A stretch of DNA of 64,000 nucleotides. It comes from a bacterium SCSIO 12741. GTDB taxonomy: Bacteria; Bacteroidota; Bacteroidia; Flavobacteriales_G; Salibacteraceae. Position 1 is the stretch's first letter. Every line of letters begins with the position of its first letter. Both the position numbers and the translations under genes were made by a program. Below are positions 1 to 64,000 of the stretch, piece by piece. The stretch is from positions 3,410,594-3,474,593 of the forward strand of contig CP073749.1 in assembly GCA_024398055.1 (NCBI GenBank), in the 5' to 3' direction. The notes below the pieces were generated by a model. It saw nothing but the letters and a program-made list of their open reading frames with translations. It was not told where the DNA came from and ran no database searches.

Positions 1-1295
1 TCCGATTGTTCGATCACCCGGTTAAAGGCGTTATTGAAGGTGAAGTTGGTGTTAAATCCTACGATATCCACGCCAAATTTAACCTCATTACTTCCCAGAA
101 AGTAAGTCGTATTCAATCCCATATTAAACCCGCTAATACCACTTTCTCTTTTGCGGTTATTCGCTTCGTCCATTCCAATCAAATAGTTGGAGTAGGCGAA
201 GTTACCATCGATAATTGCACTGGAAGTTTTGGGTAGCAATATGAAGCGACCACCTCCACCGTAGTTTCTCCAGTTTAGTTTGGTGCCGTTAGAGTATTCA
301 GCGTTGTCTTGAAAGTTAAAACCAAATAAGTCTAACTTACTTCCTGCAGGTCCACTAAAGCTGATTTTTCCATAAATATCGAAGAAGTTATAAGGAAGTC
401 CGTTGGAATCCGCATAAGAATAAATCGACTTAGAAGTTTGATCCAGGTAAGATGTTTTAGTCGACAGGATAAAGCTGGTTGAACCGTCGTTTTTGTTTTT
501 TGGCTTTTTCAATGGACCTTCTACAAAAGCCTTGGCACCGAAAGTACTTAAGCTTACTTTTCCACCGAAGCGCTTTTTGCTACCGTCACGTGTGGTAATG
601 TCCATGATAGAGGAAATACGACCACCGTACTCAGCTCCAAATCCACCCGTGTACACATCAGCACTACGCATGATGTCCGCATCAAATACGGAGAACAAAC
701 CAATGGAGTGGAAGGCGTTGTAGATGATCATTCCATCCAACAAAATCTTGTTTTGAATCGGAGAACCACCCCGGATATAAAGCTGTCCACCTTGATCACC
801 GGTAGAAACTACACCGGGAATAACTTGCAGATACTGAGCGAAATCCGCGTCACCACCCACAGCTGGAATCGAAGTGATCTCCGCTGGAGTAATCGTTACA
901 ACCGACATTCTAACTTCTGATTGAGCTTCCGACTTGTCTGCTGAAACGGTCACGGTTCCAAGCTCCACGTTGGATTGCTTGGGGTAGAGGTTTTCATTTT
1001 TGATTTTACCCGCTTCAATTTTGATGGGCATTTGAAGCGTATCCATACCAATTCCAATCACCATCAGGGTATAATCGCCTGGAGGAACTTTTGAAATGGC
1101 GTAAAAACCATTTGCATCTGTTGGCGTTCCATAAGTGGTACCACTTAATAGAACGTTGGTAAAAATAACCGGCTCACGGGTCTCCTCATCGTACACAAAT
1201 CCTTTCACACCACCTGTCTCTTGGGCTTGAACAAATCCTGTCAAAATCAAGGAGAAGCAGAGGGCGACCAGGGCGGTCAGGCGATTTAATTGCAT
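1..1295 (-). CDS. TonB-dependent outer-membrane receptor, 5' part (runs off the window)
   Basis: The reverse strand is open from the ATG at 1295 to the window edge, giving about 431 residues. A signal peptide ends near residue 25 (FVQAQ). A carboxypeptidase-like regulatory domain follows (about 28-115, GFVYDEETREPVIFTNV). Then comes a plug domain with the typical segment YLQVIPGVVSTGDQGGQLYI, RGGSP and ILLDGMIIYN, and the first beta-barrel strands. The family imports large substrates across the outer membrane with TonB energy, or acts as a SusC/CirA-like receptor; the substrate cannot be told. A perfect -7 element lies at 1316-1323. The C-terminal barrel is outside the window. Confidence 0.93.
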   Translation of the reverse strand, partial: MQLNRLTALVALCFSLILTGFVQAQETGGVKGFVYDEETREPVIFTNVLLSGTTYGTPTDANGFYAISKVPPGDYTLMVIGIGMDTLQMPIKIEAGKIKNENLYPKQSNVELGTVTVSADKSEAQSEVRMSVVTITPAEITSIPAVGGDADFAQYLQVIPGVVSTGDQGGQLYIRGGSPIQNKILLDGMIIYNAFHSIGLFSVFDADIMRSADVYTGGFGAEYGGRISSIMDITTRDGSKKRFGGKVSLSTFGAKAFVEGPLKKPKNKNDGSTSFILSTKTSYLDQTSKSIYSYADSNGLPYNFFDIYGKISFSGPAGSKLDLFGFNFQDNAEYSNGTKLNWRNYGGGGRFILLPKTSSAIIDGNFAYSNYLIGMDEANNRKRESGISGFNMGLNTTYFLGSNEVKFGVDIVGFNTNFTFNNAFNRVIEQS

Positions 1296-1315
1296 GTGCT
1301 AATAAATTTAATCCG

Positions 1316-1323
1316 CAAAAATA
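1316..1323 (-). promoter_or_regulatory. TAnnTTTG -7 element for the TonB receptor
   Basis: TATTTTTG on the minus strand, 20 nt upstream of the ATG at 1295. It matches the Bacteroidota primary sigma factor -7 consensus exactly. No clear -33 element was recognised. Confidence 0.6.
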
Positions 1324-1410
1324 GTCGTTTAAGCATACGAAACGACGTTAGTTGCCTACCACCCGAAATTACTTTGTGAATGGACTATTTGGGGGATAAA
1401 TGGACTGGGT

Positions 1411-1445
1411 GGATCTTGAATCTTGAATTCTGAATTTTGAATTTC
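1411..1445 (+). repeat. Degenerate heptamer tandem repeat, five units (GAATYTY type)
   Basis: Five consecutive 7-mers read GGATCTT, GAATCTT, GAATTCT, GAATTTT, GAATTTC in the gap between the TonB receptor and holA. An inverted relative (AGAATTCAAAATTCA) lies at 1528-1542, so the two could pair around an 80-nt loop. The same heptamer family recurs at 8024-8058 and 20615-20649. Confidence 0.7.
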
Positions 1446-1542
1446 GAAACATTATTGAATCAACGCGGTGGAGTATATAATTTTCTCAAAAGTTTGAATT
1501 TCAATGGATGCCCATTCAATGAGTCTCAGAATTCAAAATTCA

Positions 1543-2550
1543 TTAGTGAAGGATTTTAAAAACCAACTCCTTCAAAAGCTCTCCTTCAGGAACCGAGCTA
1601 TTTCCAATTCCCTTCGACTTTCGATCGCATTCCCGGATTTCGTGAATGATGTTTGCCACTTTGGCCGGGTTGTACTGGCGGGCCGCATTGAGGTAATCTT
1701 TGAGGAAGTAGGGGTTAATCTTAAGACTGGACGCTACATTTTTGGTGGACTTGTCCTGCAGGTAGTAATAAGCCAATAGCTTGCTGTAAAAGGCGTAAAC
1801 ACTGGCCAGGGTTAGTACCAGTGGATGACTCTTTTTATTATCCGCAAAGTAGTTGACGATGCGGTTCGCTTTTAAGGCATCTTTTTTACCGAGGGCATTC
1901 ACCAATTCAAAGGAGTTGTAATCCTTACTGATTCCAATGTTTTCCTCAATATCTTTCGTTGTGATTTCACTTCCAGGTTCCAGAATGAGGGCCAACTTGT
2001 CCAGCTCATTGGAGATTTTGGAAAGGTTGTTACCCAAATATTCCGAAATCATCAGGATCGACTTGGGACTAATATTGAGTTTCTTTCTCCTTACATATTC
2101 AATAATCCATTCCGGAATGCGATCATCGCGCAATTCTTTGCTATCGAAGAATACACCTTTGCTTTTGATGGCCTCCAAAAACTTCCGATCGGAGATTTTC
2201 TTGTACTTGTAGCACACCACAAGAATGGTTGTGTCCACCGGAGATTGCAAGTAGGAGAGAAGCTTTTCCTTTAAGTTTCTAATGGATTGAGCCTCCTTAA
2301 CAATCACCACCTGGTAGGGGGCCATCATGGGAAATCGTTTTACCGTTTCCACCAATTCATCAAAGGAAACATCCTTACCGTAAACCACTGTTTGGTTGAA
2401 GGCTTTTTCGGATTCATCCAGCACAGACATCTCCAAATACTTGGTGATCACATCGATAAAATAGGGTTCTGTTCCTTGTAGAAAGTACACCGGTTTAAAT
2501 TCCCGGTCGCGAACGCTTTTGAGTATTCTTTGGTATTCCTTTAGCGGCAT
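1543..2550 (-). CDS. holA: DNA polymerase III subunit delta
   Basis: 335 residues, the usual length for delta. The subunit opens the beta sliding clamp within the clamp-loader complex and so loads it onto primed DNA. The N-terminal half has the delta-type AAA+-like fold without a Walker A motif (FKPVYFLQGTEPYFIDVITKY at 18-38; YQVVIVKEAQ; TTILVVCYKYKKISDRK). The middle has the conserved helix around ISEYLGNNLSKISNELDKLAL, and the C-terminal collar contains NPYFLKDYLNAARQY. It is transcribed alone, diverging from the small membrane protein at 2673. Confidence 0.93.
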   Translation of the reverse strand: MPLKEYQRILKSVRDREFKPVYFLQGTEPYFIDVITKYLEMSVLDESEKAFNQTVVYGKDVSFDELVETVKRFPMMAPYQVVIVKEAQSIRNLKEKLLSYLQSPVDTTILVVCYKYKKISDRKFLEAIKSKGVFFDSKELRDDRIPEWIIEYVRRKKLNISPKSILMISEYLGNNLSKISNELDKLALILEPGSEITTKDIEENIGISKDYNSFELVNALGKKDALKANRIVNYFADNKKSHPLVLTLASVYAFYSKLLAYYYLQDKSTKNVASSLKINPYFLKDYLNAARQYNPAKVANIIHEIRECDRKSKGIGNSSVPEGELLKELVFKILH

Positions 2551-2672
2551 TGTTTGTCCTGAATCAGGTGGCCGCTAAATTACACATTGACCCTTTGCCA
2601 TGGGATGTTGCAGGCAGGAATTTATCCCCAAAAAATGGCCGGTATTCTTTTTTATTCTAACTTGCTCTTATC

Positions 2673-2909
2673 ATGGAAAATTCTCAGCAAGAACATCAGG
2701 CTGGTAAACGAAAGGTGAGTAGAAAACGCCTTCGTTTTTTGTTTCTTTTTGCCTTAGTGTTTACCCTCTTACGCATTGGCTTCTACTTTTTTCCTGAACC
2801 GGTAGAGGCCTTGTGGGTTCAGTTTCTATGGATTCCGGGTGTGCTTTTTTTGATGGCTTTACCTTTTTTCTTGATCGAAAATCTGCTGGACCGTTTTTTT
2901 GATCGGTAA
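2673..2909 (+). CDS. Small two-helix membrane protein, unknown function
   Basis: 78 residues with a charged N-terminus (KRKVSRKRLR) and two hydrophobic stretches (about 25-43 and 48-68) separated by a short loop, ending in basic/acidic residues. This predicts a small inner-membrane protein with both ends in the cytoplasm. No family was recognised. It diverges from holA and converges on the gene ending at 2922. A weak promoter-like TAACTTGC lies about 13 nt before the ATG. It is short, but its composition and isolated position argue for a real gene. Confidence 0.6.
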   Translation: MENSQQEHQAGKRKVSRKRLRFLFLFALVFTLLRIGFYFFPEPVEALWVQFLWIPGVLFLMALPFFLIENLLDRFFDR

Positions 2910-2921
2910 TCCCGTATAAGA

Positions 2922-4163
2922 TTACCAGAGGCTTTTCATCTGTTCGTCGAATTCCTTTTTGGTGGTGACTTTTACACTCGTTAAAGTAAGTCCTGTAGTT
3001 TGTCCGGTAACTAAGTCTTCCACGGCCCAGGCCACTTTGTCGTCGGCCATTTTTTTGTACACCAAAATCGATGCGGGCTTGTTAGACGGTAGCTGAGGGA
3101 ATTCTACTTTGTCTCCTTTCTGGCTAACGGCATATCCGGGTAAAACAGTTTTTTGCTCTTTGAATACAAGGCGAACCAAAAGTTTAGGATCGGATTTTTC
3201 CAGTTTAACCATCAGTCGCGTATCCAATTCCGATTTATCGAAGCGATCGATATTGATAAAATCCAATTGCGTGCTGGACATGATCCAGGAATCCTCTTCT
3301 GCCTCGAAGCCTCCTTCACCCAAATCTCTAATGTCCACGGGTTCAATCGGGCCTTCCTCTTCCCAGTTGATCATATGGTGTGAGGGCGAACCTGAAAATT
3401 GCTGAAAGCTTGAAGCCTCATCGAGGGAGTAGATTAGAATTTTTACCTCCTTTCCTTTGGCGAGTTCCATTGGTTGTCCCTTGCAAAAGGCAGCCAGGTG
3501 AATCATTCCTCCGGTTTCAAGCAAGGTTCCATTGCTCGTAGTCGTAAGCCCTGAGGCCAGAATGTCCTGCACATCAAAGAATTCTCGAAGCTCTACACGC
3601 GTATTTTGACAAGGGCAGTCAAAGGCCCCTTCTGGGATTTGGACGGCTACAAAACTTCCGTACAGCGTATTGGAGTAGTCGCAATCGTACTGAGTCATGT
3701 CTAAGGTAATCGGTTTCACTGCGTCCAGATCAATTTCTCCAGTTGATTCAAAACGATCAAATCGGCGCAAAACCAATTGATAAATACCATTGCGGTTGGT
3801 AAAGCTCCGGTAGGCCTTGTTAGACATGGCTGGTGCAGCAGATTTTGGAGCCGTCGGTTTAAACTGGTATTGAATGAGCAGGGGATGGATGTGTAATTCC
3901 TCTTTGCAGTATTTAGCCAGCTTTTCGCATCGACTTCGGCTAAATCCGATTTTATCCTTGTTCTCCAGTTTTTTCTCCTCCTTAGCTATTAGCATGTCAA
4001 ATACCACCTCTTGCCCGGGTTCGATGGTTTGATAAGCGGTGAGCAGTTCAGCATATACCTCCTCAGGAATCGCACCAGACTTAAAGGTAAAGGGCAACTT
4101 AGTTTGGGTGTAACCTATCGAATAGGTAAATAATCCGAGTAGGAGAACAAGGGGAGTCCGCAT
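2922..4163 (-). CDS. Secreted protein of unknown function
   Basis: 413 residues beginning with a Sec signal peptide (hydrophobic core LVLLLGLFTYSIG, cleavage near YTQ|TKL). The mature part has several Cys residues (CEKLAKYC at about 83-89, DCPCQ at about 176-180), a sign of disulfides or export. No sorting domain ends the protein (it stops at EFDEQMKSLW), so it is probably periplasmic or outer-membrane associated. Family not recognised. A 16-nt hairpin lies directly before the ATG (4168-4183). It shares strand with the T9SS cargo gene upstream but is separated from it by about 70 nt. Confidence 0.75.
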   Translation of the reverse strand: MRTPLVLLLGLFTYSIGYTQTKLPFTFKSGAIPEEVYAELLTAYQTIEPGQEVVFDMLIAKEEKKLENKDKIGFSRSRCEKLAKYCKEELHIHPLLIQYQFKPTAPKSAAPAMSNKAYRSFTNRNGIYQLVLRRFDRFESTGEIDLDAVKPITLDMTQYDCDYSNTLYGSFVAVQIPEGAFDCPCQNTRVELREFFDVQDILASGLTTTSNGTLLETGGMIHLAAFCKGQPMELAKGKEVKILIYSLDEASSFQQFSGSPSHHMINWEEEGPIEPVDIRDLGEGGFEAEEDSWIMSSTQLDFINIDRFDKSELDTRLMVKLEKSDPKLLVRLVFKEQKTVLPGYAVSQKGDKVEFPQLPSNKPASILVYKKMADDKVAWAVEDLVTGQTTGLTLTSVKVTTKKEFDEQMKSLW

Positions 4164-4167
4164 GGCT

Positions 4168-4183
4168 GTAGGTGTTTACCTAC
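4168..4183 (-). promoter_or_regulatory. Hairpin in the translation initiation region
   Basis: The perfect inverted repeat GTAGGT-AAAC-ACCTAC sits 4 nt upstream of the start codon at 4163, where a ribosome would land. It could reduce translation initiation. Its role is inferred from position only. Confidence 0.4.
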
Positions 4184-4234
4184 TTAAAACTCGAATAGGT
4201 TTGATTTGTTGTTCATGGTAAGGTGAACACGGTA

Positions 4235-5791
4235 CTAATCGGTCACCGTTTTCACAACCTTCTTCCGAATCACCCCAGAGGGACTGGCTACTTTCAAGAT
4301 GTAAGTTCCCGGTTCCAGGTTAGATAGGTCTATCTCAAAATCTTCAGCATCCGGGTCCATGGCCTGATTAGCCTCTGAGAATTTTACACGTCCACCCAGA
4401 TCGATTACCTCCAGTTGAGTCCAATGGATGGGTAAGCCAGATAAATGAATAGTACCGGAGGAGGGATTCGGAAATAGGTGAATGTCCTTTTGAGCTACTC
4501 GATATTGCTGCACAGAAACGGGGCGATCTCCCCAGGATTGATCATTCTTTTTGAAGTAGATGAGTTCACGAGCTGTTGTGTTGGCCTGACTGCCATGTGT
4601 CCAGTAGGACTCTTTGCCTAAGCCATAGTAATAATGGACATAGCCTTGTCCTTCAATATCGGTCTGACTGCAATCTGGCCCCAAATTGGTGATTTGTCTT
4701 GAGATTTCCCGAGTCCATTTCCAAGTCATTTTGTCGGAGTCAAATTGGAACAAATCATCACATTCAAAGCTGTTGCTGATCATTTCGCTGGTCTTGTAGG
4801 GTAAACAGCGTAAAATCTGATCATTCGGATTATCAATAACCAGGGAATCGATATGCTGGGTATAGGTCCTGAATGTATCGACTCCCATATTCCCACCTAT
4901 GCTCCAATGGTCAACGTCATATGAAAAGGTCTCTCGATATACATCATAAACCAGGCGATTACCATAATCCCGTTTTCCAATTATGGAATCTGTTTCAATT
5001 TTAAAGTCATGAGAAGTTTGAACATCCATCCTGGAGAGGTCAAGAACTTTGTAAATAAAAACATTACCTAAATCAAAGTCATTAACCTCTCGATGAGTGG
5101 GATTCCATGGCCTTCCGTTGAGCACCGAGTTGCCAATAAGCTTAATACGTTTTAGGTTCAACTGATTGGATAGGGTATCCTGGATTCTTAACTCGTTGAG
5201 GTTTATGGTTTGCATAACGCCAAGATTCTTGCCAATAATGATGGATAATGAATCATCAAAATCCACTAAAGAGTTTCCACTGCTGGTTTGGATTAATCTT
5301 AATTGGAGTTGCAGTACTGAATCCTTGTACCCCAAAACACTGAGTGTATCGCGAATAACTTTGATCACCTCTATGGATCGGTTGTTGTTTAAATTCATCA
5401 ATGTCCATGGTGGACGCTTATCTTCGGGAAGTACTAATGCCTGAATACCACTATCCAACTCTAAACTTTGATTTCCAACAGAGTCTACTCTGTATGCCAC
5501 ACCAGCCCACAGGTACGCATAATTATGGCATTGGATGAAGTCAGGAAATTGGACATAATTGGATAAATAGTGAACACTATCTCCGGATCCGAATTTGCTC
5601 GAATCAATGGTGAGCGGGACGAAATGCTGATCATTAGTTTGGTGTATCTGCCAATTCAGATCCGTTGGATACCAATACATCACACCAGGCCGAAACAAGG
5701 TATAAACTGAATGCTGAGCTTGAACAAGCGATGGAAAGATGATTCCAAGGATTACTCCTAAAGAGATGGCAATTGGTTTTAGTGCAGGCAT
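4235..5791 (-). CDS. Secreted protein with type A T9SS C-terminal sorting domain
   Basis: 518 residues. A signal peptide (1-26) ends in LVQAQ. A long middle region has no recognisable domain; it is rich in Tyr, Asp and Trp and carries scattered Cys. A Por-type sorting domain occupies about 440-518: HLFPNPSSGTIHLSGLP, then LEVIDLGGRV, then DLSNLEPGTYILKV. The type A domain directs passage through the type IX system and attachment to the surface lipopolysaccharide. The middle region's function is unknown. Confidence 0.8.
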   Translation of the reverse strand: MPALKPIAISLGVILGIIFPSLVQAQHSVYTLFRPGVMYWYPTDLNWQIHQTNDQHFVPLTIDSSKFGSGDSVHYLSNYVQFPDFIQCHNYAYLWAGVAYRVDSVGNQSLELDSGIQALVLPEDKRPPWTLMNLNNNRSIEVIKVIRDTLSVLGYKDSVLQLQLRLIQTSSGNSLVDFDDSLSIIIGKNLGVMQTINLNELRIQDTLSNQLNLKRIKLIGNSVLNGRPWNPTHREVNDFDLGNVFIYKVLDLSRMDVQTSHDFKIETDSIIGKRDYGNRLVYDVYRETFSYDVDHWSIGGNMGVDTFRTYTQHIDSLVIDNPNDQILRCLPYKTSEMISNSFECDDLFQFDSDKMTWKWTREISRQITNLGPDCSQTDIEGQGYVHYYYGLGKESYWTHGSQANTTARELIYFKKNDQSWGDRPVSVQQYRVAQKDIHLFPNPSSGTIHLSGLPIHWTQLEVIDLGGRVKFSEANQAMDPDAEDFEIDLSNLEPGTYILKVASPSGVIRKKVVKTVTD

Positions 5792-5873
5792 ATTTGTTAG
5801 GTTAAGTGGCTTTTCGATCCAGAAACAATAATCCCCAATATAGTGATTATTTGATCTTTAAAAAAATAATGTG

Positions 5874-6434
5874 CTATCTCCCTGGACCAGGAGCCTTTGG
5901 GATCGGACGCCCTTCGCAATAGGCTGCCAGGTTGATCAGGCCGGTTTCGTAGTTGTCGTTGAGCAATTCCTTCCAGATGAGGGTGGCCGGGCTAAGAAAA
6001 AAAGGATATTCTCTTCCCACGAAAACCCAACTTACTTTGGTTCGTTTTCCTTGAGCTTCCAACAAGAATTCACCTTTTGTGGAGGGTTCGTATTGGTCCT
6101 TTTCGTAGGCTATTGTGGTGTTGATTACCGTATGAGGCTCAGTTTGAGTCAACAAAAGTTTTCCACCTTTCCCATTTTGACTAAACCATTCGAGTTGGCT
6201 ACCCGTACTATCGATTGAGGTGATGACGTATTGGCCGGAGTCCAATTCACGGAACCATTGGTGCCATTGGGTCCAGGAATCTAAATCGCTGATGTTTGCG
6301 TACACCTCATCAATCGGCTCGTTGATCACCCGGGTTTGAGAAATGGCCACACGTGCTGGAGAAAAAATACAGACCGTGAAGTAGGCAATAAACAGGGTGG
6401 CAAATCCGATAAGAATTAAACGGAAGGCGTTCAT
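5874..6434 (-). CDS. SRPBCC-family protein, membrane-anchored
   Basis: 186 residues from the ATG at 6434. A longer reading frame reaches 6473, but a perfect -7 element at 6452-6459 lies inside that extension, so the downstream ATG is preferred. An N-terminal hydrophobic segment (MNAFRLILIGFATLFIAYF) is a signal anchor. The rest follows the polyketide cyclase/dehydrase pattern: INEPIDEVYANISDLDSWTQW, a central beta-sheet and a C-terminal helix (LIWKELLNDNYETGLINLAAY). Members bind hydrophobic ligands in a helix-grip cavity; the ligand here is unknown. Confidence 0.75.
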   Translation of the reverse strand: MNAFRLILIGFATLFIAYFTVCIFSPARVAISQTRVINEPIDEVYANISDLDSWTQWHQWFRELDSGQYVITSIDSTGSQLEWFSQNGKGGKLLLTQTEPHTVINTTIAYEKDQYEPSTKGEFLLEAQGKRTKVSWVFVGREYPFFLSPATLIWKELLNDNYETGLINLAAYCEGRPIPKAPGPGR

Positions 6435-6451
6435 GAAGTGCAATTTTGCCG

Positions 6452-6459
6452 CAAAGGTA
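6452..6459 (-). promoter_or_regulatory. TAnnTTTG -7 element for the SRPBCC gene
   Basis: TACCTTTG on the minus strand, 17 nt before the ATG at 6434. It is paired with a divergent element at 6505-6512, so two promoters fire apart from a 45-bp core. Confidence 0.55.
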
Positions 6460-6504
6460 GAAAAGGATTTCAAGGAAGCACCGGGGTTTAAATAGGGTTA
6501 TTAA

Positions 6505-6512
6505 TATATTTG
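6505..6512 (+). promoter_or_regulatory. TAnnTTTG -7 element for the M23 peptidase gene
   Basis: TATATTTG ends 11 nt before the ATG at 6524, so the leader would be only a few nucleotides long. The box includes the alternative GTG at 6512, which rules that codon out as the start. Confidence 0.55.
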
Positions 6513-6523
6513 TGAGCGCTGGA

Positions 6524-7630
6524 ATGAAGCAAACTCTAACCATCATCATAGGCCTGTTAGCCGCCTTAGGACTGTTGAATGCCGCAGAGGGAGACAAGGA
6601 AGGAAAGCCTGTCAAAAAAGCCGTGGTGTTCTATGGGGAAAGCCTCTTGTTTCAGTCTATCGACCACCTGAGCGACGAACACATCCAGCATTACTACGAT
6701 TCCCTCAAGCAATTACCTGAGCCTCCAAAACAGCTGATGGATCAAATCGATTTGTTCCTTTCGGTAAAGACCATGACGCAGTTGGAGATTGCGCTGATGA
6801 TGGATTCTTTGTTTGAAAAAGGAGGTAACAATTACGCCTTGATCAATCAGATCAATCTGTTTATTAGTCAAAATGATTTTAACGAACAGCAGCCTGACGA
6901 ATTTGAGTATACCCGCAACACCTACGACTATCCGGCAGACTTGTTCTACAACAGTTGGAATACCCAGAAACCGCACCCTTATTCTCCCAAATTGTGCCAG
7001 GACGACACGACTACGCGTCTAAAATTGGCCGGCGGAGGTTTAGGCGAAATGGTGATGCCCGTAGACAAAATTGTAGTGACATCCTTGTTTGGATATCGCT
7101 GGGAAAGATTTCACCGGGGAGTAGATCTCGATCTTCAAGTATGGGATACAGTAAGAACCATGTTTAGCGGAAAAGTTCGTTACGTGGGTTATTACGGAGG
7201 CTATGGGAGAACGGTTGTAGTTAGACACCACAATGGATTGGAAACATTGTACGCACACTTACACCGGTTCAAGGTAAAAGTGGGCGACGATGTAGATGCA
7301 GGCCAATTGATTGCCTTGGGAGGAAGTTCTGGACATTCCACCGGAAGTCATCTTCACTTTGAATGTCGTTTTAAAGGCGTAGCACTAAACCCGTCTCAAC
7401 TCATCAATTTTAAGACCGGTGAATTGATCGACGACCAGGTAACCTTGAAAAAGAACAAATGGGGCTACACAGCCATTCCCGATGGAGTAGAGTACTACAC
7501 CGTGAAAAAGGGGGACTATCTGTACAAAATCGCCGATATGTACGGAACCACGTGTACCCAACTTTGTGAAGCAAACGGCATTAAAAGAAATTCTCCCTTG
7601 CGAATAGGGCAGAAAATCAGGATATTGTAA
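6524..7630 (+). CDS. M23-family metallopeptidase with C-terminal LysM domain
   Basis: 368 residues from the ATG at 6524. The signal peptide is MKQTLTIIIGLLAALGLLNA. The catalytic M23 (LytM) domain lies at about 185-290, with zinc ligands in FHRGVDLD (HxxxD) and in SHLHFE (HxH), plus the typical LYAHL. One LysM repeat ends the protein (about 323-368, YTVKKGDYLYKIADMYG). Active LytM enzymes cut peptidoglycan cross-links; LysM binds glycan strands. All metal ligands are present, so hydrolase activity is expected. It overlaps the operon-like start of the next gene by spacing (1 nt gap). Confidence 0.92.
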   Translation: MKQTLTIIIGLLAALGLLNAAEGDKEGKPVKKAVVFYGESLLFQSIDHLSDEHIQHYYDSLKQLPEPPKQLMDQIDLFLSVKTMTQLEIALMMDSLFEKGGNNYALINQINLFISQNDFNEQQPDEFEYTRNTYDYPADLFYNSWNTQKPHPYSPKLCQDDTTTRLKLAGGGLGEMVMPVDKIVVTSLFGYRWERFHRGVDLDLQVWDTVRTMFSGKVRYVGYYGGYGRTVVVRHHNGLETLYAHLHRFKVKVGDDVDAGQLIALGGSSGHSTGSHLHFECRFKGVALNPSQLINFKTGELIDDQVTLKKNKWGYTAIPDGVEYYTVKKGDYLYKIADMYGTTCTQLCEANGIKRNSPLRIGQKIRIL

Positions 7631-7631
7631 C

Positions 7632-7970
7632 ATGGAAGATTGGATTGATTTAACCAATTACCGCCGACACCCCACTCAATACGAATACCAGGTTTTTCAT
7701 TTTAAAACAGCGCAGCATGCCGCGTTTTTCGAAAATCTATTGGTGGAACATAAGATTGAGTTTGAACGACACGACGAGCGTCAACCTGCCGGAATGGTCT
7801 ACTATTTTGCTTTGCACCAAAAAGACCTAAAAGAAGCCGTTCGGCTCAATCACCTCACCATTGGAAAGTTCCGCAGCCGATTCATACCCGATGCAACTTT
7901 TCGCTGGCTCATCATCCTTTTCGCCTTAATCTCTATGACCTTGGCGTTGGTTGGCTTTTTCATCTCCTAA
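7632..7970 (+). CDS. Small protein with C-terminal membrane helix
   Basis: 112 residues, starting 1 nt after the M23 peptidase stop and so probably co-translated with it. A soluble N-terminal part (YEYQVFHFKTAQHAAFFENLL then KIEFERHDERQP) resembles a small ferredoxin-like or DUF2007-like fold. It is followed by a helix at about 90-111 (WLIILFALISMTLALVGFFI). The C-tail membrane anchor would place the domain in the cytoplasm. Family assignment is uncertain; the tight linkage suggests a cell-wall role. Confidence 0.7.
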   Translation: MEDWIDLTNYRRHPTQYEYQVFHFKTAQHAAFFENLLVEHKIEFERHDERQPAGMVYYFALHQKDLKEAVRLNHLTIGKFRSRFIPDATFRWLIILFALISMTLALVGFFIS

Positions 7971-8288
7971 AATTCCGATGTTAATCTTTCAAGAGAATTG
8001 ATTTGATTGCCTAATATCATACCTCAAGATTTGACTTTAACTTTAAGATTTAAGATTCCTCATGGGCCTTACAATCGTAAATGTTAAGGAACAACTCTAA
8101 ATTTTCAAGATTTTAGAAGTGGTCAGCAAAACAATGATCATTTAAAATTTGACGTTAACATTTAAAATTCATCCCGTTTCATCGCTTTTTTTAACGTGAA
8201 TTTTGCATAATCCGGCAAACGCTTTCGGAAAACGACCGTTTACTCTTAGGAAAGCACTATTTTGCTGAAAAGCACCTTTATTTGTGAG
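7971..8288 (+). repeat. 318-bp AT-rich intergenic region with heptamer-type and direct repeats
   Basis: No gene was found here. At 8024-8058 five 7-mers follow each other (TCAAGAT TTGACTT TAACTTT AAGATTT AAGATTC), the inverse orientation of the GAATCTT family at 1411. An 11-bp direct repeat CATTTAAAATT occurs at 8139-8149 and 8159-8169. The region must hold the promoter of the S8 protease gene, but no perfect TAnnTTTG lies at a sensible distance. Confidence 0.55.
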
Positions 8289-9911
8289 ATGAAACATTTT
8301 TGGGGGATTGTACTTGGTTTAGCTTTAGCCTTTTCTGGGTTTGCGCAGGATCGTGTTAAAGGAGAATTGTTGATAGCCTTGGAAGCCGATGAGAATTTGT
8401 TGGAGGCTATTGAAGCTATTAATGAAACCTACCCTCAGCTGTCTTTAAATCCCAAAGAAGTTATTTCCCCCGAACTGGGTATTCATAGCCTTTCCTTCAA
8501 TGAACAAGTCGTAGAGGCGATGCCTGACCTTCCCAAGATCATTGCCCAACATCCTTGGGTACGTATGGCGCAGTGGAACCACACAGGTATCCAGGTTCGT
8601 AAAAGTCCTAACGATCCACAATACATCGCTCAATGGCACTGGACACAAATTGGAGCGGAAGATGCCTGGAGCATGGTTACCGGCGGAATGACCAAAAATG
8701 GGAAAGAAATCGTAATTGCTATTGTGGATGACGGTTATGAGCTCAATCACGATGATTTGAAAGACAACTGGTGGAAGAACAAACATGAGATTCCCTTCAA
8801 CCAGATAGACGATGACTCCAATGGTTACGTGGATGATTACGACGGATTCAACTTCTACGAGGATACCGGACACATACATACCTTTAATAACCGATATACC
8901 CATGGTACTCGTGTGGCTGGAATAATTGGGGCTCGTTCAAATAATAACCTGGATGTTGCCGGAGCAAATTGGCAGGTGAAAATGATGCCAGTTATCGGAT
9001 CTTCCACCACCGAATCCACCGTTTTAAAATCGTATAACTACGTTTTGAAAATGAGAATGAGGTACAATCGTACCAATGGTGATTCCGGAGCCTTTATCGT
9101 TGCTTGTAATTCTTCTTTTGGGGTGGATTTTGGAAACCCCGCAGATTATCCTCTTTGGTGTGATATGTACAACCAGATGGGAGAAGTAGGGATTTTATCT
9201 ATTGCTTCGGCACCGAATGTGGCCATCAACATTGATGAAAAAGGCGATGTTCCCTGTACTTGTCCTTCCGATTATCTGGTTACTGTAACCCGAACCGATC
9301 AAAATGATAATTTGAAATCTGCCGGATATGGAACCACCCATATGGATATGGCGGCGCCAGGCGTTGAAATATTGACCACCTTTCCGAATAATTCGACGAC
9401 AAAAACGAGTGGAGCCTCCTTTTCTACGGCCATGGTTACCGGGGCAATTGGGTTAATGTATGCGGCTTTGCCAGATACGATATTCGATCAGCTTTCCCCC
9501 AAGGATTTAACCGCACGCATGAAGGGGTATCTTTTGAGCGAAGGAGTGGAGGTAATTCCGGCTCTAAACGGAATGTTAGTTACCGATGGAAGATTGGATA
9601 TGCATGGCGCTGTTAATGCTGCTTACAACGATTACCAGGTGGGCGTTGGAGAGCATCTAAGAACCCATGAAATCCTAATTTACCCCAACCCGGCAAACGA
9701 TAGACTGGTTTTACAAAGTATAACACCACTGGCCAAACCGCTGCAACTTTCTGTTGTAAATTTACAAGGCCAGGAAGTGATAAGAACCGAGTGGAAAACA
9801 GATGGTCAGCTGGTTATAGAAACAGCAGATTGGCCAGAAGGAATGTACCTTGTGAGGTTGCAGGACAACTCGGCTTCTGAAGCTTATCGGATAATGATTA
9901 CGCATCGGTGA
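8289..9911 (+). CDS. T9SS-secreted S8 (subtilisin/kexin-like) serine protease
   Basis: 540 residues from the ATG at 8289; the upstream TTG at 8262 would precede the signal peptide (MKHFWGIVLGLALAFSGFAQ). The catalytic triad is visible: Asp in IAIVDDGYELNHDDL, His in YTHGTRVAGI, Ser in SGASFSTAMVTGA, with the oxyanion Asn near CNSSFG. The Asp-site wording is kexin/proprotein-convertase-like. The type A sorting domain (about 465-540) includes ILIYPNPANDRLVL and PEGMYLVRL. It is expected on the cell surface or secreted. Its stop overlaps the next GTG (GTGA), coupling the two genes. Confidence 0.92.
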   Translation: MKHFWGIVLGLALAFSGFAQDRVKGELLIALEADENLLEAIEAINETYPQLSLNPKEVISPELGIHSLSFNEQVVEAMPDLPKIIAQHPWVRMAQWNHTGIQVRKSPNDPQYIAQWHWTQIGAEDAWSMVTGGMTKNGKEIVIAIVDDGYELNHDDLKDNWWKNKHEIPFNQIDDDSNGYVDDYDGFNFYEDTGHIHTFNNRYTHGTRVAGIIGARSNNNLDVAGANWQVKMMPVIGSSTTESTVLKSYNYVLKMRMRYNRTNGDSGAFIVACNSSFGVDFGNPADYPLWCDMYNQMGEVGILSIASAPNVAINIDEKGDVPCTCPSDYLVTVTRTDQNDNLKSAGYGTTHMDMAAPGVEILTTFPNNSTTKTSGASFSTAMVTGAIGLMYAALPDTIFDQLSPKDLTARMKGYLLSEGVEVIPALNGMLVTDGRLDMHGAVNAAYNDYQVGVGEHLRTHEILIYPNPANDRLVLQSITPLAKPLQLSVVNLQGQEVIRTEWKTDGQLVIETADWPEGMYLVRLQDNSASEAYRIMITHR

Positions 9912-11044
9912 AACGGAAAAAATTACATACGCTACTCTCTGGGATTTTAATGATGTCCCTGCTTGTCTCCTTAAATCAATCTTGTAAAAAGAAAGAGGAG
10001 CCGGTGGAGGAGTGTTGTGAAACTTCTGATAATCGAGTTTTCAATCCGACTTACTTTAACTTGCAAAAGCCTCCCTATTTCCCAGACTTTCCACAGACCT
10101 ACAAATTGTCTGAAGAGGGAGTAGCACTTGGGCGTAAACTGTTTTACGAAAAACGCCTCTCGGGCGATGGTACACAATCTTGTGCCAGCTGTCATTCCCA
10201 GGAGTTTGCCTTTACAGATAATGGTCGACAGTTTTCTAAAGGAATTGATGGCAAGGAAGGGGACATGAATGCGATGTCGCTTTTTAATCTTGGGTACAGC
10301 ATCGGTTTTTTCTGGAATGGACGATCGGCTACTTTGCAGGATCAAGCTATTGAGCCGGTGATCAATCCGATCGAAATGCACAATACTTGGGAGAAGGCCA
10401 TCAACACCATCAAGGGTGACAAGGAATATATCGATATGTTCTATGCCGCTTTTGGTACAGACAATTGGGATTCCACCCATGCGGCTGAGGCTATTAGCCA
10501 GTTTGAGTTGACACTGCTTTCCTATGGAAGTGAGTATGATGAGGCCGTGGCCAAGATTAATGGAGATCCTAACATTGATCCTCCATTGCCACCATCTCCA
10601 TACCGAGGCTTGAGGATTTTTAATAGTGAACCTACACCTACCGGTGGAGGAGGAGACTGTTTTCACTGCCACAACAGCGACAACATGTTGTTTACCAATA
10701 ATTCGTACATGAACAATGGATTGGATAGTGATCCCGAAGACGGATTGATGGAGGTAAGTGGCCGTGCATCCGATAAAGGAAAGTTCAAGGTTCCAACTCT
10801 GCGTAATGTTGAATTCACTGGACCTTACATGCACGACGGTCGTTTTGAAACCTTGGAAGAGGTTATCGATTTTTACAACACCGATGTAAAAGATTCTCCT
10901 ACCTTAGACAAAATCATGAAGGATCATGGTATAGCAGGTGGACTCAACCTGACCAACCAGGAGAAGGCAGATTTGGTGGCCTTTTTGAAGACCCTGTCTG
11001 ATCCATCCTTTAAGACCAATCCTGCTTTTTCGGATCCCAATTAA
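9908..11044 (+). CDS. Di-haem cytochrome c peroxidase (MauG/CcpA family), lipoprotein
   Basis: 378 residues; the GTG start overlaps the protease stop by 4 bp. The lipobox NQSC sits near residue 26. Two c-type haem motifs are present: CASCH in the N-terminal domain and CFHCH in the C-terminal domain, with a likely distal Met in PYMHDGRF. This is the standard architecture of periplasmic bacterial cytochrome c peroxidases, which reduce hydrogen peroxide with electrons from small cytochromes; MauG relatives instead oxidise protein residues. Coupling to a secreted protease is unusual for plain peroxide defence and leaves room for a protein-modifying role (inference). Confidence 0.92.
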   Translation: MKRKKLHTLLSGILMMSLLVSLNQSCKKKEEPVEECCETSDNRVFNPTYFNLQKPPYFPDFPQTYKLSEEGVALGRKLFYEKRLSGDGTQSCASCHSQEFAFTDNGRQFSKGIDGKEGDMNAMSLFNLGYSIGFFWNGRSATLQDQAIEPVINPIEMHNTWEKAINTIKGDKEYIDMFYAAFGTDNWDSTHAAEAISQFELTLLSYGSEYDEAVAKINGDPNIDPPLPPSPYRGLRIFNSEPTPTGGGGDCFHCHNSDNMLFTNNSYMNNGLDSDPEDGLMEVSGRASDKGKFKVPTLRNVEFTGPYMHDGRFETLEEVIDFYNTDVKDSPTLDKIMKDHGIAGGLNLTNQEKADLVAFLKTLSDPSFKTNPAFSDPN

Positions 11045-11203
11045 TAGATTATCTGCGGAATTAATGGACCAATGACTTGAGGTTTTAGCCCACCTCAACT
11101 TGATCTTCCCGTATACCCTATAAAGGCCTTTAATAAATTATTAACTCCCAAAGATCGAAGGCTTAAAACCTTTAAAATTGTACTTCGTATCCTAAATAAA
11201 AAA

Positions 11204-14200
11204 TTGCCAGTCCCTCTCCACATAAAATTGATTAAGTCAGGCATTCTTTTTGGGCTCTTAACTCTTCTCACATTTCAACTATCAGCCCAGTGCCCGCAAA
11301 TCATAGATGGAAACGGAGCGGCGAGCAATGCCCCGATTTGGGCCCATTGTAATGGAACGGGATACACCCTTTTTATTCAAACCAATCAAGCCACCGGAGC
11401 ATACACCATTGATTGGGGGGATGGGAATACTTCCGCAGGAGCCAGTTTGGTGCCGCCAGCAACGATTTCTCATACCTATCCCGCTACACTCAGAAACTAC
11501 AACGTAGTTTTTACCGAAACCGGAACGGGTTGTGTAGTCAATGGCTTGCTCGTATTGGAAAGGCCAGTAAATGCGTCCATTACCCGACCTGCAGGATCGG
11601 GAGGAGTATCGACCATCTGTGCGCCGGGATCACTTGATTTTATCAATACCAGTACCGATGTATCTGAGAACACTGTTTTTCGTTGGGATTTCGGAGATGG
11701 TAGTCCAATCGTGACTAAAAACTACACAGACTCAGGACAAACGAACAGCCATACCTACTTGCGAAATACGGTAAATTGCAATACCGTAGTTACACTGGAA
11801 GCCGAGAATTACTGTACGCCTACGCCTTCGTTCGCATCCGTGGGCCCCATTAATATTTATGACCTTGATGATGCTGCCATCACCGTATCCGATGCTTTTT
11901 TGTGTTACCCTGATACCATCGTAGATTTTCTGAATACTTCCAACCTTAATTGCCGACCTCAAGGGAATACTATTCAGCGCTATGAGTATTGGAATTTTGG
12001 TAACCACTGGGGTGGAGGAGGAGATTCTATTGTAGGTTGGATTCCTTTTGCCAATCCTCCTTCACAAACCTATCAGCTCAGATTTCCCGGAAAAGGGAGT
12101 TACACCGTTACGATGATCGACAGTAATATGTGTGGTCAGGATACGACTAACGTAACCATTACCATTGGTGACCCACCTGTGGCTGCATTTACGGTGGATA
12201 ACGATACCATTTGTGCGGGAGAAAGAATTCGCTTTTTCAACAATACCACTGGCGGTGCAAACATTTCCTATTGGAACTTTGGAGATGGCGTTTGGAGGCA
12301 ACGAAACATGAACAACCAAAACCGCCGGTTTTACACCCCGGGGGATTACACCGTTTACTTGGCTGTAGAAAACAGTGGCGGTACAGTGAGTTGTGTGGAT
12401 ACCGTTAGTTATGACATTCACGTTTTGCCTGGACCAACGGCAGATTTCTCATTAAATCCGGTTTCGGCCTGTGATTCGCTCACCGTTACCATTACCGAAA
12501 ACTCCACAGCTGCGGCTGCCTGGGCCTGGGATTTTGATGATGGTACGACCAGTAACGCCAATAATCCACCTCCTCATAAATACGATTCCGTTGCCACCTA
12601 CAACATTTCGCTTACCGTAACCCATGCCAACGGTTGTACAGACAATACCCAGAACTCAGTTACCGTATATGGTTCTCCAGTAGTTGCTTTTACACCACAC
12701 AATGTATGTGAGGGAGTATTGGCCACTTTTACCGATCAATCTACTTCTCCTCCAGGTGACCCTTTGGTGAGTTGGAACTGGAACTTTGGAGATGGACAAA
12801 CGAGCACAGCCCAAAATCCGAGTCATCGATACGATACGGCCAAATCCTACACTTTGGTGCTCACTGTAGCCACAGCCAATTGTACCACAACCGATTCCTT
12901 TCCCTTAGTAGTAGAGCCGAAGCCAACCGCTGGTTTTACCATGAGTGATACCGCCAATTGTTCTCCCTTTCCAGTTGTGTTTTCCAATACATCGGTACTT
13001 TCAACTACCTACCTCTGGGATTTTGGAGATGGTGATACGAGTACGTTGACGTCGCCCACTCATGTATTTACCAATTCAACCGGAAACAACCAGAAATTCG
13101 AAATCACCTTGATCGCCAGTACCACCTTTGGCTGTAAGGATACCATAGCAGATTCTGTGGAAGTTTTCCATGTTCCCAATTCTTCGTTTACCTCCAATGC
13201 GGTACCGAAGTGTGGGCCCAATCTGGTCAACTTTACCAATACCAGCACCGGTGGAACAAGCTACAAATGGCTCTTTGGAGACGGTGATACTTCCATTGCG
13301 ACCAATCCCTCTCATTTGTATCAAAACAAGACCCTGTTTATAGAAATCTATACGGCCAGGTTGGTGGTTTACCAGAGTAACGGATGTACAGATACCAGTT
13401 CGCAAAGTATTGTGGTTTATCCGGAACCAATATTCCCTTTTCAGATCAATCCGGATAGTGGATGTAGCCCGCTTTCAGTATCGTTTCCAGCCTTGACTGG
13501 AGCAGTGGCCTACAAGTGGTATTTTGGGGATGGTGATTCTTCTGTTGGTCCTTCTCCTTCGCACACGTACATCAACAATACCACCAATAATGTGAGCTAC
13601 ACCGTCATGCTGATAGCCACTTCGAGTTTTGGATGTAGTGATACCAATTATGGAGATGTGCTGGTTCATCCCAATCCTGCTGCGATATTCACCGTTCAGG
13701 ATTCGGCCGGATGCCAACCACATTCAGAAACCTTTACCAATTCATCTACCGGAGCCATTAACTACTATTGGAAATTTGGGAATGGGGATACCAGCGATAC
13801 GTCAGCCGCGGTGTTTAACTACACCTATACCCATGATGAATCCAGTGTTCAACACTACACGGTTCAGCTGTCCGTAGAAACCCAGGATGGTTGTTTTGAC
13901 ACTGCTTATCGTACGGTTTCTATCTATCCTAAAGTAATTGCCGGTTATGAGATGGATGATAGCGTTGGGTGTTCGCCCTTCACGGTGGCCTTTCAGGATA
14001 CGTCAACAGGCGGTCATACCTATCAATGGGATTTTGGAGATCAGTCCTCTGGAAGTACTTCAAGTTCGCCGTCTCATACCTTTACCAACTCCGCTTTGGT
14101 GGATAGTCAGTACATTGCTCGGCTTGTGGTGACCAGTGTTTACGGTTGTGTAGACAGCATTCAGGATACGGTTTTGGTTCATCCCTTGCCCCGTGCTGAA

Positions 14201-16773
14201 TTTGCCAGAAGCGATACCCAGGGATGCCATCCGCTACCCATTACTTTTACCAATAACTCTTTGATAGCAGACACCAATTTCTGGTATTTTGGTGATGGAA
14301 CAACCTTGTTTACCAACCAATCCACGGTCTCACATACCTACACCAATTCGGGATCTGCTTCGGTGTTGCGAACGGTTGAATTAAAAGTAGAAACCCAATA
14401 TGGTTGTAGAGATTCGATCGATTATACCGTTGATGTTTACCCTGAAATTATTGCAGGAACCAGTTTATCCGATACCGTTGGCTGTACAGATCTGACCGTC
14501 AATTTTTCAGATCAATCGACCGGTGCGCAGTTTTTTACCTATGATTTTGGAGACGGTACCTCGTCTAATACGGCCAATAGTAGTCATACGTATGTGAATC
14601 CTGTTTTACACGATACCACTTTTACGGTGAAGTATAATGTACGCTCCACCTATGGTTGTGAGGATTCTTTGACCCGAACTGTTTTGGTTCATCCCAGACC
14701 CGTGGCAAGCTTTAATCAAAGTGTGAGTTCCGGTTGCCATCCTTTGCCCGTATCCTTTACCAATACATCGCAAATCGCCGATACCAACTTCTGGTATTTC
14801 GGTGATGGAGATAGTTTATTTACCAACCAATCCAACATTCAACATACCTATACCAATACCGGGAGTGCTTCGATCATGAGAACGGTAGAACTAAAAGTGG
14901 AAACGGTTCATGGTTGTCGGGATTCTTTCCAGTTTTTGGTAGACGTTTATCCCGAAATTATCGCAGGATTAGGTATTTCGGATACCATGGGTTGCACCGA
15001 TCTAACAGTCAATTTTACCGATAGCTCTAAAGGGGCCCAGTTCTTTACCTATTTCTACGGAGATGGAAACTCGGCACCTACTGCCAATAGCAGTCATACC
15101 TATCAGAATACGAGTTTCAATGATACTACCTACGCCATGAAGTTTCGCGTAGAATCCACCTATGGTTGTAAGGATTCAGTAGAACAGGACATTCATGTAT
15201 TTCCTAAGCCTATTGCAAGTTTTACTCCGTCAACTATTAGAGGCTGTCAACCGCTGGATGTGACGTTTAACAATGCCTCGGTTTTGAACCATTTCAACAC
15301 CTGGTATTTTGGGGACGGCGATACTTCTCAGTCTTCCGGAAATCCCATTCATTCCTACACCCATGCTTCTACGCTCCCGGTGACTTATGATGCTAAATTG
15401 GTGGTGGAAACTCTACGAGGGTGTAAGGACAGTAATTCTACAACGATCGAAGTATTTCCCAATATTCAAGCTGGTTTTGCCCTTTCTGATACGGCGGGAT
15501 GCTCTGATTTGGCCGTGCAATTTACCAACCAGAGTTTTGGCGAAAACCAATACTTCTGGACCTTTGGTGATGGGCAAAGCGATCGGTTGAGCGATCCGAA
15601 TCATTTGTTTTCCAATACGGATACACTCAACCAGACGTTTCAGGTTCAACTGAAAGTAGTCTCAGCCTATGGATGTTCCGATTCCATCACCAAAACGGTA
15701 ACGGTTTATCCTCAGCCTAAAGCCTCTTTTTCCGCAACTCCTGTTGTTCAGAAATTTCCAAATTCTACCATATCGCTGGTCAACACAAGTAGCCTTGGAC
15801 CATGGACTTATCAATGGAACTTTGGCGATACCAGTGTAGGATCCACTCTACGAGATCCAGCAGATTATACCTACCCAACATGGGGCGATTTTGATATCCA
15901 GTTGATCGTGGCTAATGCGAATTGCCAGGATACTGCGGTGCAAACGATAACCATTCAGCCTCCTCGTGCGGTGGTGGAATTTATTGGGTCAGGAGAGGGC
16001 TGCCGACCGTTGACAGTTTCCTTTGTCAACAAGACGATTTACGGAAAAGAATTCATTTGGAATTTTGGTGATGGTGGAACCAGCAGCTTGGAAAATCCAG
16101 CACCTTATACCTACTACAATGCCGGTAAATATGCGATATCCCTGACCGTGGTTGGTCATGATGGTGTACCGGTAACGGTAATCAAAAGAGATAGTGCGGT
16201 GGTTTATGAAAATGCTACAGCCTTCTTCGATTATCGTCCGAGAGAAGTATCGGTACCGGCCCAACCGGTGATTTTTTACAACCTATCTCAGTTCTCTGAA
16301 AACTGGCTTTGGGATATGGGAGATGGAACCACCTATACGGAAAGAAATCCAACGCATTATTACCAGGAAGGAGGACTCTACACCGTTCGCTTAATTTCTG
16401 ACAACGAATTCGGCTGTCCGGATACCATGGAAATCGAAAATGCGGTTACGGCCAGAAGCGTAGGTTCCATTGAATTTCCTACCGCCTTCACTCCAGACGA
16501 AGGTGGGCGCAACGGCGGAATTTACGATCCACTTACCTTAGACAACACCATTTTCTTCCCCATTACCAGGGAGTAGTGGAGTACCAGTTGATGATTTTTA
16601 ATCGCTGGGGAGAAATGGTCTTTGAAACGTCAGATGTCGCTCAGGGCTGGGATGGCTATTACCGGGATACGGACAAGATTTGTATCCAGGATGTGTATGT
16701 CTGGAAAGTGATGGGAAAATACATTAATGGACAACGGTTTGAAGAGGCAGGGGAGGTGACCTTGTTGCGCTAA
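11204..16773 (+). CDS. Giant PKD-repeat surface protein with CHU_C (type B T9SS) domain, frameshifted
   Basis: Read as one gene it encodes about 1,856 residues. A signal peptide (core GILFGLLTLLTFQLSAQ) follows a TTG start, the only candidate nearby. About 20 PKD-like repeats follow, each with a [WY]xFGDG-type motif and a paired-Cys GCxPLxVxF module. The frame then stops at 16574, and the next frame carries the conserved end of a gliding motility-associated CHU_C domain: YQLMIFNRWGEMVFE, GWDGYYR, QDVYVWKV, VTLLR. The two frames join at the C run 16558-16561: one extra C restores FFPHYQGVVEYQL. The product should be a long adhesin exported by T9SS. Its partner porP/sprF-like gene overlaps the stop. 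Confidence 0.88.
14176..15195 (+). repeat. Tandem duplication of a two-PKD unit inside the adhesin gene
   Basis: Two adjacent units of about 510 bp (about 14176-14683 and 14684-15195) encode closely matching pairs of PKD modules. Each has IADTNFWYFGDG followed by TNQS...HTYTN, VDVYPEIIAG and GCTDLTVNF then GAQFFTY. The rest of the array is much more divergent, so this unit duplicated recently by comparison. Confidence 0.75.
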
Positions 16774-17786
16774 TGAGGATTGGCATTGTCATAGCAACAT
16801 TACTTCTTGTATGGATTCAGGGTCGGGCACAGGATGCTCAATTCTCGCAGTTTTATGCGAATCCGGTATTGATTAATCCTGCCTTCATTGGGAATACCAT
16901 CCAAAGTCGATTTACGGCGAATTACCGAAACCAATGGGCTGGAGTGCCGAATTCAACAGGATTTACAACTTACGCCTTTGGATACGAACATAATATGGAG
17001 AATTACAACAGCGGTATCGGCCTTCAATTTCTGCACGACCGTGCGGGAACAGGAGCGCTTCGAACTACGACTGTTATGCTCGGGTATGCCTACCGAATTC
17101 GGGTAACCCGTCATTTTTCCATCAAGACCGGATTACAATTTGGAGTTGGGAATCGCTTTATTGATTTTAGCGAACTCACCTTCAACGATCAGCTTCAAAC
17201 CGGATCTAATGTTTCCAGTGCTGAGGCCGATTTTCGTCAGGCAGCACGTTACTACATGGACATTAATGTGGGGGCTATTGGATACACCCGGATGTACTAT
17301 TTCGGAGTGTCGCTTTTGCACCTCAATCGACCAGATATTTCATTGCTGGGTAACGGGGTAAGAATTCCAGTTAAGTTTCACCTTCACGGGGGCTACAAAA
17401 TCCCAGTAAAGCGTGATATCAAAAAGCGGATCAAATCTGAGGTAACTATTGCGGCTAACTACAAGCACGAAGGAAACCGGGATCAGTTGGATATTGGAGG
17501 GTATTTTAACTACAAGCCCGTGATGTTCGGATTGTGGTACCGCGGAATTCCACTTAAAAATATCGAACCTCAGTTCATCAACAACGATGCTATTGTTATT
17601 CTGGTAGGCTACAACAAAGATGGATTTGCCCTCGGCTATTCCTTCGACCTGACGGTTTCTAAATTAACCGCTGCCACCTCAGGAGGAGCTCACGAAGTTT
17701 CGGTAAAGTTTGAATTTGCTTCCCGCAAAAACCAGCGTAAACGCCGCCGAAGAAGCCGGTTTATGATTCCTTGTCCCAAGTTTTAA
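16773..17786 (+). CDS. PorP/SprF family type IX secretion-associated outer-membrane protein
   Basis: 337 residues. The signal peptide ends at QGRAQ and is followed by the family hallmark DAQFSQFYANPVLINPAFIGN, then an alternating beta-barrel pattern. PorP/SprF proteins are encoded next to large type B (CHU_C) T9SS cargo and are needed for their secretion or retention; SprF serves SprB in Flavobacterium johnsoniae. The ATG overlaps the TAA of the adhesin gene (TAATG), so translation is coupled to the frame that encodes the CHU_C end. A basic C-terminal tail (KNQRKRRRRSRF) is unusual for a barrel. Confidence 0.92.
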   Translation: MRIGIVIATLLLVWIQGRAQDAQFSQFYANPVLINPAFIGNTIQSRFTANYRNQWAGVPNSTGFTTYAFGYEHNMENYNSGIGLQFLHDRAGTGALRTTTVMLGYAYRIRVTRHFSIKTGLQFGVGNRFIDFSELTFNDQLQTGSNVSSAEADFRQAARYYMDINVGAIGYTRMYYFGVSLLHLNRPDISLLGNGVRIPVKFHLHGGYKIPVKRDIKKRIKSEVTIAANYKHEGNRDQLDIGGYFNYKPVMFGLWYRGIPLKNIEPQFINNDAIVILVGYNKDGFALGYSFDLTVSKLTAATSGGAHEVSVKFEFASRKNQRKRRRRSRFMIPCPKF

Positions 17787-17838
17787 GTCCAATGGTTATT
17801 GGAAGCATTCTGAAGGTTGAACGTTTCTACTTCCACAC

Positions 17839-18627
17839 TTATTCTTCAATCCAATAGTTGTACTTCGTATAGCTGTGGTAAATAGTACTGTTGCTAAACT
17901 GATCGCGGCACTTCCGGTAGAAATGGCATCCGGAAATTCTATCCTGATCGTCGTACTCGTATTCATACTGATTTTGGCATTCAAGATTCGATTCCAAACA
18001 GGAGAAATCGGTTTCACTGGTTCGAAGCAAACTGCCTTGAATCTTTAAGATTCCCGCTCTAAAATTGTGCAGGTTTACCAAGGACTGATCTTGGCCATGA
18101 GCATACAACCGAAAGCAGACATAGTCACCAATTTTCTTCTCCTCACGCACAAGCTGGTTGTTTAGGTAAAAGTACTTATGGCTTTGTTGGCTGCGCTCGA
18201 TAAGTGAATCTGTCCCCGCAATTTGGTAAGTGGTTTCCGTCCATTCGGCAAGCCGGTTGTTTTTGTATTTGTAGAGCGCTTCGGTGTAGCATTGTTTTTG
18301 ACTGGGGCAATCAAAATAGTACCGGGATTGGCGTTTAACCTCTCCTTTAGGGTTCAGGTAATAAGTGACTTCAGAAGATTCATTTTTACGCCAATCTCTG
18401 GATATTTCTACAATAGAATCCTGGTGATAGGTGAAAGCAACTTGAAACGCCAAGGTGCCATTTTCGGTAATTTGTAGTGATTTGATTCGGCCTTCTCCAT
18501 CCAGTACATAGTTCTGTTCGCTTCGAAGATCTATCGGGAGACTGGCCATGGTCAATTCCTTTTCGCAACCCCAGAAAACCAGGATGACCCAAGTCCACAA
18601 GATGATATGTCCGGAAGGTTTAATCAT
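17839..18627 (-). CDS. Lipoprotein of unknown function
   Basis: 262 residues from the ATG at 18627 (the frame extends to a TTG at 18633). The N-terminus IILWTWVILVFWGCEKE is a signal with lipobox FWGC, so the protein should be membrane-anchored by lipid. The body has a repeating Tyr-rich pattern (YKYKNNRLAEWTETTYQ, YEYEYDDQDRISGCHFYRKC) resembling YD/MORN-like or RHS-type beta repeats. Four Cys in the last third may form disulfides. It converges on the PorP/SprF gene. No precise family recognised. Confidence 0.7.
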   Translation of the reverse strand: MIKPSGHIILWTWVILVFWGCEKELTMASLPIDLRSEQNYVLDGEGRIKSLQITENGTLAFQVAFTYHQDSIVEISRDWRKNESSEVTYYLNPKGEVKRQSRYYFDCPSQKQCYTEALYKYKNNRLAEWTETTYQIAGTDSLIERSQQSHKYFYLNNQLVREEKKIGDYVCFRLYAHGQDQSLVNLHNFRAGILKIQGSLLRTSETDFSCLESNLECQNQYEYEYDDQDRISGCHFYRKCRDQFSNSTIYHSYTKYNYWIEE

Positions 18628-18734
18628 GACCAAAAGCCTCTACCTATATAAACAAAACGCAGTAGGGCTCCGTTGGTATGCGCGCATAGGATAAATCGAA
18701 AAAAAATGCTAATAAACGAGGGAGGTTGCAGAAT

Positions 18735-18807
18735 GAGAACGAGGACGAAGACGAGATTGGGATTGATTTCAATTTATACGTTTACTCTCGTCTTCGTACT
18801 CGTACCC
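18735..18807. repeat. Imperfect 22-bp inverted repeat built from hexamers
   Basis: Left arm 18735-18756 reads GAGAAC GAGGAC GAAGAC GAGA; right arm 18786-18807 is its near-perfect complement (three mismatches), around a 29-nt loop. It lies downstream of the small gene ending at 18825 and upstream of the lipoprotein gene. It could act as a terminator-like structure, although there is no T-tract. Confidence 0.6.
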
Positions 18808-18824
18808 GCTCTGAATTTTACCTG

Positions 18825-18977
18825 TTAGTGCGGCAACCGCCCGGTCGCATGAAGGATGAAATGACCCACCAGCATGGCGAAGGTTACTAAAGAGAGTAAG
18901 AAGGTAATGGTCAAATGCTTTTTTACCCATTTTACTCTTTTGTCCAAGTCTTTGATTTGTTCGTCTTTAGTCATCAT
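18825..18977 (-). CDS. Small membrane protein (50 aa), unknown function
   Basis: A 50-codon frame not otherwise described: it starts at tandem ATG codons (18972-18977), 11 nt after the stop of the SDR gene, and ends TAA at 18825. The product begins MMTKDEQIKDLDKRVKWVKK, an amphipathic charged segment, followed by one membrane helix (about 22-43, LTITFLLSLVTFAMLVGHFI) and a short tail. Tight spacing, hydrophobicity profile and strand agreement support a real gene as the last member of the operon 20510-18825. A plus-strand frame over the same bases (18874-19068) lacks such features. Confidence 0.6.
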   Translation of the reverse strand: MMTKDEQIKDLDKRVKWVKKHLTITFLLSLVTFAMLVGHFILHATGRLPH

Positions 18978-18988
18978 GTTCTTGTATT

Positions 18989-19924
18989 TTAAAGTGTTCC
19001 ACATTTACTCGTTACGATTTCCCAGAATGTATCTCGGAATTGGTGGTTGGTCAGGCCTTCGTTCATAGGCTTCTGGTCTACCAAGGCACCCAGGGCTTTT
19101 CCTTCCGGAGCCCCTATGAGATCTCCGCTTTCGCCGTATTGGCCATCGAGGCAGTCCACGAATTTTTGAGCAGCCTGTTTCGGACCTTGTGCAAATCCTA
19201 AGGACTGCATCAATGGGAAACCGATATTTTCCATCACAAAACGCTTGGGTTGAGGTACTTGGGCGAGACCATTCGTTCCTGCCGTTAGTCCGGGTGAAAA
19301 CCAGACATAGGTATGCTCGGTATCCACCAGAGAAAGCTTTTGAACCAGGAGAGCACTCATAAACTTGGATACACCTAAGGCATTGATGTCGGCGTACTTG
19401 TCTCCACCCTTAAAGATGTAAGAGTTGAATTCATCAACCGATCTAAACACGGGTTTTTCAATCAATCCTTTAACTCCACGAGCTCCTTCTCCTCCGGCAA
19501 AAACGATTCGAGCCTGCGGAGCAAGTAACCCCTCTTTTTTCAAGGCCTTCACGGTAAGATAAGCCCCGAATACATTCTGGTAAATCGTTTTTTCAATGGG
19601 TTTTCCAGCGCCATAGATGAACTGAAAATCTTGGCTTACAATCATTCCCCCGGATTGCAGAAACACAATATCGAAGGGTTTGGAAGCGGGGAGCGATCTC
19701 ACGGCCACATTGATGGAGGTATCATCATTCATATCAAAACCTCCGTAGGGCTCAAGCTCGGTTGTCCCTGGATCGGCTATTTCAGCAATAGCTTTACGGG
19801 CTTTTTCAACCGTTCTGCAGGCCAGGGCAATTCTTCCGGCTCCTTGCTTGACGAGTAGTTTTACGGTTTCTAATCCAATACCACCATTGGCACCGGTTAT
19901 TAGAATTGAGGCATCTTTTATCAT
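18989..19924 (-). CDS. SDR-family protein with altered active site
   Basis: 311 residues. The Rossmann motif TGANGGIG (about 10-17) and a downstream ACRTVEKA NADP-type segment are typical of short-chain dehydrogenases close to the retinol dehydrogenase/protochlorophyllide reductase group. The NNAG motif is replaced by LQSGG, and at the active site the YxxxK motif reads LGVSK, so the catalytic Tyr is Leu. The paralogue at 44091 has an intact YGAIK at the same place. It may bind nucleotide without classical reductase activity. It lies 10 nt after an SRPBCC gene in an operon headed by, or next to, an AraC regulator. Confidence 0.85.
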   Translation of the reverse strand: MIKDASILITGANGGIGLETVKLLVKQGAGRIALACRTVEKARKAIAEIADPGTTELEPYGGFDMNDDTSINVAVRSLPASKPFDIVFLQSGGMIVSQDFQFIYGAGKPIEKTIYQNVFGAYLTVKALKKEGLLAPQARIVFAGGEGARGVKGLIEKPVFRSVDEFNSYIFKGGDKYADINALGVSKFMSALLVQKLSLVDTEHTYVWFSPGLTAGTNGLAQVPQPKRFVMENIGFPLMQSLGFAQGPKQAAQKFVDCLDGQYGESGDLIGAPEGKALGALVDQKPMNEGLTNHQFRDTFWEIVTSKCGTL

Positions 19925-19934
19925 GGTAGAAGAA

Positions 19935-20510
19935 TTAGGAGTATTGTTTTTTGATTCTTTTGAAATTCTCAGGGTTCACGTCCTCGCCGGTAAGCGTGTA
20001 ATGCTCGATAGCTATGGCGTAGTCTTCAATGTTTTTGCGGAACTTACCTTTAGCCAAGCCTCCCATAAAGGCGGGATTGGTGCGGTAGACCATGGTTAGT
20101 GTGATTTTGCAGGTGTTCTCATCAATTGGATCTACATCGTAAATCATGTAGCTGGTAGTCGTGTCAATCGGTAATCCGCCAACTCCTTTGATTTCTGCTT
20201 TAAAGGAGAATTCAGTCGGATTATAGTCCACCATTTTCTCCTGGGTGTATTTGCTTCCGTTAGCATTGAGACTGCATACTCTTTCACAACCCTCACCAGA
20301 TAGTGGAGAGCCTTCTACATAATGCGATCCCGACAATTTGGGATGCGATTTGGCGATATCGGCGAACTCCTCGCCAACCACTTTCCAAACCTTATCTGCA
20401 GAAGCTTGAATGGTTCTTTCAATGGTAAAGGACTGTACCTTTTGAGCAAAGCCTATTGAACTAATGAGGAGGGTTAAGGTGGTTATCAGGATTCCATAAG
20501 AAGTTTTCAT
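19935..20510 (-). CDS. Secreted SRPBCC (polyketide cyclase-like) protein
   Basis: 191 residues. The signal peptide ends at SSIGFAQ. The mature protein follows the SRPBCC fold: TIERTIQASADKVWKVVGEEF at the start, a beta-sheet with FSFKAEIKGVGGLP, and a C-terminal helix (IEDYAIAIEHYTLTGEDV). Such proteins bind hydrophobic small molecules. It precedes the SDR gene by 10 nt, and both follow an AraC regulator on the same strand, suggesting a small lipid- or aromatic-handling operon. Export of the SRPBCC but not the SDR means the two act in different compartments. Confidence 0.8.
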   Translation of the reverse strand: MKTSYGILITTLTLLISSIGFAQKVQSFTIERTIQASADKVWKVVGEEFADIAKSHPKLSGSHYVEGSPLSGEGCERVCSLNANGSKYTQEKMVDYNPTEFSFKAEIKGVGGLPIDTTTSYMIYDVDPIDENTCKITLTMVYRTNPAFMGGLAKGKFRKNIEDYAIAIEHYTLTGEDVNPENFKRIKKQYS

Positions 20511-20614
20511 AATTGCATCGTTTTAAAAATGTTACAATGCAAACTTCTTGAAACCCTAACCGGATCGTTGGGAGAAAAAGTTCAAAGAATGGGAAATTTG
20601 GCTCAGCTCTTTTT

Positions 20615-20701
20615 CAATCTCGAATCTTCAATCTCCAATCTCCAATCTCCCACTCAGAGCGAAGCGATCACCGTAGGTAATCTCGACTCTCGACTCTCGA
20701 C
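20615..20701 (+). repeat. Two heptamer tandem tracts (SAATCTY x5 and TCTCGAC x3)
   Basis: Five 7-mers at 20615-20649 read CAATCTC, GAATCTT, CAATCTC, CAATCTC, CAATCTC. Three identical TCTCGAC units follow at 20681-20701. They fill the 200-bp gap between the AraC gene stop and the SRPBCC gene. The first tract matches the heptamer family at 1411 and 8024. Confidence 0.7.
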
Positions 20702-20711
20702 TCTGAAATTC

Positions 20712-21548
20712 TTACTTCCTGAAATCTGAGGGTGAGACGTTGTAATACTTTCGAAAGGTTTTGGAGAAATATCCGATTTCGCTAAATCCGCAGTCGTAGG
20801 CGATTTCGGCTATACTTAAGTTGGACGTGGTTAAAAGTGTTTGTGCTTTTTCGAGACGTTTGGAAATGATGTACTTGTTGGGTGTCGTTCCATAAACGGA
20901 GGAGAATTTACGCTTAAATGAAGAAAGGCTCATTCCCGTAAAAAAGGCCAGATCCTCCAGGTTTAGATCTTCGTAGAGGTTTTTACTGATGACTTCTTGA
21001 AAAGCGTAATCGGTGGCCGTGAACAGGTTTCCCATGATTTGTCGGATGGCGCCATCCTGATCGGTTTGTACCAGGATAGAGATCAGTTCCCGTATCTTGA
21101 TTTGGATCACTTCCTCAGTCAATTGGCTGGGTTCTTCCAGGTAAAACTTGAATTGCTCAAAGTAGGAGCTAAGAATGGGATGTGGGTTTACTTTTACGAC
21201 AGAAGAACCCGCGGGAATCTCCGTATCCGAAAACCAGGACGGAGGACGATTTTGGTAGAGAAACTTCAGAAAATCGGCAGTAAGTTGAAAAACGATAACC
21301 TGGGTATGGGACCCGTCTTCATTTTCCTGCCAGTGGTTGATGAAGTTGTCCGTTTTCATGATTAATAAATCACCATTTGTGAGGTCCGTGTATTGCTCAG
21401 CGGAATATAGACGAGACTTGCCCTTGACCACATAAACGATTCGGGCTTCATTGATTAGCGCATCGGTGATTTTGAAGGGAGGAAGAAAGGTATTTCGACC
21501 AAAGACGGTCCATTTGTCTACATCGAATGTCTCTAACTTATTGGCCAT
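20712..21548 (-). CDS. AraC family transcriptional regulator
   Basis: 278 residues from the ATG at 21548 (a TTG at 21560 would add four). The N-terminal cupin-like sensing part (about 1-160) has no assigned ligand. The C-terminal pair of helix-turn-helix motifs is clear: DLAFFTGMSLSSFKRKFSSVY and then IAEIAYDCGFSEIGYFSKTF ending RKYYNVSPSDFRK. It lies upstream of and co-oriented with the SRPBCC-SDR-small protein group and probably controls it (inference). It belongs to the same subgroup as the AraC regulator at 45538, which also precedes an SDR gene. Confidence 0.9.
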   Translation of the reverse strand: MANKLETFDVDKWTVFGRNTFLPPFKITDALINEARIVYVVKGKSRLYSAEQYTDLTNGDLLIMKTDNFINHWQENEDGSHTQVIVFQLTADFLKFLYQNRPPSWFSDTEIPAGSSVVKVNPHPILSSYFEQFKFYLEEPSQLTEEVIQIKIRELISILVQTDQDGAIRQIMGNLFTATDYAFQEVISKNLYEDLNLEDLAFFTGMSLSSFKRKFSSVYGTTPNKYIISKRLEKAQTLLTTSNLSIAEIAYDCGFSEIGYFSKTFRKYYNVSPSDFRK

Positions 21549-21623
21549 AAAACTCAACAATTCCCAAGTCCAAGATATTGGATAATTATGAAATGGTTCC
21601 GAGTCAAAAGAAGTTCCCCCTTT

Positions 21624-22009
21624 CTACTTTGAATCTTTTAACCTCCAGGGGGGATTCTCCCGGTTTTCACCGGCATGATAAAGAATAATCTGATTACCGT
21701 CAGGATCCTTGAGGTAGGCTTCCCTCCATAACCAGGGTTGATCCTGGGGAGTTGATCAAACTTTATTCCTTTTGAAATCAATTCAGAAACAACGTTATCG
21801 AGGTCGTTACATTCAAAATAGACATAGATTCCATCGCCTGAAGGCAGCTCTGTCACCCGATGAATGGAGAAAGTGGATCCACCATCCGGGCAAACGAAAC
21901 GAGCGTAGTCGTCGCTGGATTTAACAATCAATTGGAGTCCAAGTGCCTGGTAGAAAGGGACCGATTGCAACAAATCCAAGGAAGGAACAGTAATTTGATT
22001 GAGATTCAT
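21624..22009 (-). CDS. VOC-family (glyoxalase/bleomycin resistance-like) protein, frameshifted
   Basis: One continuous frame gives 123 residues but loses the family ending after FDQLP. Adding one base in the G run at 21746-21749 gives 128 residues that continue QDQPWLWREAYLKDPDGNQI and then ILYHAGENRENPPWR, the standard VOC C-terminus with its LKDPDGN metal-site strand. The first half (LDLLQSVPFYQALGLQLIV) is typical. VOC proteins bind a metal between two beta-alpha-beta-beta-beta modules and act as lyases, dioxygenases or drug binders; the substrate is unknown. Confidence 0.8.
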
Positions 22010-22231
22010 GAGAGCTTAAGTGAATTTGAACATGAGATAAGACCTTTTTCTGAAATTCAAAATTAAAGGGATTCTTTACCGCCCAGTTATTCTTGTCGTA
22101 TTATGCCGGAACTAAGCCAGAGGAAATTATTCCAAAATCAATATTTCATCCGTTTATTGTTTTTTACTTAAAAAATCCGGTTTAACATTGTCTTCCGTTT
22201 AGTCAGAATTTAATCCTCAGAAAGAAGGACC

Positions 22232-22741
22232 ATGTTCATAGATACGAGTAAGCAAAAACGAATCAAGAAAGGAACCATACTTCAGTTGGAGGGTGATAGC
22301 CAGTTGAAATCCTATTTTGTGATTAAAGGGCTTCTACGTAGTTATATTATCGACGAAAAGGGAAAAGAACATGTATTCATGTTTGCCCCCGAGAATTGGT
22401 TTATGGGAGATATTCTGGCTTATTCTTCGAGCACGCCAACCCGTTTGTTCATCGACGCCTTGGAAGATTCTGATGTTGTTCCCCTTCAGCAAACCATGGA
22501 TAACCTGACGCCTGAAGACCTGAGATCAAGTATCGAAAAACTACTCAAGAGGGCAGGGGTGCTTCAAAACCGGGTATTGATGCACATGAGTTCATCTGCT
22601 TTGGAACGGTATCAACATTTTATGGACGTTTATCCTCAATTGATTCATCGGGTTCCTCAAAAAATGATAGCCTCATACCTCGGAATTACTCCTCAAGCTC
22701 TGAGCAGAATTAGAAGCGATTGGGCTAAATCCGAGCAATAA
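22232..22741 (+). CDS. Crp/Fnr family transcriptional regulator
   Basis: 169 residues. The N-terminal cyclic nucleotide-binding beta-roll (about 10-95) has KKGTILQLEGD and YFVIKGLLRSYIIDEKGKEHVF. The C-terminal helix-turn-helix is short but clear (QKMIASYLGITPQALSRIRSD). No Cys cluster, so it is not an oxygen-sensing Fnr type; the ligand is unknown. It is one of only four plus-strand genes after 17.8 kb and is followed by a co-oriented YceI gene, which it may control. Confidence 0.9.
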   Translation: MFIDTSKQKRIKKGTILQLEGDSQLKSYFVIKGLLRSYIIDEKGKEHVFMFAPENWFMGDILAYSSSTPTRLFIDALEDSDVVPLQQTMDNLTPEDLRSSIEKLLKRAGVLQNRVLMHMSSSALERYQHFMDVYPQLIHRVPQKMIASYLGITPQALSRIRSDWAKSEQ

Positions 22742-22877
22742 CCGATTGTTTATCTCGATCCTGGCAGTCGTTTTGTCCGATCAAAAAAAATTCAAAAAGC
22801 GGCATTTATTAACCTAGGTGAATGCACAGGCACATTCTCGTACTGAAATTTGTAGCCTAAAATCAAATAAAACAGAT

Positions 22878-23399
22878 ATGATAAAGAATATGCTCATCCT
22901 TTCGATCGCATTGTTGGGATTCAATTTTGCGATAGCACAAAACTCCGTTAAGACCTCCGATTCCAAAGTGAATTTTGAAATCTCGAATATGGGTTTTAAA
23001 ACGGTGGATGGAAATTTTACCGGAATGACCGGAACCATAAACTTTAACCCTCAAAACCTGCCGGCATCCTCTTTTGATGTTTGCATCGATGCGAGCACCG
23101 TAAACACCGAAAATGAAAAGCGGGACCATCACCTTAAGGAAGAAGACTTTTTTCACGTAGAGAAGTATCCAAAGATCTGTTTCAAATCCAGCTCGATAGC
23201 CAAAAGTGGTGAATCTTTTACCGTTACAGGAACACTAACAATGCACGGAGTGTCCAAAACAGTAACCATTCCTTTCACTTATTCCGATAGCACGTTTAAA
23301 GGGAAGCTGACCATTGACCGTTACGATTATAAAGTAGGATCAGATGGCGGTTTTATGGTCGGAAGAGAAGTGATGTTAGAGATCATTTGTGTCATTTAA
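22878..23399 (+). CDS. YceI family periplasmic lipid-binding protein
   Basis: 173 residues from the ATG at 22878; the longer frame from 22818 would put 20 hydrophilic residues before the signal peptide (MIKNMLILSIALLGFNFAIAQ). The body has the YceI lipocalin-like pattern: SDSKVNFEISNMGFKTVDGNF, DASTVNTENEKRDHHLKEEDFF, PKICFKSSSI and LTMHGVSKTVTIPF. Members bind long isoprenoids or similar lipids in the periplasm. It follows the Crp/Fnr gene by 136 nt and is likely its target. Confidence 0.92.
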   Translation: MIKNMLILSIALLGFNFAIAQNSVKTSDSKVNFEISNMGFKTVDGNFTGMTGTINFNPQNLPASSFDVCIDASTVNTENEKRDHHLKEEDFFHVEKYPKICFKSSSIAKSGESFTVTGTLTMHGVSKTVTIPFTYSDSTFKGKLTIDRYDYKVGSDGGFMVGREVMLEIICVI

Positions 23400-23446
23400 T
23401 TCAGGCACTACTTTAACTTGATTCTTATGAAAGCCGGAACCTGGGC

Positions 23447-24534
23447 CTAATCCAAGTCCCAATTTAGCTTCTCAAATCGATTTCCATTTAATCTATAAAC
23501 ACCATCACTCTCGGTACCTACTAAAAGTTGCCCACTCCGGTCTTTGTAAAGGCTAAAAAGATTGACTGGACCTTGCTCATTCTGAATGGAGTAGTGGTGC
23601 ATTTTTTCTCCATCAAAACGCCAGATTCCTTCATTGTAGGAAAGCATCCATAAGTCGTTCTGGTTATCGTCATTTAGACCGGAAAGAAAATAGGGAAGTT
23701 CAGGGTAGCCCCTCCATTTTGAGCGGGGACCCCAGGTTTTTTGAGATAGGAGTCTTTAGAGTCCGGATTATTGGGATCTCTGGGAACAAATTCGTAGCGA
23801 TTTAAGCAGTGGCTCAGCCAAAAGTCTCCTTGCTTATCTTCCAAAATAAATCGGATACCTGGAACCCGGCCATCCTCAAGTTCGGTGAGTTCTTTTTCAG
23901 CAATCCAGAGAAACGATTCACCGTCGAAACGGATAACACCGGCCAAGGGCGTGCCAAACCACATGTTTCCTGCTTTGTCCTGGTGGATTCCATAAACCCC
24001 AAAGGCTGCTCCAAATCGAAAATCGGGCATGGGATATCCAAACCGTTCTTTCCAATCGAAATCGGGAAACGTCAAATGGTAAAGGTTTTCTCCGTCGTAG
24101 CGAAACACACCACTTTTTAATCCAATTTGATTGAACCACAAATCACCGGGTTCGATTTTCCAGTTCTTCTCATCCGATTCCATCGGAACGAGGGTGGTAA
24201 AAGTGTTACCATCAAAACGGCTGATCCCTTCTGAGGTATCGAAAAAAAGGTGGCCCGAAGAATCGCTCTGAATGCCGCGAATTTGATCACTCACCAGACC
24301 GTCTTCCTGGGTGTAATGGACCAATCCTTTACCATCATATCGATATACACCATTATCCTTGCTGCCCAGCCAGTACACCTTATTTTGATCTTGGAAAATG
24401 GCCCAAATTGATGGATCGATAAACTCAACTTCTTGCCCTATCGTCTGGGAAGTGGATGGCGTATTGACCTCCTCCTGGCAGGATAAGAAGAAGATTGGAA
24501 AAAGAAACAAACCAATGGCAGCAAGGTATTTCAT
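23447..24534 (-). CDS. Two-component regulator propeller-type lipoprotein, frameshifted
   Basis: Two frames (24534-23674 and 23647-23447) form one protein of about 362 residues if one base is added in the T run 23737-23742. The junction then reads DSYLKKTWGPRSKWRGYPEL and continues into LNDDNQNDLWMLSYNEGIWRFDG. Lipobox FLSC near residue 19. The body is a series of propeller repeats such as NKVYWLGSKDNGVYRYDG, GNMWFGTPLAGVIRFDG and GQLLVGTESDGVYRLNG. These repeats usually form the periplasmic sensor of hybrid kinases; here they are free-standing and lipid-anchored. Confidence 0.8.
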
Positions 24535-24663
24535 GGCAGTAGATTCAGCGGTAATTAGGATTGAATCCGAAAGTTAGGAAATGCCCCTTGGGAGCATGTA
24601 AATCAAGGTAAATTAGTGTTTCTTAGTTTATACCTGAGTCTAAATGTGCTCTAGGACATCGAC

Positions 24664-25350
24664 TTATCCGTAAATCATAAGAGCCGGATACCCTACAGAA
24701 GCATTAAATCGTGTCGTGCCAAAGTTGTAATCGGTCGTTACCTCGATGTGCTTGCCTTTCTTTTGATAGTTGATGTAATAGTGGTTTTCCTTCGTTTGTG
24801 GTTTACCGTATTTGTACCAGGATAGCTTAATGCGGTTTGCCCGAAGGACTTTTAAGAAGGTGGTTGATTCAAAAATAGGCTCAGGCTGATAGATGCTTAT
24901 GACCTCTCCACTGTCAAAATTGATTGTCAATATCTGCTCTTTTGAATCAAACGATGCAGATACCAGTACGTGGTGATTATGATGTGGCTTGCCAAACCAA
25001 TCGTTGAAGATGCGAATTGATCCGCCTTTAAACAATTGCTTTTGTTCATTAATGAGTTGTACCCATTCTTGGGGTGTTCGTTTTTTGGTTTCGCTATTTG
25101 GACCTACTTCTAAATGATCTAGATTGGGTGTGGCTTTCGAAGCCGTATAGAATTCAAGTAGGCCAATGGCCTCAACTTTTCTAAAAATAATAATACCAAT
25201 CCAGCCGCCTAAACCCAATAACACGATAGTAACCAGAATCGCCAACCATTCAGGAAGAGCGGGATAAAGGATCACGGCAATTAGTCCCATGCCGGCAACC
25301 GAGCTAATACCGAATAGGGCTCCGAAAAGGGTATTAATGATCTCACGCAT
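24664..25350 (-). CDS. Membrane protein of unknown function
   Basis: 228 residues with two N-terminal membrane helices (about 5-32 and 35-58, rich in Gly and Leu) and a soluble C-terminal part that is likely cytoplasmic. The soluble part is beta-rich (ILTINFDSGEVISIYQPEPI, IKLSWYKYGKPQTKENHYYI). The segment KPHHNHHVLV is rich in His and could bind metal. It ends near the spacer before the propeller lipoprotein and starts 34 nt after the stop of the upstream secreted protein. No family recognised. Confidence 0.65.
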   Translation of the reverse strand: MREIINTLFGALFGISSVAGMGLIAVILYPALPEWLAILVTIVLLGLGGWIGIIIFRKVEAIGLLEFYTASKATPNLDHLEVGPNSETKKRTPQEWVQLINEQKQLFKGGSIRIFNDWFGKPHHNHHVLVSASFDSKEQILTINFDSGEVISIYQPEPIFESTTFLKVLRANRIKLSWYKYGKPQTKENHYYINYQKKGKHIEVTTDYNFGTTRFNASVGYPALMIYG

Positions 25351-25384
25351 GACTTAGGTTTTTACGAATGGTTTTTTCTTTGGC

Positions 25385-26107
25385 TTAATCCTTAATCTCT
25401 GGCATCCTTTTTCTCGGTGGAGGTGGAAGAGGAGCTGGTTTATCCAAAACTAAGGCAAATTGAAAATCCTTTTTTAGGGTTTTAACTTCCTCCGAACTGA
25501 GCTGACAGACTGATTTTTGGTAAAGTCTTTCACTCACCGAATCAGCGGCCATTAAGAAACCTTGGATAATATCTTGAACAATTTGCTCCCGAAACGATTG
25601 GGAAACCTCATTCTCCCATTGAACCGAGTAGGCTACTAATCGATATTCATACTTCCAGAAAAACTCGAGGGAGAGATTTTGGATAAAGAGAATAACAGAA
25701 TCCTCATGAACCAGATGGCCATTAATCAGCAATTGGTGATGGGCATTTATCAGTACATCTTTGGATCTGACTAATACATGAGAAGAGTAGGCTCTTTCAT
25801 TGGAAATTCCAGTGCTATCGTCACATTTACCACCCATTACAATCAAGGTAGAAAAGGCTTTGTTGTTTAGCTGAAATTGGCCGTTCAGCTTTACTGGTCC
25901 GGGGCAAAAGGAAAGGTCTGTTTGTTTCTGAAGTGAGTACCGCAACCCTTCATCATTCAATCCCAAATTTACTTGAACCACTGGGGCATTCAGTGCATGT
26001 AAGAGCTCTATTTGATTGGGGCATAGATCTTGAGACCAAAGGAATTTGGGAGCTACGATGGCAAACAGCAGAATACTAAGTAAGGTGATTTTGGGATGGT
26101 TTGTCAT
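25385..26107 (-). CDS. Secreted protein of unknown function
   Basis: 240 residues with a signal peptide ending near PKFLWSQ. The mature part has four Cys (LCPNQ, SFCPG, GGKCDD, KSVCQL), suggesting disulfides, and a proline-rich C-terminus (KPAPLPPPPRKRMPEI). It lies downstream of the nested palindrome 26151-26198 and just upstream of the membrane protein at 24664, with which it may form a pair. No family recognised. Confidence 0.65.
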   Translation of the reverse strand: MTNHPKITLLSILLFAIVAPKFLWSQDLCPNQIELLHALNAPVVQVNLGLNDEGLRYSLQKQTDLSFCPGPVKLNGQFQLNNKAFSTLIVMGGKCDDSTGISNERAYSSHVLVRSKDVLINAHHQLLINGHLVHEDSVILFIQNLSLEFFWKYEYRLVAYSVQWENEVSQSFREQIVQDIIQGFLMAADSVSERLYQKSVCQLSSEEVKTLKKDFQFALVLDKPAPLPPPPRKRMPEIKD

Positions 26108-26150
26108 GGGTTTATTTTTCCTTTTGCCCTTTTTAATCGTTTGAAATATA

Positions 26151-26198
26151 ACTCAGGTACGCGTTTAAACGCGCACCTGATTAAACGCGCAATTGAGT
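26151..26198. repeat. Nested palindrome, possible terminator or attenuator
   Basis: The core CGCGTTTAAACGCG is a perfect 14-bp palindrome, and extending it gives a 26-bp stem (26154-26179, one mismatch pair). A third arm (26181-26198) is also complementary to the left arm, so two mutually exclusive hairpins can form. It follows the DUF5946 stop by 5 nt and precedes the next gene by 44 nt. Confidence 0.65.
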
Positions 26199-26203
26199 CA
26201 ACT

Positions 26204-26749
26204 TTATCTTAATTCCGGATGTCTTTCTAAAAATCCTTTGGCAATGAATTCCACAACAGCATGATGTTCATTCCAGGCCTGATATACTTCACGAGCCCAT
26301 TTCTCGATGGCAGTTTTGCAGGTCTCAGCATCTTCGGATACTCGCAAGATATCGGTAGTAGTGATCGAGCCTCTATGTAAACAGGGTGGGGGAGTTAGTT
26401 GCTCGTCCTTATGCTGTTGTTTATAGACATTGAGATGATCGCTCAATTTTGGAGACAAGGCGTAGCTCCAATTCACTCCGAGATGAAATTGAAGATGGAG
26501 ACGGGTTAGGTGAAAATGATTATTCCATCGGCCATGAATCTCAGGGTGTTGCAGGGTATGTGCATCCACAATCCAAAACCGGTATTTGTGGTTTTGAACT
26601 TGACTAAAATCGATGGACTGAAACCCAAGGTTGAAAATATCCAGGCATTCGTGAACTCCGCGAGTAGTTTGAGCCCCACAAAATTGACAAGGGCCTTCGT
26701 TGAGAAGAGTTACGCCATTTTTTTCGGCAAAGCCAATGTAGTCTTGCAT
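26204..26749 (-). CDS. DUF5946-like protein with Cys pair
   Basis: 181 residues, soluble. An N-terminal CQFCG motif (about 21-25) followed by a short C (HEC) and the segment VDAHTLQHPEIHGRWNNHFHLTRLHL match the DUF5946 pattern (a CxxC plus a His-rich helix). Metal binding is likely from the CxxC and the clustered His, but no reaction is known. It is followed by a palindrome that may terminate its transcript. The start sits 8 nt after the VOC gene, so the two are co-transcribed. Confidence 0.7.
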   Translation of the reverse strand: MQDYIGFAEKNGVTLLNEGPCQFCGAQTTRGVHECLDIFNLGFQSIDFSQVQNHKYRFWIVDAHTLQHPEIHGRWNNHFHLTRLHLQFHLGVNWSYALSPKLSDHLNVYKQQHKDEQLTPPPCLHRGSITTTDILRVSEDAETCKTAIEKWAREVYQAWNEHHAVVEFIAKGFLERHPELR

Positions 26750-26757
26750 AAACGAGG

Positions 26758-27129
26758 CTATCGGTGCTGATCGAGCAAAATTACATTCCCGTCAGGATCT
26801 GTAAGCATGGCACTCGCTGGTCCGGAAGAACTTTCGTCGGCTTCGGTCATTAATGCTACTCCAGAATCTTTGAGGTGTTTTTGGATTTCTCGGATATCGT
26901 CAAAGTCGGGTTGGTTTTGCCCGTTTTCGTCCCATCCCGGATTGAAGGTGAGAATGTTTCCTTCAAACATGCCTTCAAAAATTCCGATGAGAGAATTCTC
27001 ATTTTTCAGGATGAAGTACTTCTGTTCTTCGCCTCCGGCAAGAACTTTAAATCCCAGGTTTTCATAAAAGGCCTTGGAAACCTTTAGGTCTTTTACACTT
27101 AAACTGACCGAAAATGCACCTAATCTCAT
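26758..27129 (-). CDS. VOC-family protein
   Basis: 123 residues, intact. Both halves of the double beta-alpha-beta-beta-beta module are visible: VSLSVKDLKVSKAFYENLGFKVL at the N-terminus and ASAMLTDPDGNVILLDQH at the C-terminus, with a metal-binding Glu expected near SLIGIFEG. Soluble, cytoplasmic. The substrate is unknown. It is one of three VOC genes in the window and a useful intact comparator for the frameshifted one at 21624. It precedes the DUF5946 gene by 8 nt. Confidence 0.85.
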   Translation of the reverse strand: MRLGAFSVSLSVKDLKVSKAFYENLGFKVLAGGEEQKYFILKNENSLIGIFEGMFEGNILTFNPGWDENGQNQPDFDDIREIQKHLKDSGVALMTEADESSSGPASAMLTDPDGNVILLDQHR

Positions 27130-27208
27130 GAGTTTTTTGGTTTAATTCATGGGTTTAACAGAAAGCTAAAAATAGGGATTAATCTTCCAAAAAGAGGCTG
27201 GGTTTAAT

Positions 27209-27664
27209 CTACATCAAGGCCTTTTCCAAAAGGATCCGATGTTTGCAGGCTATGCCATTCTCCATGATGGGTTCATTGTAGTGTTTAAGAAAGTAATCCT
27301 TCTCTATTCGAATCGGTTCAAATCCCATTTTTTGATACAAGGCGAGCTGACCGATACTTGAATTTCCTGTGGCGATTTGGATTTGATGGAATCCTTTTTC
27401 CTGGGCCAAAGCCTGAGCTTTTTGGAGTAGCTTTTTTCCAATTCCTTGACCTTGATATTCATCGTAAACAGCGATGTTTTTGATCTCGGCTTTGAGCGAA
27501 TTGGCTGGACTTAAAATCAATACTCCAAGTATTTGATCATCGCGTTTGGCTGCCAGACACCAACTGTTCTGTAAGTACTTCCGGATTTGATCTTCCGATG
27601 GATCGGCCATTAGGAGCAGGTTCATGGGAATTTCCTGGAAGGGTATTTGAGTCAAAAGAATCAT
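27209..27664 (-). CDS. GNAT family N-acetyltransferase
   Basis: 151 residues from the ATG at 27664; the frame extends to 27712 but that would overlap the preceding gene by 43 bp. Motif A is clear: IKNIAVYDEYQGQGIGKKLL (the Q/R-x-x-G-x-G acetyl-CoA loop) with motif B near IGQLALYQKMGFEPI. It would acetylate a small molecule or a protein amine; the substrate is unknown. It follows the secreted protein gene at 27670 with a 5-nt gap. Confidence 0.88.
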   Translation of the reverse strand: MILLTQIPFQEIPMNLLLMADPSEDQIRKYLQNSWCLAAKRDDQILGVLILSPANSLKAEIKNIAVYDEYQGQGIGKKLLQKAQALAQEKGFHQIQIATGNSSIGQLALYQKMGFEPIRIEKDYFLKHYNEPIMENGIACKHRILLEKALM

Positions 27665-27669
27665 GTTTT

Positions 27670-28059
27670 CTAATCGCCAACAATCCGAATCCAGGCCTCG
27701 GCACTCCCGCATTTGATAGAGGCAATCTTTACCTTGTATTGGGTGGCTTCACATTCCAAAACATTCACCACCATTTTATCTCCCTTGGATAGACAGCCAG
27801 GGGCATTGACGTTTTTCACGTAGGTCAATTCGTATTCGGTATCACTAATCCATTTTACCTTATTGATGATCTTAGATTCTCCCTTACCAAAGACTTCAAT
27901 CTGCTTGCTTTTGGTGCGGGTCACGGTTACCGTGGTTCCCCCCATATCATAAGCAAATGTGCCTGTTTTAAGCTTACTTAGGCAATCGGAATCCTGGGCT
28001 TGAAGAGAGGAAGCTACCAAGGTGAAAAACAAAGTGGTTATTAGGAAATAGACTTTCAT
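27670..28059 (-). CDS. Small secreted protein of unknown function
   Basis: 129 residues, signal peptide ending SSLQAQ. The mature part is about 107 residues of predicted beta structure with four Cys (SDCLSK, PGCLSK, VLECEA, SIKCGS), likely two disulfides. This size and pattern resemble small beta-sandwich or lipocalin-like periplasmic proteins. A perfect -7 element (28091-28098) precedes it. No family recognised. Confidence 0.7.
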   Translation of the reverse strand: MKVYFLITTLFFTLVASSLQAQDSDCLSKLKTGTFAYDMGGTTVTVTRTKSKQIEVFGKGESKIINKVKWISDTEYELTYVKNVNAPGCLSKGDKMVVNVLECEATQYKVKIASIKCGSAEAWIRIVGD

Positions 28060-28090
28060 ACTGGTTAGGTTTTAGGGTTAACTACATGAA

Positions 28091-28098
28091 CAAACTTA
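28091..28098 (-). promoter_or_regulatory. TAnnTTTG -7 element for the 28059 gene
   Basis: TAAGTTTG on the minus strand, 31 nt before the ATG at 28059; the downstream GNAT gene is probably expressed from it too. Confidence 0.5.
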
Positions 28099-28131
28099 GT
28101 CTATTCCCTTAAATGGGTTGGGAATAGCCTT

Positions 28132-29250
28132 TTACAATGGCTGTTGTTGGGTAATACAGTGTATCATACCTCCATTGGCATAAACATTTCGGCAGTCTAT
28201 TCCAACCACTTCTCGATTGGGGTAAAGGGTTTGTAGCTTACTCAGGGCCAGGCTATCATTCGGATCGGAATAGGTGGGAACAATGACTTTTGTATTGGCG
28301 ATGTAATAGTTGCAATAGGAACCTTGGTACCCCAGTTTTTTGCCGTATTCGGTAACCACGTTATTTTGGGTAAGCGGGAGTTTTAAAAAGTCGTAGGCCT
28401 TTCCATCGGCGTTGCGTGCAGCATAGAGTTTATCAATATCCGTTGGGAGGACATCGTAGGCCAAAAGATCTTCTCGATTCAGAGTAACAATGGTGTTGGA
28501 GTTACCAAAGCGGGCAAATCCGTCAATGTGTTGGTCGGTTATTTCCAATCCAGCTTGCCCATCTAACCAAATGAAGTTTGTTACACCCAAAAACTGAGTA
28601 AAGATCTTCTCGGCTTCAGCTTGTGTCATTCCAGGGTTTCGGTTGGCATTAAGAATCGAACTTTTGCAGGCCATAAGGCTACCATGGCCGTCCATTTCTA
28701 CACTTCCGCCTTCGTTAATCATAATGGAGTTTAGGTTAACTACAGTTCGGTTTTGATCCATCCCAATTTTTGCCGGTACGGCATTGCAATGGCCGTAGTC
28801 GGCTTTGTTGCCCCAGCCATTAAAACCCCAATCTTCGATTACCCAGTTTCCATCCTGATCCTTTACGTAAATTGGACCATTGTCTCTCACCCAGAAATCA
28901 TCGGTTTTGTAGAGTGAAAAGTCTACTTGTCCCAAATCCACTTGAGCTACATTTAACAAGGCCGTAATTCGGTTCTTTTCCACCTGATCGTAGGCTACAA
29001 TATGCACCTTTTCACTGCTGGCCAATTCACGAGTAAGTTCAACCCAGGTTGGATCCAGTCGATCGCGAAAAGTTTTGCCATATTGGTAGTGATGGGGCCA
29101 TTGCAACCAAGTGCCTTCATGCCTTTCACTTTCTTCGGGAAAGGTGTAGGTGCTTTGGCCTGTGACCACTGGAGCTTCCATGACTTCTTTTTTACAGGAG
29201 AAAGAAAAGACGCTGATAACAAGGATAAAAATGAATGTCATGGCTTTCAT
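28132..29250 (-). CDS. Agmatine deiminase/peptidylarginine deiminase-family lipoprotein
   Basis: 372 residues. The lipobox SFSC near residue 19 predicts a lipid-anchored, exported protein. The catalytic set of the guanidine-modifying superfamily is visible: FWVRDNGPIY (Asp), NEGGSVEMDG (Glu), DQHIDGFARF (His) and the nucleophile Cys in NGGMIHCITQQ near the C-terminus. Cytosolic agmatine deiminases make N-carbamoylputrescine, while exported relatives such as Porphyromonas PPAD citrullinate proteins. Export favours the second idea, but the substrate is not shown. The start may be the ATG at 29241 instead. Confidence 0.85.
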   Translation of the reverse strand: MKAMTFIFILVISVFSFSCKKEVMEAPVVTGQSTYTFPEESERHEGTWLQWPHHYQYGKTFRDRLDPTWVELTRELASSEKVHIVAYDQVEKNRITALLNVAQVDLGQVDFSLYKTDDFWVRDNGPIYVKDQDGNWVIEDWGFNGWGNKADYGHCNAVPAKIGMDQNRTVVNLNSIMINEGGSVEMDGHGSLMACKSSILNANRNPGMTQAEAEKIFTQFLGVTNFIWLDGQAGLEITDQHIDGFARFGNSNTIVTLNREDLLAYDVLPTDIDKLYAARNADGKAYDFLKLPLTQNNVVTEYGKKLGYQGSYCNYYIANTKVIVPTYSDPNDSLALSKLQTLYPNREVVGIDCRNVYANGGMIHCITQQQPL

Positions 29251-29336
29251 GTCTGAAACGATTGCTCCGCTTTTTTCGTCTGAAACTCAAAATGGGGAGA
29301 TGATCGAAGATACACAGTTCAGGCGTGTCGATGGAG

Positions 29337-30590
29337 CTATCGCTTCAATATCTTGAAAGATTCGTGCTCCAGTTTTATCCAATACACTCCTGGAGAAAGG
29401 GCGCTAATATCCAGTTTCATCAATCCTCTTGAGTCATGAATAATAACCTCCTTACTTACATTTTGTCCCATGGCGCTAAAGATGAATGCACTTGGATCAA
29501 ATGATCTCCCGTTCAGACCCACTATTTGAACGTAATCCTCCGCTGGATTGGGATAAACATGTAGGCGATTTATGGATCCCCTCTCAAGTTGAGAAAGCGA
29601 TTGGCAATGGAATGAACGCTTAAGAGCTTCTGCAATTTTGGTCCATCCAGCTTCATTGTCTCTCAACTTGCTCCGCTCCTGTTCAATGTGAAAAAATCGG
29701 CCGGAGGTTTGAGTAGCGTTGGATTGACAAGGATCAGAACTGGAATTTATATACCGGCCTTGGGTATTCAAAAAACCTCTTAAGCGGGTCCAGGTGGTAT
29801 CGATGTGCGCCACTTTAAAGGTCAAGCTTGGATCGATCATAAATAGGTTGATCCTAAAGTCATCCAGGTAGTCTGTGGAAGGAGTCTGTTGAGTTCCGTT
29901 GCTCAAGATGACATAGGGATCTGAGCTTTTCTTAGCAAATCCGTGCAGTTGTATAAAGAAACTTTTGTCTATTTCCTGAAAGATCACTTCCGTAGTTTTC
30001 TGAAACAAGGATTGAGTGGTGTGAGACAAATCCGAAATGGGGTAGGGCCTTGAGCTTGAATTACTCGAACAAACTGTAGTAGATCCACTGCAGGTACTGG
30101 GAGAAGAACTGTTGCATCGATGGGTTCCATTTACCTCAAAAAACATCGCCCCGGTTTCCATAAATATATAGGCACCCTGAAGGCCCGTGTTGGCATCTTT
30201 CTTGGCATGAGGAGATTGAATCACCAATGGGCGACAGTAATGAGGGTTGTAGATATAGGCACCCCAGTGGTTTGAATCTTGGGTTTGCAGGAGATAGTAA
30301 AGTTTGTTTTGTCCGGAGGTGGTATCACTAAATTCCAGCAATTCATAACCCACCTTCTGAGCCGAATCTCCTGCGGCCTGATAATGGGTGGCGAGCAAAT
30401 TTTGAATCGTATGCTCCCAAGTTTTTAATTCCCGATTTGTGGGCTCCCGATAGTCCAATCCACTATCCCCGGGCATCGTGCTTATGTGATTACTGATTTC
30501 CTGAAACAAGCTCCCTGTTTTTTTAACGATTTGAGCTTGAATATCCATCCCGAGAATAAGGAGGGGTAGTATTATGAATGAATACTTCAT
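29337..30590 (-). CDS. Secreted protein with type A T9SS sorting domain
   Basis: 417 residues, signal peptide ending GMDIQAQ. The middle contains a Ser/Cys-rich segment (HRCNSSSPSTCSGSTTVCSS) and no recognised enzyme motif. The sorting domain occupies about 343-417: LHVYPNPAEDYVQIVGL, AFIFSAMGQNV, LDISALSPGVYWIKLEHE. The protein should reach the cell surface. It is preceded closely by a lipoprotein gene (10 nt), so the two are probably co-expressed. Confidence 0.8.
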   Translation of the reverse strand: MKYSFIILPLLILGMDIQAQIVKKTGSLFQEISNHISTMPGDSGLDYREPTNRELKTWEHTIQNLLATHYQAAGDSAQKVGYELLEFSDTTSGQNKLYYLLQTQDSNHWGAYIYNPHYCRPLVIQSPHAKKDANTGLQGAYIFMETGAMFFEVNGTHRCNSSSPSTCSGSTTVCSSNSSSRPYPISDLSHTTQSLFQKTTEVIFQEIDKSFFIQLHGFAKKSSDPYVILSNGTQQTPSTDYLDDFRINLFMIDPSLTFKVAHIDTTWTRLRGFLNTQGRYINSSSDPCQSNATQTSGRFFHIEQERSKLRDNEAGWTKIAEALKRSFHCQSLSQLERGSINRLHVYPNPAEDYVQIVGLNGRSFDPSAFIFSAMGQNVSKEVIIHDSRGLMKLDISALSPGVYWIKLEHESFKILKR

Positions 30591-30600
30591 GGTTTATAAT

Positions 30601-31290
30601 TCACTCTAAGGTAATTATTTGCCTCTTTTCTGGTAAGGTGTCAAAACCGAAGGGAGTGGGAGCCCCAAAGGAATAAATCAGCTCGTAATTGCCTTTACCG
30701 CTTACAGGAGTTCGAACCTGGTAATTTCCTTGATCGTACCAAATTTCTGATTCAAGCGTATCCCCCTGGTAAATCGCTTTGGAAGTGATGGGAGGGTTTA
30801 TCCATTTCCAATATGGCTTTACCCTTAAATTAACCTCGAATGTATCACCTCGGTTGAGGCCTGACGCTGGTGATGTTAATTCTGCGAGAACATCGAGAGA
30901 GTCAAACTGGTAGAGTTTATCAATGCGTTCAGTTCTGATTTTGTGGAGGTAGAACACATAACTAAGTAGGTTTAAATCTTGCGATTGCATTTCGGTTGTA
31001 TCTATACTCAGGCCTTCAAAAGTCTTCTTCTGGTACCAAGCATAAAATGCACCATCCTCCAGAAGGCTCTTGGCCTTTTTCATGGCTTGGTACACCTCGT
31101 TAAACTGGGACGGATTATGCATGAACCTCTTTTGTATATCCAGTTGCAATCGGTCTTTTTCCAACAAGAGTAAAGTGTGTGTGGGTGATTCCTTGGTGAC
31201 GGTTGATTCTGGATTGCAGGCAATAAGTAAACCGCTAATTAGAATAGGGAAAACAAGTAAGATAGTCGTTGAGCTACTGGAAGGATTCAT
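30601..31290 (-). CDS. Lipoprotein of unknown function
   Basis: 229 residues. The signal ILISGLLIACNPE ends in a lipobox (LIAC). The C-terminal third is predicted to be a beta-sandwich with the line LTSPASGLNRGDTFEVNLRV and then GKGNYELIYSF, reminiscent of Ig-like or GldM-like periplasmic domains; the resemblance is weak. The ATG lies upstream of a T9SS cargo gene, so the pair may act together at the surface. No family assigned. Confidence 0.65.
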   Translation of the reverse strand: MNPSSSSTTILLVFPILISGLLIACNPESTVTKESPTHTLLLLEKDRLQLDIQKRFMHNPSQFNEVYQAMKKAKSLLEDGAFYAWYQKKTFEGLSIDTTEMQSQDLNLLSYVFYLHKIRTERIDKLYQFDSLDVLAELTSPASGLNRGDTFEVNLRVKPYWKWINPPITSKAIYQGDTLESEIWYDQGNYQVRTPVSGKGNYELIYSFGAPTPFGFDTLPEKRQIITLE

Positions 31291-31341
31291 TGATTTCTTA
31301 AATAAAGTCTTCCGAATGTAACAACCAAAACTTAAGTTGGC

Positions 31342-31713
31342 CTACTTTTTTCGTCTAACCGAGTAAGGCTTCGATTCATCGAGCACCAAGGCTTCTTGAA
31401 GGACTTCCTGAATAGGCGTTAGAGGGATGGATTTCAAGTCTTTGAGCTCTATGCTATACACCTGTTTTCTTCCTTTTGATTCCAGAATTTGTTGGTGGTT
31501 GGATAGTTCGTTCCCACGAGTAAAAGCGAGCTCAACGCTATCATTGGATGTGGGGCTGAGGTAACAGATCCAACTTTTGCCGTAGTAGAAGGGGAGCTTA
31601 AACTTCATCTTCTCGATAAGGTTAAAATCCTTCGTCAACATGTGGTGGAAGAAGAGCATTATCTCCCGTTGATTACCATCATAACCGTATATCCAATCTT
31701 CTATTTCTGACAT
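31342..31713 (-). CDS. DUF1801 domain protein
   Basis: 123 residues, soluble. The N-terminal part IYGYDGNQREIMLFFHHMLT and the following LPFYYGKSWICYLSPTSNDSVELAFTRGNEL fit the DUF1801/YdhG-like fold, an alpha/beta module found in small proteins with unknown roles. The C-terminus is basic (KPYSVRRKK). It is a single gene between the lipoprotein and the exported VOC gene with gaps on both sides. Confidence 0.7.
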   Translation of the reverse strand: MSEIEDWIYGYDGNQREIMLFFHHMLTKDFNLIEKMKFKLPFYYGKSWICYLSPTSNDSVELAFTRGNELSNHQQILESKGRKQVYSIELKDLKSIPLTPIQEVLQEALVLDESKPYSVRRKK

Positions 31714-31779
31714 AATGCGAAGGGCTAAAATATAAAGAGAGGCGTAGAAATGAATCTACAACCTCCCTGGCTCTGGAAT

Positions 31780-32250
31780 CTATTCAGGTGCCGCATAAGT
31801 AACGATATCAATTCCTATTCCGTTGGGGTCCTGAATCGCAAAGTGCCGATCGCCCCAAGGTTCATTTCGAATCTCGATTTGAATAGGGATGCCTTTTTCC
31901 TGTAGGGTAGAGTACCAGGAATCCACATCTTCCACTTCAATGGTGAGGTATACTCCTTGTCCTTGAAAAGCGGGTTGGAAGAGCGGTTTTTGGCTGGCGT
32001 GTTGAGGGAGGAGAAAACTGATTTCCGCTTGCCTGTTGGGCGTATGCAGCAGTAGGTAGAATTCATTTTCAAAGGTTACTCCAAATCCCAATACGTCTTG
32101 GTAAAACTGCTTGGTTGCATCCATTTTATCGGTAATAATTCCGGCATTTAGTTTCATGTCATTTGCGTTTTTAGTGAAGTTGTTTTGTTGTGTCCATCCT
32201 GAAAGGTTCAGTAGGAACAGGAATAAAATAAGGGGAGTAATTCGTTTCAT
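31780..32250 (-). CDS. Exported VOC-family protein
   Basis: 156 residues from the ATG at 32250. A signal peptide (MKRITPLILFLFLLNLSGWTQ) is followed by one VOC module: GIITDKMDATKQFYQDVLGF at the start and GDRHFAIQDPNGIGIDIVTY at the end. Export of a glyoxalase-like protein is uncommon. A perfect -7 element at 32269-32276 lies inside the longer frame that begins at 32271, which supports the 32250 start. Confidence 0.82.
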   Translation of the reverse strand: MKRITPLILFLFLLNLSGWTQQNNFTKNANDMKLNAGIITDKMDATKQFYQDVLGFGVTFENEFYLLLHTPNRQAEISFLLPQHASQKPLFQPAFQGQGVYLTIEVEDVDSWYSTLQEKGIPIQIEIRNEPWGDRHFAIQDPNGIGIDIVTYAAPE

Positions 32251-32268
32251 AATTTGATTTTGATGAAA

Positions 32269-32276
32269 CAAAGCTA
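32269..32276 (-). promoter_or_regulatory. TAnnTTTG -7 element for the exported VOC gene
   Basis: TAGCTTTG on the minus strand, 18 nt before the ATG at 32250. It rules out the upstream ATG/TTG at 32271. Confidence 0.5.
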
Positions 32277-32316
32277 CCGGGACCTAAGCGGGATAAATTG
32301 TAAGAATCGGACAAAC

Positions 32317-33147
32317 TCAGCGCCTAAAGGCCCGATTGGGTGTGATTCCATAAAAGGCCTTAAACTCCTTGATGAAATGTGCCTGATCGAAGTAACCCAG
32401 ATCGTAGAAGATCTTGTCATCCTTTAAGCTTTTAGAAGTAGGATACGTGCCTAATAAGGTTTGAAAACGAACCACCTTGGCAAAGGTTTTAGCGGACTCA
32501 CCAAAGTAAAAAGCAAACAACCGCCTCAATTGACGTTCACTCAATCCAACGTCCAGTTCTGTTACGTTCAAGTTGCCCTGGGCTTTCAAAATTTGTCCCA
32601 TGGCATTTAGGAAGCGACCATCGGCTTGTGGATGCATTTCTTTTTGATCTATCCAGTTTTGAAAAATCAGATCCATCCGCTCAGCGGCACGGCTCAAGGA
32701 AAGAGGAGCCCTTACTTCTCGGATTAGGACATCATTCAGATTGGATTCCACTTCTTGAAGAGGAAGGAATTGCTGGGTAAGGGTGCTCGCGGGAATATCG
32801 AATAAGGTGGGAAATCCGGCCGGTACAAAGCGAATACCTAAATAGTCAAAGGATTGGCCCAATTCAAACTCAACAAACTTTTTGGAGAATCCGGTAATGT
32901 ATAATTGATCGCCTTTTTGCTGTTCCCAAAGAATATCGATGCAACCGTCAGAAGCTACTCGATAGGTGAAAGGTTCGTCCAGAGGGGAGGGTGTTTTCAG
33001 TTGCCAATAGCAGTGAATGAACTCCTTAGCGTCTGATTCCGGCCTAATTTCATGGTAGGCTACTCCGTCCTGAACGCCTTGAATCATGGGTTGGACATAT
33101 TGGAGTGGAGGTAGTCCGGAGAGTTTATGTGCTGAACTCGATTTCAA
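32317..33147 (-). CDS. AraC family transcriptional regulator (DUF6597-type sensor)
   Basis: 276 residues. The N-terminal part (VAYHEIRPESDAKEFIHCYW, YLGIRFVPAGFPTLF) matches the DUF6597-type sensing domain; the C-terminus has a good AraC HTH with LDVGLSERQLRRLFAFYFGE and YDLGYFDQAHFIKEFKAFYG, ending GITPNRAF. A TTG start overlaps the stop of the C45 gene (TTGA); an ATG at 33087 would instead give 256 residues and start nearer the sensing domain. It is translationally adjacent to the C45 hydrolase, so it probably controls or is co-expressed with it. Confidence 0.88.
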   Translation of the reverse strand: MKSSSAHKLSGLPPLQYVQPMIQGVQDGVAYHEIRPESDAKEFIHCYWQLKTPSPLDEPFTYRVASDGCIDILWEQQKGDQLYITGFSKKFVEFELGQSFDYLGIRFVPAGFPTLFDIPASTLTQQFLPLQEVESNLNDVLIREVRAPLSLSRAAERMDLIFQNWIDQKEMHPQADGRFLNAMGQILKAQGNLNVTELDVGLSERQLRRLFAFYFGESAKTFAKVVRFQTLLGTYPTSKSLKDDKIFYDLGYFDQAHFIKEFKAFYGITPNRAFRR

Positions 33148-34367
33148 AGTGATTGTGAAGGAAATGGAATGTTAATGTATTCCGTTTCATGGGGTTTTCC
33201 AGGAGCGATAATGAATTGGGGTTGATCGTCCAGTACATAGATCACACTGGCATAGGTATAAGTGTTGCTCACTACATCAGGCTTTTCGTGATCCCGGGAA
33301 CTTAGAACTTCTTTGATTTCGGCTATACCAAAATCGGCCGTTGTTTGGTTGAAACGCTTCTGGAACGACGGGAAACGCCAGCAAAACTGAGGCATGTCTT
33401 TTAGAGTATATCCGTTTTCATCCAAAGCGGAGAGGTACCAATCGCTATAGCTTTTGTTGGCAACTGGGTAGTTGGTGTGGTAGGTAAAAGGGGCGTCTGC
33501 AAAAGGTTTGAATTCCTCTTTTGATTGGGCTGAACATTCCAGAGAAACTACTTTTTCTTTTCCACCAATCAGGTAGTTCTGACCGGAAGCGTGGTCAATG
33601 GATTTTACCCAGTTCAGGGCTTGATCATATTCGGTGTGGTTTAATGTGCCACGAACGATTCCGCTTACGGGCATTCCTTTCGACTGAGCCTCCAGTTGCA
33701 TGAGAATATTGCAGTTGATGGAAATACTCGAACTATTCATGCCTGTAATTCCAATATGTCCAGGTATGGTTAGAATCAACTTTTCTCGGCCATCCTTCTC
33801 GTTTATTTTCATCACGGTTTGGTAGCCGTGGAAATAGGTGGGGATGTCCATGTTTTGTGCAGCGATGGTTGGGTGGCTATCGGTGTGGTTCACTCCTATG
33901 GAGCTGCATTTATGGGCAAACATGTACTTGGTGCTAAAGAAGAATTCATCCCCCAGCTGATGCATCAGGATGATTGGGTATGGAATTTCCGAACCAGCCG
34001 AAATTCCTTTAATCTCCTCCAGCAATTCGGGGGTCCATTTTTCAAGGGCGGAAGTAAAATCACTTTGGGCAAGAAAGGAGTCGATGTACTGCATCGCATC
34101 CATCTGGGTAGTTTTCCCAATATCGATGAGCAAGGAATCGGTTACGGCCCGAATGTCTTGCTTGAGCAATTGACCGTGCTGAAACCCGCGATCATACGGA
34201 GAGCCGTGCAAATCCAGAACCCGAAGGCTACTATCGGCCATCCAGGTTAGGGTAGAGGCCTTTGGTGAATCTTGGATTCCTTTTGTGAATTCACTTTCCA
34301 GGGTTTGCTCCTGCTGACAAGAAATAGAAAGGAGCGTGACTGCCAGGATCAGGAAAGAATATTTCAT
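33144..34367 (-). CDS. C45-family autoproteolytic acyltransferase/hydrolase, lipoprotein
   Basis: 407 residues. The N-terminus LLSISCQQEQ carries a lipobox. The segment GSPYDRGFQHGQLLKQDI is the family hallmark, and Cys in AHKCSSIGVNHT is the expected N-terminal nucleophile exposed by self-cleavage, as in acyl-CoA:6-aminopenicillanate acyltransferases (AAT). Downstream are AAQNMDIP and IPGHIGITGMNSSSISIN, typical of the NTN fold. It should act in the periplasm on amides or peptides; the substrate is unknown. The AraC gene overlaps its stop. Confidence 0.85.
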   Translation of the reverse strand: MKYSFLILAVTLLSISCQQEQTLESEFTKGIQDSPKASTLTWMADSSLRVLDLHGSPYDRGFQHGQLLKQDIRAVTDSLLIDIGKTTQMDAMQYIDSFLAQSDFTSALEKWTPELLEEIKGISAGSEIPYPIILMHQLGDEFFFSTKYMFAHKCSSIGVNHTDSHPTIAAQNMDIPTYFHGYQTVMKINEKDGREKLILTIPGHIGITGMNSSSISINCNILMQLEAQSKGMPVSGIVRGTLNHTEYDQALNWVKSIDHASGQNYLIGGKEKVVSLECSAQSKEEFKPFADAPFTYHTNYPVANKSYSDWYLSALDENGYTLKDMPQFCWRFPSFQKRFNQTTADFGIAEIKEVLSSRDHEKPDVVSNTYTYASVIYVLDDQPQFIIAPGKPHETEYINIPFPSQSL

Positions 34368-34428
34368 ACCATTATTTTCTGGTGCCCGAAGATACCAGAT
34401 AACGGTTCATATACTTTCAAATTAGGAC

Positions 34429-34614
34429 TTATTCTCCTGAGGTGTCGGTTGATTTTTTATCCTGGGTGATTAAGGCGGTTCCAATCAGGGTAACGCCTAA
34501 AAATATCCCCATGAAGTAATCCAAAAAATCAGCACCATAATAAGCTTGATTAGCACTTGCCATCAAACCTGCTGCACCAATGGAAATGATAATGTATTTA
34601 AGTGATTTGGACAT
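34429..34614 (-). CDS. Small two-helix membrane protein
   Basis: 61 residues from the ATG at 34614; the longer frame from 34668 adds 18 residues with no start support. Two hydrophobic segments (about 6-22 and 30-49) enclose a loop NQAYYGADFLDYF, and the tail is polar (DKKSTDTSGE). Unknown family. It lies alone between the C45 gene and the DODA-type dioxygenase. Confidence 0.6.
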   Translation of the reverse strand: MSKSLKYIIISIGAAGLMASANQAYYGADFLDYFMGIFLGVTLIGTALITQDKKSTDTSGE

Positions 34615-34715
34615 CGTGAATGATTTTGTTTCTACCAAAATAGCGAAACTCTCATCCACCACCGTCAAAATTCCGGCCTATGGTTTCAGGCAGGTATGAG
34701 CGGTAAATTGGGCGA

Positions 34716-35603
34716 TTAAGCCAATCGAACACTGGTCATGGTTAGGGATCCTGCCAGAGGTTTGTCGTTAAAGATCGACACCTGGTCTTTGTTGTCCTGC
34801 AGACCTAAAGTATAGAGTAGAGGCAAGTAGTGCTCGGGAGTTGGAATAGCGAGATCAAAAGCTCGCCCTTGTTTACGGAAATCGATCAATTCTTTGTGGT
34901 TTCCATCAAGAATCCATTGTCTACTCTTTTCACTGGCCTCCATGGCCCAATCGTAGGCATAATTTTCTTGGGCTTTGTCCCAAGCTACTTTGCCCAGGTT
35001 GTGCACAATGTTTCCGCTTCCTACCAACAATACGCCACGTTCCCGTAGTTTTTTCAACTGTCCAGCCAATTCGTAGTGATAGGCAGCGGGCTTGGTATAA
35101 TCAATACTCAGTTGGAGAACAGGTATATCGGCTTCGGGAAAGAGGGGTTTAATGACCGTCCAGGAGCCGTGGTCCAATCCCCACTGATGATCCATTTGAA
35201 CGGTATTTTCTGGCTGTATCATCTGTCCCAATTCCTGAGCCAGTGCTGGGTGACCCGGAGCCGGGTACTGCACCTCGTACAGTTCCTTCGGAAATCCACC
35301 AAAATCGTGAATCGTTCTTGGATTTTCGACAGCGGTTACGTAGGTCCCCCGAGTTTCCCAGTGAGCCGAAATAACGATAATGGCATTGGGCTTCTGCAGG
35401 TATTCTCGTTGCTTTTTAAATCCTTGGACGAATTCGTTGTCTTCAATCCCATTCATGGGCGAGCCATGCCCCAAGAATAGGACAGGCATTCGCTCTGAAT
35501 GGTCAAATAATGTGCTTAGATTTTCCAGTTTTTTCATGGACGATAGCATAGGCAGGGACAAGGCTCCAATCCCCATAAGTTTAAGAAAATCTTTTCGTTT
35601 CAT
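34716..35603 (-). CDS. DODA-type extradiol dioxygenase with N-terminal signal
   Basis: 295 residues from the ATG at 35603 (the frame extends to 35657, which would overlap the upstream gene). The N-terminus MKRKDFLKLMGIGALSLPML is a Sec/Tat-like signal. The metal site of the YgiD/4,5-DOPA dioxygenase family is visible: LFLGHGSPMN (His), SAHWETRGT (His), HQWGLDHGSW and the GSGNIVHNLG loop. Relatives cleave catechol rings such as DOPA or reduced aromatics. It is 1 nt after the NmrA-like gene, so they form one operon under the HxlR system. Confidence 0.88.
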   Translation of the reverse strand: MKRKDFLKLMGIGALSLPMLSSMKKLENLSTLFDHSERMPVLFLGHGSPMNGIEDNEFVQGFKKQREYLQKPNAIIVISAHWETRGTYVTAVENPRTIHDFGGFPKELYEVQYPAPGHPALAQELGQMIQPENTVQMDHQWGLDHGSWTVIKPLFPEADIPVLQLSIDYTKPAAYHYELAGQLKKLRERGVLLVGSGNIVHNLGKVAWDKAQENYAYDWAMEASEKSRQWILDGNHKELIDFRKQGRAFDLAIPTPEHYLPLLYTLGLQDNKDQVSIFNDKPLAGSLTMTSVRLA

Positions 35604-35604
35604 T

Positions 35605-36474
35605 TTATCCGTATACCTTTTCGATAAACTCTTGAGCCGAATAGGGCTTGCGGCCAATTAAGGATTCGAGGGTATCGCCCACGATGTCCAATTCGCCTTG
35701 TGCCTGAGCTTTGGCAAAAGCTTGAAAAATACCAATAAAAAGAGCGGGAACACCTTGGCTTTCCATTTCCTTTTGGTATTCATCATTACTCAATGGCTTG
35801 TAGCTTACAGATGTACCACTGGCCTTTGAGATGGCTTCTGCCATTTCAGGCATGGATAGGGCTTCCTTATTGGTCAAAGGGTAGGCTTTGTGTTCATGGC
35901 CTTCTGTTGTCAAAATCTGGGCCGCGGCTTCAGCGAGTTCATCCCGAATCACAGCACTAAATTTTCCAGATCCACCCGGTAACGAAATCAGACCCGTTTC
36001 CAATACTTTTTCTCCGGCAAAACCTGTTACCATGTCCATATAAAGTGCATTTTGCAGTAGGGTGTAAGCGATTCCGCTTTCTTTGAGCCAGTTTTCCGTT
36101 TTGATATGGGTATCCTGTAAAAAGGCGATGGCCGAATTTTCTATTTCAGGCCTCCGGTAAAAGGAAGTATAGACCACGTGTTTTACTCCGGTTTCTTTGG
36201 CGGCATCTACCACATTCTTATGCTGATCATCCCGGTTTGGAATATCGTTTCCGGATACGAACAACAATTTATCCACTCCTTTAAAAGCTTGAACCAAAGA
36301 ATTGTAATCGGTGTAATCACCGACTCGGATTTCGATTCCTTTTTCCTTTAGATCCTTGGCTTTTTCTTCACTCCGAACCAAAGCAATTATTTCCTGGGCC
36401 GGTACTCCTTTATTGAGCAAATGCTGGATGGCGCTTCCTCCATATCCGCCGGTTGCTCCTGTAACTAAAATCAT
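35605..36474 (-). CDS. NmrA-like NAD(P)H:quinone oxidoreductase
   Basis: 289 residues. Rossmann fingerprint TGATGGYGGSA at the start and the body order of the E. coli QorB/YtfG group: ALVRSEEKAKDL, VGDYTDYNSLVQAF, VVYTSFYRR, LLQNALYMD, SAVIRDELAEAAAQIL. QorB reduces quinones with NAD(P)H. It is divergent from the HxlR regulator, as is usual for stress- or quinone-inducible qor genes, and precedes a DODA-type dioxygenase that would handle aromatic products. A perfect -7 element is at 36506-36513. Confidence 0.88.
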   Translation of the reverse strand: MILVTGATGGYGGSAIQHLLNKGVPAQEIIALVRSEEKAKDLKEKGIEIRVGDYTDYNSLVQAFKGVDKLLFVSGNDIPNRDDQHKNVVDAAKETGVKHVVYTSFYRRPEIENSAIAFLQDTHIKTENWLKESGIAYTLLQNALYMDMVTGFAGEKVLETGLISLPGGSGKFSAVIRDELAEAAAQILTTEGHEHKAYPLTNKEALSMPEMAEAISKASGTSVSYKPLSNDEYQKEMESQGVPALFIGIFQAFAKAQAQGELDIVGDTLESLIGRKPYSAQEFIEKVYG

Positions 36475-36505
36475 CTTTTGTTGTTTTGAGGTTTGAATTC
36501 GATTT

Positions 36506-36513
36506 CAAAATTA
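36506..36513 (-). promoter_or_regulatory. TAnnTTTG -7 element for the qorB-like gene
   Basis: TAATTTTG on the minus strand, 31 nt before the ATG at 36474; separated from the divergent hxlR -7 element by 47 bp. Confidence 0.55.
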
Positions 36514-36541
36514 AGAATGATAATTCTCATTCTATAGTTAC

Positions 36542-36562
36542 TATACTATATATATTAGTATA
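36542..36562. promoter_or_regulatory. Candidate HxlR operator (TATACTA-N7-TAGTATA)
   Basis: Perfect 7-bp arms around TATATAT in the divergent promoter region. The right arm overlaps the hxlR -7 element at 36561. An outer pair CTATAC/GTATAG (36541-36546 and 36568-36573) extends the symmetry. Position fits autorepression and control of the qorB-like gene. Confidence 0.6.
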
Positions 36563-36568
36563 CTTTTG
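36561..36568 (+). promoter_or_regulatory. TAnnTTTG -7 element for the HxlR gene
   Basis: TACTTTTG, 27 nt before the ATG at 36596. It overlaps the operator-like palindrome and excludes the TTG at 36566 as start. Confidence 0.55.
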
Positions 36569-36595
36569 TATAGTGAATTTCTTACTGCGTTAGTT

Positions 36596-36955
36596 ATGAG
36601 TGAATTGAATCCATTAGAAGGAGTAAAGTCTTGTCCTCGCCAATATGTTTTGGCGATCAATGATACCTTAAATGTGTTGAGTGGGAAATGGAAACTTCCC
36701 ATAATTGCATCCTTACTTTATGGTAAAAACCGGTTTAAAGATCTTCAGGAAAACATCGATAAAATTACGCCGAGAATGCTCTCCAAAGAACTCAAAGAGT
36801 TGGAGCTGAATGGCGTGGTTAAGCGAAATGTTCAAACCTCTACACCCATCAGAATTGAATACGAATTGACGGAATCGGGAAAAAGGATCATCTCGGTTTT
36901 GGATACTATGATTGAGTGGGGAGTGGCGCATCGGGAAGCCACGTTGACCTCATGA
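36596..36955 (+). CDS. HxlR family transcriptional regulator
   Basis: 119 residues from the ATG at 36596. Winged helix-turn-helix of HxlR type: the conserved Cys in KSCPRQYVLAINDTLNVLSG, then KWKLPIIASLLYGKNRFKDL, ITPRMLSKELKELELNGVVKR and the wing IRIEYELTESGKRII. In the family this Cys senses quinones, aldehydes or electrophiles. It diverges from the qorB-DODA operon over a palindrome, and so likely represses it until an electrophile is met (inference). Confidence 0.92.
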   Translation: MSELNPLEGVKSCPRQYVLAINDTLNVLSGKWKLPIIASLLYGKNRFKDLQENIDKITPRMLSKELKELELNGVVKRNVQTSTPIRIEYELTESGKRIISVLDTMIEWGVAHREATLTS

Positions 36956-36970
36956 CCCAAGAAATTCAAA

Positions 36971-37708
36971 TTACTTTTTTGGTGTAAGAAGTGGATGCTG
37001 GGTTTTATCCCATGCAATTACCTGGACTCCTGGGGAGTAATGGGATAAAACCGGAAGATCGGTGAGCAATGAACCAAATCGGGGATAATTGATCGTACTC
37101 TTTTTTATTTCAATCGAATGGATAGGCCATTCGACGTGATGAATTTCAAAGGCATTAATCCCTTTTGGAGAGTCTTGAAAAAGGGCGTACCTCTCGGTTA
37201 ACCACCTATCCAGATTCGACTTTACTTTGACCAAAGGACCGGTTCTGTACTCCATGCTGAAACGATCGCTAAACGCCGGGTTATGGGATTGGAAGTGATT
37301 CGTTTTTCGGGTCATTTTTGAGTAGCGATAAGGTAATTCTGAAAGCGCTTTTGCTAACTTACAAGAGAGACTTTTTCCACCTTCAATGCTCAGAAAATGA
37401 ACGCCGCTTTTTCCTTTGAACCGAACATAGGTTCTAACATTGATCTCGTCAAAGTTTGATATAGGGGGAAATGCCGGTAGGTTGCTGGGCCTAATCTTTT
37501 CCATGGTAAAGGCGACTAAAGATACCCACGGTTGGCCTTCGAACAGATCCATTTCTAATTCACTCGGAAGCCATTTTATCAATTCTTCCTGCGGCACCGG
37601 CCAATGAAGAAATAGGGCATTATTCCATTCCTGGTAATATTTCCAGCTTGTTTTGGGAAGTGGCCAGGGGCGATGGTCGTATTGTTGGAGTAGGTCTTTA
37701 ATTAACAT
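36971..37708 (-). CDS. DUF2071 (YqjF-like) protein
   Basis: 245 residues from the ATG at 37708 (a TTG at 37723 would add five). The pattern of the YqjF/DUF2071 family is clear: WNNALFLHWPVPQEELIKWLP at the start, LDLFEGQPWVSLVAFTMEKI-like strand, NVRTYVRFKGKSGVHFLSI in the middle. Members are often found near redox or solvent-stress genes, but no reaction is established. It converges on the HxlR gene with a 15-nt gap. Confidence 0.8.
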   Translation of the reverse strand: MLIKDLLQQYDHRPWPLPKTSWKYYQEWNNALFLHWPVPQEELIKWLPSELEMDLFEGQPWVSLVAFTMEKIRPSNLPAFPPISNFDEINVRTYVRFKGKSGVHFLSIEGGKSLSCKLAKALSELPYRYSKMTRKTNHFQSHNPAFSDRFSMEYRTGPLVKVKSNLDRWLTERYALFQDSPKGINAFEIHHVEWPIHSIEIKKSTINYPRFGSLLTDLPVLSHYSPGVQVIAWDKTQHPLLTPKK

Positions 37709-37766
37709 GGGTGGTCGTTTCAATAAATTTTCAAGTCTCGTATAATTTCAAGCGATTGGCTCTCCC

Positions 37767-39014
37767 TTAGTTCGTTTTATAGTTGAGAGTGATTTCCCGA
37801 TCCATGGGTGGAATGATGATTAAATCCAGATCATAAATCATATTCTTAATAGCTGGATAAACCCAGAGTTCCCGATTGATCATTGGTTCTTTCAATTTTC
37901 TTAAATCGATGACTACCCATTTATCCTTTTTTCCTTGTTGCATCAGTGGTGCCCGTTCCCTCAGCCATTTCGATCCTCCCTCAGAATTATCAAAATAGCC
38001 CTGTTGCTCTTCTTCATCTTCTATGTAGCGAAACATAAAACCGATATTCAAGTCTTGAGTTCCATTCATATCGGCAAGTTCGCTCACCAGGTTTCCAATA
38101 TCATAAACCGCATTTGAGGTAATACCGCGTTGGGTATGCGATGCTCCCATTTTGATCAGTATCCGAGGTTGATCATCCATTCGAGAAAGTGATTGGTAGT
38201 TTCTTGTAAACTCCTTTTTCATGTGGTTGGCACGCATATCCAGATTTTGACAGCGGTTAATATCGTAAAGCGAATAGATGGCCCAAGACTGGATGAGTTG
38301 CTCGATAGTGATCGTAATCTGCGCATTGGATTGATCCAATTGAGCAAAATACGATTCCAATTCCTTGGAGTCGAGCAATCGTTCATGCAAGGGATAATCC
38401 TTGCTTTTTGCGTCCTTGATTTGTTCAGCAATAACAAATTCCACTGCCGATTGATAGGCCCGTTCATTGTCAGGGCGTGAATCCAGGGCATGTAATCTTT
38501 CCAAAAGAAGTAGTGTGCCTGAGTAGTATTCCTGATCGATTCCAAAAAGTCGCCATTTATGATCGATTGCTGCCTGGAGAAAAGCTGCATCTTCCTTGCC
38601 TTCAAAAAACGGGAGGGGAATATCCTGAACCCGTTTGTAATATTCGGTGTAGAAATCGAATAGTGTTTTTTCTACCGAATCAGACTGAACCAATTCACTC
38701 AATATTTGGGTAGATACAGGTCCCGTTTCCAGGCAAAAGTTTCGGAATCCGGATTTATTTAACTCAGGAATTATGGCTTCAGTAAACTCACTAATCCTGG
38801 CATCTCCATGATATTCGCCCAACAGCACAAACTGGGAGGCATCAAATTCCCCTTTCAAAAAAATCGCACCTGTTCCAGTTAGCTCTCCATTTGAGAGGTG
38901 AAACTCATAGGAGATTTTTTGAACGTATTCCGTAGAAATGGTATCCTGCCCAAACAGGAAATATGGGATTTGACAAAAGATGAAAATGGGAAGTATAGCC
39001 AGTGAAATTTTCAT
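37767..39014 (-). CDS. Exported EreA/ChaN-like protein
   Basis: 415 residues from the ATG at 39014 (the frame extends to 39065 without a signal peptide). The signal is MKISLAILPIFIFCQIPYFLFGQ. The segments FVLLGEYHGDARISEFTEAI, FRNFCLETGPVS, FGIDQEYYSG and ILIKMGASHTQRGI correspond to the Gly-Glu-His and Lys-x-Gly-x-x-His motifs of the erythromycin esterase/ChaN/TIKI superfamily. Erythromycin esterases open macrolide rings; ChaN relatives bind haem. Which role applies is open; both catalytic His are present. Confidence 0.65.
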   Translation of the reverse strand: MKISLAILPIFIFCQIPYFLFGQDTISTEYVQKISYEFHLSNGELTGTGAIFLKGEFDASQFVLLGEYHGDARISEFTEAIIPELNKSGFRNFCLETGPVSTQILSELVQSDSVEKTLFDFYTEYYKRVQDIPLPFFEGKEDAAFLQAAIDHKWRLFGIDQEYYSGTLLLLERLHALDSRPDNERAYQSAVEFVIAEQIKDAKSKDYPLHERLLDSKELESYFAQLDQSNAQITITIEQLIQSWAIYSLYDINRCQNLDMRANHMKKEFTRNYQSLSRMDDQPRILIKMGASHTQRGITSNAVYDIGNLVSELADMNGTQDLNIGFMFRYIEDEEEQQGYFDNSEGGSKWLRERAPLMQQGKKDKWVVIDLRKLKEPMINRELWVYPAIKNMIYDLDLIIIPPMDREITLNYKTN

Positions 39015-39173
39015 GTAAGCGATTTTCGGCAATATAGAGATATTGGTAAGCGTGGTGCACTCCAACTAATATAGATTAATATTCCCTTATCAGACATGAA
39101 TTAAAGGTGGTTAATAGGGGGTATGATAGGCCAATCAAAATCAAAGTATTAAACCGTTATGCACTCAAATCTT

Positions 39174-39677
39174 CTAAAAGAAATAGGGCAATTCACTGAA
39201 CAGGAAAGTGACTCCAGCAATAATTGGGTACCCTAACAGGTGCAGCGGTTTTTTCAGTTGGAAAAGAGAATAGATTTTGGACCACCTCATTAAATAGATG
39301 GATAAGAGGCAAAAGAAGCACAAGCCAAATTCCAAATGATCCCACCAACCTGGGATATCATGCTGGGAAACTGATACCATATAGATAAAACTAAAGAAGA
39401 AGTAATGGTAGAGGTAAAAGGCCGTTTTACGGTGAAAAAATATCAGAGTTCCGGCCAAACCAAGTGAGCCATAGCAAATGACTTCAAAAAAGAAGAAAGT
39501 CCACCTGGGAAACATGATATTATAAAGAATTCTTGGGTCATAAAACCTTGGACCGTGGACGTATTGATCGTAAATTAGGATTAGCTTAACACTTGCAACA
39601 ATAAGAGACAAAAAACCGATCGAGACAATTATTTTATCTGGCTTGGCAAGTGATAGGTATTGACTTTTGAGGTTCAA
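39174..39677 (-). CDS. Integral membrane protein of unknown function
   Basis: 167 residues with four likely membrane helices (about 17-36, 60-82, 88-105, 118-130) and aromatic-rich loops (PRWTFFFFEVICYGS, LYHYFFFSFIYMVSVSQ). The arrangement resembles small DUF-type four-helix proteins, but no family could be named. It stands alone between the EreA/ChaN-like gene and the DJ-1 genes. Confidence 0.65.
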   Translation of the reverse strand: MNLKSQYLSLAKPDKIIVSIGFLSLIVASVKLILIYDQYVHGPRFYDPRILYNIMFPRWTFFFFEVICYGSLGLAGTLIFFHRKTAFYLYHYFFFSFIYMVSVSQHDIPGWWDHLEFGLCFFCLLSIYLMRWSKIYSLFQLKKPLHLLGYPIIAGVTFLFSELPYFF

Positions 39678-39759
39678 ATGAGGTTGTAAAATCGGGGTAA
39701 TAATGGGTAACCCCGAATTTACAACAGGAAACTTACTTCAGCCTTGCATGAGCAAAAGA

Positions 39760-40449
39760 TTACTTCCTCTGTCCATAATACCCTTTACGAATGTGAGGTC
39801 GAAAGAATTTGCGGGCAAAAAAGGAAATGGTTTTGGTGGTCCGGATAATAGAGCCTTTGGCATTTTTTGGGTTGGTTCCGTAAACCGGGTGAGGAGAAAA
39901 CTCCAGCACTTGATGTTCTATGTATTGGGCCCAATCTCGTCCAGCGATTTTTTCTACGGCCTTCAATCCCACGTCATAAGAACCAACAGCTGGTCCGGCA
40001 GAGAGAAATTTTCCATCCTCTTCCACCTCTTTACCCGTGTAGCAGGCTCCGATTCGTTTCAGGTCTTTGATCTGGTGGTAGTTGGTGGTCGCCTCCCGGC
40101 CATCCAGTAGTCCCGCTGATCCGATTACAAAGGTTCCCGCACACACGCTAATCACGGCTTGAGCTGACTTTTCCTGCTCTAGCACAAAGTTTAGAATGGC
40201 AGTGTCGCTCACGTAGGCGGGAAGTGACGCGCCAAAAATCATCACGTCCAACTTAGGACATTCTTCGAGGGTGGTATTGGCCACGACCGTAGGCCCCACG
40301 TTGGCAATCGATTTAGAGAGTCCTTTTTGTTTCCCTAGAAAGTAGATTTCGCTATTGGGGATACTGGCAAAAACGTCAGTAGCACCAATCACGTCGGGGA
40401 TGTAAATTCCATCACCCAAAAACACTCCAACTTTAATCGGCTCAGGCAA
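39760..40449 (-). CDS. DJ-1/PfpI-type domain 2 of a frameshifted tandem protein
   Basis: 229 residues with the complete PfpI/AraC-associated class I glutamine amidotransferase-like fold. The nucleophile elbow ISVCAGTFVIG holds the Cys, followed by GLLDGREATTNYHQI with the usual His. The only start is a TTG at 40449, and the preceding bases are still coding. One extra base in the G run 40451-40456 fuses it to the domain encoded at 40389-41048 (KAPPLPEPIKVGV). It should therefore be the second half of a 429-residue tandem protein. Confidence 0.8.
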   Translation of the reverse strand: MPEPIKVGVFLGDGIYIPDVIGATDVFASIPNSEIYFLGKQKGLSKSIANVGPTVVANTTLEECPKLDVMIFGASLPAYVSDTAILNFVLEQEKSAQAVISVCAGTFVIGSAGLLDGREATTNYHQIKDLKRIGACYTGKEVEEDGKFLSAGPAVGSYDVGLKAVEKIAGRDWAQYIEHQVLEFSPHPVYGTNPKNAKGSIIRTTKTISFFARKFFRPHIRKGYYGQRK

Positions 40450-41048
40450 TGGGGGGCTTTCAGCACCGTGTCTTTGGCCACCGGATATTGAACGTGGGCA
40501 TCATATTCCAGGTTAAACTCCAACATTTGAGTAATCCATTTGCCCCGGGTTTTATCTACAGCTGTAAAAGCTGCTTCAATACCTCCAGTAGAAGGACCAC
40601 CAGTGATAAATTTCCCATCCACCATACAAGTGCCTTCATTTTTCAGCGTAAGGGTACTGCTCTCGAGCAATTGAAGGGTGTGCCGATCGGCGGTTACCAT
40701 TTGTTGGGTTAAAACACCGGCCTTATACAAGGCAAGTACGCCATTGGAAACGGCGATAACGTGTTTGGCCTCTTGGGATTTTCGAGTCATGAATTCCACT
40801 ACTTTGGGGTTATTCATTTCCTCAGGGGCCATTCCACCGATTACGAGTATGTCCAAAGGAGGGCAGTCCTGAAAGGTGGCATTGGGCTGAATTCCAAAAC
40901 GGTAGTTCCCATAAACGATGGAGTCTGTTTCAGCCACGTAGAACACTTGGTTACGAGGATGAATGGCCAATACGGCATCGAGGCCAATTATATCTGCTGG
41001 GCTATACCCAGGGGTCAATAGAAATCCTATGATCAATTTTTGCAACAT
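40389..41048 (-). CDS. DJ-1/PfpI-type domain 1 of a frameshifted tandem protein
   Basis: 219 residues as read, of which the last about 20 are out-of-frame tail. The fold matches its neighbour (KLIIGFLLTPGYSPADIIGLDAVLA parallels IKVGVFLGDGIYIPDVIGATDVFA). The expected nucleophile elbow reads IAVSNGVLALYKAG, so the Cys is Ser-Asn; this domain is probably inactive and may serve for binding or dimerisation. It follows an AraC regulator by about 80 nt on the same strand. Real end after frame restoration is 39760. Confidence 0.8.
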   Translation of the reverse strand: MLQKLIIGFLLTPGYSPADIIGLDAVLAIHPRNQVFYVAETDSIVYGNYRFGIQPNATFQDCPPLDILVIGGMAPEEMNNPKVVEFMTRKSQEAKHVIAVSNGVLALYKAGVLTQQMVTADRHTLQLLESSTLTLKNEGTCMVDGKFITGGPSTGGIEAAFTAVDKTRGKWITQMLEFNLEYDAHVQYPVAKDTVLKAPHCLSRLKLECFWVMEFTSPT

Positions 41049-41126
41049 GTTTTTTCTTTTTGATGAAACATGGACGCAAAGTTCCGTACCAGGAGTCGCT
41101 AAGTCAGAAGCGAGAGGATTCCATTA

Positions 41127-41984
41127 TTAGGACAAATCAATCGTATTTTGATATTCCTTGGGCGATAGAGAAGCGTTCTTCTTGAAAAAGCGACTGAAGT
41201 AGGAGGCATCTGAAAAGCCCAGTTCCGACGCGATTTCCGCAATATTGCTGGCCGGCATCATCAGGCGGTATTTGGCTTCCACCATCTTAATTTTATGGGC
41301 GAGCTGAGAGGCAGATTCACCGGTGACCGATTTGACTGCTTTGTTCAAGTGATTGGGCGAGACTGCCAACCGATCCGCGAATTCAGTTATGCTCAGGTTT
41401 TTGTTCAGGTTATTGTAGACTTCCATCTTAAACTTTCGGGTAATATCGATCGAAGCCCGATTGCTTAGGGCAGATTCGTTGTAAAACTGGTTAACTTCTA
41501 AGAGTAAGGTAATTACGTAAGCATTGACCACGGAAAGTTTGCTTCCTTCGGCATCCTTTTCCCATTTAATTCGCTTAAAGATGTTTTCAATGAATTCTGT
41601 GGGCAAATGTTCCAGGTGAAACAAGGAATCACTCCAAGTCTCGAGGAATTCCAGGTTAAAGATCAGGGAGTGATTTCCCATGGACCCTAATACACCATCT
41701 CCTTTCAAAAGCAACACGTAACCGTCTACATCGGTGGTGTGGCTGCCCAGAAAAAAGGGTTTGTTGGGCTGAATAATCAAGAGGTTACCTTCACGTGCCA
41801 GGTAGCGCTCATACCCAGCACCAACTTCCATTTCACCTTGGGTAACAAAGGCCATGAGTACTCCCTTCTGTTTGGTGATAGAAGTGGGCAATTTCAAAGA
41901 TTCCAAAAAGTCGACGAGCCTTTCACACTTATACTCGCCATATCCTTCAAAGTAGCGTTCTACTGTATCCTTTGTGCTTATCAT
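41127..41984 (-). CDS. AraC family transcriptional regulator
   Basis: 285 residues. N-terminal cupin-like part (KQKGVLMAFVTQGEMEVGAG, GNLLIIQPNKPFFLG) and a C-terminal HTH pair: ITEFADRLAVSPNHLNKAVK and then IAEIASELGFSDASYFSRFF ending KNASLSPKEYQ. It precedes the tandem DJ-1/PfpI gene and is presumably its regulator. A perfect -7 element lies at 42010-42017. Ligand unknown. Confidence 0.9.
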   Translation of the reverse strand: MISTKDTVERYFEGYGEYKCERLVDFLESLKLPTSITKQKGVLMAFVTQGEMEVGAGYERYLAREGNLLIIQPNKPFFLGSHTTDVDGYVLLLKGDGVLGSMGNHSLIFNLEFLETWSDSLFHLEHLPTEFIENIFKRIKWEKDAEGSKLSVVNAYVITLLLEVNQFYNESALSNRASIDITRKFKMEVYNNLNKNLSITEFADRLAVSPNHLNKAVKSVTGESASQLAHKIKMVEAKYRLMMPASNIAEIASELGFSDASYFSRFFKKNASLSPKEYQNTIDLS

Positions 41985-42009
41985 TTCGACTTGTTCCCTC
42001 GCGATGAGA

Positions 42010-42017
42010 CAAAAGTA
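42010..42017 (-). promoter_or_regulatory. TAnnTTTG -7 element for the 41984 AraC gene
   Basis: TACTTTTG on the minus strand, 25 nt before the ATG at 41984. Confidence 0.5.
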
Positions 42018-42050
42018 CTTCAGAAAACATAGAGTAGAATTAGACGCACA

Positions 42051-42554
42051 TTAGAGTACCCGGATTTGTCCAAGAAAGAGAAAATCGGGACTGTCCTTTT
42101 TTAGCAAAGGCTCTTGGCAGGAACAGTAGGTGTCTGTTGGATATCCGGCATTGTATCCCAGGGTGGTTTTAGACCAACATTGGTAGCGGAAAAGGTGAAA
42201 ACCAAACCAACCATGATGGCTAAAGGTAAGCGGTGGTTTGTGCCATTTTCCATTTTCAAAATAGTCAAAACGTCCTTTCAGGGTTTTGGGTTGCTGCCCA
42301 CGTCTGGTCAATTTGATTCGAATTCGCACAGCTACGGAGTCCTGATCCAGTAGGGTGAGGTATTGGATTTTACCAGGTTCTATCTGACCTCTAAGTGTAT
42401 CCTTAGGAAAAATTTGGCCGTTAAAATTTAAGGAGTCGATCACCAACTCCAGCTTATGCTGATCCTGTGCTTTTCCCTCCGGAATTAAACCCAGAAAAAG
42501 AATGAAAAAGCATAACAAGATTCTACCTGAACAACGGGATAATAGACCGTTCAT
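42051..42554 (-). CDS. Small secreted protein of unknown function
   Basis: 167 residues with a signal peptide ending PEGKAQ. The mature part is beta-rich with the start HKLELVIDSLNFNGQIFPKD and, near the end, a segment with three Cys (RYQCWSKTTLGY, YCSCQEPLL). It overlaps the stop/start of the next gene upstream at 42554, so the two are translationally coupled. No family recognised. Confidence 0.65.
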   Translation of the reverse strand: MNGLLSRCSGRILLCFFILFLGLIPEGKAQDQHKLELVIDSLNFNGQIFPKDTLRGQIEPGKIQYLTLLDQDSVAVRIRIKLTRRGQQPKTLKGRFDYFENGKWHKPPLTFSHHGWFGFHLFRYQCWSKTTLGYNAGYPTDTYCSCQEPLLKKDSPDFLFLGQIRVL

Positions 42555-43231
42555 TACGGCGTGTGTTTTTGTTTTTTATCAAATCTTTTGCGGTAAGGCA
42601 ATCGTCCTTTTTTGCCAATTTTTTCTTCCACCCTGCGATGAATTAAAAAGGGAAGTACAATCATTCCCATTAACTGGGTGAACACCAAAAATCCAAGTGG
42701 AAAGAAAATCATAGGGATTATGACCTCCATCCAACCCACGAGCATCAACCCAAGAATGATAAGTGTGCCTCCAACACCCCAGGTAAAGAACGGTTTTTCA
42801 TAAAAGAAAGGATAATACAGGTAGCTATCGGGCCCTTTAATCTCGTAAATTACAACGGGGGCCAAAAAACTTCGATAATGATCTTCAATCCTCGCTTGAA
42901 ATCGATTATTACCGAGCCGTTTTACTTGAAGTTCGTTGCCATAATCCAAAATGTACTTTTGGCTGGATTTTAAGGGAATCGACTTTAAACGGGTAACAAT
43001 TCGTTCCCTTATGAGCCGTTCTTCCTCGATTTTTTGTTCCTCCTTTTCGAGAAGTTTGGTATGTTCATTTTCCCAGGATTGAATCTCCGGAGATTCTGGG
43101 TTTCTTTCTTTCAAAAGATAATAGGCAGCCGATCGGGCTTGCTCATGCCAGTTTGCCGGATTTGCAATAATCTGCTCCAATTCATGATCGGATTTGGATT
43201 CAAACTTTTCGATGAAACGATTTTTTTCCAT
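42554..43231 (-). CDS. Membrane protein of unknown function
   Basis: 225 residues from the ATG at 43231 (a GTG at 43243 would add four). The N-terminal 85 residues are charged and helical (HELEQIIANPANWHEQARSA and EKEEQKIEEERLIRERIVT), predicting a coiled coil. Two membrane helices follow (about 148-168 and 170-200), and the C-terminal tail is basic (KKGRLPYRKRFDKKQK). The central beta part with YILDYGNELQVKRLGNNRF may be a small soluble domain. Unknown family. Confidence 0.6.
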   Translation of the reverse strand: MEKNRFIEKFESKSDHELEQIIANPANWHEQARSAAYYLLKERNPESPEIQSWENEHTKLLEKEEQKIEEERLIRERIVTRLKSIPLKSSQKYILDYGNELQVKRLGNNRFQARIEDHYRSFLAPVVIYEIKGPDSYLYYPFFYEKPFFTWGVGGTLIILGLMLVGWMEVIIPMIFFPLGFLVFTQLMGMIVLPFLIHRRVEEKIGKKGRLPYRKRFDKKQKHTP

Positions 43232-43248
43232 TGACCCAATCACTCGTA

Positions 43249-43899
43249 TTAAAGCTGATTTAGATAGGCTATCACTTTCGTGTCAGCTTGGAAAAAAACG
43301 TACAAATACCCATGACCAAAATGAAGGTAGGGATCGATATACTCCTTATCCAAAACCTCCTGACCATGTATAGTTTTGGCGTCATCAATATCACCGAGTT
43401 GCAAGAGAAACTCCATGGGTTTGCCCGAAATCGGGCAAGTTGGGGTTAGGTCCTCATGAATCCAGTTGGGAGTTCCAAAATGACCTACTTCACCGGGGTA
43501 CACCTGATCCATTCGATGAGGTTTTTTTCGATCTAACTTAAATCCAATTTCCTGATACTCCACGTAGGTGGATGCAGGGATATCATCGAAAAGGGGAGCA
43601 AAGTTGGTGCTCACATTATCCTGGATTATTTGAGGACGGTTTGGGTCGGAATAGTCCAGAAACACCGGCACTTGCAAATCGATAAAAAGGGGACAGACAA
43701 GGGCCAGGTCAAAATCGAGGGAGTCCAATAGAGGTACGTCGCGATTCAAGGTGCCGAAGTAGACCACAGGGCTGCCATCCAACTTGGGTAGGGTAAGCTG
43801 GGCACTCGGCTTACCTCCCAGGGTATGAGGGCCGTTGGGATCCTTGATCAAGGTGCCTTCCTGGGTATGACTTTTGAATAATCGGGATATAAAACTCAT
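43249..43899 (-). CDS. DUF1963-like protein
   Basis: 216 residues from the ATG at 43899; the longer frame to 43998 runs into a terminator hairpin. The C-terminal half TPNWIHEDLTPTCPISGKPM, EFLLQLGD and HGYLYVFFQADTKVI resembles the YwqG/DUF1963 fold, with a possible zinc-binding Cys in TCPISGKP. Function unknown. It is expressed separately from the SDR gene upstream because the terminator at 43988-44017 intervenes. Confidence 0.6.
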   Translation of the reverse strand: MSFISRLFKSHTQEGTLIKDPNGPHTLGGKPSAQLTLPKLDGSPVVYFGTLNRDVPLLDSLDFDLALVCPLFIDLQVPVFLDYSDPNRPQIIQDNVSTNFAPLFDDIPASTYVEYQEIGFKLDRKKPHRMDQVYPGEVGHFGTPNWIHEDLTPTCPISGKPMEFLLQLGDIDDAKTIHGQEVLDKEYIDPYLHFGHGYLYVFFQADTKVIAYLNQL

Positions 43900-43987
43900 G
43901 ATCTTGGCGCTGCGATTGGGTTTGGTTTTCTTAGTGCACAAGTTAGTTAATTTGAGTTGGAAGAAAAGGGGAAAAGTCCTAAATACA

Positions 43988-44017
43988 AAACGGCTCAAGA
44001 ATACACTTGAGCCGTTT
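43988..44017 (-). terminator. Rho-independent terminator after the SDR gene
   Basis: A perfect 12-bp stem AAACGGCTCAAG / CTTGAGCCGTTT around a 6-nt loop, flanked by eight A on one side (44018-44025) and T-rich sequence on the other. In the minus direction it closes the AraC-DUF4345-SDR group, 74 nt after the SDR stop. Confidence 0.85.
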
Positions 44018-44090
44018 AAAAAAAATAGGGCAGGAGCGGGACGTGCGGCAATGCTAATTCTTACATCCCGCTGCCGAAACCCAATTCCAA

Positions 44091-45014
44091 TTAGTGGATA
44101 AACTGGTGAATCGCCTGGTGGGCATTATCCTGGAAACGGCTGTTGGCCAAATCCGGAAAAATACTCTCCTGGTCTACAATCGGGCCCGTAAGAACACTTT
44201 CTTTACTGGCATAAAATCCACCACTTCTCAGAGCGTCATTACCGATGCCATCCACAAAACGCTTAGCGCCTTTTTGGAGGCTGTGAGAAAGTCCCAACAA
44301 GGGCATGAAAATGGGCATTCCTACATATTTGTACATGACTCTCTGAAGAAGCGGAAGATCATCAAATCCTTGAGTACCCCGAGTCCCACCAGGGCTCATG
44401 GAGATGAATCGCAGGTGTGGATGTTTGCGGGCCATGGACGACATCCAGAGCGTTCCGCCGTATTTTATCGCACCATAAACTTCCATGGGATCGAAATTCT
44501 TCCCAAAAAAACGACCGTTAAAAACGGAGGCAAATTCATCCACGGAAGAGGATTTAAGTTCGGGTTTTTTAATGCCCATTTTTTTGATTCCCCGAGCTGC
44601 TTCGGAGCTGGCAAAAAGGGCTACTTTATTCAACTTATTCGCCTGAACCATTTCCTCCAGAAGAACCACATGCCCTAGCAAGTTGGTTGCCGTAATGTTA
44701 GTGACGCCGTCTTTGGTCAATTGTTGAGGAAAACGGCCTCCGGTTCCACCTGCATTCATGATCAAGGCATCTACAGCTTCGGGTAGATTCTTCACGGCCT
44801 TTCTTACGGATTCTGGACTGGACACATCAATGATGATGATTTCAAAAAACTTCTTTCCCGTACTTTGTTCGAGTTCTTGTTTGGCCTTTTTGGCCTTCTC
44901 CGGATTTCGGCAAGCGAGATAGATTTTTTCGGTTTCAGGTTTCAAGGCCAATTGTCTGGCAGTTTCTTTTCCAATTCCGGCATTTGCTCCGGTGATCATT
45001 ATTGTCTTATTCAT
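44091..45014 (-). CDS. SDR-family oxidoreductase
   Basis: 307 residues from the ATG at 45014. Motif order: TGANAGIG (about 8-15), the NADP-type ACRNPEKAKKAK, MNAGG, the active-site Ser region LFASSEAARG and YGAIK (catalytic Tyr and Lys). This is the same subgroup as the SDR at 18989 but with an intact catalytic site. It is downstream of a DUF4345 membrane protein (46 nt gap), and the group follows an AraC regulator at 45538. The substrate is unknown. Confidence 0.88.
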   Translation of the reverse strand: MNKTIMITGANAGIGKETARQLALKPETEKIYLACRNPEKAKKAKQELEQSTGKKFFEIIIIDVSSPESVRKAVKNLPEAVDALIMNAGGTGGRFPQQLTKDGVTNITATNLLGHVVLLEEMVQANKLNKVALFASSEAARGIKKMGIKKPELKSSSVDEFASVFNGRFFGKNFDPMEVYGAIKYGGTLWMSSMARKHPHLRFISMSPGGTRGTQGFDDLPLLQRVMYKYVGMPIFMPLLGLSHSLQKGAKRFVDGIGNDALRSGGFYASKESVLTGPIVDQESIFPDLANSRFQDNAHQAIHQFIH

Positions 45015-45060
45015 GATTTTCTTTTTTTGATGATTAAAGGAGGGTAAGGCGAGGCTTGAT

Positions 45061-45456
45061 TTATTTTTTAGTGCGGTAAATTGAGAATAGAATGGCACCA
45101 ATAGTTCCTAATACAAATTCGAGGATAGTGGCTTTGACCAACCCATCGGCTGGCATTCCGTCCTGAAGAATGCTTAAGAGTCGTCCTGCACCCAGAGAAA
45201 GAAATACGAGTACAGTAACCAATGTAGAAGTGTAGGTAAGTCCTTTATTAAAGACGCCGAATAAAGCGAGTAGGGCGGAGGCTAGTAACAAAGCGCTGTA
45301 GGCCCTCACATCGTTAATGGCGTTTACGCTATCTGCAATGTCAATTCCACCACTGGCTTTCATGACCACTGGCATAAAGAGTGTGGCACCTCCGATAAAG
45401 GTGAGTAGAAGTCCTGATAGGATCAGGTAAGCTTTTAAGATTTTTGAATTTTTCAT
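45061..45456 (-). CDS. DUF4345-like small membrane protein
   Basis: 131 residues, four likely membrane helices (about 8-30, 50-70, 74-96, 105-125) with the pattern YLILSGLLLTFIGGATLFMP and VRAYSALLLASALLALFGVF. This matches the DUF4345 family, small integral membrane proteins often co-encoded with AraC regulators and oxidoreductases. No function is known. It sits between the AraC gene and the SDR gene on the same strand. Confidence 0.75.
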   Translation of the reverse strand: MKNSKILKAYLILSGLLLTFIGGATLFMPVVMKASGGIDIADSVNAINDVRAYSALLLASALLALFGVFNKGLTYTSTLVTVLVFLSLGAGRLLSILQDGMPADGLVKATILEFVLGTIGAILFSIYRTKK

Positions 45457-45537
45457 GACCTTGTTTTAATTGTTCGAAACAAAGGTCTTGAGAGAGGAGA
45501 GGATCCTTAGCTCGTTTTAGCTCAAAGACTTCTCATT

Positions 45538-46374
45538 TTAGCTCATGCGAAATTCACTGGGCGATTTGCCGAATTGAGAAGTAAAGTTTCGGTTGAAGGT
45601 TGCCAGGGAATCAAAACCCACATCATAGGCGACATCAGAAACCCGTAATTCCTCCGATTTGAGTAGCTCGGCTGCTTTATCCACCTTCTTGCGGTTGATG
45701 TACTTTTTGGGACTTTCATTAAACACTTCCTTAAACTTTCGTTTAAAGGAGGAAACACTCAAATGAGCCAGAGCGGCCAATTCTTCCAAAGAGAGATTGG
45801 CATACAGGTTCTGTTGGATTACGGTTTTAAATTCCACCTCATGAGGCTGAAACAAGGAAGCCAAAAAGTCAAGTTGCGAGGGTGCTTCCTGGGATTTGGT
45901 CATGAGCAAAACAAACTCTTTAAGCTTGGTTTTAACCATGGTGTCATCCGCTAGTTCCGGATTGTCGAGGAGGATGTCTATGCTTTCGCGGTAGTTTTCC
46001 AATAATCGATCTACCTCTACCTGCTTTAAGTTGTAGTCCACCTTATAGTTCGATGTAGACAGGTCAAACTCAAAGAGGTCTTCCACCAGCGAAGGGTAGA
46101 GAAATACACCTACCGATTCTATTCCATCTTTACAGGCATCCGTATCGTCGCTCGGTTCAAAGAAGTAGTTCAGGCATTTAGCGAGCATGGCCGTTTTACG
46201 ATTAAGTTTAAGGTAGTCTTCCGGAGCCCGAACGCCTACTTCGCCTTTGTTGACGAACATAAAGCAGGCTTCATCTTCCACATAATGCTTGATAGTGCGA
46301 TTGAAGAAGGGCATCGAAAGACGAATAAAGACAATCCGATCCTTGTATTTTATGACCTGTTCTTGAAATTCCAT
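45538..46374 (-). CDS. AraC family transcriptional regulator
   Basis: 278 residues. N-terminal cupin-like part (HYVEDEACFMFVNKGEVGV) and a typical HTH pair: LEELAALAHLSVSSFKRKFK and then VSDVAYDVGFDSLATFNRNF ending QFGKSPSEFRMS. The regulator precedes DUF4345 and SDR genes and likely controls them. Arrangement and sequence parallel the AraC/SDR set at 18.8-21.5 kb. Confidence 0.9.
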   Translation of the reverse strand: MEFQEQVIKYKDRIVFIRLSMPFFNRTIKHYVEDEACFMFVNKGEVGVRAPEDYLKLNRKTAMLAKCLNYFFEPSDDTDACKDGIESVGVFLYPSLVEDLFEFDLSTSNYKVDYNLKQVEVDRLLENYRESIDILLDNPELADDTMVKTKLKEFVLLMTKSQEAPSQLDFLASLFQPHEVEFKTVIQQNLYANLSLEELAALAHLSVSSFKRKFKEVFNESPKKYINRKKVDKAAELLKSEELRVSDVAYDVGFDSLATFNRNFTSQFGKSPSEFRMS

Positions 46375-46409
46375 GGATTAGGCAAAGCTCTTGAAATTAT
46401 TTGAAAAGA

Positions 46410-46913
46410 TCAATTACCTGCTTGCAGTGATCTGGCTCGTTTTTCTTTCCAAAGTTTGAAGGCAATAGGGATCATTCCACCGATCAACCCGACTTCCATA
46501 AGGAGGTTGTAGGATATTGAATTTAAGTGAAGGTTAACGATCCCATTGTCACAGGCCGTGCAAGAAATGACTTTGAAATGAGCATCAATAAAGGCAATAC
46601 TAATCAGAATAAAAAGAGTAGTTAAAACCGAATAACCCAACCAGATGGAGGCCATTTTGAAAGGCAAGTGACGAAAGTTTACCCAAACCACAATTGCACT
46701 CAATCCAAAAATGAGGTGATAAATAAAGTCCAGATTAATGATAATGTGTTTGCCATAAAACAGGAACGCATTTCCAGTACTCCATTGATAAAGATCACGA
46801 ATGAAGCTACGAATGGGGCCTACTGAAAAAACAGCCAATACCATTCCGGCCAGAAACCAAAACAGGCTGATTAGCCAAAACAGAAGTCGGTTTAGGACGG
46901 TTTTCCGAATCAT
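46410..46913 (-). CDS. Integral membrane protein of unknown function
   Basis: 167 residues, four predicted helices (about 8-30, 54-78, 86-110, 132-152) and a Cys pair in ISCTACDNG that could form a disulfide or bind metal on the outer face. No family recognised. It lies between the AraC regulator and the TMEM175-like gene with moderate gaps. Confidence 0.65.
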   Translation of the reverse strand: MIRKTVLNRLLFWLISLFWFLAGMVLAVFSVGPIRSFIRDLYQWSTGNAFLFYGKHIIINLDFIYHLIFGLSAIVVWVNFRHLPFKMASIWLGYSVLTTLFILISIAFIDAHFKVISCTACDNGIVNLHLNSISYNLLMEVGLIGGMIPIAFKLWKEKRARSLQAGN

Positions 46914-46979
46914 GTTGAAAATTAGGACAAAACGAGGTGGATAGCTGGTGTAAATCGTTAAAAAGGGTTAGCTAAGAGC

Positions 46980-47642
46980 CTAATTTTTAGCTGCTTTCTT
47001 TGACTTGCCACTGCGTACCTGAACAAACTTTTTGCGCAAGGCAAACATCACTGGAATCAAAACGAAGGTAATGTCCCATAGCGTTGGATGGACGAAGACT
47101 AAACCCGCTGCAATGATGGCGATAGCTGGTTCGGTTAGAATTTGCCTTTTGGTAAGTAGGATCAATTCTTCAGGCAATCCTTCAATAACCAATGAATTCT
47201 TTGGGCTTGTAGCGTAGTTAAAACTCAAAAATGAAAACAATCCAATCAGCACCAGATTCAAACTAAAAAAGACCTTGATAGCAATATTATCTGGGAAATT
47301 GGTCACATAGGCATTCCAAAAGGGAACCAGCATGATCATGGCCATAAAGAGCAATTGAAACCACATGAAGGTTTGATTGACCCGCTTAATCATTCCAAAG
47401 TGCTCCAGGTGTTTCATCCAGTAAATAGCTACCGTTACAAAGGCAATGAAAAAGCCACCCATACTGCTCAACTGACGAAGTAGAAATTTGGTGAGTTCTC
47501 CGGTATTGGTAATGTTACCCATTTCAGGCAATTCCAGGCTCAATATCATGATGGTCATAGCCGTTCCAATAACAAAGTCGGAAAGGAACTTTAACCGGGT
47601 TCGCCATTCCGTGGCTTCCAGGTCCTTAAAAACATCCTTCAT
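46980..47642 (-). CDS. TMEM175/DUF1211-family membrane protein
   Basis: 220 residues with about six hydrophobic helices. The first helix carries FLSDFVIGTAMTIMILSLEL, related to the FSD motif that lines the filter of bacterial TMEM175 potassium channels. The rest (WMKHLEHFGMIKRVNQTFMW, LLFMAMIMLVPFWNAYV) fits the DUF1211 order. Bacterial members are weakly selective potassium channels; the altered LSD instead of FSD is a difference to note. A perfect -7 element lies at 47679-47686. Confidence 0.8.
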   Translation of the reverse strand: MKDVFKDLEATEWRTRLKFLSDFVIGTAMTIMILSLELPEMGNITNTGELTKFLLRQLSSMGGFFIAFVTVAIYWMKHLEHFGMIKRVNQTFMWFQLLFMAMIMLVPFWNAYVTNFPDNIAIKVFFSLNLVLIGLFSFLSFNYATSPKNSLVIEGLPEELILLTKRQILTEPAIAIIAAGLVFVHPTLWDITFVLIPVMFALRKKFVQVRSGKSKKAAKN

Positions 47643-47678
47643 ACAATCCTAAAAGTTTCATTCAGAGTAGTGGGGTAT

Positions 47679-47686
47679 CAAAGGTA
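47679..47686 (-). promoter_or_regulatory. TAnnTTTG -7 element for the TMEM175-like gene
   Basis: TACCTTTG on the minus strand, 36 nt before the ATG at 47642. Confidence 0.5.
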
Positions 47687-47799
47687 ATCCACGGCTCATC
47701 GATTCGGAGAGGGAAGGTACAATCTATCCTGATTTTTTCAAGCGATCAATCTATACTTATCAGTAGGAAAAGGGAATATGTTGTTATAACTGCCTGAAG

Positions 47800-48471
47800 C
47801 TATTTACCTTGGGCAGCCAACATTACCTCGTTGCGATTTAAAACCAAAATCCTGGAATCGCTTTTTAAAGAGTTGAGGTAAGAAAGTCTCATGGCTCTGG
47901 CTACAAGGCTTCCATGAATCGGGGTATATTTTCGAAGAGAAGGAATGGCTCGAATGAGCGGAGTAAAAAAGAGGGCAGCAATTTCTTCCGCTTTTCGGCT
48001 TTTATCACGTTTTCCCATTAACCCATTGGGCTGAAGGATAACCGTTTTGTCAAAACCCAATGCTTTTACCGATTCTTCCAATTGCGCCTTCATTCTTCGG
48101 TAGTAGTTGTTCGATTTTAACAGGGCAAACGGAGAAGAAACCAAAACATAGTGGGTAATACCATTTTGAGCCCCACATTGAGCCGCTCTAAATTGATAAG
48201 TGTAATCCACCACGAATTGGTTTTCGCGGCTTCCGGCTTGCCTTAAGGTAGTGCCCAAACAAGAAAATAGAACATCTCCCTTCACTTGACCGAGGTAGTC
48301 ATCTTCCCGGGTAAAGTCGATGATACATTCCTCTATTTTCGGATGCTCAAAGGACTTTCTCCGAACAATAACCCGAATCTTTTCACATTGAGGATCTTCG
48401 ATAAGTTCCTGAACGAGAAACTTTCCCACTAAACCAGTTGCTCCAACAACTACCGCTGTGTATTTCATCAT
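47800..48471 (-). CDS. HTATIP2-like NAD(P)-binding oxidoreductase
   Basis: 223 residues. Rossmann motif VVVGATGLVGKFLV at the N-terminus and the atypical SDR order of HTATIP2/TIP30-like proteins: VRRKSFEHPK, DVLFSCLGTTLRQAGS, FVVDYTYQFRAAQ, YVLVSSPFALLKSNNYYRR and VILQPNGLMGKRDKSRKAE. It starts 1 nt after the stop of the SDR gene, so both are one operon. Nucleotide binding is expected; the substrate is unknown. Confidence 0.82.
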   Translation of the reverse strand: MMKYTAVVVGATGLVGKFLVQELIEDPQCEKIRVIVRRKSFEHPKIEECIIDFTREDDYLGQVKGDVLFSCLGTTLRQAGSRENQFVVDYTYQFRAAQCGAQNGITHYVLVSSPFALLKSNNYYRRMKAQLEESVKALGFDKTVILQPNGLMGKRDKSRKAEEIAALFFTPLIRAIPSLRKYTPIHGSLVARAMRLSYLNSLKSDSRILVLNRNEVMLAAQGK

Positions 48472-48472
48472 C

Positions 48473-49366
48473 TTAAAAGCTTACGCCAGTATATTGTTCA
48501 GATATAGTCCAAAGCCGGTCAGCTACTTTTTTGTCAAAGGCTTTTTTGTCCATTTCGGCCAAGGTGGGATAACCACGAAGCCCAATTTTAGGTCCGTAGT
48601 ATTCCATGGGCTTAACCCGATCGTCGGTGGCTGCTCTCAGGGCGGGTAGAGCACCCATCCATACCGGTTGAGCCAGTATTTTGCTTAGCCATCCTCCAAT
48701 CCCAATGGTTTGCTGTCGTTCGGTAGCTGAGAGCCCCGGGTGAGCCGCCACAGAAAGCGAGGTGGATTGGGCCAGGTCAAATTTTTCTTGCAAGCTTCTA
48801 ACGAACAAGAGGTTGGCCAGTTTGCTATCGCCATACGATTTCATCCGGCTGTATTTACGTTTTTCCCAATTCAAATCGTCAAAATCAATATTCCCTGATT
48901 TGTGTCCTCCGCTACTCATGGTCACCACTCTTGAATGAGGTGTTTGAATGAGGATGGGGTAAAGGAGTCCCGTAAGGGCAAAATGACCGTAGTGGTTAGT
49001 AGCCAGGTGCATTTCAGTGCCTTGGGGAGTAGTCATTCGCTCTTTTAGATTGACCACTCCGGCATTGTTGATGAGGAGGTCCAGCCGGGTATATTTAGAG
49101 ATAAAGGTTTGAGCACAGCTATGAATGGAATCCAGGTTCGTCAGATCCAGTGCAATAACGTCACCGTGAATTTTAGACCCCAGGGATTTTTCCATTTGAG
49201 CCAGTGCCTGTTCACCTTTGGAAACCGTTCTACAGGCAATTACAATGGTCGCTCCTTTTTTGGCCAGTTGCAGGCCAATTTCATAACCCAGTCCTATATT
49301 CCCACCGGTGATCAGGGCAATTTTTCCTTCCTGAATGGGAATGTCTTCTGAAGTCCAGTTTTTCAT
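48473..49366 (-). CDS. SDR-family oxidoreductase (retinol dehydrogenase-like)
   Basis: 297 residues with all classical motifs: TGGNIGLG, ACRTVSKG, NNAGV, the catalytic Ser in VTMSSGGHKS and YGDSK. The C-terminal part (VAAHPGLSATE, AATDDRVKPMEYYGP) is typical of the retinol dehydrogenase/WWOX-type extended group. It follows a Crp/Fnr regulator by about 70 nt and precedes the HTATIP2-like gene. A -7 element lies at 49386-49393. Confidence 0.9.
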   Translation of the reverse strand: MKNWTSEDIPIQEGKIALITGGNIGLGYEIGLQLAKKGATIVIACRTVSKGEQALAQMEKSLGSKIHGDVIALDLTNLDSIHSCAQTFISKYTRLDLLINNAGVVNLKERMTTPQGTEMHLATNHYGHFALTGLLYPILIQTPHSRVVTMSSGGHKSGNIDFDDLNWEKRKYSRMKSYGDSKLANLLFVRSLQEKFDLAQSTSLSVAAHPGLSATERQQTIGIGGWLSKILAQPVWMGALPALRAATDDRVKPMEYYGPKIGLRGYPTLAEMDKKAFDKKVADRLWTISEQYTGVSF

Positions 49367-49385
49367 TTCTCCGTCTTTGCTTACG

Positions 49386-49393
49386 CAAAGTTA
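49386..49393 (-). promoter_or_regulatory. TAnnTTTG -7 element for the SDR operon
   Basis: TAACTTTG on the minus strand, 19 nt before the ATG at 49366. Confidence 0.5.
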
Positions 49394-49433
49394 GAGGGGG
49401 ACAATCAGGCAAATCTGAAACTACTTTCAGAAA

Positions 49434-49979
49434 TCAGAGTTTGTGTTTGATCTTGCTCAGCCATTGGGGAGTGATTCCTAAAAAATTGGCGATGTACTTG
49501 GAGGGCACTTGTTGCAGAATCTGGGGGTAGTGCTCGTGCAGGTATTGGAGCATTTCTTCGCTATTCAAGCTTATGAGCATGGCCCGAAGGTCATTTTTTT
49601 CCAAAAGCGTTTGAACTCCATATTGATGAAAGGGGCTGGTCAAATCAAGTGCATTCAGGTGTTCGGTAACAGCACTTTTTTTGATTTCGATCACCTGAGA
49701 GTTGGTAAAGGTAGCGAGTCGATACTTTGATGGTTGCCCGTTAGCAAAGGATTCGGCTACTGTCGCAATAGGGTGAAAACCAGGAATAAAAAAATTGATT
49801 GCCCGTTCTTCACCGGTTTTGGGGTGAACGAAGAGCAGAACACAGCCTCCTTTCTCTACTACATAAAGGCTATCGGCCTTTCGGCCAACGGGCACCAAGG
49901 TTTCATGACTCCTGATTGTCCTACGATGACCAATTCGGTCAAACTCTTCTGAAAAGACGCTAAGATCAAATTTGTACAT
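49434..49979 (-). CDS. Crp/Fnr family transcriptional regulator
   Basis: 181 residues from the ATG at 49979 (a longer frame begins at 49988). cNMP-binding beta-roll (HETLVPVGRKADSLYVVEKG and EERAINFFIPGFHPIATV) and a C-terminal HTH (PSKYIANFLGITPQWLSKIKH). No sensing Cys cluster is present. It precedes the SDR/HTATIP2 operon on the same strand and likely regulates it. It belongs to the same compact subgroup as the Crp/Fnr at 22232. Confidence 0.9.
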   Translation of the reverse strand: MYKFDLSVFSEEFDRIGHRRTIRSHETLVPVGRKADSLYVVEKGGCVLLFVHPKTGEERAINFFIPGFHPIATVAESFANGQPSKYRLATFTNSQVIEIKKSAVTEHLNALDLTSPFHQYGVQTLLEKNDLRAMLISLNSEEMLQYLHEHYPQILQQVPSKYIANFLGITPQWLSKIKHKL

Positions 49980-50046
49980 CCAAACCAAGGTATTGTTTTT
50001 ACCAAAATAAAGGCTCGGTTATTCGGACAATTCTTAGTCTCTAATT

Positions 50047-50961
50047 TTAGCTGTCCATTTCTTCCAAAACCTTTGTCGCATTGTCGTTTTCAGGGTCCAA
50101 TTCCAGGGACTTGGCATAGGCTTTTCGGGCTTCTTCTTTTTTACCCAATTTAAGCAGGCATTCCCCATAACTATCAAAGGTGTTGTAGGCGTTGGGATAC
50201 AATTCCGTGTTGAGCTTAAAGATTTGGAGAGCCTCCTCATTTTTGTCCTCTCTCATGAGTTGATAGCCAAAGCTGTTGAGCGCACCTTCGGAGAGGTTGT
50301 ACTCAGAATCTTCCAAATCTTCCTTACGAGCAAGGTCTACAATTTCGGCTATGTTTTTTCCATCTCGATAAAGCTTGGCCAATTTTGTTTTGTTCATCAA
50401 GCGTACTCTTTCCCGTTGTTCTGCCAGGGTAGAAACTCCGTACTCTCTTCGCTCTTCATCAGATACTTGGGTACTGTCGATTTGATAAAGAGTCCAGGGA
50501 CCATCCTGGCTTGCTCTGCGGTATTGAGTTCCGTAAACCTGAGGTTTTCCTCTTCGCATCAAATCGCGATCTATGGCAGCAGCGAGCAGCCACTTGCTTC
50601 GACTGGTATCCAAATCCATGGCTTTGCGCATCATTTTTACCGCCATTCCCGATGCTATGGTATCAGCTCCATGCTGAAATATCATGGCCGCATGGAAGTA
50701 GTCGCTCGAGGTATTTACCTGGTTGGAATCGAGTAATTCATTTACCCGCTTTTGCCGCTGGTTGTCTCGCTCCGAGATCGCTTTCCAGTCTTTATTCATG
50801 GCTTTTCGATCACCTTGGTCGGCCTCGTAAATCTCCTTAAGTTCCCGGTTGTCTTCGATTACTTCTGGAACCATTTCCTCAGTCGTTTGAGGATTATTGG
50901 GAGTGCAGGCAAAAAGGCTTAAGGCAAGAAGAAGGAAGGTAACTTGGTTTAATGAATGCAT
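50047..50961 (-). CDS. TPR-containing lipoprotein
   Basis: 304 residues. Lipobox LFAC near residue 19. The middle has a helical region with DUF6624-like content (AERDNQRQKRVNELL, AIDRDLMRRGKPQVYGTQYR). The C-terminal third contains TPR repeats: NSFGYQLMREDKNEEALQIFKLNTELYPNA and NTFDSYGECLLKLGKKEEARK, in part. It is likely an outer-membrane or periplasmic scaffold. It is alone between the Crp/Fnr gene and the SUMF1-like gene. Confidence 0.78.
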   Translation of the reverse strand: MHSLNQVTFLLLALSLFACTPNNPQTTEEMVPEVIEDNRELKEIYEADQGDRKAMNKDWKAISERDNQRQKRVNELLDSNQVNTSSDYFHAAMIFQHGADTIASGMAVKMMRKAMDLDTSRSKWLLAAAIDRDLMRRGKPQVYGTQYRRASQDGPWTLYQIDSTQVSDEERREYGVSTLAEQRERVRLMNKTKLAKLYRDGKNIAEIVDLARKEDLEDSEYNLSEGALNSFGYQLMREDKNEEALQIFKLNTELYPNAYNTFDSYGECLLKLGKKEEARKAYAKSLELDPENDNATKVLEEMDS

Positions 50962-51088
50962 ATCAATGTTTTGGATTAAATAATGTTTTTAAAAGATTTG
51001 AGGAAGGGGTATAACGGGTTTATATCTCAATTAGCATGAGCGTCCCAAGATACTAATTCGAGAAATGAGGGAAGTTTTTTTGATCCAT

Positions 51089-51778
51089 TTATTCAACGTT
51101 TCGAGCCACTCTAAATCCTAAGTCGTCAATCTTAAAGGAGACCGGATGACTCCTCCTTCGGTTAGTGGCCAATACGCCGCGTTCCAAATCGCTCCAACCT
51201 CCACCTCGAAATATGCGGTAGGAACCATAAACGGTTTCGTCATATATGTCATTACACCATTCCCATACGTTGCCCAACATGTCATACAAGCCCCAATCAT
51301 TGGCCAGCTTGAGGCCCACTTCCTGCGGACTTTGATTAGAATTGTCTTTGTACCAGGCAATGTCATCCAACTTGCCATATCGAATGGCTGAGTCACCCGT
51401 TTGACAGGCGTATTGCCATTCAGCTTCAGTGGGCAACCTAAAACCCGAAGATTGAGAATCGAATTCCACCTGATCGTTTTCCGCGTTTATGCGGTAGCAA
51501 GTGGCTAATCCTAAACGCTCCGACAATTGGTTACAAAACCGAATGGCGTCCATCCAGGAAACAGTTTCAACGGGACGTTTATCGCCTTTGAAGGCCGAGG
51601 GGTTTTCGCCCATCACGGTTTCATAGAGTTCTTGAGTAACTGGAATCGGGGAGAGTTGATAGGCCTTAAGGTCTACCTTCCATTTTTGCTGAACCCGGTC
51701 ATCTCTCAGTTCAATACTTCCTGCTGGAAGCGTTAGCATATTACCCAGGGTTTGATTCAAATTCATGTTGGTGGGCAT
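51089..51778 (-). CDS. SUMF1/formylglycine-generating enzyme-like (FGE-sulfatase domain) protein
   Basis: 229 residues from the ATG at 51778, which overlaps the stop of the upstream gene (TAATG). The FGE-fold is clear: YQLSPIPVTQELYETVMGENPS, KRPVETVSWMDAIRFCNQLS, FRLPTEAEWQYACQ, LGNVWEWCNDIYD, RIFRGGGWSD and GFRVARNV. Proteins of this fold include sulfatase-activating FGE, EgtB and PvdO. The two copper-binding Cys of true FGE are not evident, so it is more likely a carbohydrate-binding or other oxidase relative. Function open. Confidence 0.85.
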   Translation of the reverse strand: MPTNMNLNQTLGNMLTLPAGSIELRDDRVQQKWKVDLKAYQLSPIPVTQELYETVMGENPSAFKGDKRPVETVSWMDAIRFCNQLSERLGLATCYRINAENDQVEFDSQSSGFRLPTEAEWQYACQTGDSAIRYGKLDDIAWYKDNSNQSPQEVGLKLANDWGLYDMLGNVWEWCNDIYDETVYGSYRIFRGGGWSDLERGVLATNRRRSHPVSFKIDDLGFRVARNVE

Positions 51779-52524
51779 TAACTCGGTTTTTTTAGTTGGT
51801 CGAAAAGTCGCTTCACCTGAAGATCGCCAAATCCGTAGATGCTTTGTCGTTTGCAAAACTCCTGGAATATGGGGCCAAATTTATCTGTGTTAAGCTCTTG
51901 CATAATGGATTGCAAAGCAGCGATGGGTCTTCCCGGGTTTTCGCCATTGGGAATTCTTTCCAAATGCGCTTTTACAGCTGGAGTGACAAAGGGATAAGAG
52001 ACGCTTAACTCATCGGCGGCCATCCTCAATGCTTCGAGTTCATCGTTCTGATAAAACTTCCATAGCTGAGCGAAGGGTTTCAGGCTTTCAATCTGAATTT
52101 TTTCCTCCAAAAGGTGCTCCAATTGCTCTGTACTATAGGTCCCAAAACCATAGAGGTTATGATTTTTTGGGCGAATCAGAAAAACAGATTTTACCCGATT
52201 TTCGAAAAGCAAATGGGCCACAAACCAAAAGTTGACTTGACAAAACAAATCATCTTCAAACCACAAGTTTACTTCACCGTCCTCCGGAATATTCCGGATT
52301 TTTTCCAGTTCGCTCACTGTATCATCCCAGTAATCTTGTGTGGAATAGTCTCCGTAAAATTCACTGATAAACTGAGCCCGGGTGGTGTAGAATTCTACCA
52401 GGGTATTCCCGTTCACCGGACCATCAACCAGACATTCCCGGGCGATGATGATTTCTCCATGCAGGTGTTTGGGAAACTGTTCTCTTAGGGCGTCGCCGTT
52501 GAGGATGTGAAAATTATTCGGCAT
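51778..52524 (-). CDS. DUF1835 domain protein
   Basis: 248 residues, soluble. The N-terminal FHILNGDALREQFP, VDGPVNGNTLVEFYTTRAQF and the following acidic segment match DUF1835, often associated with DUF3658. No catalytic mechanism is known. Its stop overlaps the SUMF1-like start, so the two are coupled, and it may be the regulatory partner of that protein. Confidence 0.75.
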   Translation of the reverse strand: MPNNFHILNGDALREQFPKHLHGEIIIARECLVDGPVNGNTLVEFYTTRAQFISEFYGDYSTQDYWDDTVSELEKIRNIPEDGEVNLWFEDDLFCQVNFWFVAHLLFENRVKSVFLIRPKNHNLYGFGTYSTEQLEHLLEEKIQIESLKPFAQLWKFYQNDELEALRMAADELSVSYPFVTPAVKAHLERIPNGENPGRPIAALQSIMQELNTDKFGPIFQEFCKRQSIYGFGDLQVKRLFDQLKKPS

Positions 52525-52549
52525 TGGTATTAAAATTTAGGCTTTGGAT

Positions 52550-53311
52550 TCATTTTTCGCATTCGCAATGAATGGATTCATCACTCCAATGCTGCAGCAT
52601 GGTGGATTTATTGATCATATTGGAATCTAAATCTACGTGCATAATTCGATCCAGTTCCAATTCAATTTCCCAGATGCTTACCTTGTTGTCATCTGTTGAG
52701 CAAAAGAGAAAATATCGTTCCCCAAAGGCCCTATGCACATGCATGGGGTAATCCTTCATTTCCTCTATTCTCAAAATCAACGAGTCGCTCTTAAGGTCAT
52801 ATACCGTAAAACCTCCGAGGTCTGAATCGATGATGCTAAAAAGAAGATTTGATTCAGAATCAAAGAAGGGGAATCCTCCTGGAATATCATTTATTTCTCC
52901 ATCCTTATTAACGATTAGGGTAAACCCAAAATAATCGCCATGTTGGGTGAAAATAAGATGATCCTTTAACGCTTTGGGTTTGGATATTCCGTAATAACCT
53001 CCCACCGGCTCAGATTCGAATTCCACACTATCCAATCGATTATTACTTCGGGAAGTAACCAATTTTGATCGGCAGTAGAACTCCGTTCCATCGCTTTTGA
53101 TTTGGGATACTGTGGCCTGTAGATCTCCAAAATCATAGGATTTCTCAGTTTTCAGTTCAACCTTCTGACTTTGGTCGGACTTTGGCTTAGGTCCCTCTTC
53201 TGGTTTCTCTAAAATGGGCTCAATGTCCTTGAATTCTTTGGATTCCTGGTTTATACCGGTTTGGCACGATAACAAAACAAAAGCAATAAGTAGTAGAGGT
53301 AAAACCTTCAT
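52550..53311 (-). CDS. Lipoprotein of unknown function
   Basis: 253 residues. Signal VLPLLLIAFVLLSCQTG with lipobox LLSC. An acidic/Pro-Lys-rich linker (ILEKPEEGPKPKSDQSQKVE) is followed by a beta-rich domain (FFDSESNLLFSIIDSDLGGF, YFLFCSTDDNKVSIWEIEL) that may form a propeller-like or beta-sandwich fold. It ends with CECEK. It overlaps the upstream GNAT gene stop by 4 bp and shares its transcript. Confidence 0.65.
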   Translation of the reverse strand: MKVLPLLLIAFVLLSCQTGINQESKEFKDIEPILEKPEEGPKPKSDQSQKVELKTEKSYDFGDLQATVSQIKSDGTEFYCRSKLVTSRSNNRLDSVEFESEPVGGYYGISKPKALKDHLIFTQHGDYFGFTLIVNKDGEINDIPGGFPFFDSESNLLFSIIDSDLGGFTVYDLKSDSLILRIEEMKDYPMHVHRAFGERYFLFCSTDDNKVSIWEIELELDRIMHVDLDSNMINKSTMLQHWSDESIHCECEK

Positions 53312-53787
53312 GATTTTGTAATCTCTTTTTCCATAATCACTGCATCATTCCCTCGGTAGATAAACCGCTCTATGGCCCGCCATCCGGCCCTAAGGTACAG
53401 GGATTCTGCGGTGAAGGTGTACAGATAAATTCGACTGAGTCCACGACGACCGGCTTCGGTTTCCACTTGCTCCAACAATTGCTTTCCAATCCCTCGATTG
53501 CGATAGGAGGGAAGGGTGTACAGCAGCGCTACCCAGGGACCATATTTTTGGTATTCCGGATGAACTTTGAGCAAGTGAACCTCATTTGACAATCCTCCGG
53601 CAGCTATGGGTTCTCCCTCATGGCGAACCAGAAAATGAAATTCTTGGCCTTCCGGAGATAAGGAGGCGAGCCTGCTTAGGGTTTTGTCCTGAGGTGTAGT
53701 CCATTCCTGCTCATACCACCGAGCAATTGTTTGTTGGGTTTTCCGATCGTTTGGGTCAATCTGTTCGAATTGATAGACTTCATTCAT
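53308..53787 (-). CDS. GNAT family N-acetyltransferase
   Basis: 159 residues. Acetyl-CoA motif in VALLYTLPSYRNRGIGKQLL and the C-terminal strand SRIYLYTFTAESLYLRAGW. The start is directly next to another GNAT gene (stop at 53788), so two acetyltransferases are encoded in tandem. The substrate is unknown. The downstream lipoprotein overlaps its stop. Confidence 0.87.
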   Translation of the reverse strand: MNEVYQFEQIDPNDRKTQQTIARWYEQEWTTPQDKTLSRLASLSPEGQEFHFLVRHEGEPIAAGGLSNEVHLLKVHPEYQKYGPWVALLYTLPSYRNRGIGKQLLEQVETEAGRRGLSRIYLYTFTAESLYLRAGWRAIERFIYRGNDAVIMEKEITKS

Positions 53788-54222
53788 CTACCCAATCTGT
53801 TTGCTCATTTTGAGGTGGGGAATACCGTCTTCATCGAAGTAGTCTCCTTCAGGCAAATAGCCGTTGCGACTGTAGAAATTTACCGCAGAATCCCGGGCAT
53901 GACAATACACTACGGAATAGTCGTTCTCTTGAGCCCAATCTTCACAGAATATCATCATTGAGGAGCCGATGTTTCCATTTCTCAATTCCTCCTGAACAGC
54001 AACCCGTTGCATTTTGAGTCGGGCATCTTCAGGTACCAATACAGCTGTGGCCACCAGGTCTTGGTTAAGGTAACCGGCTACATGGATGTGCTGTCGTTCT
54101 TCTTCCAATTCTTGGGCAGAAAAGGTTTGGCCCAATGGTTTTCTTAAAACGTCTTCTCTTAATTTAACAGCACTTCGCCATTCCGAACTTTCGTAGGGGA
54201 TGGTCTGGAATTGGATTTTCAT
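53788..54222 (-). CDS. GNAT family N-acetyltransferase
   Basis: 144 residues from the ATG at 54222 (the frame begins at 54252). The N-terminal LREDVLRKPLGQTFSAQELE and KMQRVAVQEELRNGNIGSSM (the acetyl-CoA loop) belong to the ElaA/YjcF-like group of small GNATs. It abuts the second GNAT gene without a gap. Both are in a minus-strand run from 57.7 to 51.1 kb that may be one long transcript. Confidence 0.85.
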   Translation of the reverse strand: MKIQFQTIPYESSEWRSAVKLREDVLRKPLGQTFSAQELEEERQHIHVAGYLNQDLVATAVLVPEDARLKMQRVAVQEELRNGNIGSSMMIFCEDWAQENDYSVVYCHARDSAVNFYSRNGYLPEGDYFDEDGIPHLKMSKQIG

Positions 54223-54304
54223 GGGTAGGTGTAGATTAGTATTAGAAGTCAAACTTACTAACTTCCATCACTCTACGGGTGATAGAGGTTCTATTATTTG
54301 ATTT

Positions 54305-54763
54305 TCAGTTTTTGGGGGAACGAATCACAATGGTTTTGGCCGCCAAGTCGCCCAAGCGTTGATTTCGAGGGTTCATAATCGCCACTACCAATCCGACCAA
54401 AAAGATCTGATCGGCCAGGCCCACAATGCAACGACCAAAAGCTTGCAAAAAGCTAATAGCCTGGTTGTCTGCAGAAATTACCTCAATTTTTAATACTCTT
54501 TTACCAATGGTCTTTCCCCAAATAGCCTCACTAATGGGCCAGAGAAATAGTCCAATGGCCATCCAGACTAACCCGGCGATACCATCCAGGTGATAGTCCA
54601 AATCGCTTTCACCCCGGGTTCCAAAGAAGTACCCCATGATCCAGCCAATGGCGTAGAATATTAGAAAATCGACGGTAAAGGCTGCTATTCGATAGAGAAT
54701 GGGAGCAGGCTTAAAGGATTTGTTCTCCAAAAAATCATCTAAAGTGGCTTCAGTATCGGTCAT
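54305..54763 (-). CDS. RDD family membrane protein
   Basis: 152 residues from the ATG at 54763; the longer frame (54832) overlaps the upstream gene. RDD hallmark: ILYRIAAFTVDFLIFYAIGW (Arg-Asp after a helix), then GKTIGKRVLKIEVISADNQ and the end NQRLGDLAAKTIVIRSP. Two or three membrane helices. RDD proteins include Na+/H+ exchangers and small membrane regulators; transported ligand unknown. Confidence 0.87.
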   Translation of the reverse strand: MTDTEATLDDFLENKSFKPAPILYRIAAFTVDFLIFYAIGWIMGYFFGTRGESDLDYHLDGIAGLVWMAIGLFLWPISEAIWGKTIGKRVLKIEVISADNQAISFLQAFGRCIVGLADQIFLVGLVVAIMNPRNQRLGDLAAKTIVIRSPKN

Positions 54764-54815
54764 AAGTGTATGGTTAGTAGTGGAATAATGGTTTTTATTT
54801 ATACGGTGTGGGGAG

Positions 54816-55130
54816 TTAGCTATTCTCCACAAATAGTCGAGCTTGATTGGCCAAATGCGACCAGTCTTCAGAGTATTCCTGTGGAACCTGAAGCCAATCT
54901 TTCATGGCTCTTTTCTTTCCCGATGGATCCCAGTTAACAGAACCCAGGTACTTTTCCTTGAGCTGGTTGACTTCTTCCTGTCCCAGTTTAAAAACCATCT
55001 CCTCCTGAAAAAAGGCAGCAAATGCCTTCTTACCTGTTTTTAGGCAGGGCTTACCGAACATTTGTCCGGCTGTGGTTTCGTGTTCATCGGCGAGGTTTTG
55101 ACCAATGCTGTTGTAAAGTTCCTGGCTCAT
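54816..55130 (-). CDS. TfoX N-terminal domain-like protein
   Basis: 104 residues, soluble. The segment TTAGQMFGKPCLKTGKKAFAAF and the helical end LQVPQEYSEDWSHLANQARLF fit the TfoX/Sxy N-terminal (YjhX/MmcQ-like) fold, used in competence regulators and in free-standing proteins of unknown role. No DNA-binding motif of full TfoX is present. It ends 53 nt before the RDD gene. Confidence 0.72.
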   Translation of the reverse strand: MSQELYNSIGQNLADEHETTAGQMFGKPCLKTGKKAFAAFFQEEMVFKLGQEEVNQLKEKYLGSVNWDPSGKKRAMKDWLQVPQEYSEDWSHLANQARLFVENS

Positions 55131-55179
55131 CTGATTTGATTCGATGACCGAAATTATAGATTTCAGTTAAATGGCCTAC

Positions 55180-55797
55180 CTATTGGGTGTATGGAGCGAA
55201 TTCTTTTTTGAGCTGGGTCAATTTCCTGGAAAGCTTTTCTCGATTTTTTTGAGTCTTGACCCACTTAGGCAAATTGGTAATCATAGAGTATTTAAAACGT
55301 TGATCATCCTCCCGAAGGGTGGATTCCACATATTCTTTGAGGTAATCCAAGTGTCGAAGATTATACACCCACAGCGTATGCTCCTTGAATGCCGTCTGTA
55401 GCCACAAGGGGAAGCCGAAATAAGGGTCCGTTGCCTCTCCTTGAAAATGAGGTAGCCATTGATTTTCGTAGGATCTTGTTGTTTGACAGGAGTCGCAGGT
55501 AACTTCGGATTTGGGGTATGGCTTTTTTGTCGGATCGGTGAGATTCGATATCGGACTTCCGCAATGCCCACAAGCTCGTTTTATAAAACCCACCCAGGAA
55601 CAAAACCATTTTTCATTATCCTTTTCGATAAAACCACAATGGCTGCAATGGCAAATGGATTTGGCATTTAGAACTGTGGGTACGATGTATTTCGGAAGTT
55701 CAGTTTTAACGATCGCAGGATTAGCGCACTTGGGGCAATTAACCCAAATTTCATCACTAAAAAAAGAAGTTGGATAGGGTGGTTTTGAAAATTTCAT
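55180..55797 (-). CDS. Cys-rich zinc-ribbon protein of unknown function
   Basis: 205 residues, soluble. Metal-binding Cys come in pairs: NCPKCANPA (about 20-24), CHCSHCGF (about 48-53), ACGHCGSPI (about 74-78) and TCDSCQTT (about 100-104), spaced like two or more zinc ribbons. The second half is helical and basic. No family could be named. It sits directly after the HExxH protein gene (17 nt), in the run under the Fur-like divergent promoter. Confidence 0.65.
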   Translation of the reverse strand: MKFSKPPYPTSFFSDEIWVNCPKCANPAIVKTELPKYIVPTVLNAKSICHCSHCGFIEKDNEKWFCSWVGFIKRACGHCGSPISNLTDPTKKPYPKSEVTCDSCQTTRSYENQWLPHFQGEATDPYFGFPLWLQTAFKEHTLWVYNLRHLDYLKEYVESTLREDDQRFKYSMITNLPKWVKTQKNREKLSRKLTQLKKEFAPYTQ

Positions 55798-55814
55798 GGC
55801 ATACTCAGTTTACA

Positions 55815-56414
55815 TTAAACCATCCCAAAAACCTCAAAAAAACGATTCCAGATTACCTGCTCGTATTTCAATGCGTAGTTCTCAGCATATTGTTCTCCCC
55901 GTGGAGCATTATCCACCCGGTCATGGGTACTCAGTCGGTCGTGGTGATGGCCCAACTCGTGTAAAAATATATGAAGCAATTGATAGGCCCGGATTTGATC
56001 TTCGCTAAAATGACACACCACTCCTGTTGCCTTGATTTCGAAAGGAACATGCAAACGTTCAAAGATGGCCTGGTGCTCCATAAAGTACGCTTTGTTCATG
56101 GACACGGTTTTGTCCTTTTCCCAAGCACAGATGGCTAACACACCGTTGCTATACCATCCATCTTCACCGCCTCCTGCCGCCAGTATCACGGCATCCAATT
56201 CTACCTGCAGTTCTTCCCAATTGGGTAGAATCTCGAGAAAGTTGAGGATATCTCGTTTTTTAAGAAAGTGCTTATAACCTTTACCTGGTTTCTCCTGATC
56301 AATCTGCAATTCTTTTTGCCGGGTGTTCCAGTAGTTTGGGGTAAGGTCGTGACGATTTTTCTTTTGTACTCGCCCGTCTTTAACTTTTGGGGTGGTTTTG
56401 CGGTGTGTCCTCAT
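55815..56414 (-). CDS. HExxH putative metalloprotease-like protein
   Basis: 199 residues, soluble, no signal peptide. The motif LHIFLHELGHHHDRLS (about 152-160) contains a full HExxH zinc site followed by HHD, and an acidic region further on (YAENYALKYEQ) could supply a third ligand. The N-terminal half is basic, then has ELDAVILAAGGGEDGWYSNG. It resembles small zincin-like proteins of unknown role. It lies between an HMA-like gene and a zinc-ribbon gene, suggesting a metal-related unit. Confidence 0.6.
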   Translation of the reverse strand: MRTHRKTTPKVKDGRVQKKNRHDLTPNYWNTRQKELQIDQEKPGKGYKHFLKKRDILNFLEILPNWEELQVELDAVILAAGGGEDGWYSNGVLAICAWEKDKTVSMNKAYFMEHQAIFERLHVPFEIKATGVVCHFSEDQIRAYQLLHIFLHELGHHHDRLSTHDRVDNAPRGEQYAENYALKYEQVIWNRFFEVFGMV

Positions 56415-56444
56415 AGCTCCGATACGGAATAGAGGATAAAACTA

Positions 56445-56690
56445 TTACGAATAGGCTTGATCTTCCATAATCTCGCAGTTAAATCCTTCTCGATTCACTT
56501 TTTTTTGAATTTCCAAAGGATCAATATCACGGCCTTCAATACGCAATACGGTATGTCCGGCAGGGTAGGGAAGTCCAGTTTCGTCAGGATCCAAATTGAT
56601 TTGCCACTCGGGGTAAGCCAGATGCAGATTCTTGGCCACAGTTTTTACATCCGCAGGATGGCGAATGTCGGTGATAAATACTTCAACCAT
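56445..56690 (-). CDS. HMA-like small protein lacking the CxxC site
   Basis: 81 residues. The order MVEVFITDIRHPADVKTVAKNL, WQINLDPDETG, HTVLRIEGRDIDPLEI resembles a heavy-metal-associated (ferredoxin-like) domain, but the usual metal-binding CxxC is replaced (the loop reads RHPADV); one Cys remains near the end (FNCEIM). It may be a binding partner rather than a metal carrier. It lies 18 nt after the flavoprotein gene on the same transcript. Confidence 0.6.
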   Translation of the reverse strand: MVEVFITDIRHPADVKTVAKNLHLAYPEWQINLDPDETGLPYPAGHTVLRIEGRDIDPLEIQKKVNREGFNCEIMEDQAYS

Positions 56691-56708
56691 AATCAGTGCG
56701 TGCTTGAT

Positions 56709-57704
56709 TTAAAAGGCGGCATTAGATAATTCCATGTTGATCACGGCTCCAACCATGTTGCCTGAAGCCACGGCGTTAGCCACCGAACGTAACCTTGAGC
56801 TGTTGTCTCCGCAGGCAAACACACCATCTACCGTGGTCTTTAGTATCCCATCTACTTCGATAAAGCCCTCATCGTTTAACATACATCCCAGTTTTTTAGG
56901 TATATCGGAGTGTTGAGTAAAGGGCACCGCGGCGTAGGTTGCTTCCAATTGTTCTTTGGAATGATCGGCGAAGACCAGGTTTTTGAGGTATCCGTTTTCG
57001 TGTTCGATTTCTACAATTTCTTTTTCCACTACGGGTATTCCATTGCGCTCCAATTGGGCTCTTTCTTCTGCATTGAATTCTGCCTTTCCTGAAGTGAAAA
57101 TGGTCAGATCTTGGGTCAGGTTTTTAGCCATAGGGGCAAGGTGCAATGCCCGTTCTCCGTTGGCAATGATTCCGGTTTTTTTGTTCCTGATCTCATAGCC
57201 ATGGCAATAGGGGCAATGAACGACGGAGATGCCCCAGCATTGGGCAAAACCTTTGATGGGCAGGAATTCATCCTTAATTCCAGTTGCGAAAACCAATTTC
57301 TGAGCGGAAAACTGCTCGCCTTTTTCGGTAATTATTTGAAAACCATGTGCGGTTTTTGTTCCCTTTACGGCTCGATCGTTTAGAAAGTGAACGGTGTCAT
57401 ATTTTTCTACCTGAGACTTGGCTTTTCCTGCAATTTCAGCTGGTTTTACTCCATCCTGGGTTAAAAAATTATGGGAGTGCGGGGTTTGCCGATTGCATGG
57501 TTTTCCGCTATCAATGACCAAAACCTTCCGTAACGAACGACCAAGGGTTAGTGCTGCAGAAAGACCGGAATAACTTCCTCCGATTATGATTATTTCGAAT
57601 TCTTTGGGGCTTTTCATAGGGGCATAAATTTTAAAAATGGGCCACGGAAGGGATAAGGCTAAACCAGTTAAACTGGCTTGTTTTATGGCATCTCTTCGTG
57701 TCAT
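56709..57704 (-). CDS. Thioredoxin reductase-like NAD(P)/FAD oxidoreductase with N-terminal signal
   Basis: 331 residues. The N-terminus MTRRDAIKQASLTGLALSLPW has a twin-arginine pair and hydrophobic core, so the flavoprotein may be exported folded. FAD motif IIIIGGSYSGLSAALTLGR, redox pair CPYC in VVHCPYCHGYE, second GGS-type NAD(P) region around TGIIANGERALHL and the C-terminal FAD-binding GVFACGDNS. Relatives reduce thioredoxin or bacillithiol disulfides; export would be unusual for these. It diverges from the Fur-like gene over a palindrome at 57715-57729. Confidence 0.85.
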   Translation of the reverse strand: MTRRDAIKQASLTGLALSLPWPIFKIYAPMKSPKEFEIIIIGGSYSGLSAALTLGRSLRKVLVIDSGKPCNRQTPHSHNFLTQDGVKPAEIAGKAKSQVEKYDTVHFLNDRAVKGTKTAHGFQIITEKGEQFSAQKLVFATGIKDEFLPIKGFAQCWGISVVHCPYCHGYEIRNKKTGIIANGERALHLAPMAKNLTQDLTIFTSGKAEFNAEERAQLERNGIPVVEKEIVEIEHENGYLKNLVFADHSKEQLEATYAAVPFTQHSDIPKKLGCMLNDEGFIEVDGILKTTVDGVFACGDNSSRLRSVANAVASGNMVGAVINMELSNAAF

Positions 57705-57714
57705 TCAATTTTAA

Positions 57715-57729
57715 TGCAACAATGTTGCA
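57715..57729. promoter_or_regulatory. Fur-family-type operator, box 1 (TGCAACA-A-TGTTGCA)
   Basis: A perfect 7-1-7 inverted repeat, the geometry of Fur/Zur/PerR sites. It lies 11 nt before the flavoprotein ATG at 57704, just downstream of a near-consensus -7 element (57743-57750, one mismatch). Confidence 0.65.
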
Positions 57730-57767
57730 ATAAGTTGTTCTGCGAAAATAGAATTTATTTGTATTAA

Positions 57768-57782
57768 TGCAATATATTCGCA
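57768..57782. promoter_or_regulatory. Fur-family-type operator, box 2 (degenerate)
   Basis: TGCAATATATTCGCA keeps the outer TGCAA and GCA of box 1 (10 of 15 positions). It lies downstream of a near-consensus -7 element (57754-57761) and 20 nt before the regulator start, so each divergent promoter has its own box. Confidence 0.45.
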
Positions 57783-57802
57783 ATAAGAATTGAAATCAGA
57801 TT

Positions 57803-58183
57803 TTGAAAAGGCGAAATACAGCAACAAAGGAGGCGGTACTCTCGGTGCTTCAGCACACTGATAAGGCCATGAGCCAGGCAGCCATTGAAAAGAAAGTAGG
57901 CATTGATATCAATCGGGCCACCATATATCGGGTGCTCAATCGGTTTTGTGAAGATGGTTTACTTCACCGAATTGTGGCAGACGACGGCAAGCAGTATTTT
58001 GCTTTATGCATGAAGTGTGATGATGATCAAGATCAACGTCCCAGGCATCATTTCCACTTTAGGTGTAGGGTGTGCGATACCATCGAATGCCTGCCCATTC
58101 CTGTTCACTTTACGCTTCCGGAAAAATACCTCGTGGAGAATGTAAACTGCGTCATTACCGGTGTCTGTAGAGATTGTTGTTAG
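57803..58183 (+). CDS. Fur family transcriptional repressor
   Basis: 126 residues; the TTG start is the only candidate in frame. Winged helix: ATKEAVLSVLQHTDKAMSQAAIEKKV, IDINRATIYRVLNRFCEDGLL. Metal-binding region: HHFHFRCRVCD, then a C-terminal CRDC, so a structural zinc site with two CxxC pairs and a His-rich sensing site. This favours a Zur- or PerR-like member over a plain iron Fur, but the metal is not certain. It diverges from a TrxR-like gene and is flanked by two 15-bp boxes. Its stop overlaps the next convergent gene. Confidence 0.9.
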   Translation: MKRRNTATKEAVLSVLQHTDKAMSQAAIEKKVGIDINRATIYRVLNRFCEDGLLHRIVADDGKQYFALCMKCDDDQDQRPRHHFHFRCRVCDTIECLPIPVHFTLPEKYLVENVNCVITGVCRDCC

Positions 58184-58908
58184 CCGGGTTTAACCGCTAC
58201 CAGCGTATGCATTCCTCGCATCAATTCGGAATGAGTAATCGCAAGACCTAATTCTTTAATCCTTTCTTCTACCTCGGCCGGAGCTACTCTAACCTTTTGG
58301 TAGGAGCTTACTTTCTGGATCCAACCACTCTCCGTTTTTTCATGGAGTAGGTCGGTAACCCTAACGGATTGATTCTGGTATTCCAGCAGGCAAGTCAGAA
58401 TTCGGGTATCGTCGCTTTTTACGGGGATGAATCTTTGCTCCCCTTTCAATTCATTCGAATAATCCCGGAAGGATAAAATCAAATGTCCGCCTTTGCTTAG
58501 CAGAGCATTACAATCTCCAATCAATTGATGGATTTCGGCTTTGTTTTCCAGATGGGTAAGGGTATCTCCACAACATGCAATTACCTCGGGTTGGTAGGCT
58601 TTCGATTGTGCAGCTTCCTTTATATCGCCCAGTACGGTCTTAATGGGTAAACCCTCCGAACGGTTCCTTAATTCCTGGAGTAACTGTTCATTAAAATCAA
58701 CCGCTATTACCTCGAACCCTAATTGACCAAGGGCCACACTTTGGATACCATGCCCAGCTCCCAGATCCAGGGCTTGTTTATTATGCTTAGGGCGAATGTG
58801 GAGTTGGTTAAGTAACTTCTCAAACTCGTGGCTTTTGGTTTCAAAGTCTCCGGCCATCCAGGAATAGAAATGGGCCAAATGGTGTTCGTAATGGTCTTTG
58901 GTATTCAT
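58180..58908 (-). CDS. Class I SAM-dependent methyltransferase
   Basis: 242 residues. Motif I ALDLGAGHGIQSVALGQLGFE, motif II VIAVDFNEQLLQEL, motif III CCGDTLTHL and post III GGHLILSFRDYS. The N-terminal YEHHLAHFYSWMAGDFETK is typical of a UbiE/COQ5-related group. Substrate unknown. It converges on the Fur-like gene with a 4-bp overlap of stop codons. Confidence 0.88.
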   Translation of the reverse strand: MNTKDHYEHHLAHFYSWMAGDFETKSHEFEKLLNQLHIRPKHNKQALDLGAGHGIQSVALGQLGFEVIAVDFNEQLLQELRNRSEGLPIKTVLGDIKEAAQSKAYQPEVIACCGDTLTHLENKAEIHQLIGDCNALLSKGGHLILSFRDYSNELKGEQRFIPVKSDDTRILTCLLEYQNQSVRVTDLLHEKTESGWIQKVSSYQKVRVAPAEVEERIKELGLAITHSELMRGMHTLVAVKPG

Positions 58909-58934
58909 TTTTAAAATCTATTTACACGGCGCTA

Positions 58935-60289
58935 TCAATCTGTATGAGTTTGCTCATTCATCCGATCATACCATTTCTGGGCCTCTTTGAGGTCTCCACG
59001 TATTTCATAGATTTTACCTCGATGATAAAGAAGCTCCCGATCATCGGGAAGGTCGGCCAACAACAGGTCATTGAGCAGGAGAGCGATGGATGCGGTTTTT
59101 TCATGCATATAGTCGCATTGCAACCAGTATAGGTCCATGATATTTTTATCATACAACAGGGTGTCAGGATGGTTCCAGGTATCCTCTATGCGATCCCATT
59201 CACTTTCTTCAATAAGACGCTGAACTTCTACAGTTAAGGAGGGCTTGGGAGTCTTGATTTCAAAATCGTTGGACAAATAATGCAGTCCCAAATCCAGGAT
59301 AGAGCGTTGGGCGTTCGAGAGAATGACCACCCCTCTTTTGGATTCAATATGATACCCTATGAAGCTGTTCGATCCTCCGGAAATACCATTGTGCCAGATG
59401 ATCGATTCCTGATTTCTACGAAAAACCAGCCAACCATTTCTACAGTAGAGTGAGTCGGCTTCAACGGCTGCCACATCTTTTTCCTGATAGGTAGAAGAAA
59501 AGGAGGGATTGTTTTTTATTTGGTAACGCAGGTATTGAGTCAAATCAGTTGCAGTAGATCGCACGCCTCCCATGTATTGGTTAAATCCTGGAAAGTCCCA
59601 AACTTCCACGTTTATTCCAAAGTTGTGCGGGTAGATGGTAGGACGAAAACTCACCTCCGCAGAGGTGTTCTGAAGCCCAAGGGTAGAGATCAAAGAGGCC
59701 ATTCCCTTTTTATCGGTCAGTTCTTCCAACATACAGCCGAGCAGCGCATACCCCAGATTCGAATACTGCCATTTGCCCACCGAATCCAGATCAATGTTCA
59801 TCAGGTCAGAATAGAATTGGGTTTTGTCATAATCCATGTAAGGGTTGCTCCAGTTTTCTGGCCAGAAATCCTCTGCCAACCGAGGAAGTCCGGAGGTGTG
59901 GTTGACCAGTTGCTGTACCGTGATTTGTTGAATCGTCTCAGGGAGTGAATCCGGCAGAAATGCCCTCATTTCCTGATCCCAGTTTAGCATTCCTTCCTTC
60001 ACGAGTTGGTGGATTAAGGTTGAAGTAAAGGTTTTGCTGATCGAGGCTAATTCGAAAACCGAATTTTCTCCAATGGGACTGCCGGCTATCGATTCCTTAC
60101 CAAAGAAGTAATAGTTGGCTTTTCCGCTGCTGTCGATAGTGGCCACGGCTATTCCCGGGTTGATGTTTAGGTTTACCCGACGTTCGATTTCATCTTTTAA
60201 TTCTTGGGGTAGTGCCTGAGCCCAACTTTGGAGATTAACCCCAGAATGAGAATTAGGCTTGAAATAAACTTTAGAATTGATTCGCTCAC
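58935..60289 (-). CDS. Beta-lactamase-family serine hydrolase, frameshifted near the N-terminus
   Basis: The long frame starts only at a GTG (60146) and lacks a signal peptide. A GTG at 60289, overlapping the upstream stop (GTGA), opens a signal peptide (SESILKFISSLILILGLISK). One extra base near 60221-60226 (a CCC run) joins the two through VGAQALPQELKDEIERRVN to give about 451 residues. Catalytic motifs: SISK (S-x-x-K) in LASISKTFTS, YSN in WQYSNLGYALLG and HNG (KTG equivalent) in IIWHNGISGG. The C-terminus has a helical, TPR-like extension. It belongs to the class C/esterase group, acting in the periplasm. Confidence 0.82.
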
Positions 60290-61581
60290 TTAATGCTGAT
60301 TTTCTCCCAGAAAACCTCTCCCAAATCGTTTTTGATTTGGATTAGATAAGTACCGGATGGTAGCTCGGAAACAGTGAAGGAAAGTTTTGCAGCGTTTTTT
60401 CCCTGAAATTGAATCATTCGCTCCAGGTTGAGGTTGTAGATTTCTACATCTTTAATGTTCCCCTTTCCCACGTGAACGGTTATCAAGTCATTCGCTGGAT
60501 TGGGATATAGGTTTAAATCGCCTGAGGTCTTAGAAGTGTTGATATGGTTGGTTTGGGCACAATTGTCCAAGTGTCGTTTTAGGAATTCGTTTTGTGTTTC
60601 TCCTTGTGTAGTGTTGATGGAAAGAGCTGGGATGTTGGCTTTTACTTCCGAGAGATTAGCCGCGATAGCGGCCTGCTGAATTTCGCGTCCATGAAAAGGG
60701 TGGTGAAACAAATCGTCGCTTGGATGCACGGCAGTTGAGGGGCTACTCATGTAGATCGGAGCATCATCTGCTGATAGGTGAAAAAGCATGTCTACCTCTT
60801 GCCGGTATTGAATCAATGCTGGATCGTGCAGAATTTGCCGCGCTGAATCATATCCACCGTAGAAATTGGAGCCTCGGTTAAATCCCAAGTGATTTTCAAT
60901 ACTGTCCAGGGTAAAGGTGGTGCCTTGCCCATCGAAATTTTGGTAGACCTGAGTTTCCCATTTGTACAAATCGTAAGTAGCCTGGCTACCGTTAAGAGCC
61001 GTTGCACAAACCCGTGTGGAGTTTTGCAAAACCGGATCAGTGGCACCCGCTTCAGCCATATCGGATCGTGTACCCAACCAAAAGCTGGTACCCGCTCCTG
61101 CGGAACTGCCTTTTAAGGCGATTTTTTTCGGATCAATAAAGAGATCGTTTGAGTAGTGTCGGATGAATTGTAACCCTCGTTTTGAATCGTTGAGGCATTT
61201 AATTACCCCTTCATTATCAGCCTGAGTTGTTTCCAGTAAACGGTATCCCATACTGGCATAGGCGATCCCATTTTCCAAAAAGTACTTGATGTCTGCTCGC
61301 AGGGTTGCATTATTGAGAACCTGATCCGGAGATCCTCCGGTAAACCCACCGCCATGAATAAAAATCACTAATGGATAGGTACCCGTGGTATCCGGCAAGA
61401 AGAGATGAAACACCTGTTTGTTCTGATCCACATTATCATATTCCACATCCAAGGCGTAAACCGGATTGGCCGAGTTGATCCCAAAGCTGGAAGGTATCGG
61501 TGCGAAATTGGGTTGAACTTGGGCTGCAGCCAATGCAGTCAGCAGCATTAAAAACAATGATATATAGATGTATTTCAACAT
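60286..61581 (-). CDS. Secreted alpha/beta hydrolase with type A T9SS sorting domain
   Basis: 431 residues from the ATG at 61581. Signal peptide MLKYIYISLFLMLLTALAAAQ. The fold is an alpha/beta hydrolase: FIHGGGFTGGSPD (oxyanion), nucleophile in LKGSSAGAGTSFW (GxSxG), a Cys-bearing DCNA-type insert, and His in HHPFHGREIQQ. Relatives are carboxylesterases. The sorting domain (about 362-431: LNLYPNPANDLITVHVGKG and LPSGTYLIQIKND) sends it to the surface. It overlaps the serine hydrolase gene, so both hydrolases are made together. Confidence 0.87.
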   Translation of the reverse strand: MLKYIYISLFLMLLTALAAAQVQPNFAPIPSSFGINSANPVYALDVEYDNVDQNKQVFHLFLPDTTGTYPLVIFIHGGGFTGGSPDQVLNNATLRADIKYFLENGIAYASMGYRLLETTQADNEGVIKCLNDSKRGLQFIRHYSNDLFIDPKKIALKGSSAGAGTSFWLGTRSDMAEAGATDPVLQNSTRVCATALNGSQATYDLYKWETQVYQNFDGQGTTFTLDSIENHLGFNRGSNFYGGYDSARQILHDPALIQYRQEVDMLFHLSADDAPIYMSSPSTAVHPSDDLFHHPFHGREIQQAAIAANLSEVKANIPALSINTTQGETQNEFLKRHLDNCAQTNHINTSKTSGDLNLYPNPANDLITVHVGKGNIKDVEIYNLNLERMIQFQGKNAAKLSFTVSELPSGTYLIQIKNDLGEVFWEKISIK

Positions 61582-61585
61582 TTGA

Positions 61586-62131
61586 TCAATCAATATTCCC
61601 GCTCAAAACTATCCTGTCAACTAATTCGCTCAATCGAAAATCAGGCTTGACATTAATAATATGGTTATGCTCAAACAAGTAATCACAAACTTCTTGATGT
61701 TGTTCTAAAATCAATTTTACATTTTTCGGCAGCTCTTTGCTATAGTAGGGTGGATTCTCAGGCATAAAGTTAATGCCAATTATTGATGACTCTTTGAACA
61801 TCCTATCGGATTTTAGTAGTTTGATTTGCCCTATTGTTCTTGGGTATCCAAGTAAGAGGAATGTTTCAGGTTTTGAAGCAGCTAATTTGGATTTTAATAG
61901 ATCTAAAACCAGAGTGTTAGGTAATATTTCTCCAAGTTCCAATCTATTCTTTATCCGTTGGGCCAAAGAAGAATTGGTCAGTAATTCATCTGTTAGCACC
62001 TCATTTATAGGTATGATCGAAATGTTCAATTTATGAGCCAATTGTTTGCCTAATTCTAAATGGGACGGAGAGGGTGCTCCCAGAATTAGGAAAACCTTTT
62101 TAGCCCTATATCCTAAATGATCAATACCCAT
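61586..62131 (-). CDS. Degenerate adenylate kinase-like protein
   Basis: 181 residues from the ATG at 62131. The order of an adenylate kinase is kept: a P-loop position, then GEILPNTLVLDLLKSKL and LLGYPRTIGQIKLL (the GxPR segment). But the Walker A reads GAPSPSHLELGKQL, without the GKG(T/S) of active enzymes, and the LID domain is very short. This argues for a catalytically dead or divergent relative that may only bind nucleotides. It overlaps its upstream neighbour by 11 bp. Confidence 0.7.
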   Translation of the reverse strand: MGIDHLGYRAKKVFLILGAPSPSHLELGKQLAHKLNISIIPINEVLTDELLTNSSLAQRIKNRLELGEILPNTLVLDLLKSKLAASKPETFLLLGYPRTIGQIKLLKSDRMFKESSIIGINFMPENPPYYSKELPKNVKLILEQHQEVCDYLFEHNHIINVKPDFRLSELVDRIVLSGNID

Positions 62132-62774
62132 ACTCGTCAAACGTGCGATAATCCAAATATCGTGGAAAGCCCGTATTTTCGATAGAATCGGTTTTGATTA
62201 CAATCCACTCTCCATTTTCGAATTTTCGAGAAATTCTCTCAGATCCATAAACATCGATTCCGTAAAAGGGAATCAGGCTATCCGATTTTACATGAAGAAA
62301 GTACTGTGAGGTTCCACCATGAAAGGCCCAACTATCTATACAGTTGATCACTGAATTATACGTTAAATTGGGATAGTCTTCCGAATTTTTGATATGGATG
62401 AAGGTGGATTTTTCGGGATCAAAAAGAAGTAAGGTTCTCACTGTATTGGACCCACGAGCGGCGATCATAGAAACAAAACTATAATCCGGATAACCATCAC
62501 CGTTGTAATCATAAACTTCAGGGTCACAGCTTCTCACCGGGTCCTTATCCACAACAAAATGAGCTACACGGTCTCCAGACAAAGTGGACTTGAAAAACTG
62601 AACCTGCACCTGGTGATCGTCGCTTTCAGAAACGATTCGAACAAGGTGAACAATGAACATTTCTCCTGATTGCGTTACGATGGTGTCCAAATAGGTTTCA
62701 TTGTACTCCTTGAATTGCCCAAAACAGAGAGTCGATGGTAGTAAAAAGAGAAGTAGAAGAATGGATCGGCTCAT
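62121..62774 (-). CDS. Secreted XAC2610-like protein of unknown function
   Basis: 217 residues from the ATG at 62774. Signal peptide MSRSILLLLFLLPSTLCFGQ. The segments VYDYNGDGYPDYSF (calcium-binding-like) and TLLLFDPEKSTFIHI are typical of the XAC2610 family, a beta-propeller-like periplasmic group often containing FG-GAP-like repeats. It overlaps the adenylate kinase-like gene (GAGTATGGGTATTGA). No enzymatic role known. Confidence 0.7.
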   Translation of the reverse strand: MSRSILLLLFLLPSTLCFGQFKEYNETYLDTIVTQSGEMFIVHLVRIVSESDDHQVQVQFFKSTLSGDRVAHFVVDKDPVRSCDPEVYDYNGDGYPDYSFVSMIAARGSNTVRTLLLFDPEKSTFIHIKNSEDYPNLTYNSVINCIDSWAFHGGTSQYFLHVKSDSLIPFYGIDVYGSERISRKFENGEWIVIKTDSIENTGFPRYLDYRTFDEYGY

Positions 62775-62867
62775 ATATGATTGATATTCTCCGAAGATAT
62801 AAACTCCAATTTGGCGCACAGCTAATTTTTTGGGATTAGTGAAGCGCCATTAATACTTATGGAATAA

Positions 62868-62895
62868 AAAAAGCATCCCCGAAGGAATGCTTTTT
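62868..62895 (-). terminator. Rho-independent terminator after the amidinotransferase gene
   Basis: A stem AAAAAGCATCCC / GGAATGCTTTTT (one mismatch) around CGAA, 28 nt after the amidinotransferase stop, with A/T-rich ends in the minus direction. Confidence 0.8.
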
Positions 62896-62922
62896 CTCAT
62901 CAGCTGCTATATCGATTTGATT

Positions 62923-63936
62923 TCAACCTTCTCTTACCAGTGGTCCATGGCTGCATCGCATTCCACCTCCCGTTAAGTGATTGGTTTCAGTCATATCGGT
63001 ATACACGATTTCCACGCCTTTTTGGGCTACTTTGTCTCCAACGTGCTCAAATTCAGTAGACATGGCATACACACCATGGCCAAGAGGTAAACCGTTGCAG
63101 GCATCAATTTTGGCCTCCTCAATGGTCACATCCACCAGGTCCCAATTTTTGATAAGCTCAGGTAACCCCTTGGGGAAAGCGTCCTTGCAAACTAAGGCCA
63201 CTCCCTCTTTTGGTGCTGAAAAACAACAGTCCAGATGCATGACTTCTGGGCTGTACTCAACGAAATGAACTTTCCAGCCTTCGGATTTGAGAATGGAGGC
63301 AAGCCATTTCAATCCGAGTAGGTTGGAATCCACTCCGTTGTATCCCAATAAAACATTTTTATTCCCAAGAGGGAATACATCTCCACCGGTTAGGAAGGGA
63401 CCTTTACCTCCATCTTTAGAACTTGAATCAGGCATAGAGGTTGGCATGCTAATCCACTTAGCATTGGAGCCTAAAACACGTTCTTCCATAATATGGCGGT
63501 AGCCGAATACATCTTTTCTTCGGTTGGGTACTCGGTTCGAACCTTCAATCACCAGGTTTCCGACCACAATGAGTGGATCTTTGGTAAAAATGGATCCTAC
63601 GCCTTTTTGTAAGTAACCCTGGTAGTTCAACTCATCTTCATTGAGCAATCTGGGGCGGTAAACTTTAACTCCTCGGCTTTCCAGAAGCTTTACCCAGTTT
63701 TCTACCTCAAGGCACATTTTATCGTAGCGCTCCTTGTTAGCCTGTTCAAAGGTTTTGTTTTCGTTATCCATAAAGATGCTGCGCTCGGCTTCATCAAAAA
63801 TGTTTAACCGGTCTTTGAACAAGGGTATCATCGTTGGATAGGTCATTTGCTCGGGCCTTCCTATGATAACTTCCTTGAGTTCACCCCATTCATTTCCAAC
63901 CCAAATGTCGGGTCTTGGTTCTAGGTTTAAATGCAT
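62923..63936 (-). CDS. Amidinotransferase-family protein
   Basis: 337 residues, no signal peptide. Guanidine-modifying superfamily motifs: WGELKEVIIGRP near the start, LTGGDVFPLG, MHLDCCFSAP (His-x-Asp) and the nucleophile Cys in TGGGMRCSHGPL. This matches glycine/inosamine-type amidinotransferases and related arginine-dependent enzymes that move or hydrolyse an amidino group. Which acceptor is used is unknown. It is expressed alone, with its own terminator, and is about 34 kb from the exported agmatine deiminase-like gene. Confidence 0.88.
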   Translation of the reverse strand: MHLNLEPRPDIWVGNEWGELKEVIIGRPEQMTYPTMIPLFKDRLNIFDEAERSIFMDNENKTFEQANKERYDKMCLEVENWVKLLESRGVKVYRPRLLNEDELNYQGYLQKGVGSIFTKDPLIVVGNLVIEGSNRVPNRRKDVFGYRHIMEERVLGSNAKWISMPTSMPDSSSKDGGKGPFLTGGDVFPLGNKNVLLGYNGVDSNLLGLKWLASILKSEGWKVHFVEYSPEVMHLDCCFSAPKEGVALVCKDAFPKGLPELIKNWDLVDVTIEEAKIDACNGLPLGHGVYAMSTEFEHVGDKVAQKGVEIVYTDMTETNHLTGGGMRCSHGPLVREG

Positions 63937-64000
63937 ACTTGAATAAGGATTTAATTAGTCAATTTCTCTGCGGATAACAGAGATTTTACAGCGAATTCCA
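63937..64000 (-). promoter_or_regulatory. Upstream region of the amidinotransferase gene
   Basis: The 64 bases before the ATG are AT-rich on the minus strand; no perfect TAnnTTTG was found and the rest of the promoter may lie outside the window. Confidence 0.3.

What the first reader, a model, noticed from the sequence alone, without database searches (positions are those of the whole stretch)
55180..57704. Four-gene run of metal/redox proteins under a Fur-like regulator
With gaps of 17-30 nt there follow a Tat-signal TrxR-like flavoprotein (CPYC), an HMA-like domain without its CxxC, an HExxH protein and a protein with four Cys pairs. Three of four have metal-binding features and the regulator is metal- or peroxide-responsive by family. 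This combination is not one I recognise as a known operon and could be a metal starvation or metal-protein repair set (inference).
Basis: partly seen in the sequence, partly recalled or inferred. Interest (0 to 1): 0.55.

Follow-up and report, generated by a model that had tools for sequence, protein, structure and literature searches.

The report
Zinc-controlled dithiol oxidase operon
A probable zinc-sensing repressor sits back to back with a small operon led by an enzyme of the kind that disarms zinc-grabbing dithiol toxins, which suggests that these bacteria switch on an antidote when their zinc is being stolen.

Summary
The genes are there as described, but the four-gene set is not the unit. 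The conserved unit is regulator plus flavoprotein, sometimes with the HMA-fold gene.

The regulator is best read as Zur: relatives sit beside CobW, FolE, ZIP or MerC genes. Two palindromes in the divergent promoter match a box found upstream of those relatives; in this 5.1 Mb genome such sites (at most 1 mismatch) occur only here.

The flavoprotein is not a thioredoxin reductase. It scores with DepH, HlmI and GliT, has the CPYCHGYE motif and lacks the NADPH motif of the genome's own TrxB. In 395 sampled Bacteroidota genomes, 19 of 47 such genes lie within 3 kb of a Zur-like gene; 9 of the other 28 have an exact box upstream.

Pseudomonas DnoP, placed by its authors in the DepH group, is induced by zinc starvation and detoxifies gliotoxin-type chelators (PMC11317636). 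I therefore read this as a Zur-repressed, possibly Tat-exported, antidote to dithiol zinc chelators. The HExxH and zinc-ribbon genes look like local additions. Enzyme activity and zinc response are untested.

The parts
57803..58183 (+). Zur-like Fur-family repressor gene (126 aa)
   Evidence: PF01475 38.6 bits; relatives of 30-50% identity beside CobW, FolE, ZIP or MerC; near-invariant Cys69 and invariant His/Cys positions in 22 sequences
57712..57732 (.). Zur-type box 1, TAATGCAACAATGTTGCAATA, 7 nt before the flavoprotein start codon
   Evidence: 0 mismatches to the consensus; only such site in the genome; its 15-nt core has no other site with 0 or 1 mismatch
57765..57785 (.). Zur-type box 2, TAATGCAATATATTCGCAATA, 53 bp from box 1, on the zur side
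   Evidence: 1 mismatch; only 1-mismatch site in the genome; a two-box layout with 53-54 bp spacing also in L065 and L066
56709..57704 (-). DepH/DnoP-like FAD dithiol oxidase with twin-arginine N-terminus (331 aa)
   Evidence: PDB profile order: 3fbs, DepH, 4fk1, 4ntd (HlmI, name recalled), GliT, 7br0, then others; HCPYCHGYE kept, NADPH motif absent; RR N-terminus (relatives)
56445..56690 (-). HMA-fold protein without the CxxC loop (81 aa)
   Evidence: follows the oxidase also in L065, L066, L186; HMA fold; Pfam: no hit
55815..56414 (-). HExxH putative metallopeptidase (199 aa), accessory, not seen beside zur elsewhere
   Evidence: homologues found only in a Roseivirga MAG (78%), G105 (53%) and weakly G381; poor structure model
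55180..55797 (-). two-zinc-ribbon-like protein, four CxxC (205 aa), accessory, not seen beside zur elsewhere
   Evidence: 18 of 385 genomes (own included); no zur, oxidase or box in the 14 homologue loci held; no Pfam family over cut-off

Best explanation
A Zur-type repressor, zinc-loaded when zinc is sufficient, binds two boxes in the shared promoter and silences itself and the operon. When zinc falls, for instance because a dithiol natural product (holomycin, thiolutin or gliotoxin type) chelates it, repression lifts. The flavoprotein, probably exported through Tat in this strain, then oxidises the chelator's two thiols back to the disulfide with O2 as acceptor, and the zinc is released. The HMA-fold protein may hold or pass on the metal. 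Shown: gene order, boxes and their rarity, enzyme family by score, active-site motif, absence of the NADPH motif, conservation. Inferred: zinc sensing, repression, export, substrate, roles of the other genes.
For: Zinc genes beside relatives of the regulator: CobW (L079, L083, L155, L156), FolE (L077, L087, L158), ZIP (L076), MerC in many. Box with at most 1 mismatch upstream of 30 of 34 zur-like genes, among them 10 of 10 loci fetched after the consensus was written, all one genus. Boxes are rare: 0-3 exact sites per genome in 10 genomes, reversed-pattern control 0 in all 10. Oxidase within 3 kb of a zur-like gene in 19 of 47 places (about 0.11 expected), 18 of them divergent (places); exact boxes upstream of 9 of the 28 unlinked oxidases, one of these ahead of a cobW-oxidase pair, and 2 more with 1 mismatch. 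In G203 and G330 the only exact box of the genome is at the oxidase. DepH-type sequence and CPYCHGYE, no NADPH motif against own TrxB. DnoP precedent: induced by zinc starvation, protects against dithiol chelators (PMC11317636: abstract, passages, sections 8, 10, 13). In L065 and L186 a methyltransferase with a TPMT match follows the HMA gene; S-methylation is the other described way to disarm dithiols (PMC5356443 passages).
Against: No expression or enzyme data. The closest relatives of the regulator (61-67%: L065-L068) have the oxidase but no recognised zinc gene beside them; CobW, FolE and ZIP lie beside relatives of only about 30-40% identity, so Zur is carried over through the shared box and shared oxidase. 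The PDB profile ranks a Fur entry among the Zurs (47.5 against 48.2 bits) and the single sequence favours Fur. 17 of 28 unlinked oxidases have no box at up to 1 mismatch. G098 and G312 have the oxidase but no exact box in the genome; the three boxes of G232 and two of three in G263 are not at an oxidase. Four of 34 zur-like genes lack the box. 13 of the 19 linked cases are one genus. No dithiol producer or exposure is known for this organism. [quoted passage not shown] The TPMT-like gene is missing at the window locus. 19 of the 23 readable relatives lack the Tat-like N-terminus (L156 uncertain).
Confidence: 0.55

Rival explanations
1. Zur control is right, but the oxidase acts on the cell's own dithiols: it oxidises low-molecular thiols or CxxC zinc sites (perhaps the zinc-ribbon protein of this operon) to release zinc for reuse.
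For: The oxidase is tied to the zinc-type boxes in many Bacteroidota, and no toxin substrate is known there. In the window it shares a gene run with a four-CxxC protein. Fungal relatives oxidise glutathione, cysteine and DTT (PMC5721475 passages).
Against: The zinc-ribbon gene is not beside the oxidase in any of the 14 other loci held, about 1.5 kb each side. The one relative found described as zinc-starvation-induced, DnoP, protects against dithiol toxins (PMC11317636). A Tat-exported enzyme would not meet cytoplasmic zinc ribbons.
Confidence: 0.22
2. A mercury or soft-metal detoxification set: regulator, MerC-like and HMA-fold proteins, and a MerA-like flavoprotein.
For: MerC-like genes lie between zur and the oxidase in L081 and L148-L157. 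The HMA-fold model matches NmerA among others.
Against: The enzyme lacks the NADPH motif that a reductase needs, and MerA scores far under its cut-off (41.3 against 454.45 bits). CobW, FolE and ZIP neighbours of regulator relatives point to zinc. The HMA-like protein has no CxxC.
Confidence: 0.06
3. The regulator is a PerR or Fur type and the operon answers peroxide or iron.
For: Fur family; a Fur entry ranks second in the profile search, and single-sequence phmmer puts Fur entries first.
Against: Profile bits: FurB (zinc) 48.2, S. coelicolor 47.4, E. coli Zur 43.6, PerR 35.8 and 34.9. Zinc genes beside relatives. The genome has one other Fur-family gene, with a far stronger FUR match (102.7 bits).
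Confidence: 0.07
4. One reading: the four genes form one metalloprotein-repair machine.
For: Short gaps and a shared strand.
Against: HExxH and zinc-ribbon homologues were not beside zur or the oxidase in the 17 loci held, and none of these loci has a box at up to 1 mismatch.
Confidence: 0.04

Closest known systems
DnoP (PA4170) of Pseudomonas aeruginosa, PMC11317636
   Same: DepH-group FAD dithiol oxidase by the paper's tree; expression tied to zinc starvation; encoded by an organism that, per the paper, makes no disulfide natural products.
   Different: Here the gene is divergent from a Zur-like gene with two boxes between them, carries a Tat-like N-terminus, and is followed by an HMA-fold gene. 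The DnoP sequence and promoter were not compared here.
DepH, HlmI, GliT dithiol oxidases
   Same: CPYCHGYE shared with DepH and 4ntd (HlmI, name recalled) in the alignment; NADPH motif absent in the window family.
   Different: Those act in biosynthesis and self-protection of toxin producers (PMC11317636, PMC5721475 passages); here a zinc-type regulator lies beside the gene. Biosynthetic genes were not searched for systematically.
Zur regulons (COG0523, FolE, ZIP, TonB receptors)
   Same: Relatives of the regulator lie beside these genes and share a palindrome.
   Different: In this genome the only boxes with at most 1 mismatch are at this locus. The box is, as far as I recall, unlike the E. 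coli and Bacillus boxes.
GtmA-type dithiol S-methylation (PMC5356443)
   Same: L065, L185 and L186 have a SAM methyltransferase next to the HMA gene, with a TPMT match over cut-off in L065 and L186 (L185 not scanned).
   Different: Best Pfam match is generic Methyltransf_11; relation to GtmA not shown; absent from the window locus; L185 has no oxidase match in the 3.2 kb held.

Membership tests
Flavin dithiol oxidase (DepH/HlmI/GliT/DnoP) | sequence closer to DepH, HlmI, GliT than to thioredoxin reductases | tested here: met
   profile A5: DepH 228, 4ntd (HlmI, recalled; its PDB name is 'Thioredoxin reductase') 186.5, GliT 176.8 bits; apart from 4fk1 (214.5, 'putative'), the next entry named thioredoxin reductase is 3cty, 118; no tree was made
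Flavin dithiol oxidase (DepH/HlmI/GliT/DnoP) | CxxC followed by His (CPYCHGYE) | tested here: met
   present in window and in all 23 relatives that could be read (L157 not readable)
Flavin dithiol oxidase (DepH/HlmI/GliT/DnoP) | absence of NADPH-binding GxGxxA and the Arg-rich motif (feature recalled) | tested here: met
   ANGERA and no Arg motif, against GAGDTA and RKDHMR in own TrxB L208
Flavin dithiol oxidase (DepH/HlmI/GliT/DnoP) | O2-dependent oxidation of dithiols to disulfides | not testable with these tools
   needs enzyme assay
Thioredoxin reductase (TIGR01292) | score over the curated cut-off | tested here: not met
   98.3 bits against 343.45; the genome's TrxB is elsewhere with 374.5
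Zur | Fur-family fold | tested here: met
   PF01475 38.6 bits, cut-off 23.1
Zur | closer to Zur than to Fur or PerR | tested here: inconclusive
   profile: Zur-type entries 48.2, 47.4, 46.2, 43.6; Fur 47.5, 41.8 and lower; PerR 35.8 and 34.9; single sequence puts Fur first
Zur | Cys ligand in the sensing site ahead of the HxH, plus two structural Cys pairs (roles recalled) | tested here: met
   C69 in at least 90%; H83, H85, C88, C91, C122, C125 invariant in 22 sequences
Zur | controls zinc-homeostasis genes through a palindromic box | tested here: inconclusive
   boxes and zinc-gene neighbours in relatives, but none of the closest relatives (L065-L068) has a recognised zinc gene beside it; binding not tested
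Zur | zinc-dependent repression | not testable with these tools
   needs gel shift and expression data
HMA domain | HMA fold | tested here: met
   GolB Z 9.0, rmsd 1.6 over 64; HAH1 Z 9.0, model pLDDT 72; Foldseek alone not significant
HMA domain | CxxC metal loop and Pfam match | tested here: not met
   no CxxC; no Pfam HMA hit in 5 members at E <= 0.1
MerA mercuric reductase | score over the curated cut-off | tested here: not met
   41.3 against 454.45 bits
Tat substrate | twin-arginine N-terminus and TatC in the genome | tested here: met
   TRRDAIK then hydrophobic stretch; similar in L158, L159, L161, L186; TatC 213.9 bits; export itself untested

The most novel reading that the evidence does not exclude
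A widespread antidote system of Bacteroidota: a Zur-type repressor directly controls a dithiol oxidase, in some species exported by Tat and paired with a CxxC-less HMA carrier and, in relatives, a thiol methyltransferase. Zinc theft by dithiol antibiotics would itself trigger their re-oxidation in the periplasm. In this genome the whole detectable Zur regulon has shrunk to this one antidote locus.
Probability: 0.33. Interest if true: 0.78.

Novelty: new variant of a known kind. Interest (0 to 1): 0.6.

Why it matters
The DnoP paper left open how low zinc switches on a dithiol oxidase, and notes that all other characterised dithiol oxidases come from natural-product clusters. Here the enzyme family sits directly beside a Zur-like gene and its boxes in six genera, which makes the question testable in harmless laboratory flavobacteria. 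It also suggests that dithiol zinc chelators are a pressure common enough to be wired into the zinc response of Bacteroidota, and gives a short DNA signature by which to find such antidote genes.

Tried and rejected
Rejected: thioredoxin reductase (98.3 bits against a cut-off of 343.45); mercuric reductase; a conserved four-gene unit; a large Zur regulon in this genome (up to 2 mismatches: 13 sites against 10 in the control).

Led nowhere: structure of the HExxH protein (pLDDT 51.9 with four sequences, not searched further); Pfam and NCBIfam for HExxH and HMA-like (one of four HExxH-family members hits Peptidase_M91 at E 0.0048, too weak to use); sigma-70 and terminator scans, under or at chance. 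Bacteroidota-type promoter motifs (recalled consensus) were only partly matched in the divergent region, so no placement of boxes over promoters is claimed. Foldseek alone gave no significant hit for the HMA model. No tree was made of regulator or oxidase. The box test failed in L084, L088, L082 and L089 (7, 5, 3, 2 mismatches). The P. aeruginosa dnoP gene and promoter were not looked at.

Left out of counts or uncertain: the two fragments of an internally deleted oxidase beside zur in G223 (L065) are not among the 47 places; the 47 are those's listing with at least 44% identity, and that listing and the one are capped, so 19 is a lower bound; several alignments report stop codons inside the aligned stretch. 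L157 could not be read by my script and L156 was read from an internal ATG. One of the 19 (G223, contig 13) is convergent, not divergent. Of 25 loci kept by the HMA search (38 of 365 genomes matched, mostly weakly) only L183 (G125), L184 (own) and L186 (G601) have the oxidase beside.

Papers: PMC11317636 abstract, passages and sections 8, 10, 13; PMC5721475, PMC5356443, PMC12288471, PMC9976891, PMC2770081, PMC3087516 passages only; all others seen as search listings. I saw no paper on a Zur-controlled dithiol oxidase in Bacteroidota in these listings, which show at most 15 papers each of an open-access library.

Full report
What is there. On the minus strand lie a flavoprotein (56709-57704), an 81-aa HMA-like protein (56445-56690), a 199-aa HELGH protein (55815-56414) and a 205-aa protein with four CxxC pairs (55180-55797). 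A Fur-family gene (57803-58183) diverges from them. The set has no sharp lower end, since a TfoX_N-like gene follows after 49 nt on the same strand. G+C of these genes (0.42-0.46) is near that of the window (0.436), so composition gives no sign of recent import.

The regulator. Pfam FUR scores 38.6 bits; no NCBIfam cut-off is reached. The genome search found one other Fur-family gene. A profile of 22 Bacteroidota relatives ranks M. tuberculosis FurB (zinc) first at 48.2 bits, with S. coelicolor 47.4 and E. coli Zur 43.6, but one Fur entry stands at 47.5, and the single sequence favours Fur, so sequence does not settle it. Context points to zinc: in loci of more distant relatives (about 30-40% identity) the gene lies beside CobW/COG0523 GTPases, GTP cyclohydrolase I, a ZIP transporter, an Nramp transporter and TonB-type receptors, and MerC-family genes are frequent also near those of 45-50%. 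The closest relatives (61-67%, L065-L068) have the oxidase but no recognised zinc gene beside them. I read the gene as Zur, through the shared box and the shared oxidase partner.

The boxes. The divergent region has a palindrome TAATGCAACAATGTTGCAATA (57712-57732) and a weaker copy 53 bp away (57765-57785). Similar palindromes stand upstream of many relatives. I wrote the consensus WAWYGCRAYWNWRTYGCRWTW from those and then tested it. 30 of 34 upstream regions have a site with at most one mismatch; this is partly circular for the first 24, but the 10 loci fetched afterwards, all of one genus, gave 10 of 10. In the own genome the only sites with 0 or 1 mismatch are the two at this locus; with up to 2 mismatches, counts are near the control (13 against 10). 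In ten other genomes exact sites number 0 to 3 and the reversed pattern gives 0 in all ten. Not every exact site is at an oxidase or zur: three in G232 and two of three in G263 are elsewhere, and G098 and G312 have none.

The flavoprotein. It is no thioredoxin reductase: TIGR01292 98.3 bits against a cut-off of 343.45, and the genome has a TrxB over the cut-off elsewhere. Closest solved structures by profile are 3fbs, DepH, 4fk1, 4ntd (HlmI; that name for the entry is recalled) and GliT, well ahead of the other thioredoxin reductase entries (3cty 118 bits). The active site HCPYCHGYE, with CPYCHGYE also in DepH and 4ntd, is present in the window and all 23 relatives that could be read. The NADPH GxGxxA and Arg motif of own TrxB are replaced (ANGERA, no Arg), which from recalled work on these enzymes is expected of an O2-using oxidase; O2 as acceptor of GliT is stated in PMC5721475 (passages). 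The window protein and those of L158, L159, L161 and L186 begin with a twin-arginine signal-like stretch (5 of 24 readable sequences); the others start near the FAD domain. TatC is in the genome.

Conservation. In 395 sampled Bacteroidota genomes there are 47 such oxidase places (at least 44% identity) in 45 genomes. 19 of 47 lie within 3 kb of a Zur-like gene listed, where about 0.11 would be expected by chance; 18 of the 19 are divergent; they span six genera, 13 of the 19 in one genus. Of the 28 unlinked ones, all examined, 9 have an exact box upstream: 8 within about 110 bp of the oxidase match and one (L164) 278 bp ahead of a cobW-oxidase pair. Two more have one with 1 mismatch, and 17 have none. 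In G203 and G330 the single exact box of the genome is at the oxidase. In one genus the order is zur, then divergently MerC, sometimes CobW, oxidase, TonB-like receptor. The HMA-like gene follows the oxidase in L065, L066 and L186, with a remnant in L160. In L065 and L186 a SAM methyltransferase comes next, best Pfam Methyltransf_11, with TPMT (PF05724) also over its cut-off in both.

The other two genes. The HExxH protein was found in 1 of 42 genomes of its order (own only), 3 of 395 of the phylum (own, G105, weakly G381) and, by a scan that finds close relatives only, one Roseivirga MAG at 78%; none of these three other loci has zur or the oxidase in the stretch held. The zinc-ribbon protein was found in 18 of 385 genomes, own included; 14 other loci were held (about 1.5 kb each side) and none had zur, the oxidase or a box. 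They are probably passengers or local recruits.

Precedent and mechanism. Dolan et al. 2024 (PMC11317636; abstract, passages and sections 8, 10 and 13 read) show that P. aeruginosa DnoP, a DepH-group dithiol oxidase, is the most induced gene under gliotoxin (313-fold), is induced by TPEN and suppressed by zinc, protects against several dithiol toxins, and that the signalling to dnoP is unresolved. The Bacteroidota pattern offers a direct answer for this phylum: the oxidase gene sits under the zinc-type repressor. Dithiol toxins chelate zinc once reduced, Zur loses its metal, the oxidase is made, and it closes the dithiol to a disulfide that no longer chelates. The TPMT-like gene in relatives would match the second described defence, S-methylation of dithiols (PMC5356443 passages), though relation to GtmA was not shown. 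Zinc sensing, export, substrate and the role of the HMA-fold protein remain inference.

Verdict. A known regulator family and a known enzyme family in an arrangement that I did not see described in the listings (open-access library only). New variant of a known kind, of fair interest because it gives a testable regulatory logic and a broader phylogenetic base to a defence that the paper shows in one species.

Noticed in passing
L065:4479-5093, L186:1739-2362, L185:1752-2372: A SAM methyltransferase (57-63% identical among the three; TPMT match over cut-off in the two scanned) directly follows the HMA-fold gene; in L065 and L186 this is part of the zur-oxidase cluster.
   Followed up: partly
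L065:5396-5878 and L158:3998-4996 (both G223): The zur-adjacent oxidase copy is internally deleted (about 177 aa frame), while an intact copy with an RR N-terminus and two 1-mismatch boxes lies on another contig near a second Fur-family gene and FolE.
   Followed up: partly
window 58180-58908: A methyltransferase gene (best scores to daptide and glycine/sarcosine N-methyltransferase models, under their cut-offs) converges on zur with a 4-nt overlap; no match to the TPMT-like one.
   Followed up: partly
L085:1317-3484 (G105): Near an HExxH homologue, a pair of frames (150 and 187 aa, the first excisionase-like by eye) appears twice in tandem on a 5.3 kb contig.
   Followed up: no
L175, L179 (G232): Three exact boxes stand within 1.7 kb of each other; the genes in L179 look, by eye, like a flavin monooxygenase and a DsrE-like protein rather than known zinc genes.
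   Followed up: no
L031:4284-6600: In a Roseivirga MAG the HExxH homologue lies 20 nt behind what look, by eye, like a histidine kinase and a LytTR-type response regulator.
   Followed up: no
L160:4941-5078 (G330): HMA-like match behind the oxidase with no open frame of 50 aa: apparent gene decay.
   Followed up: no
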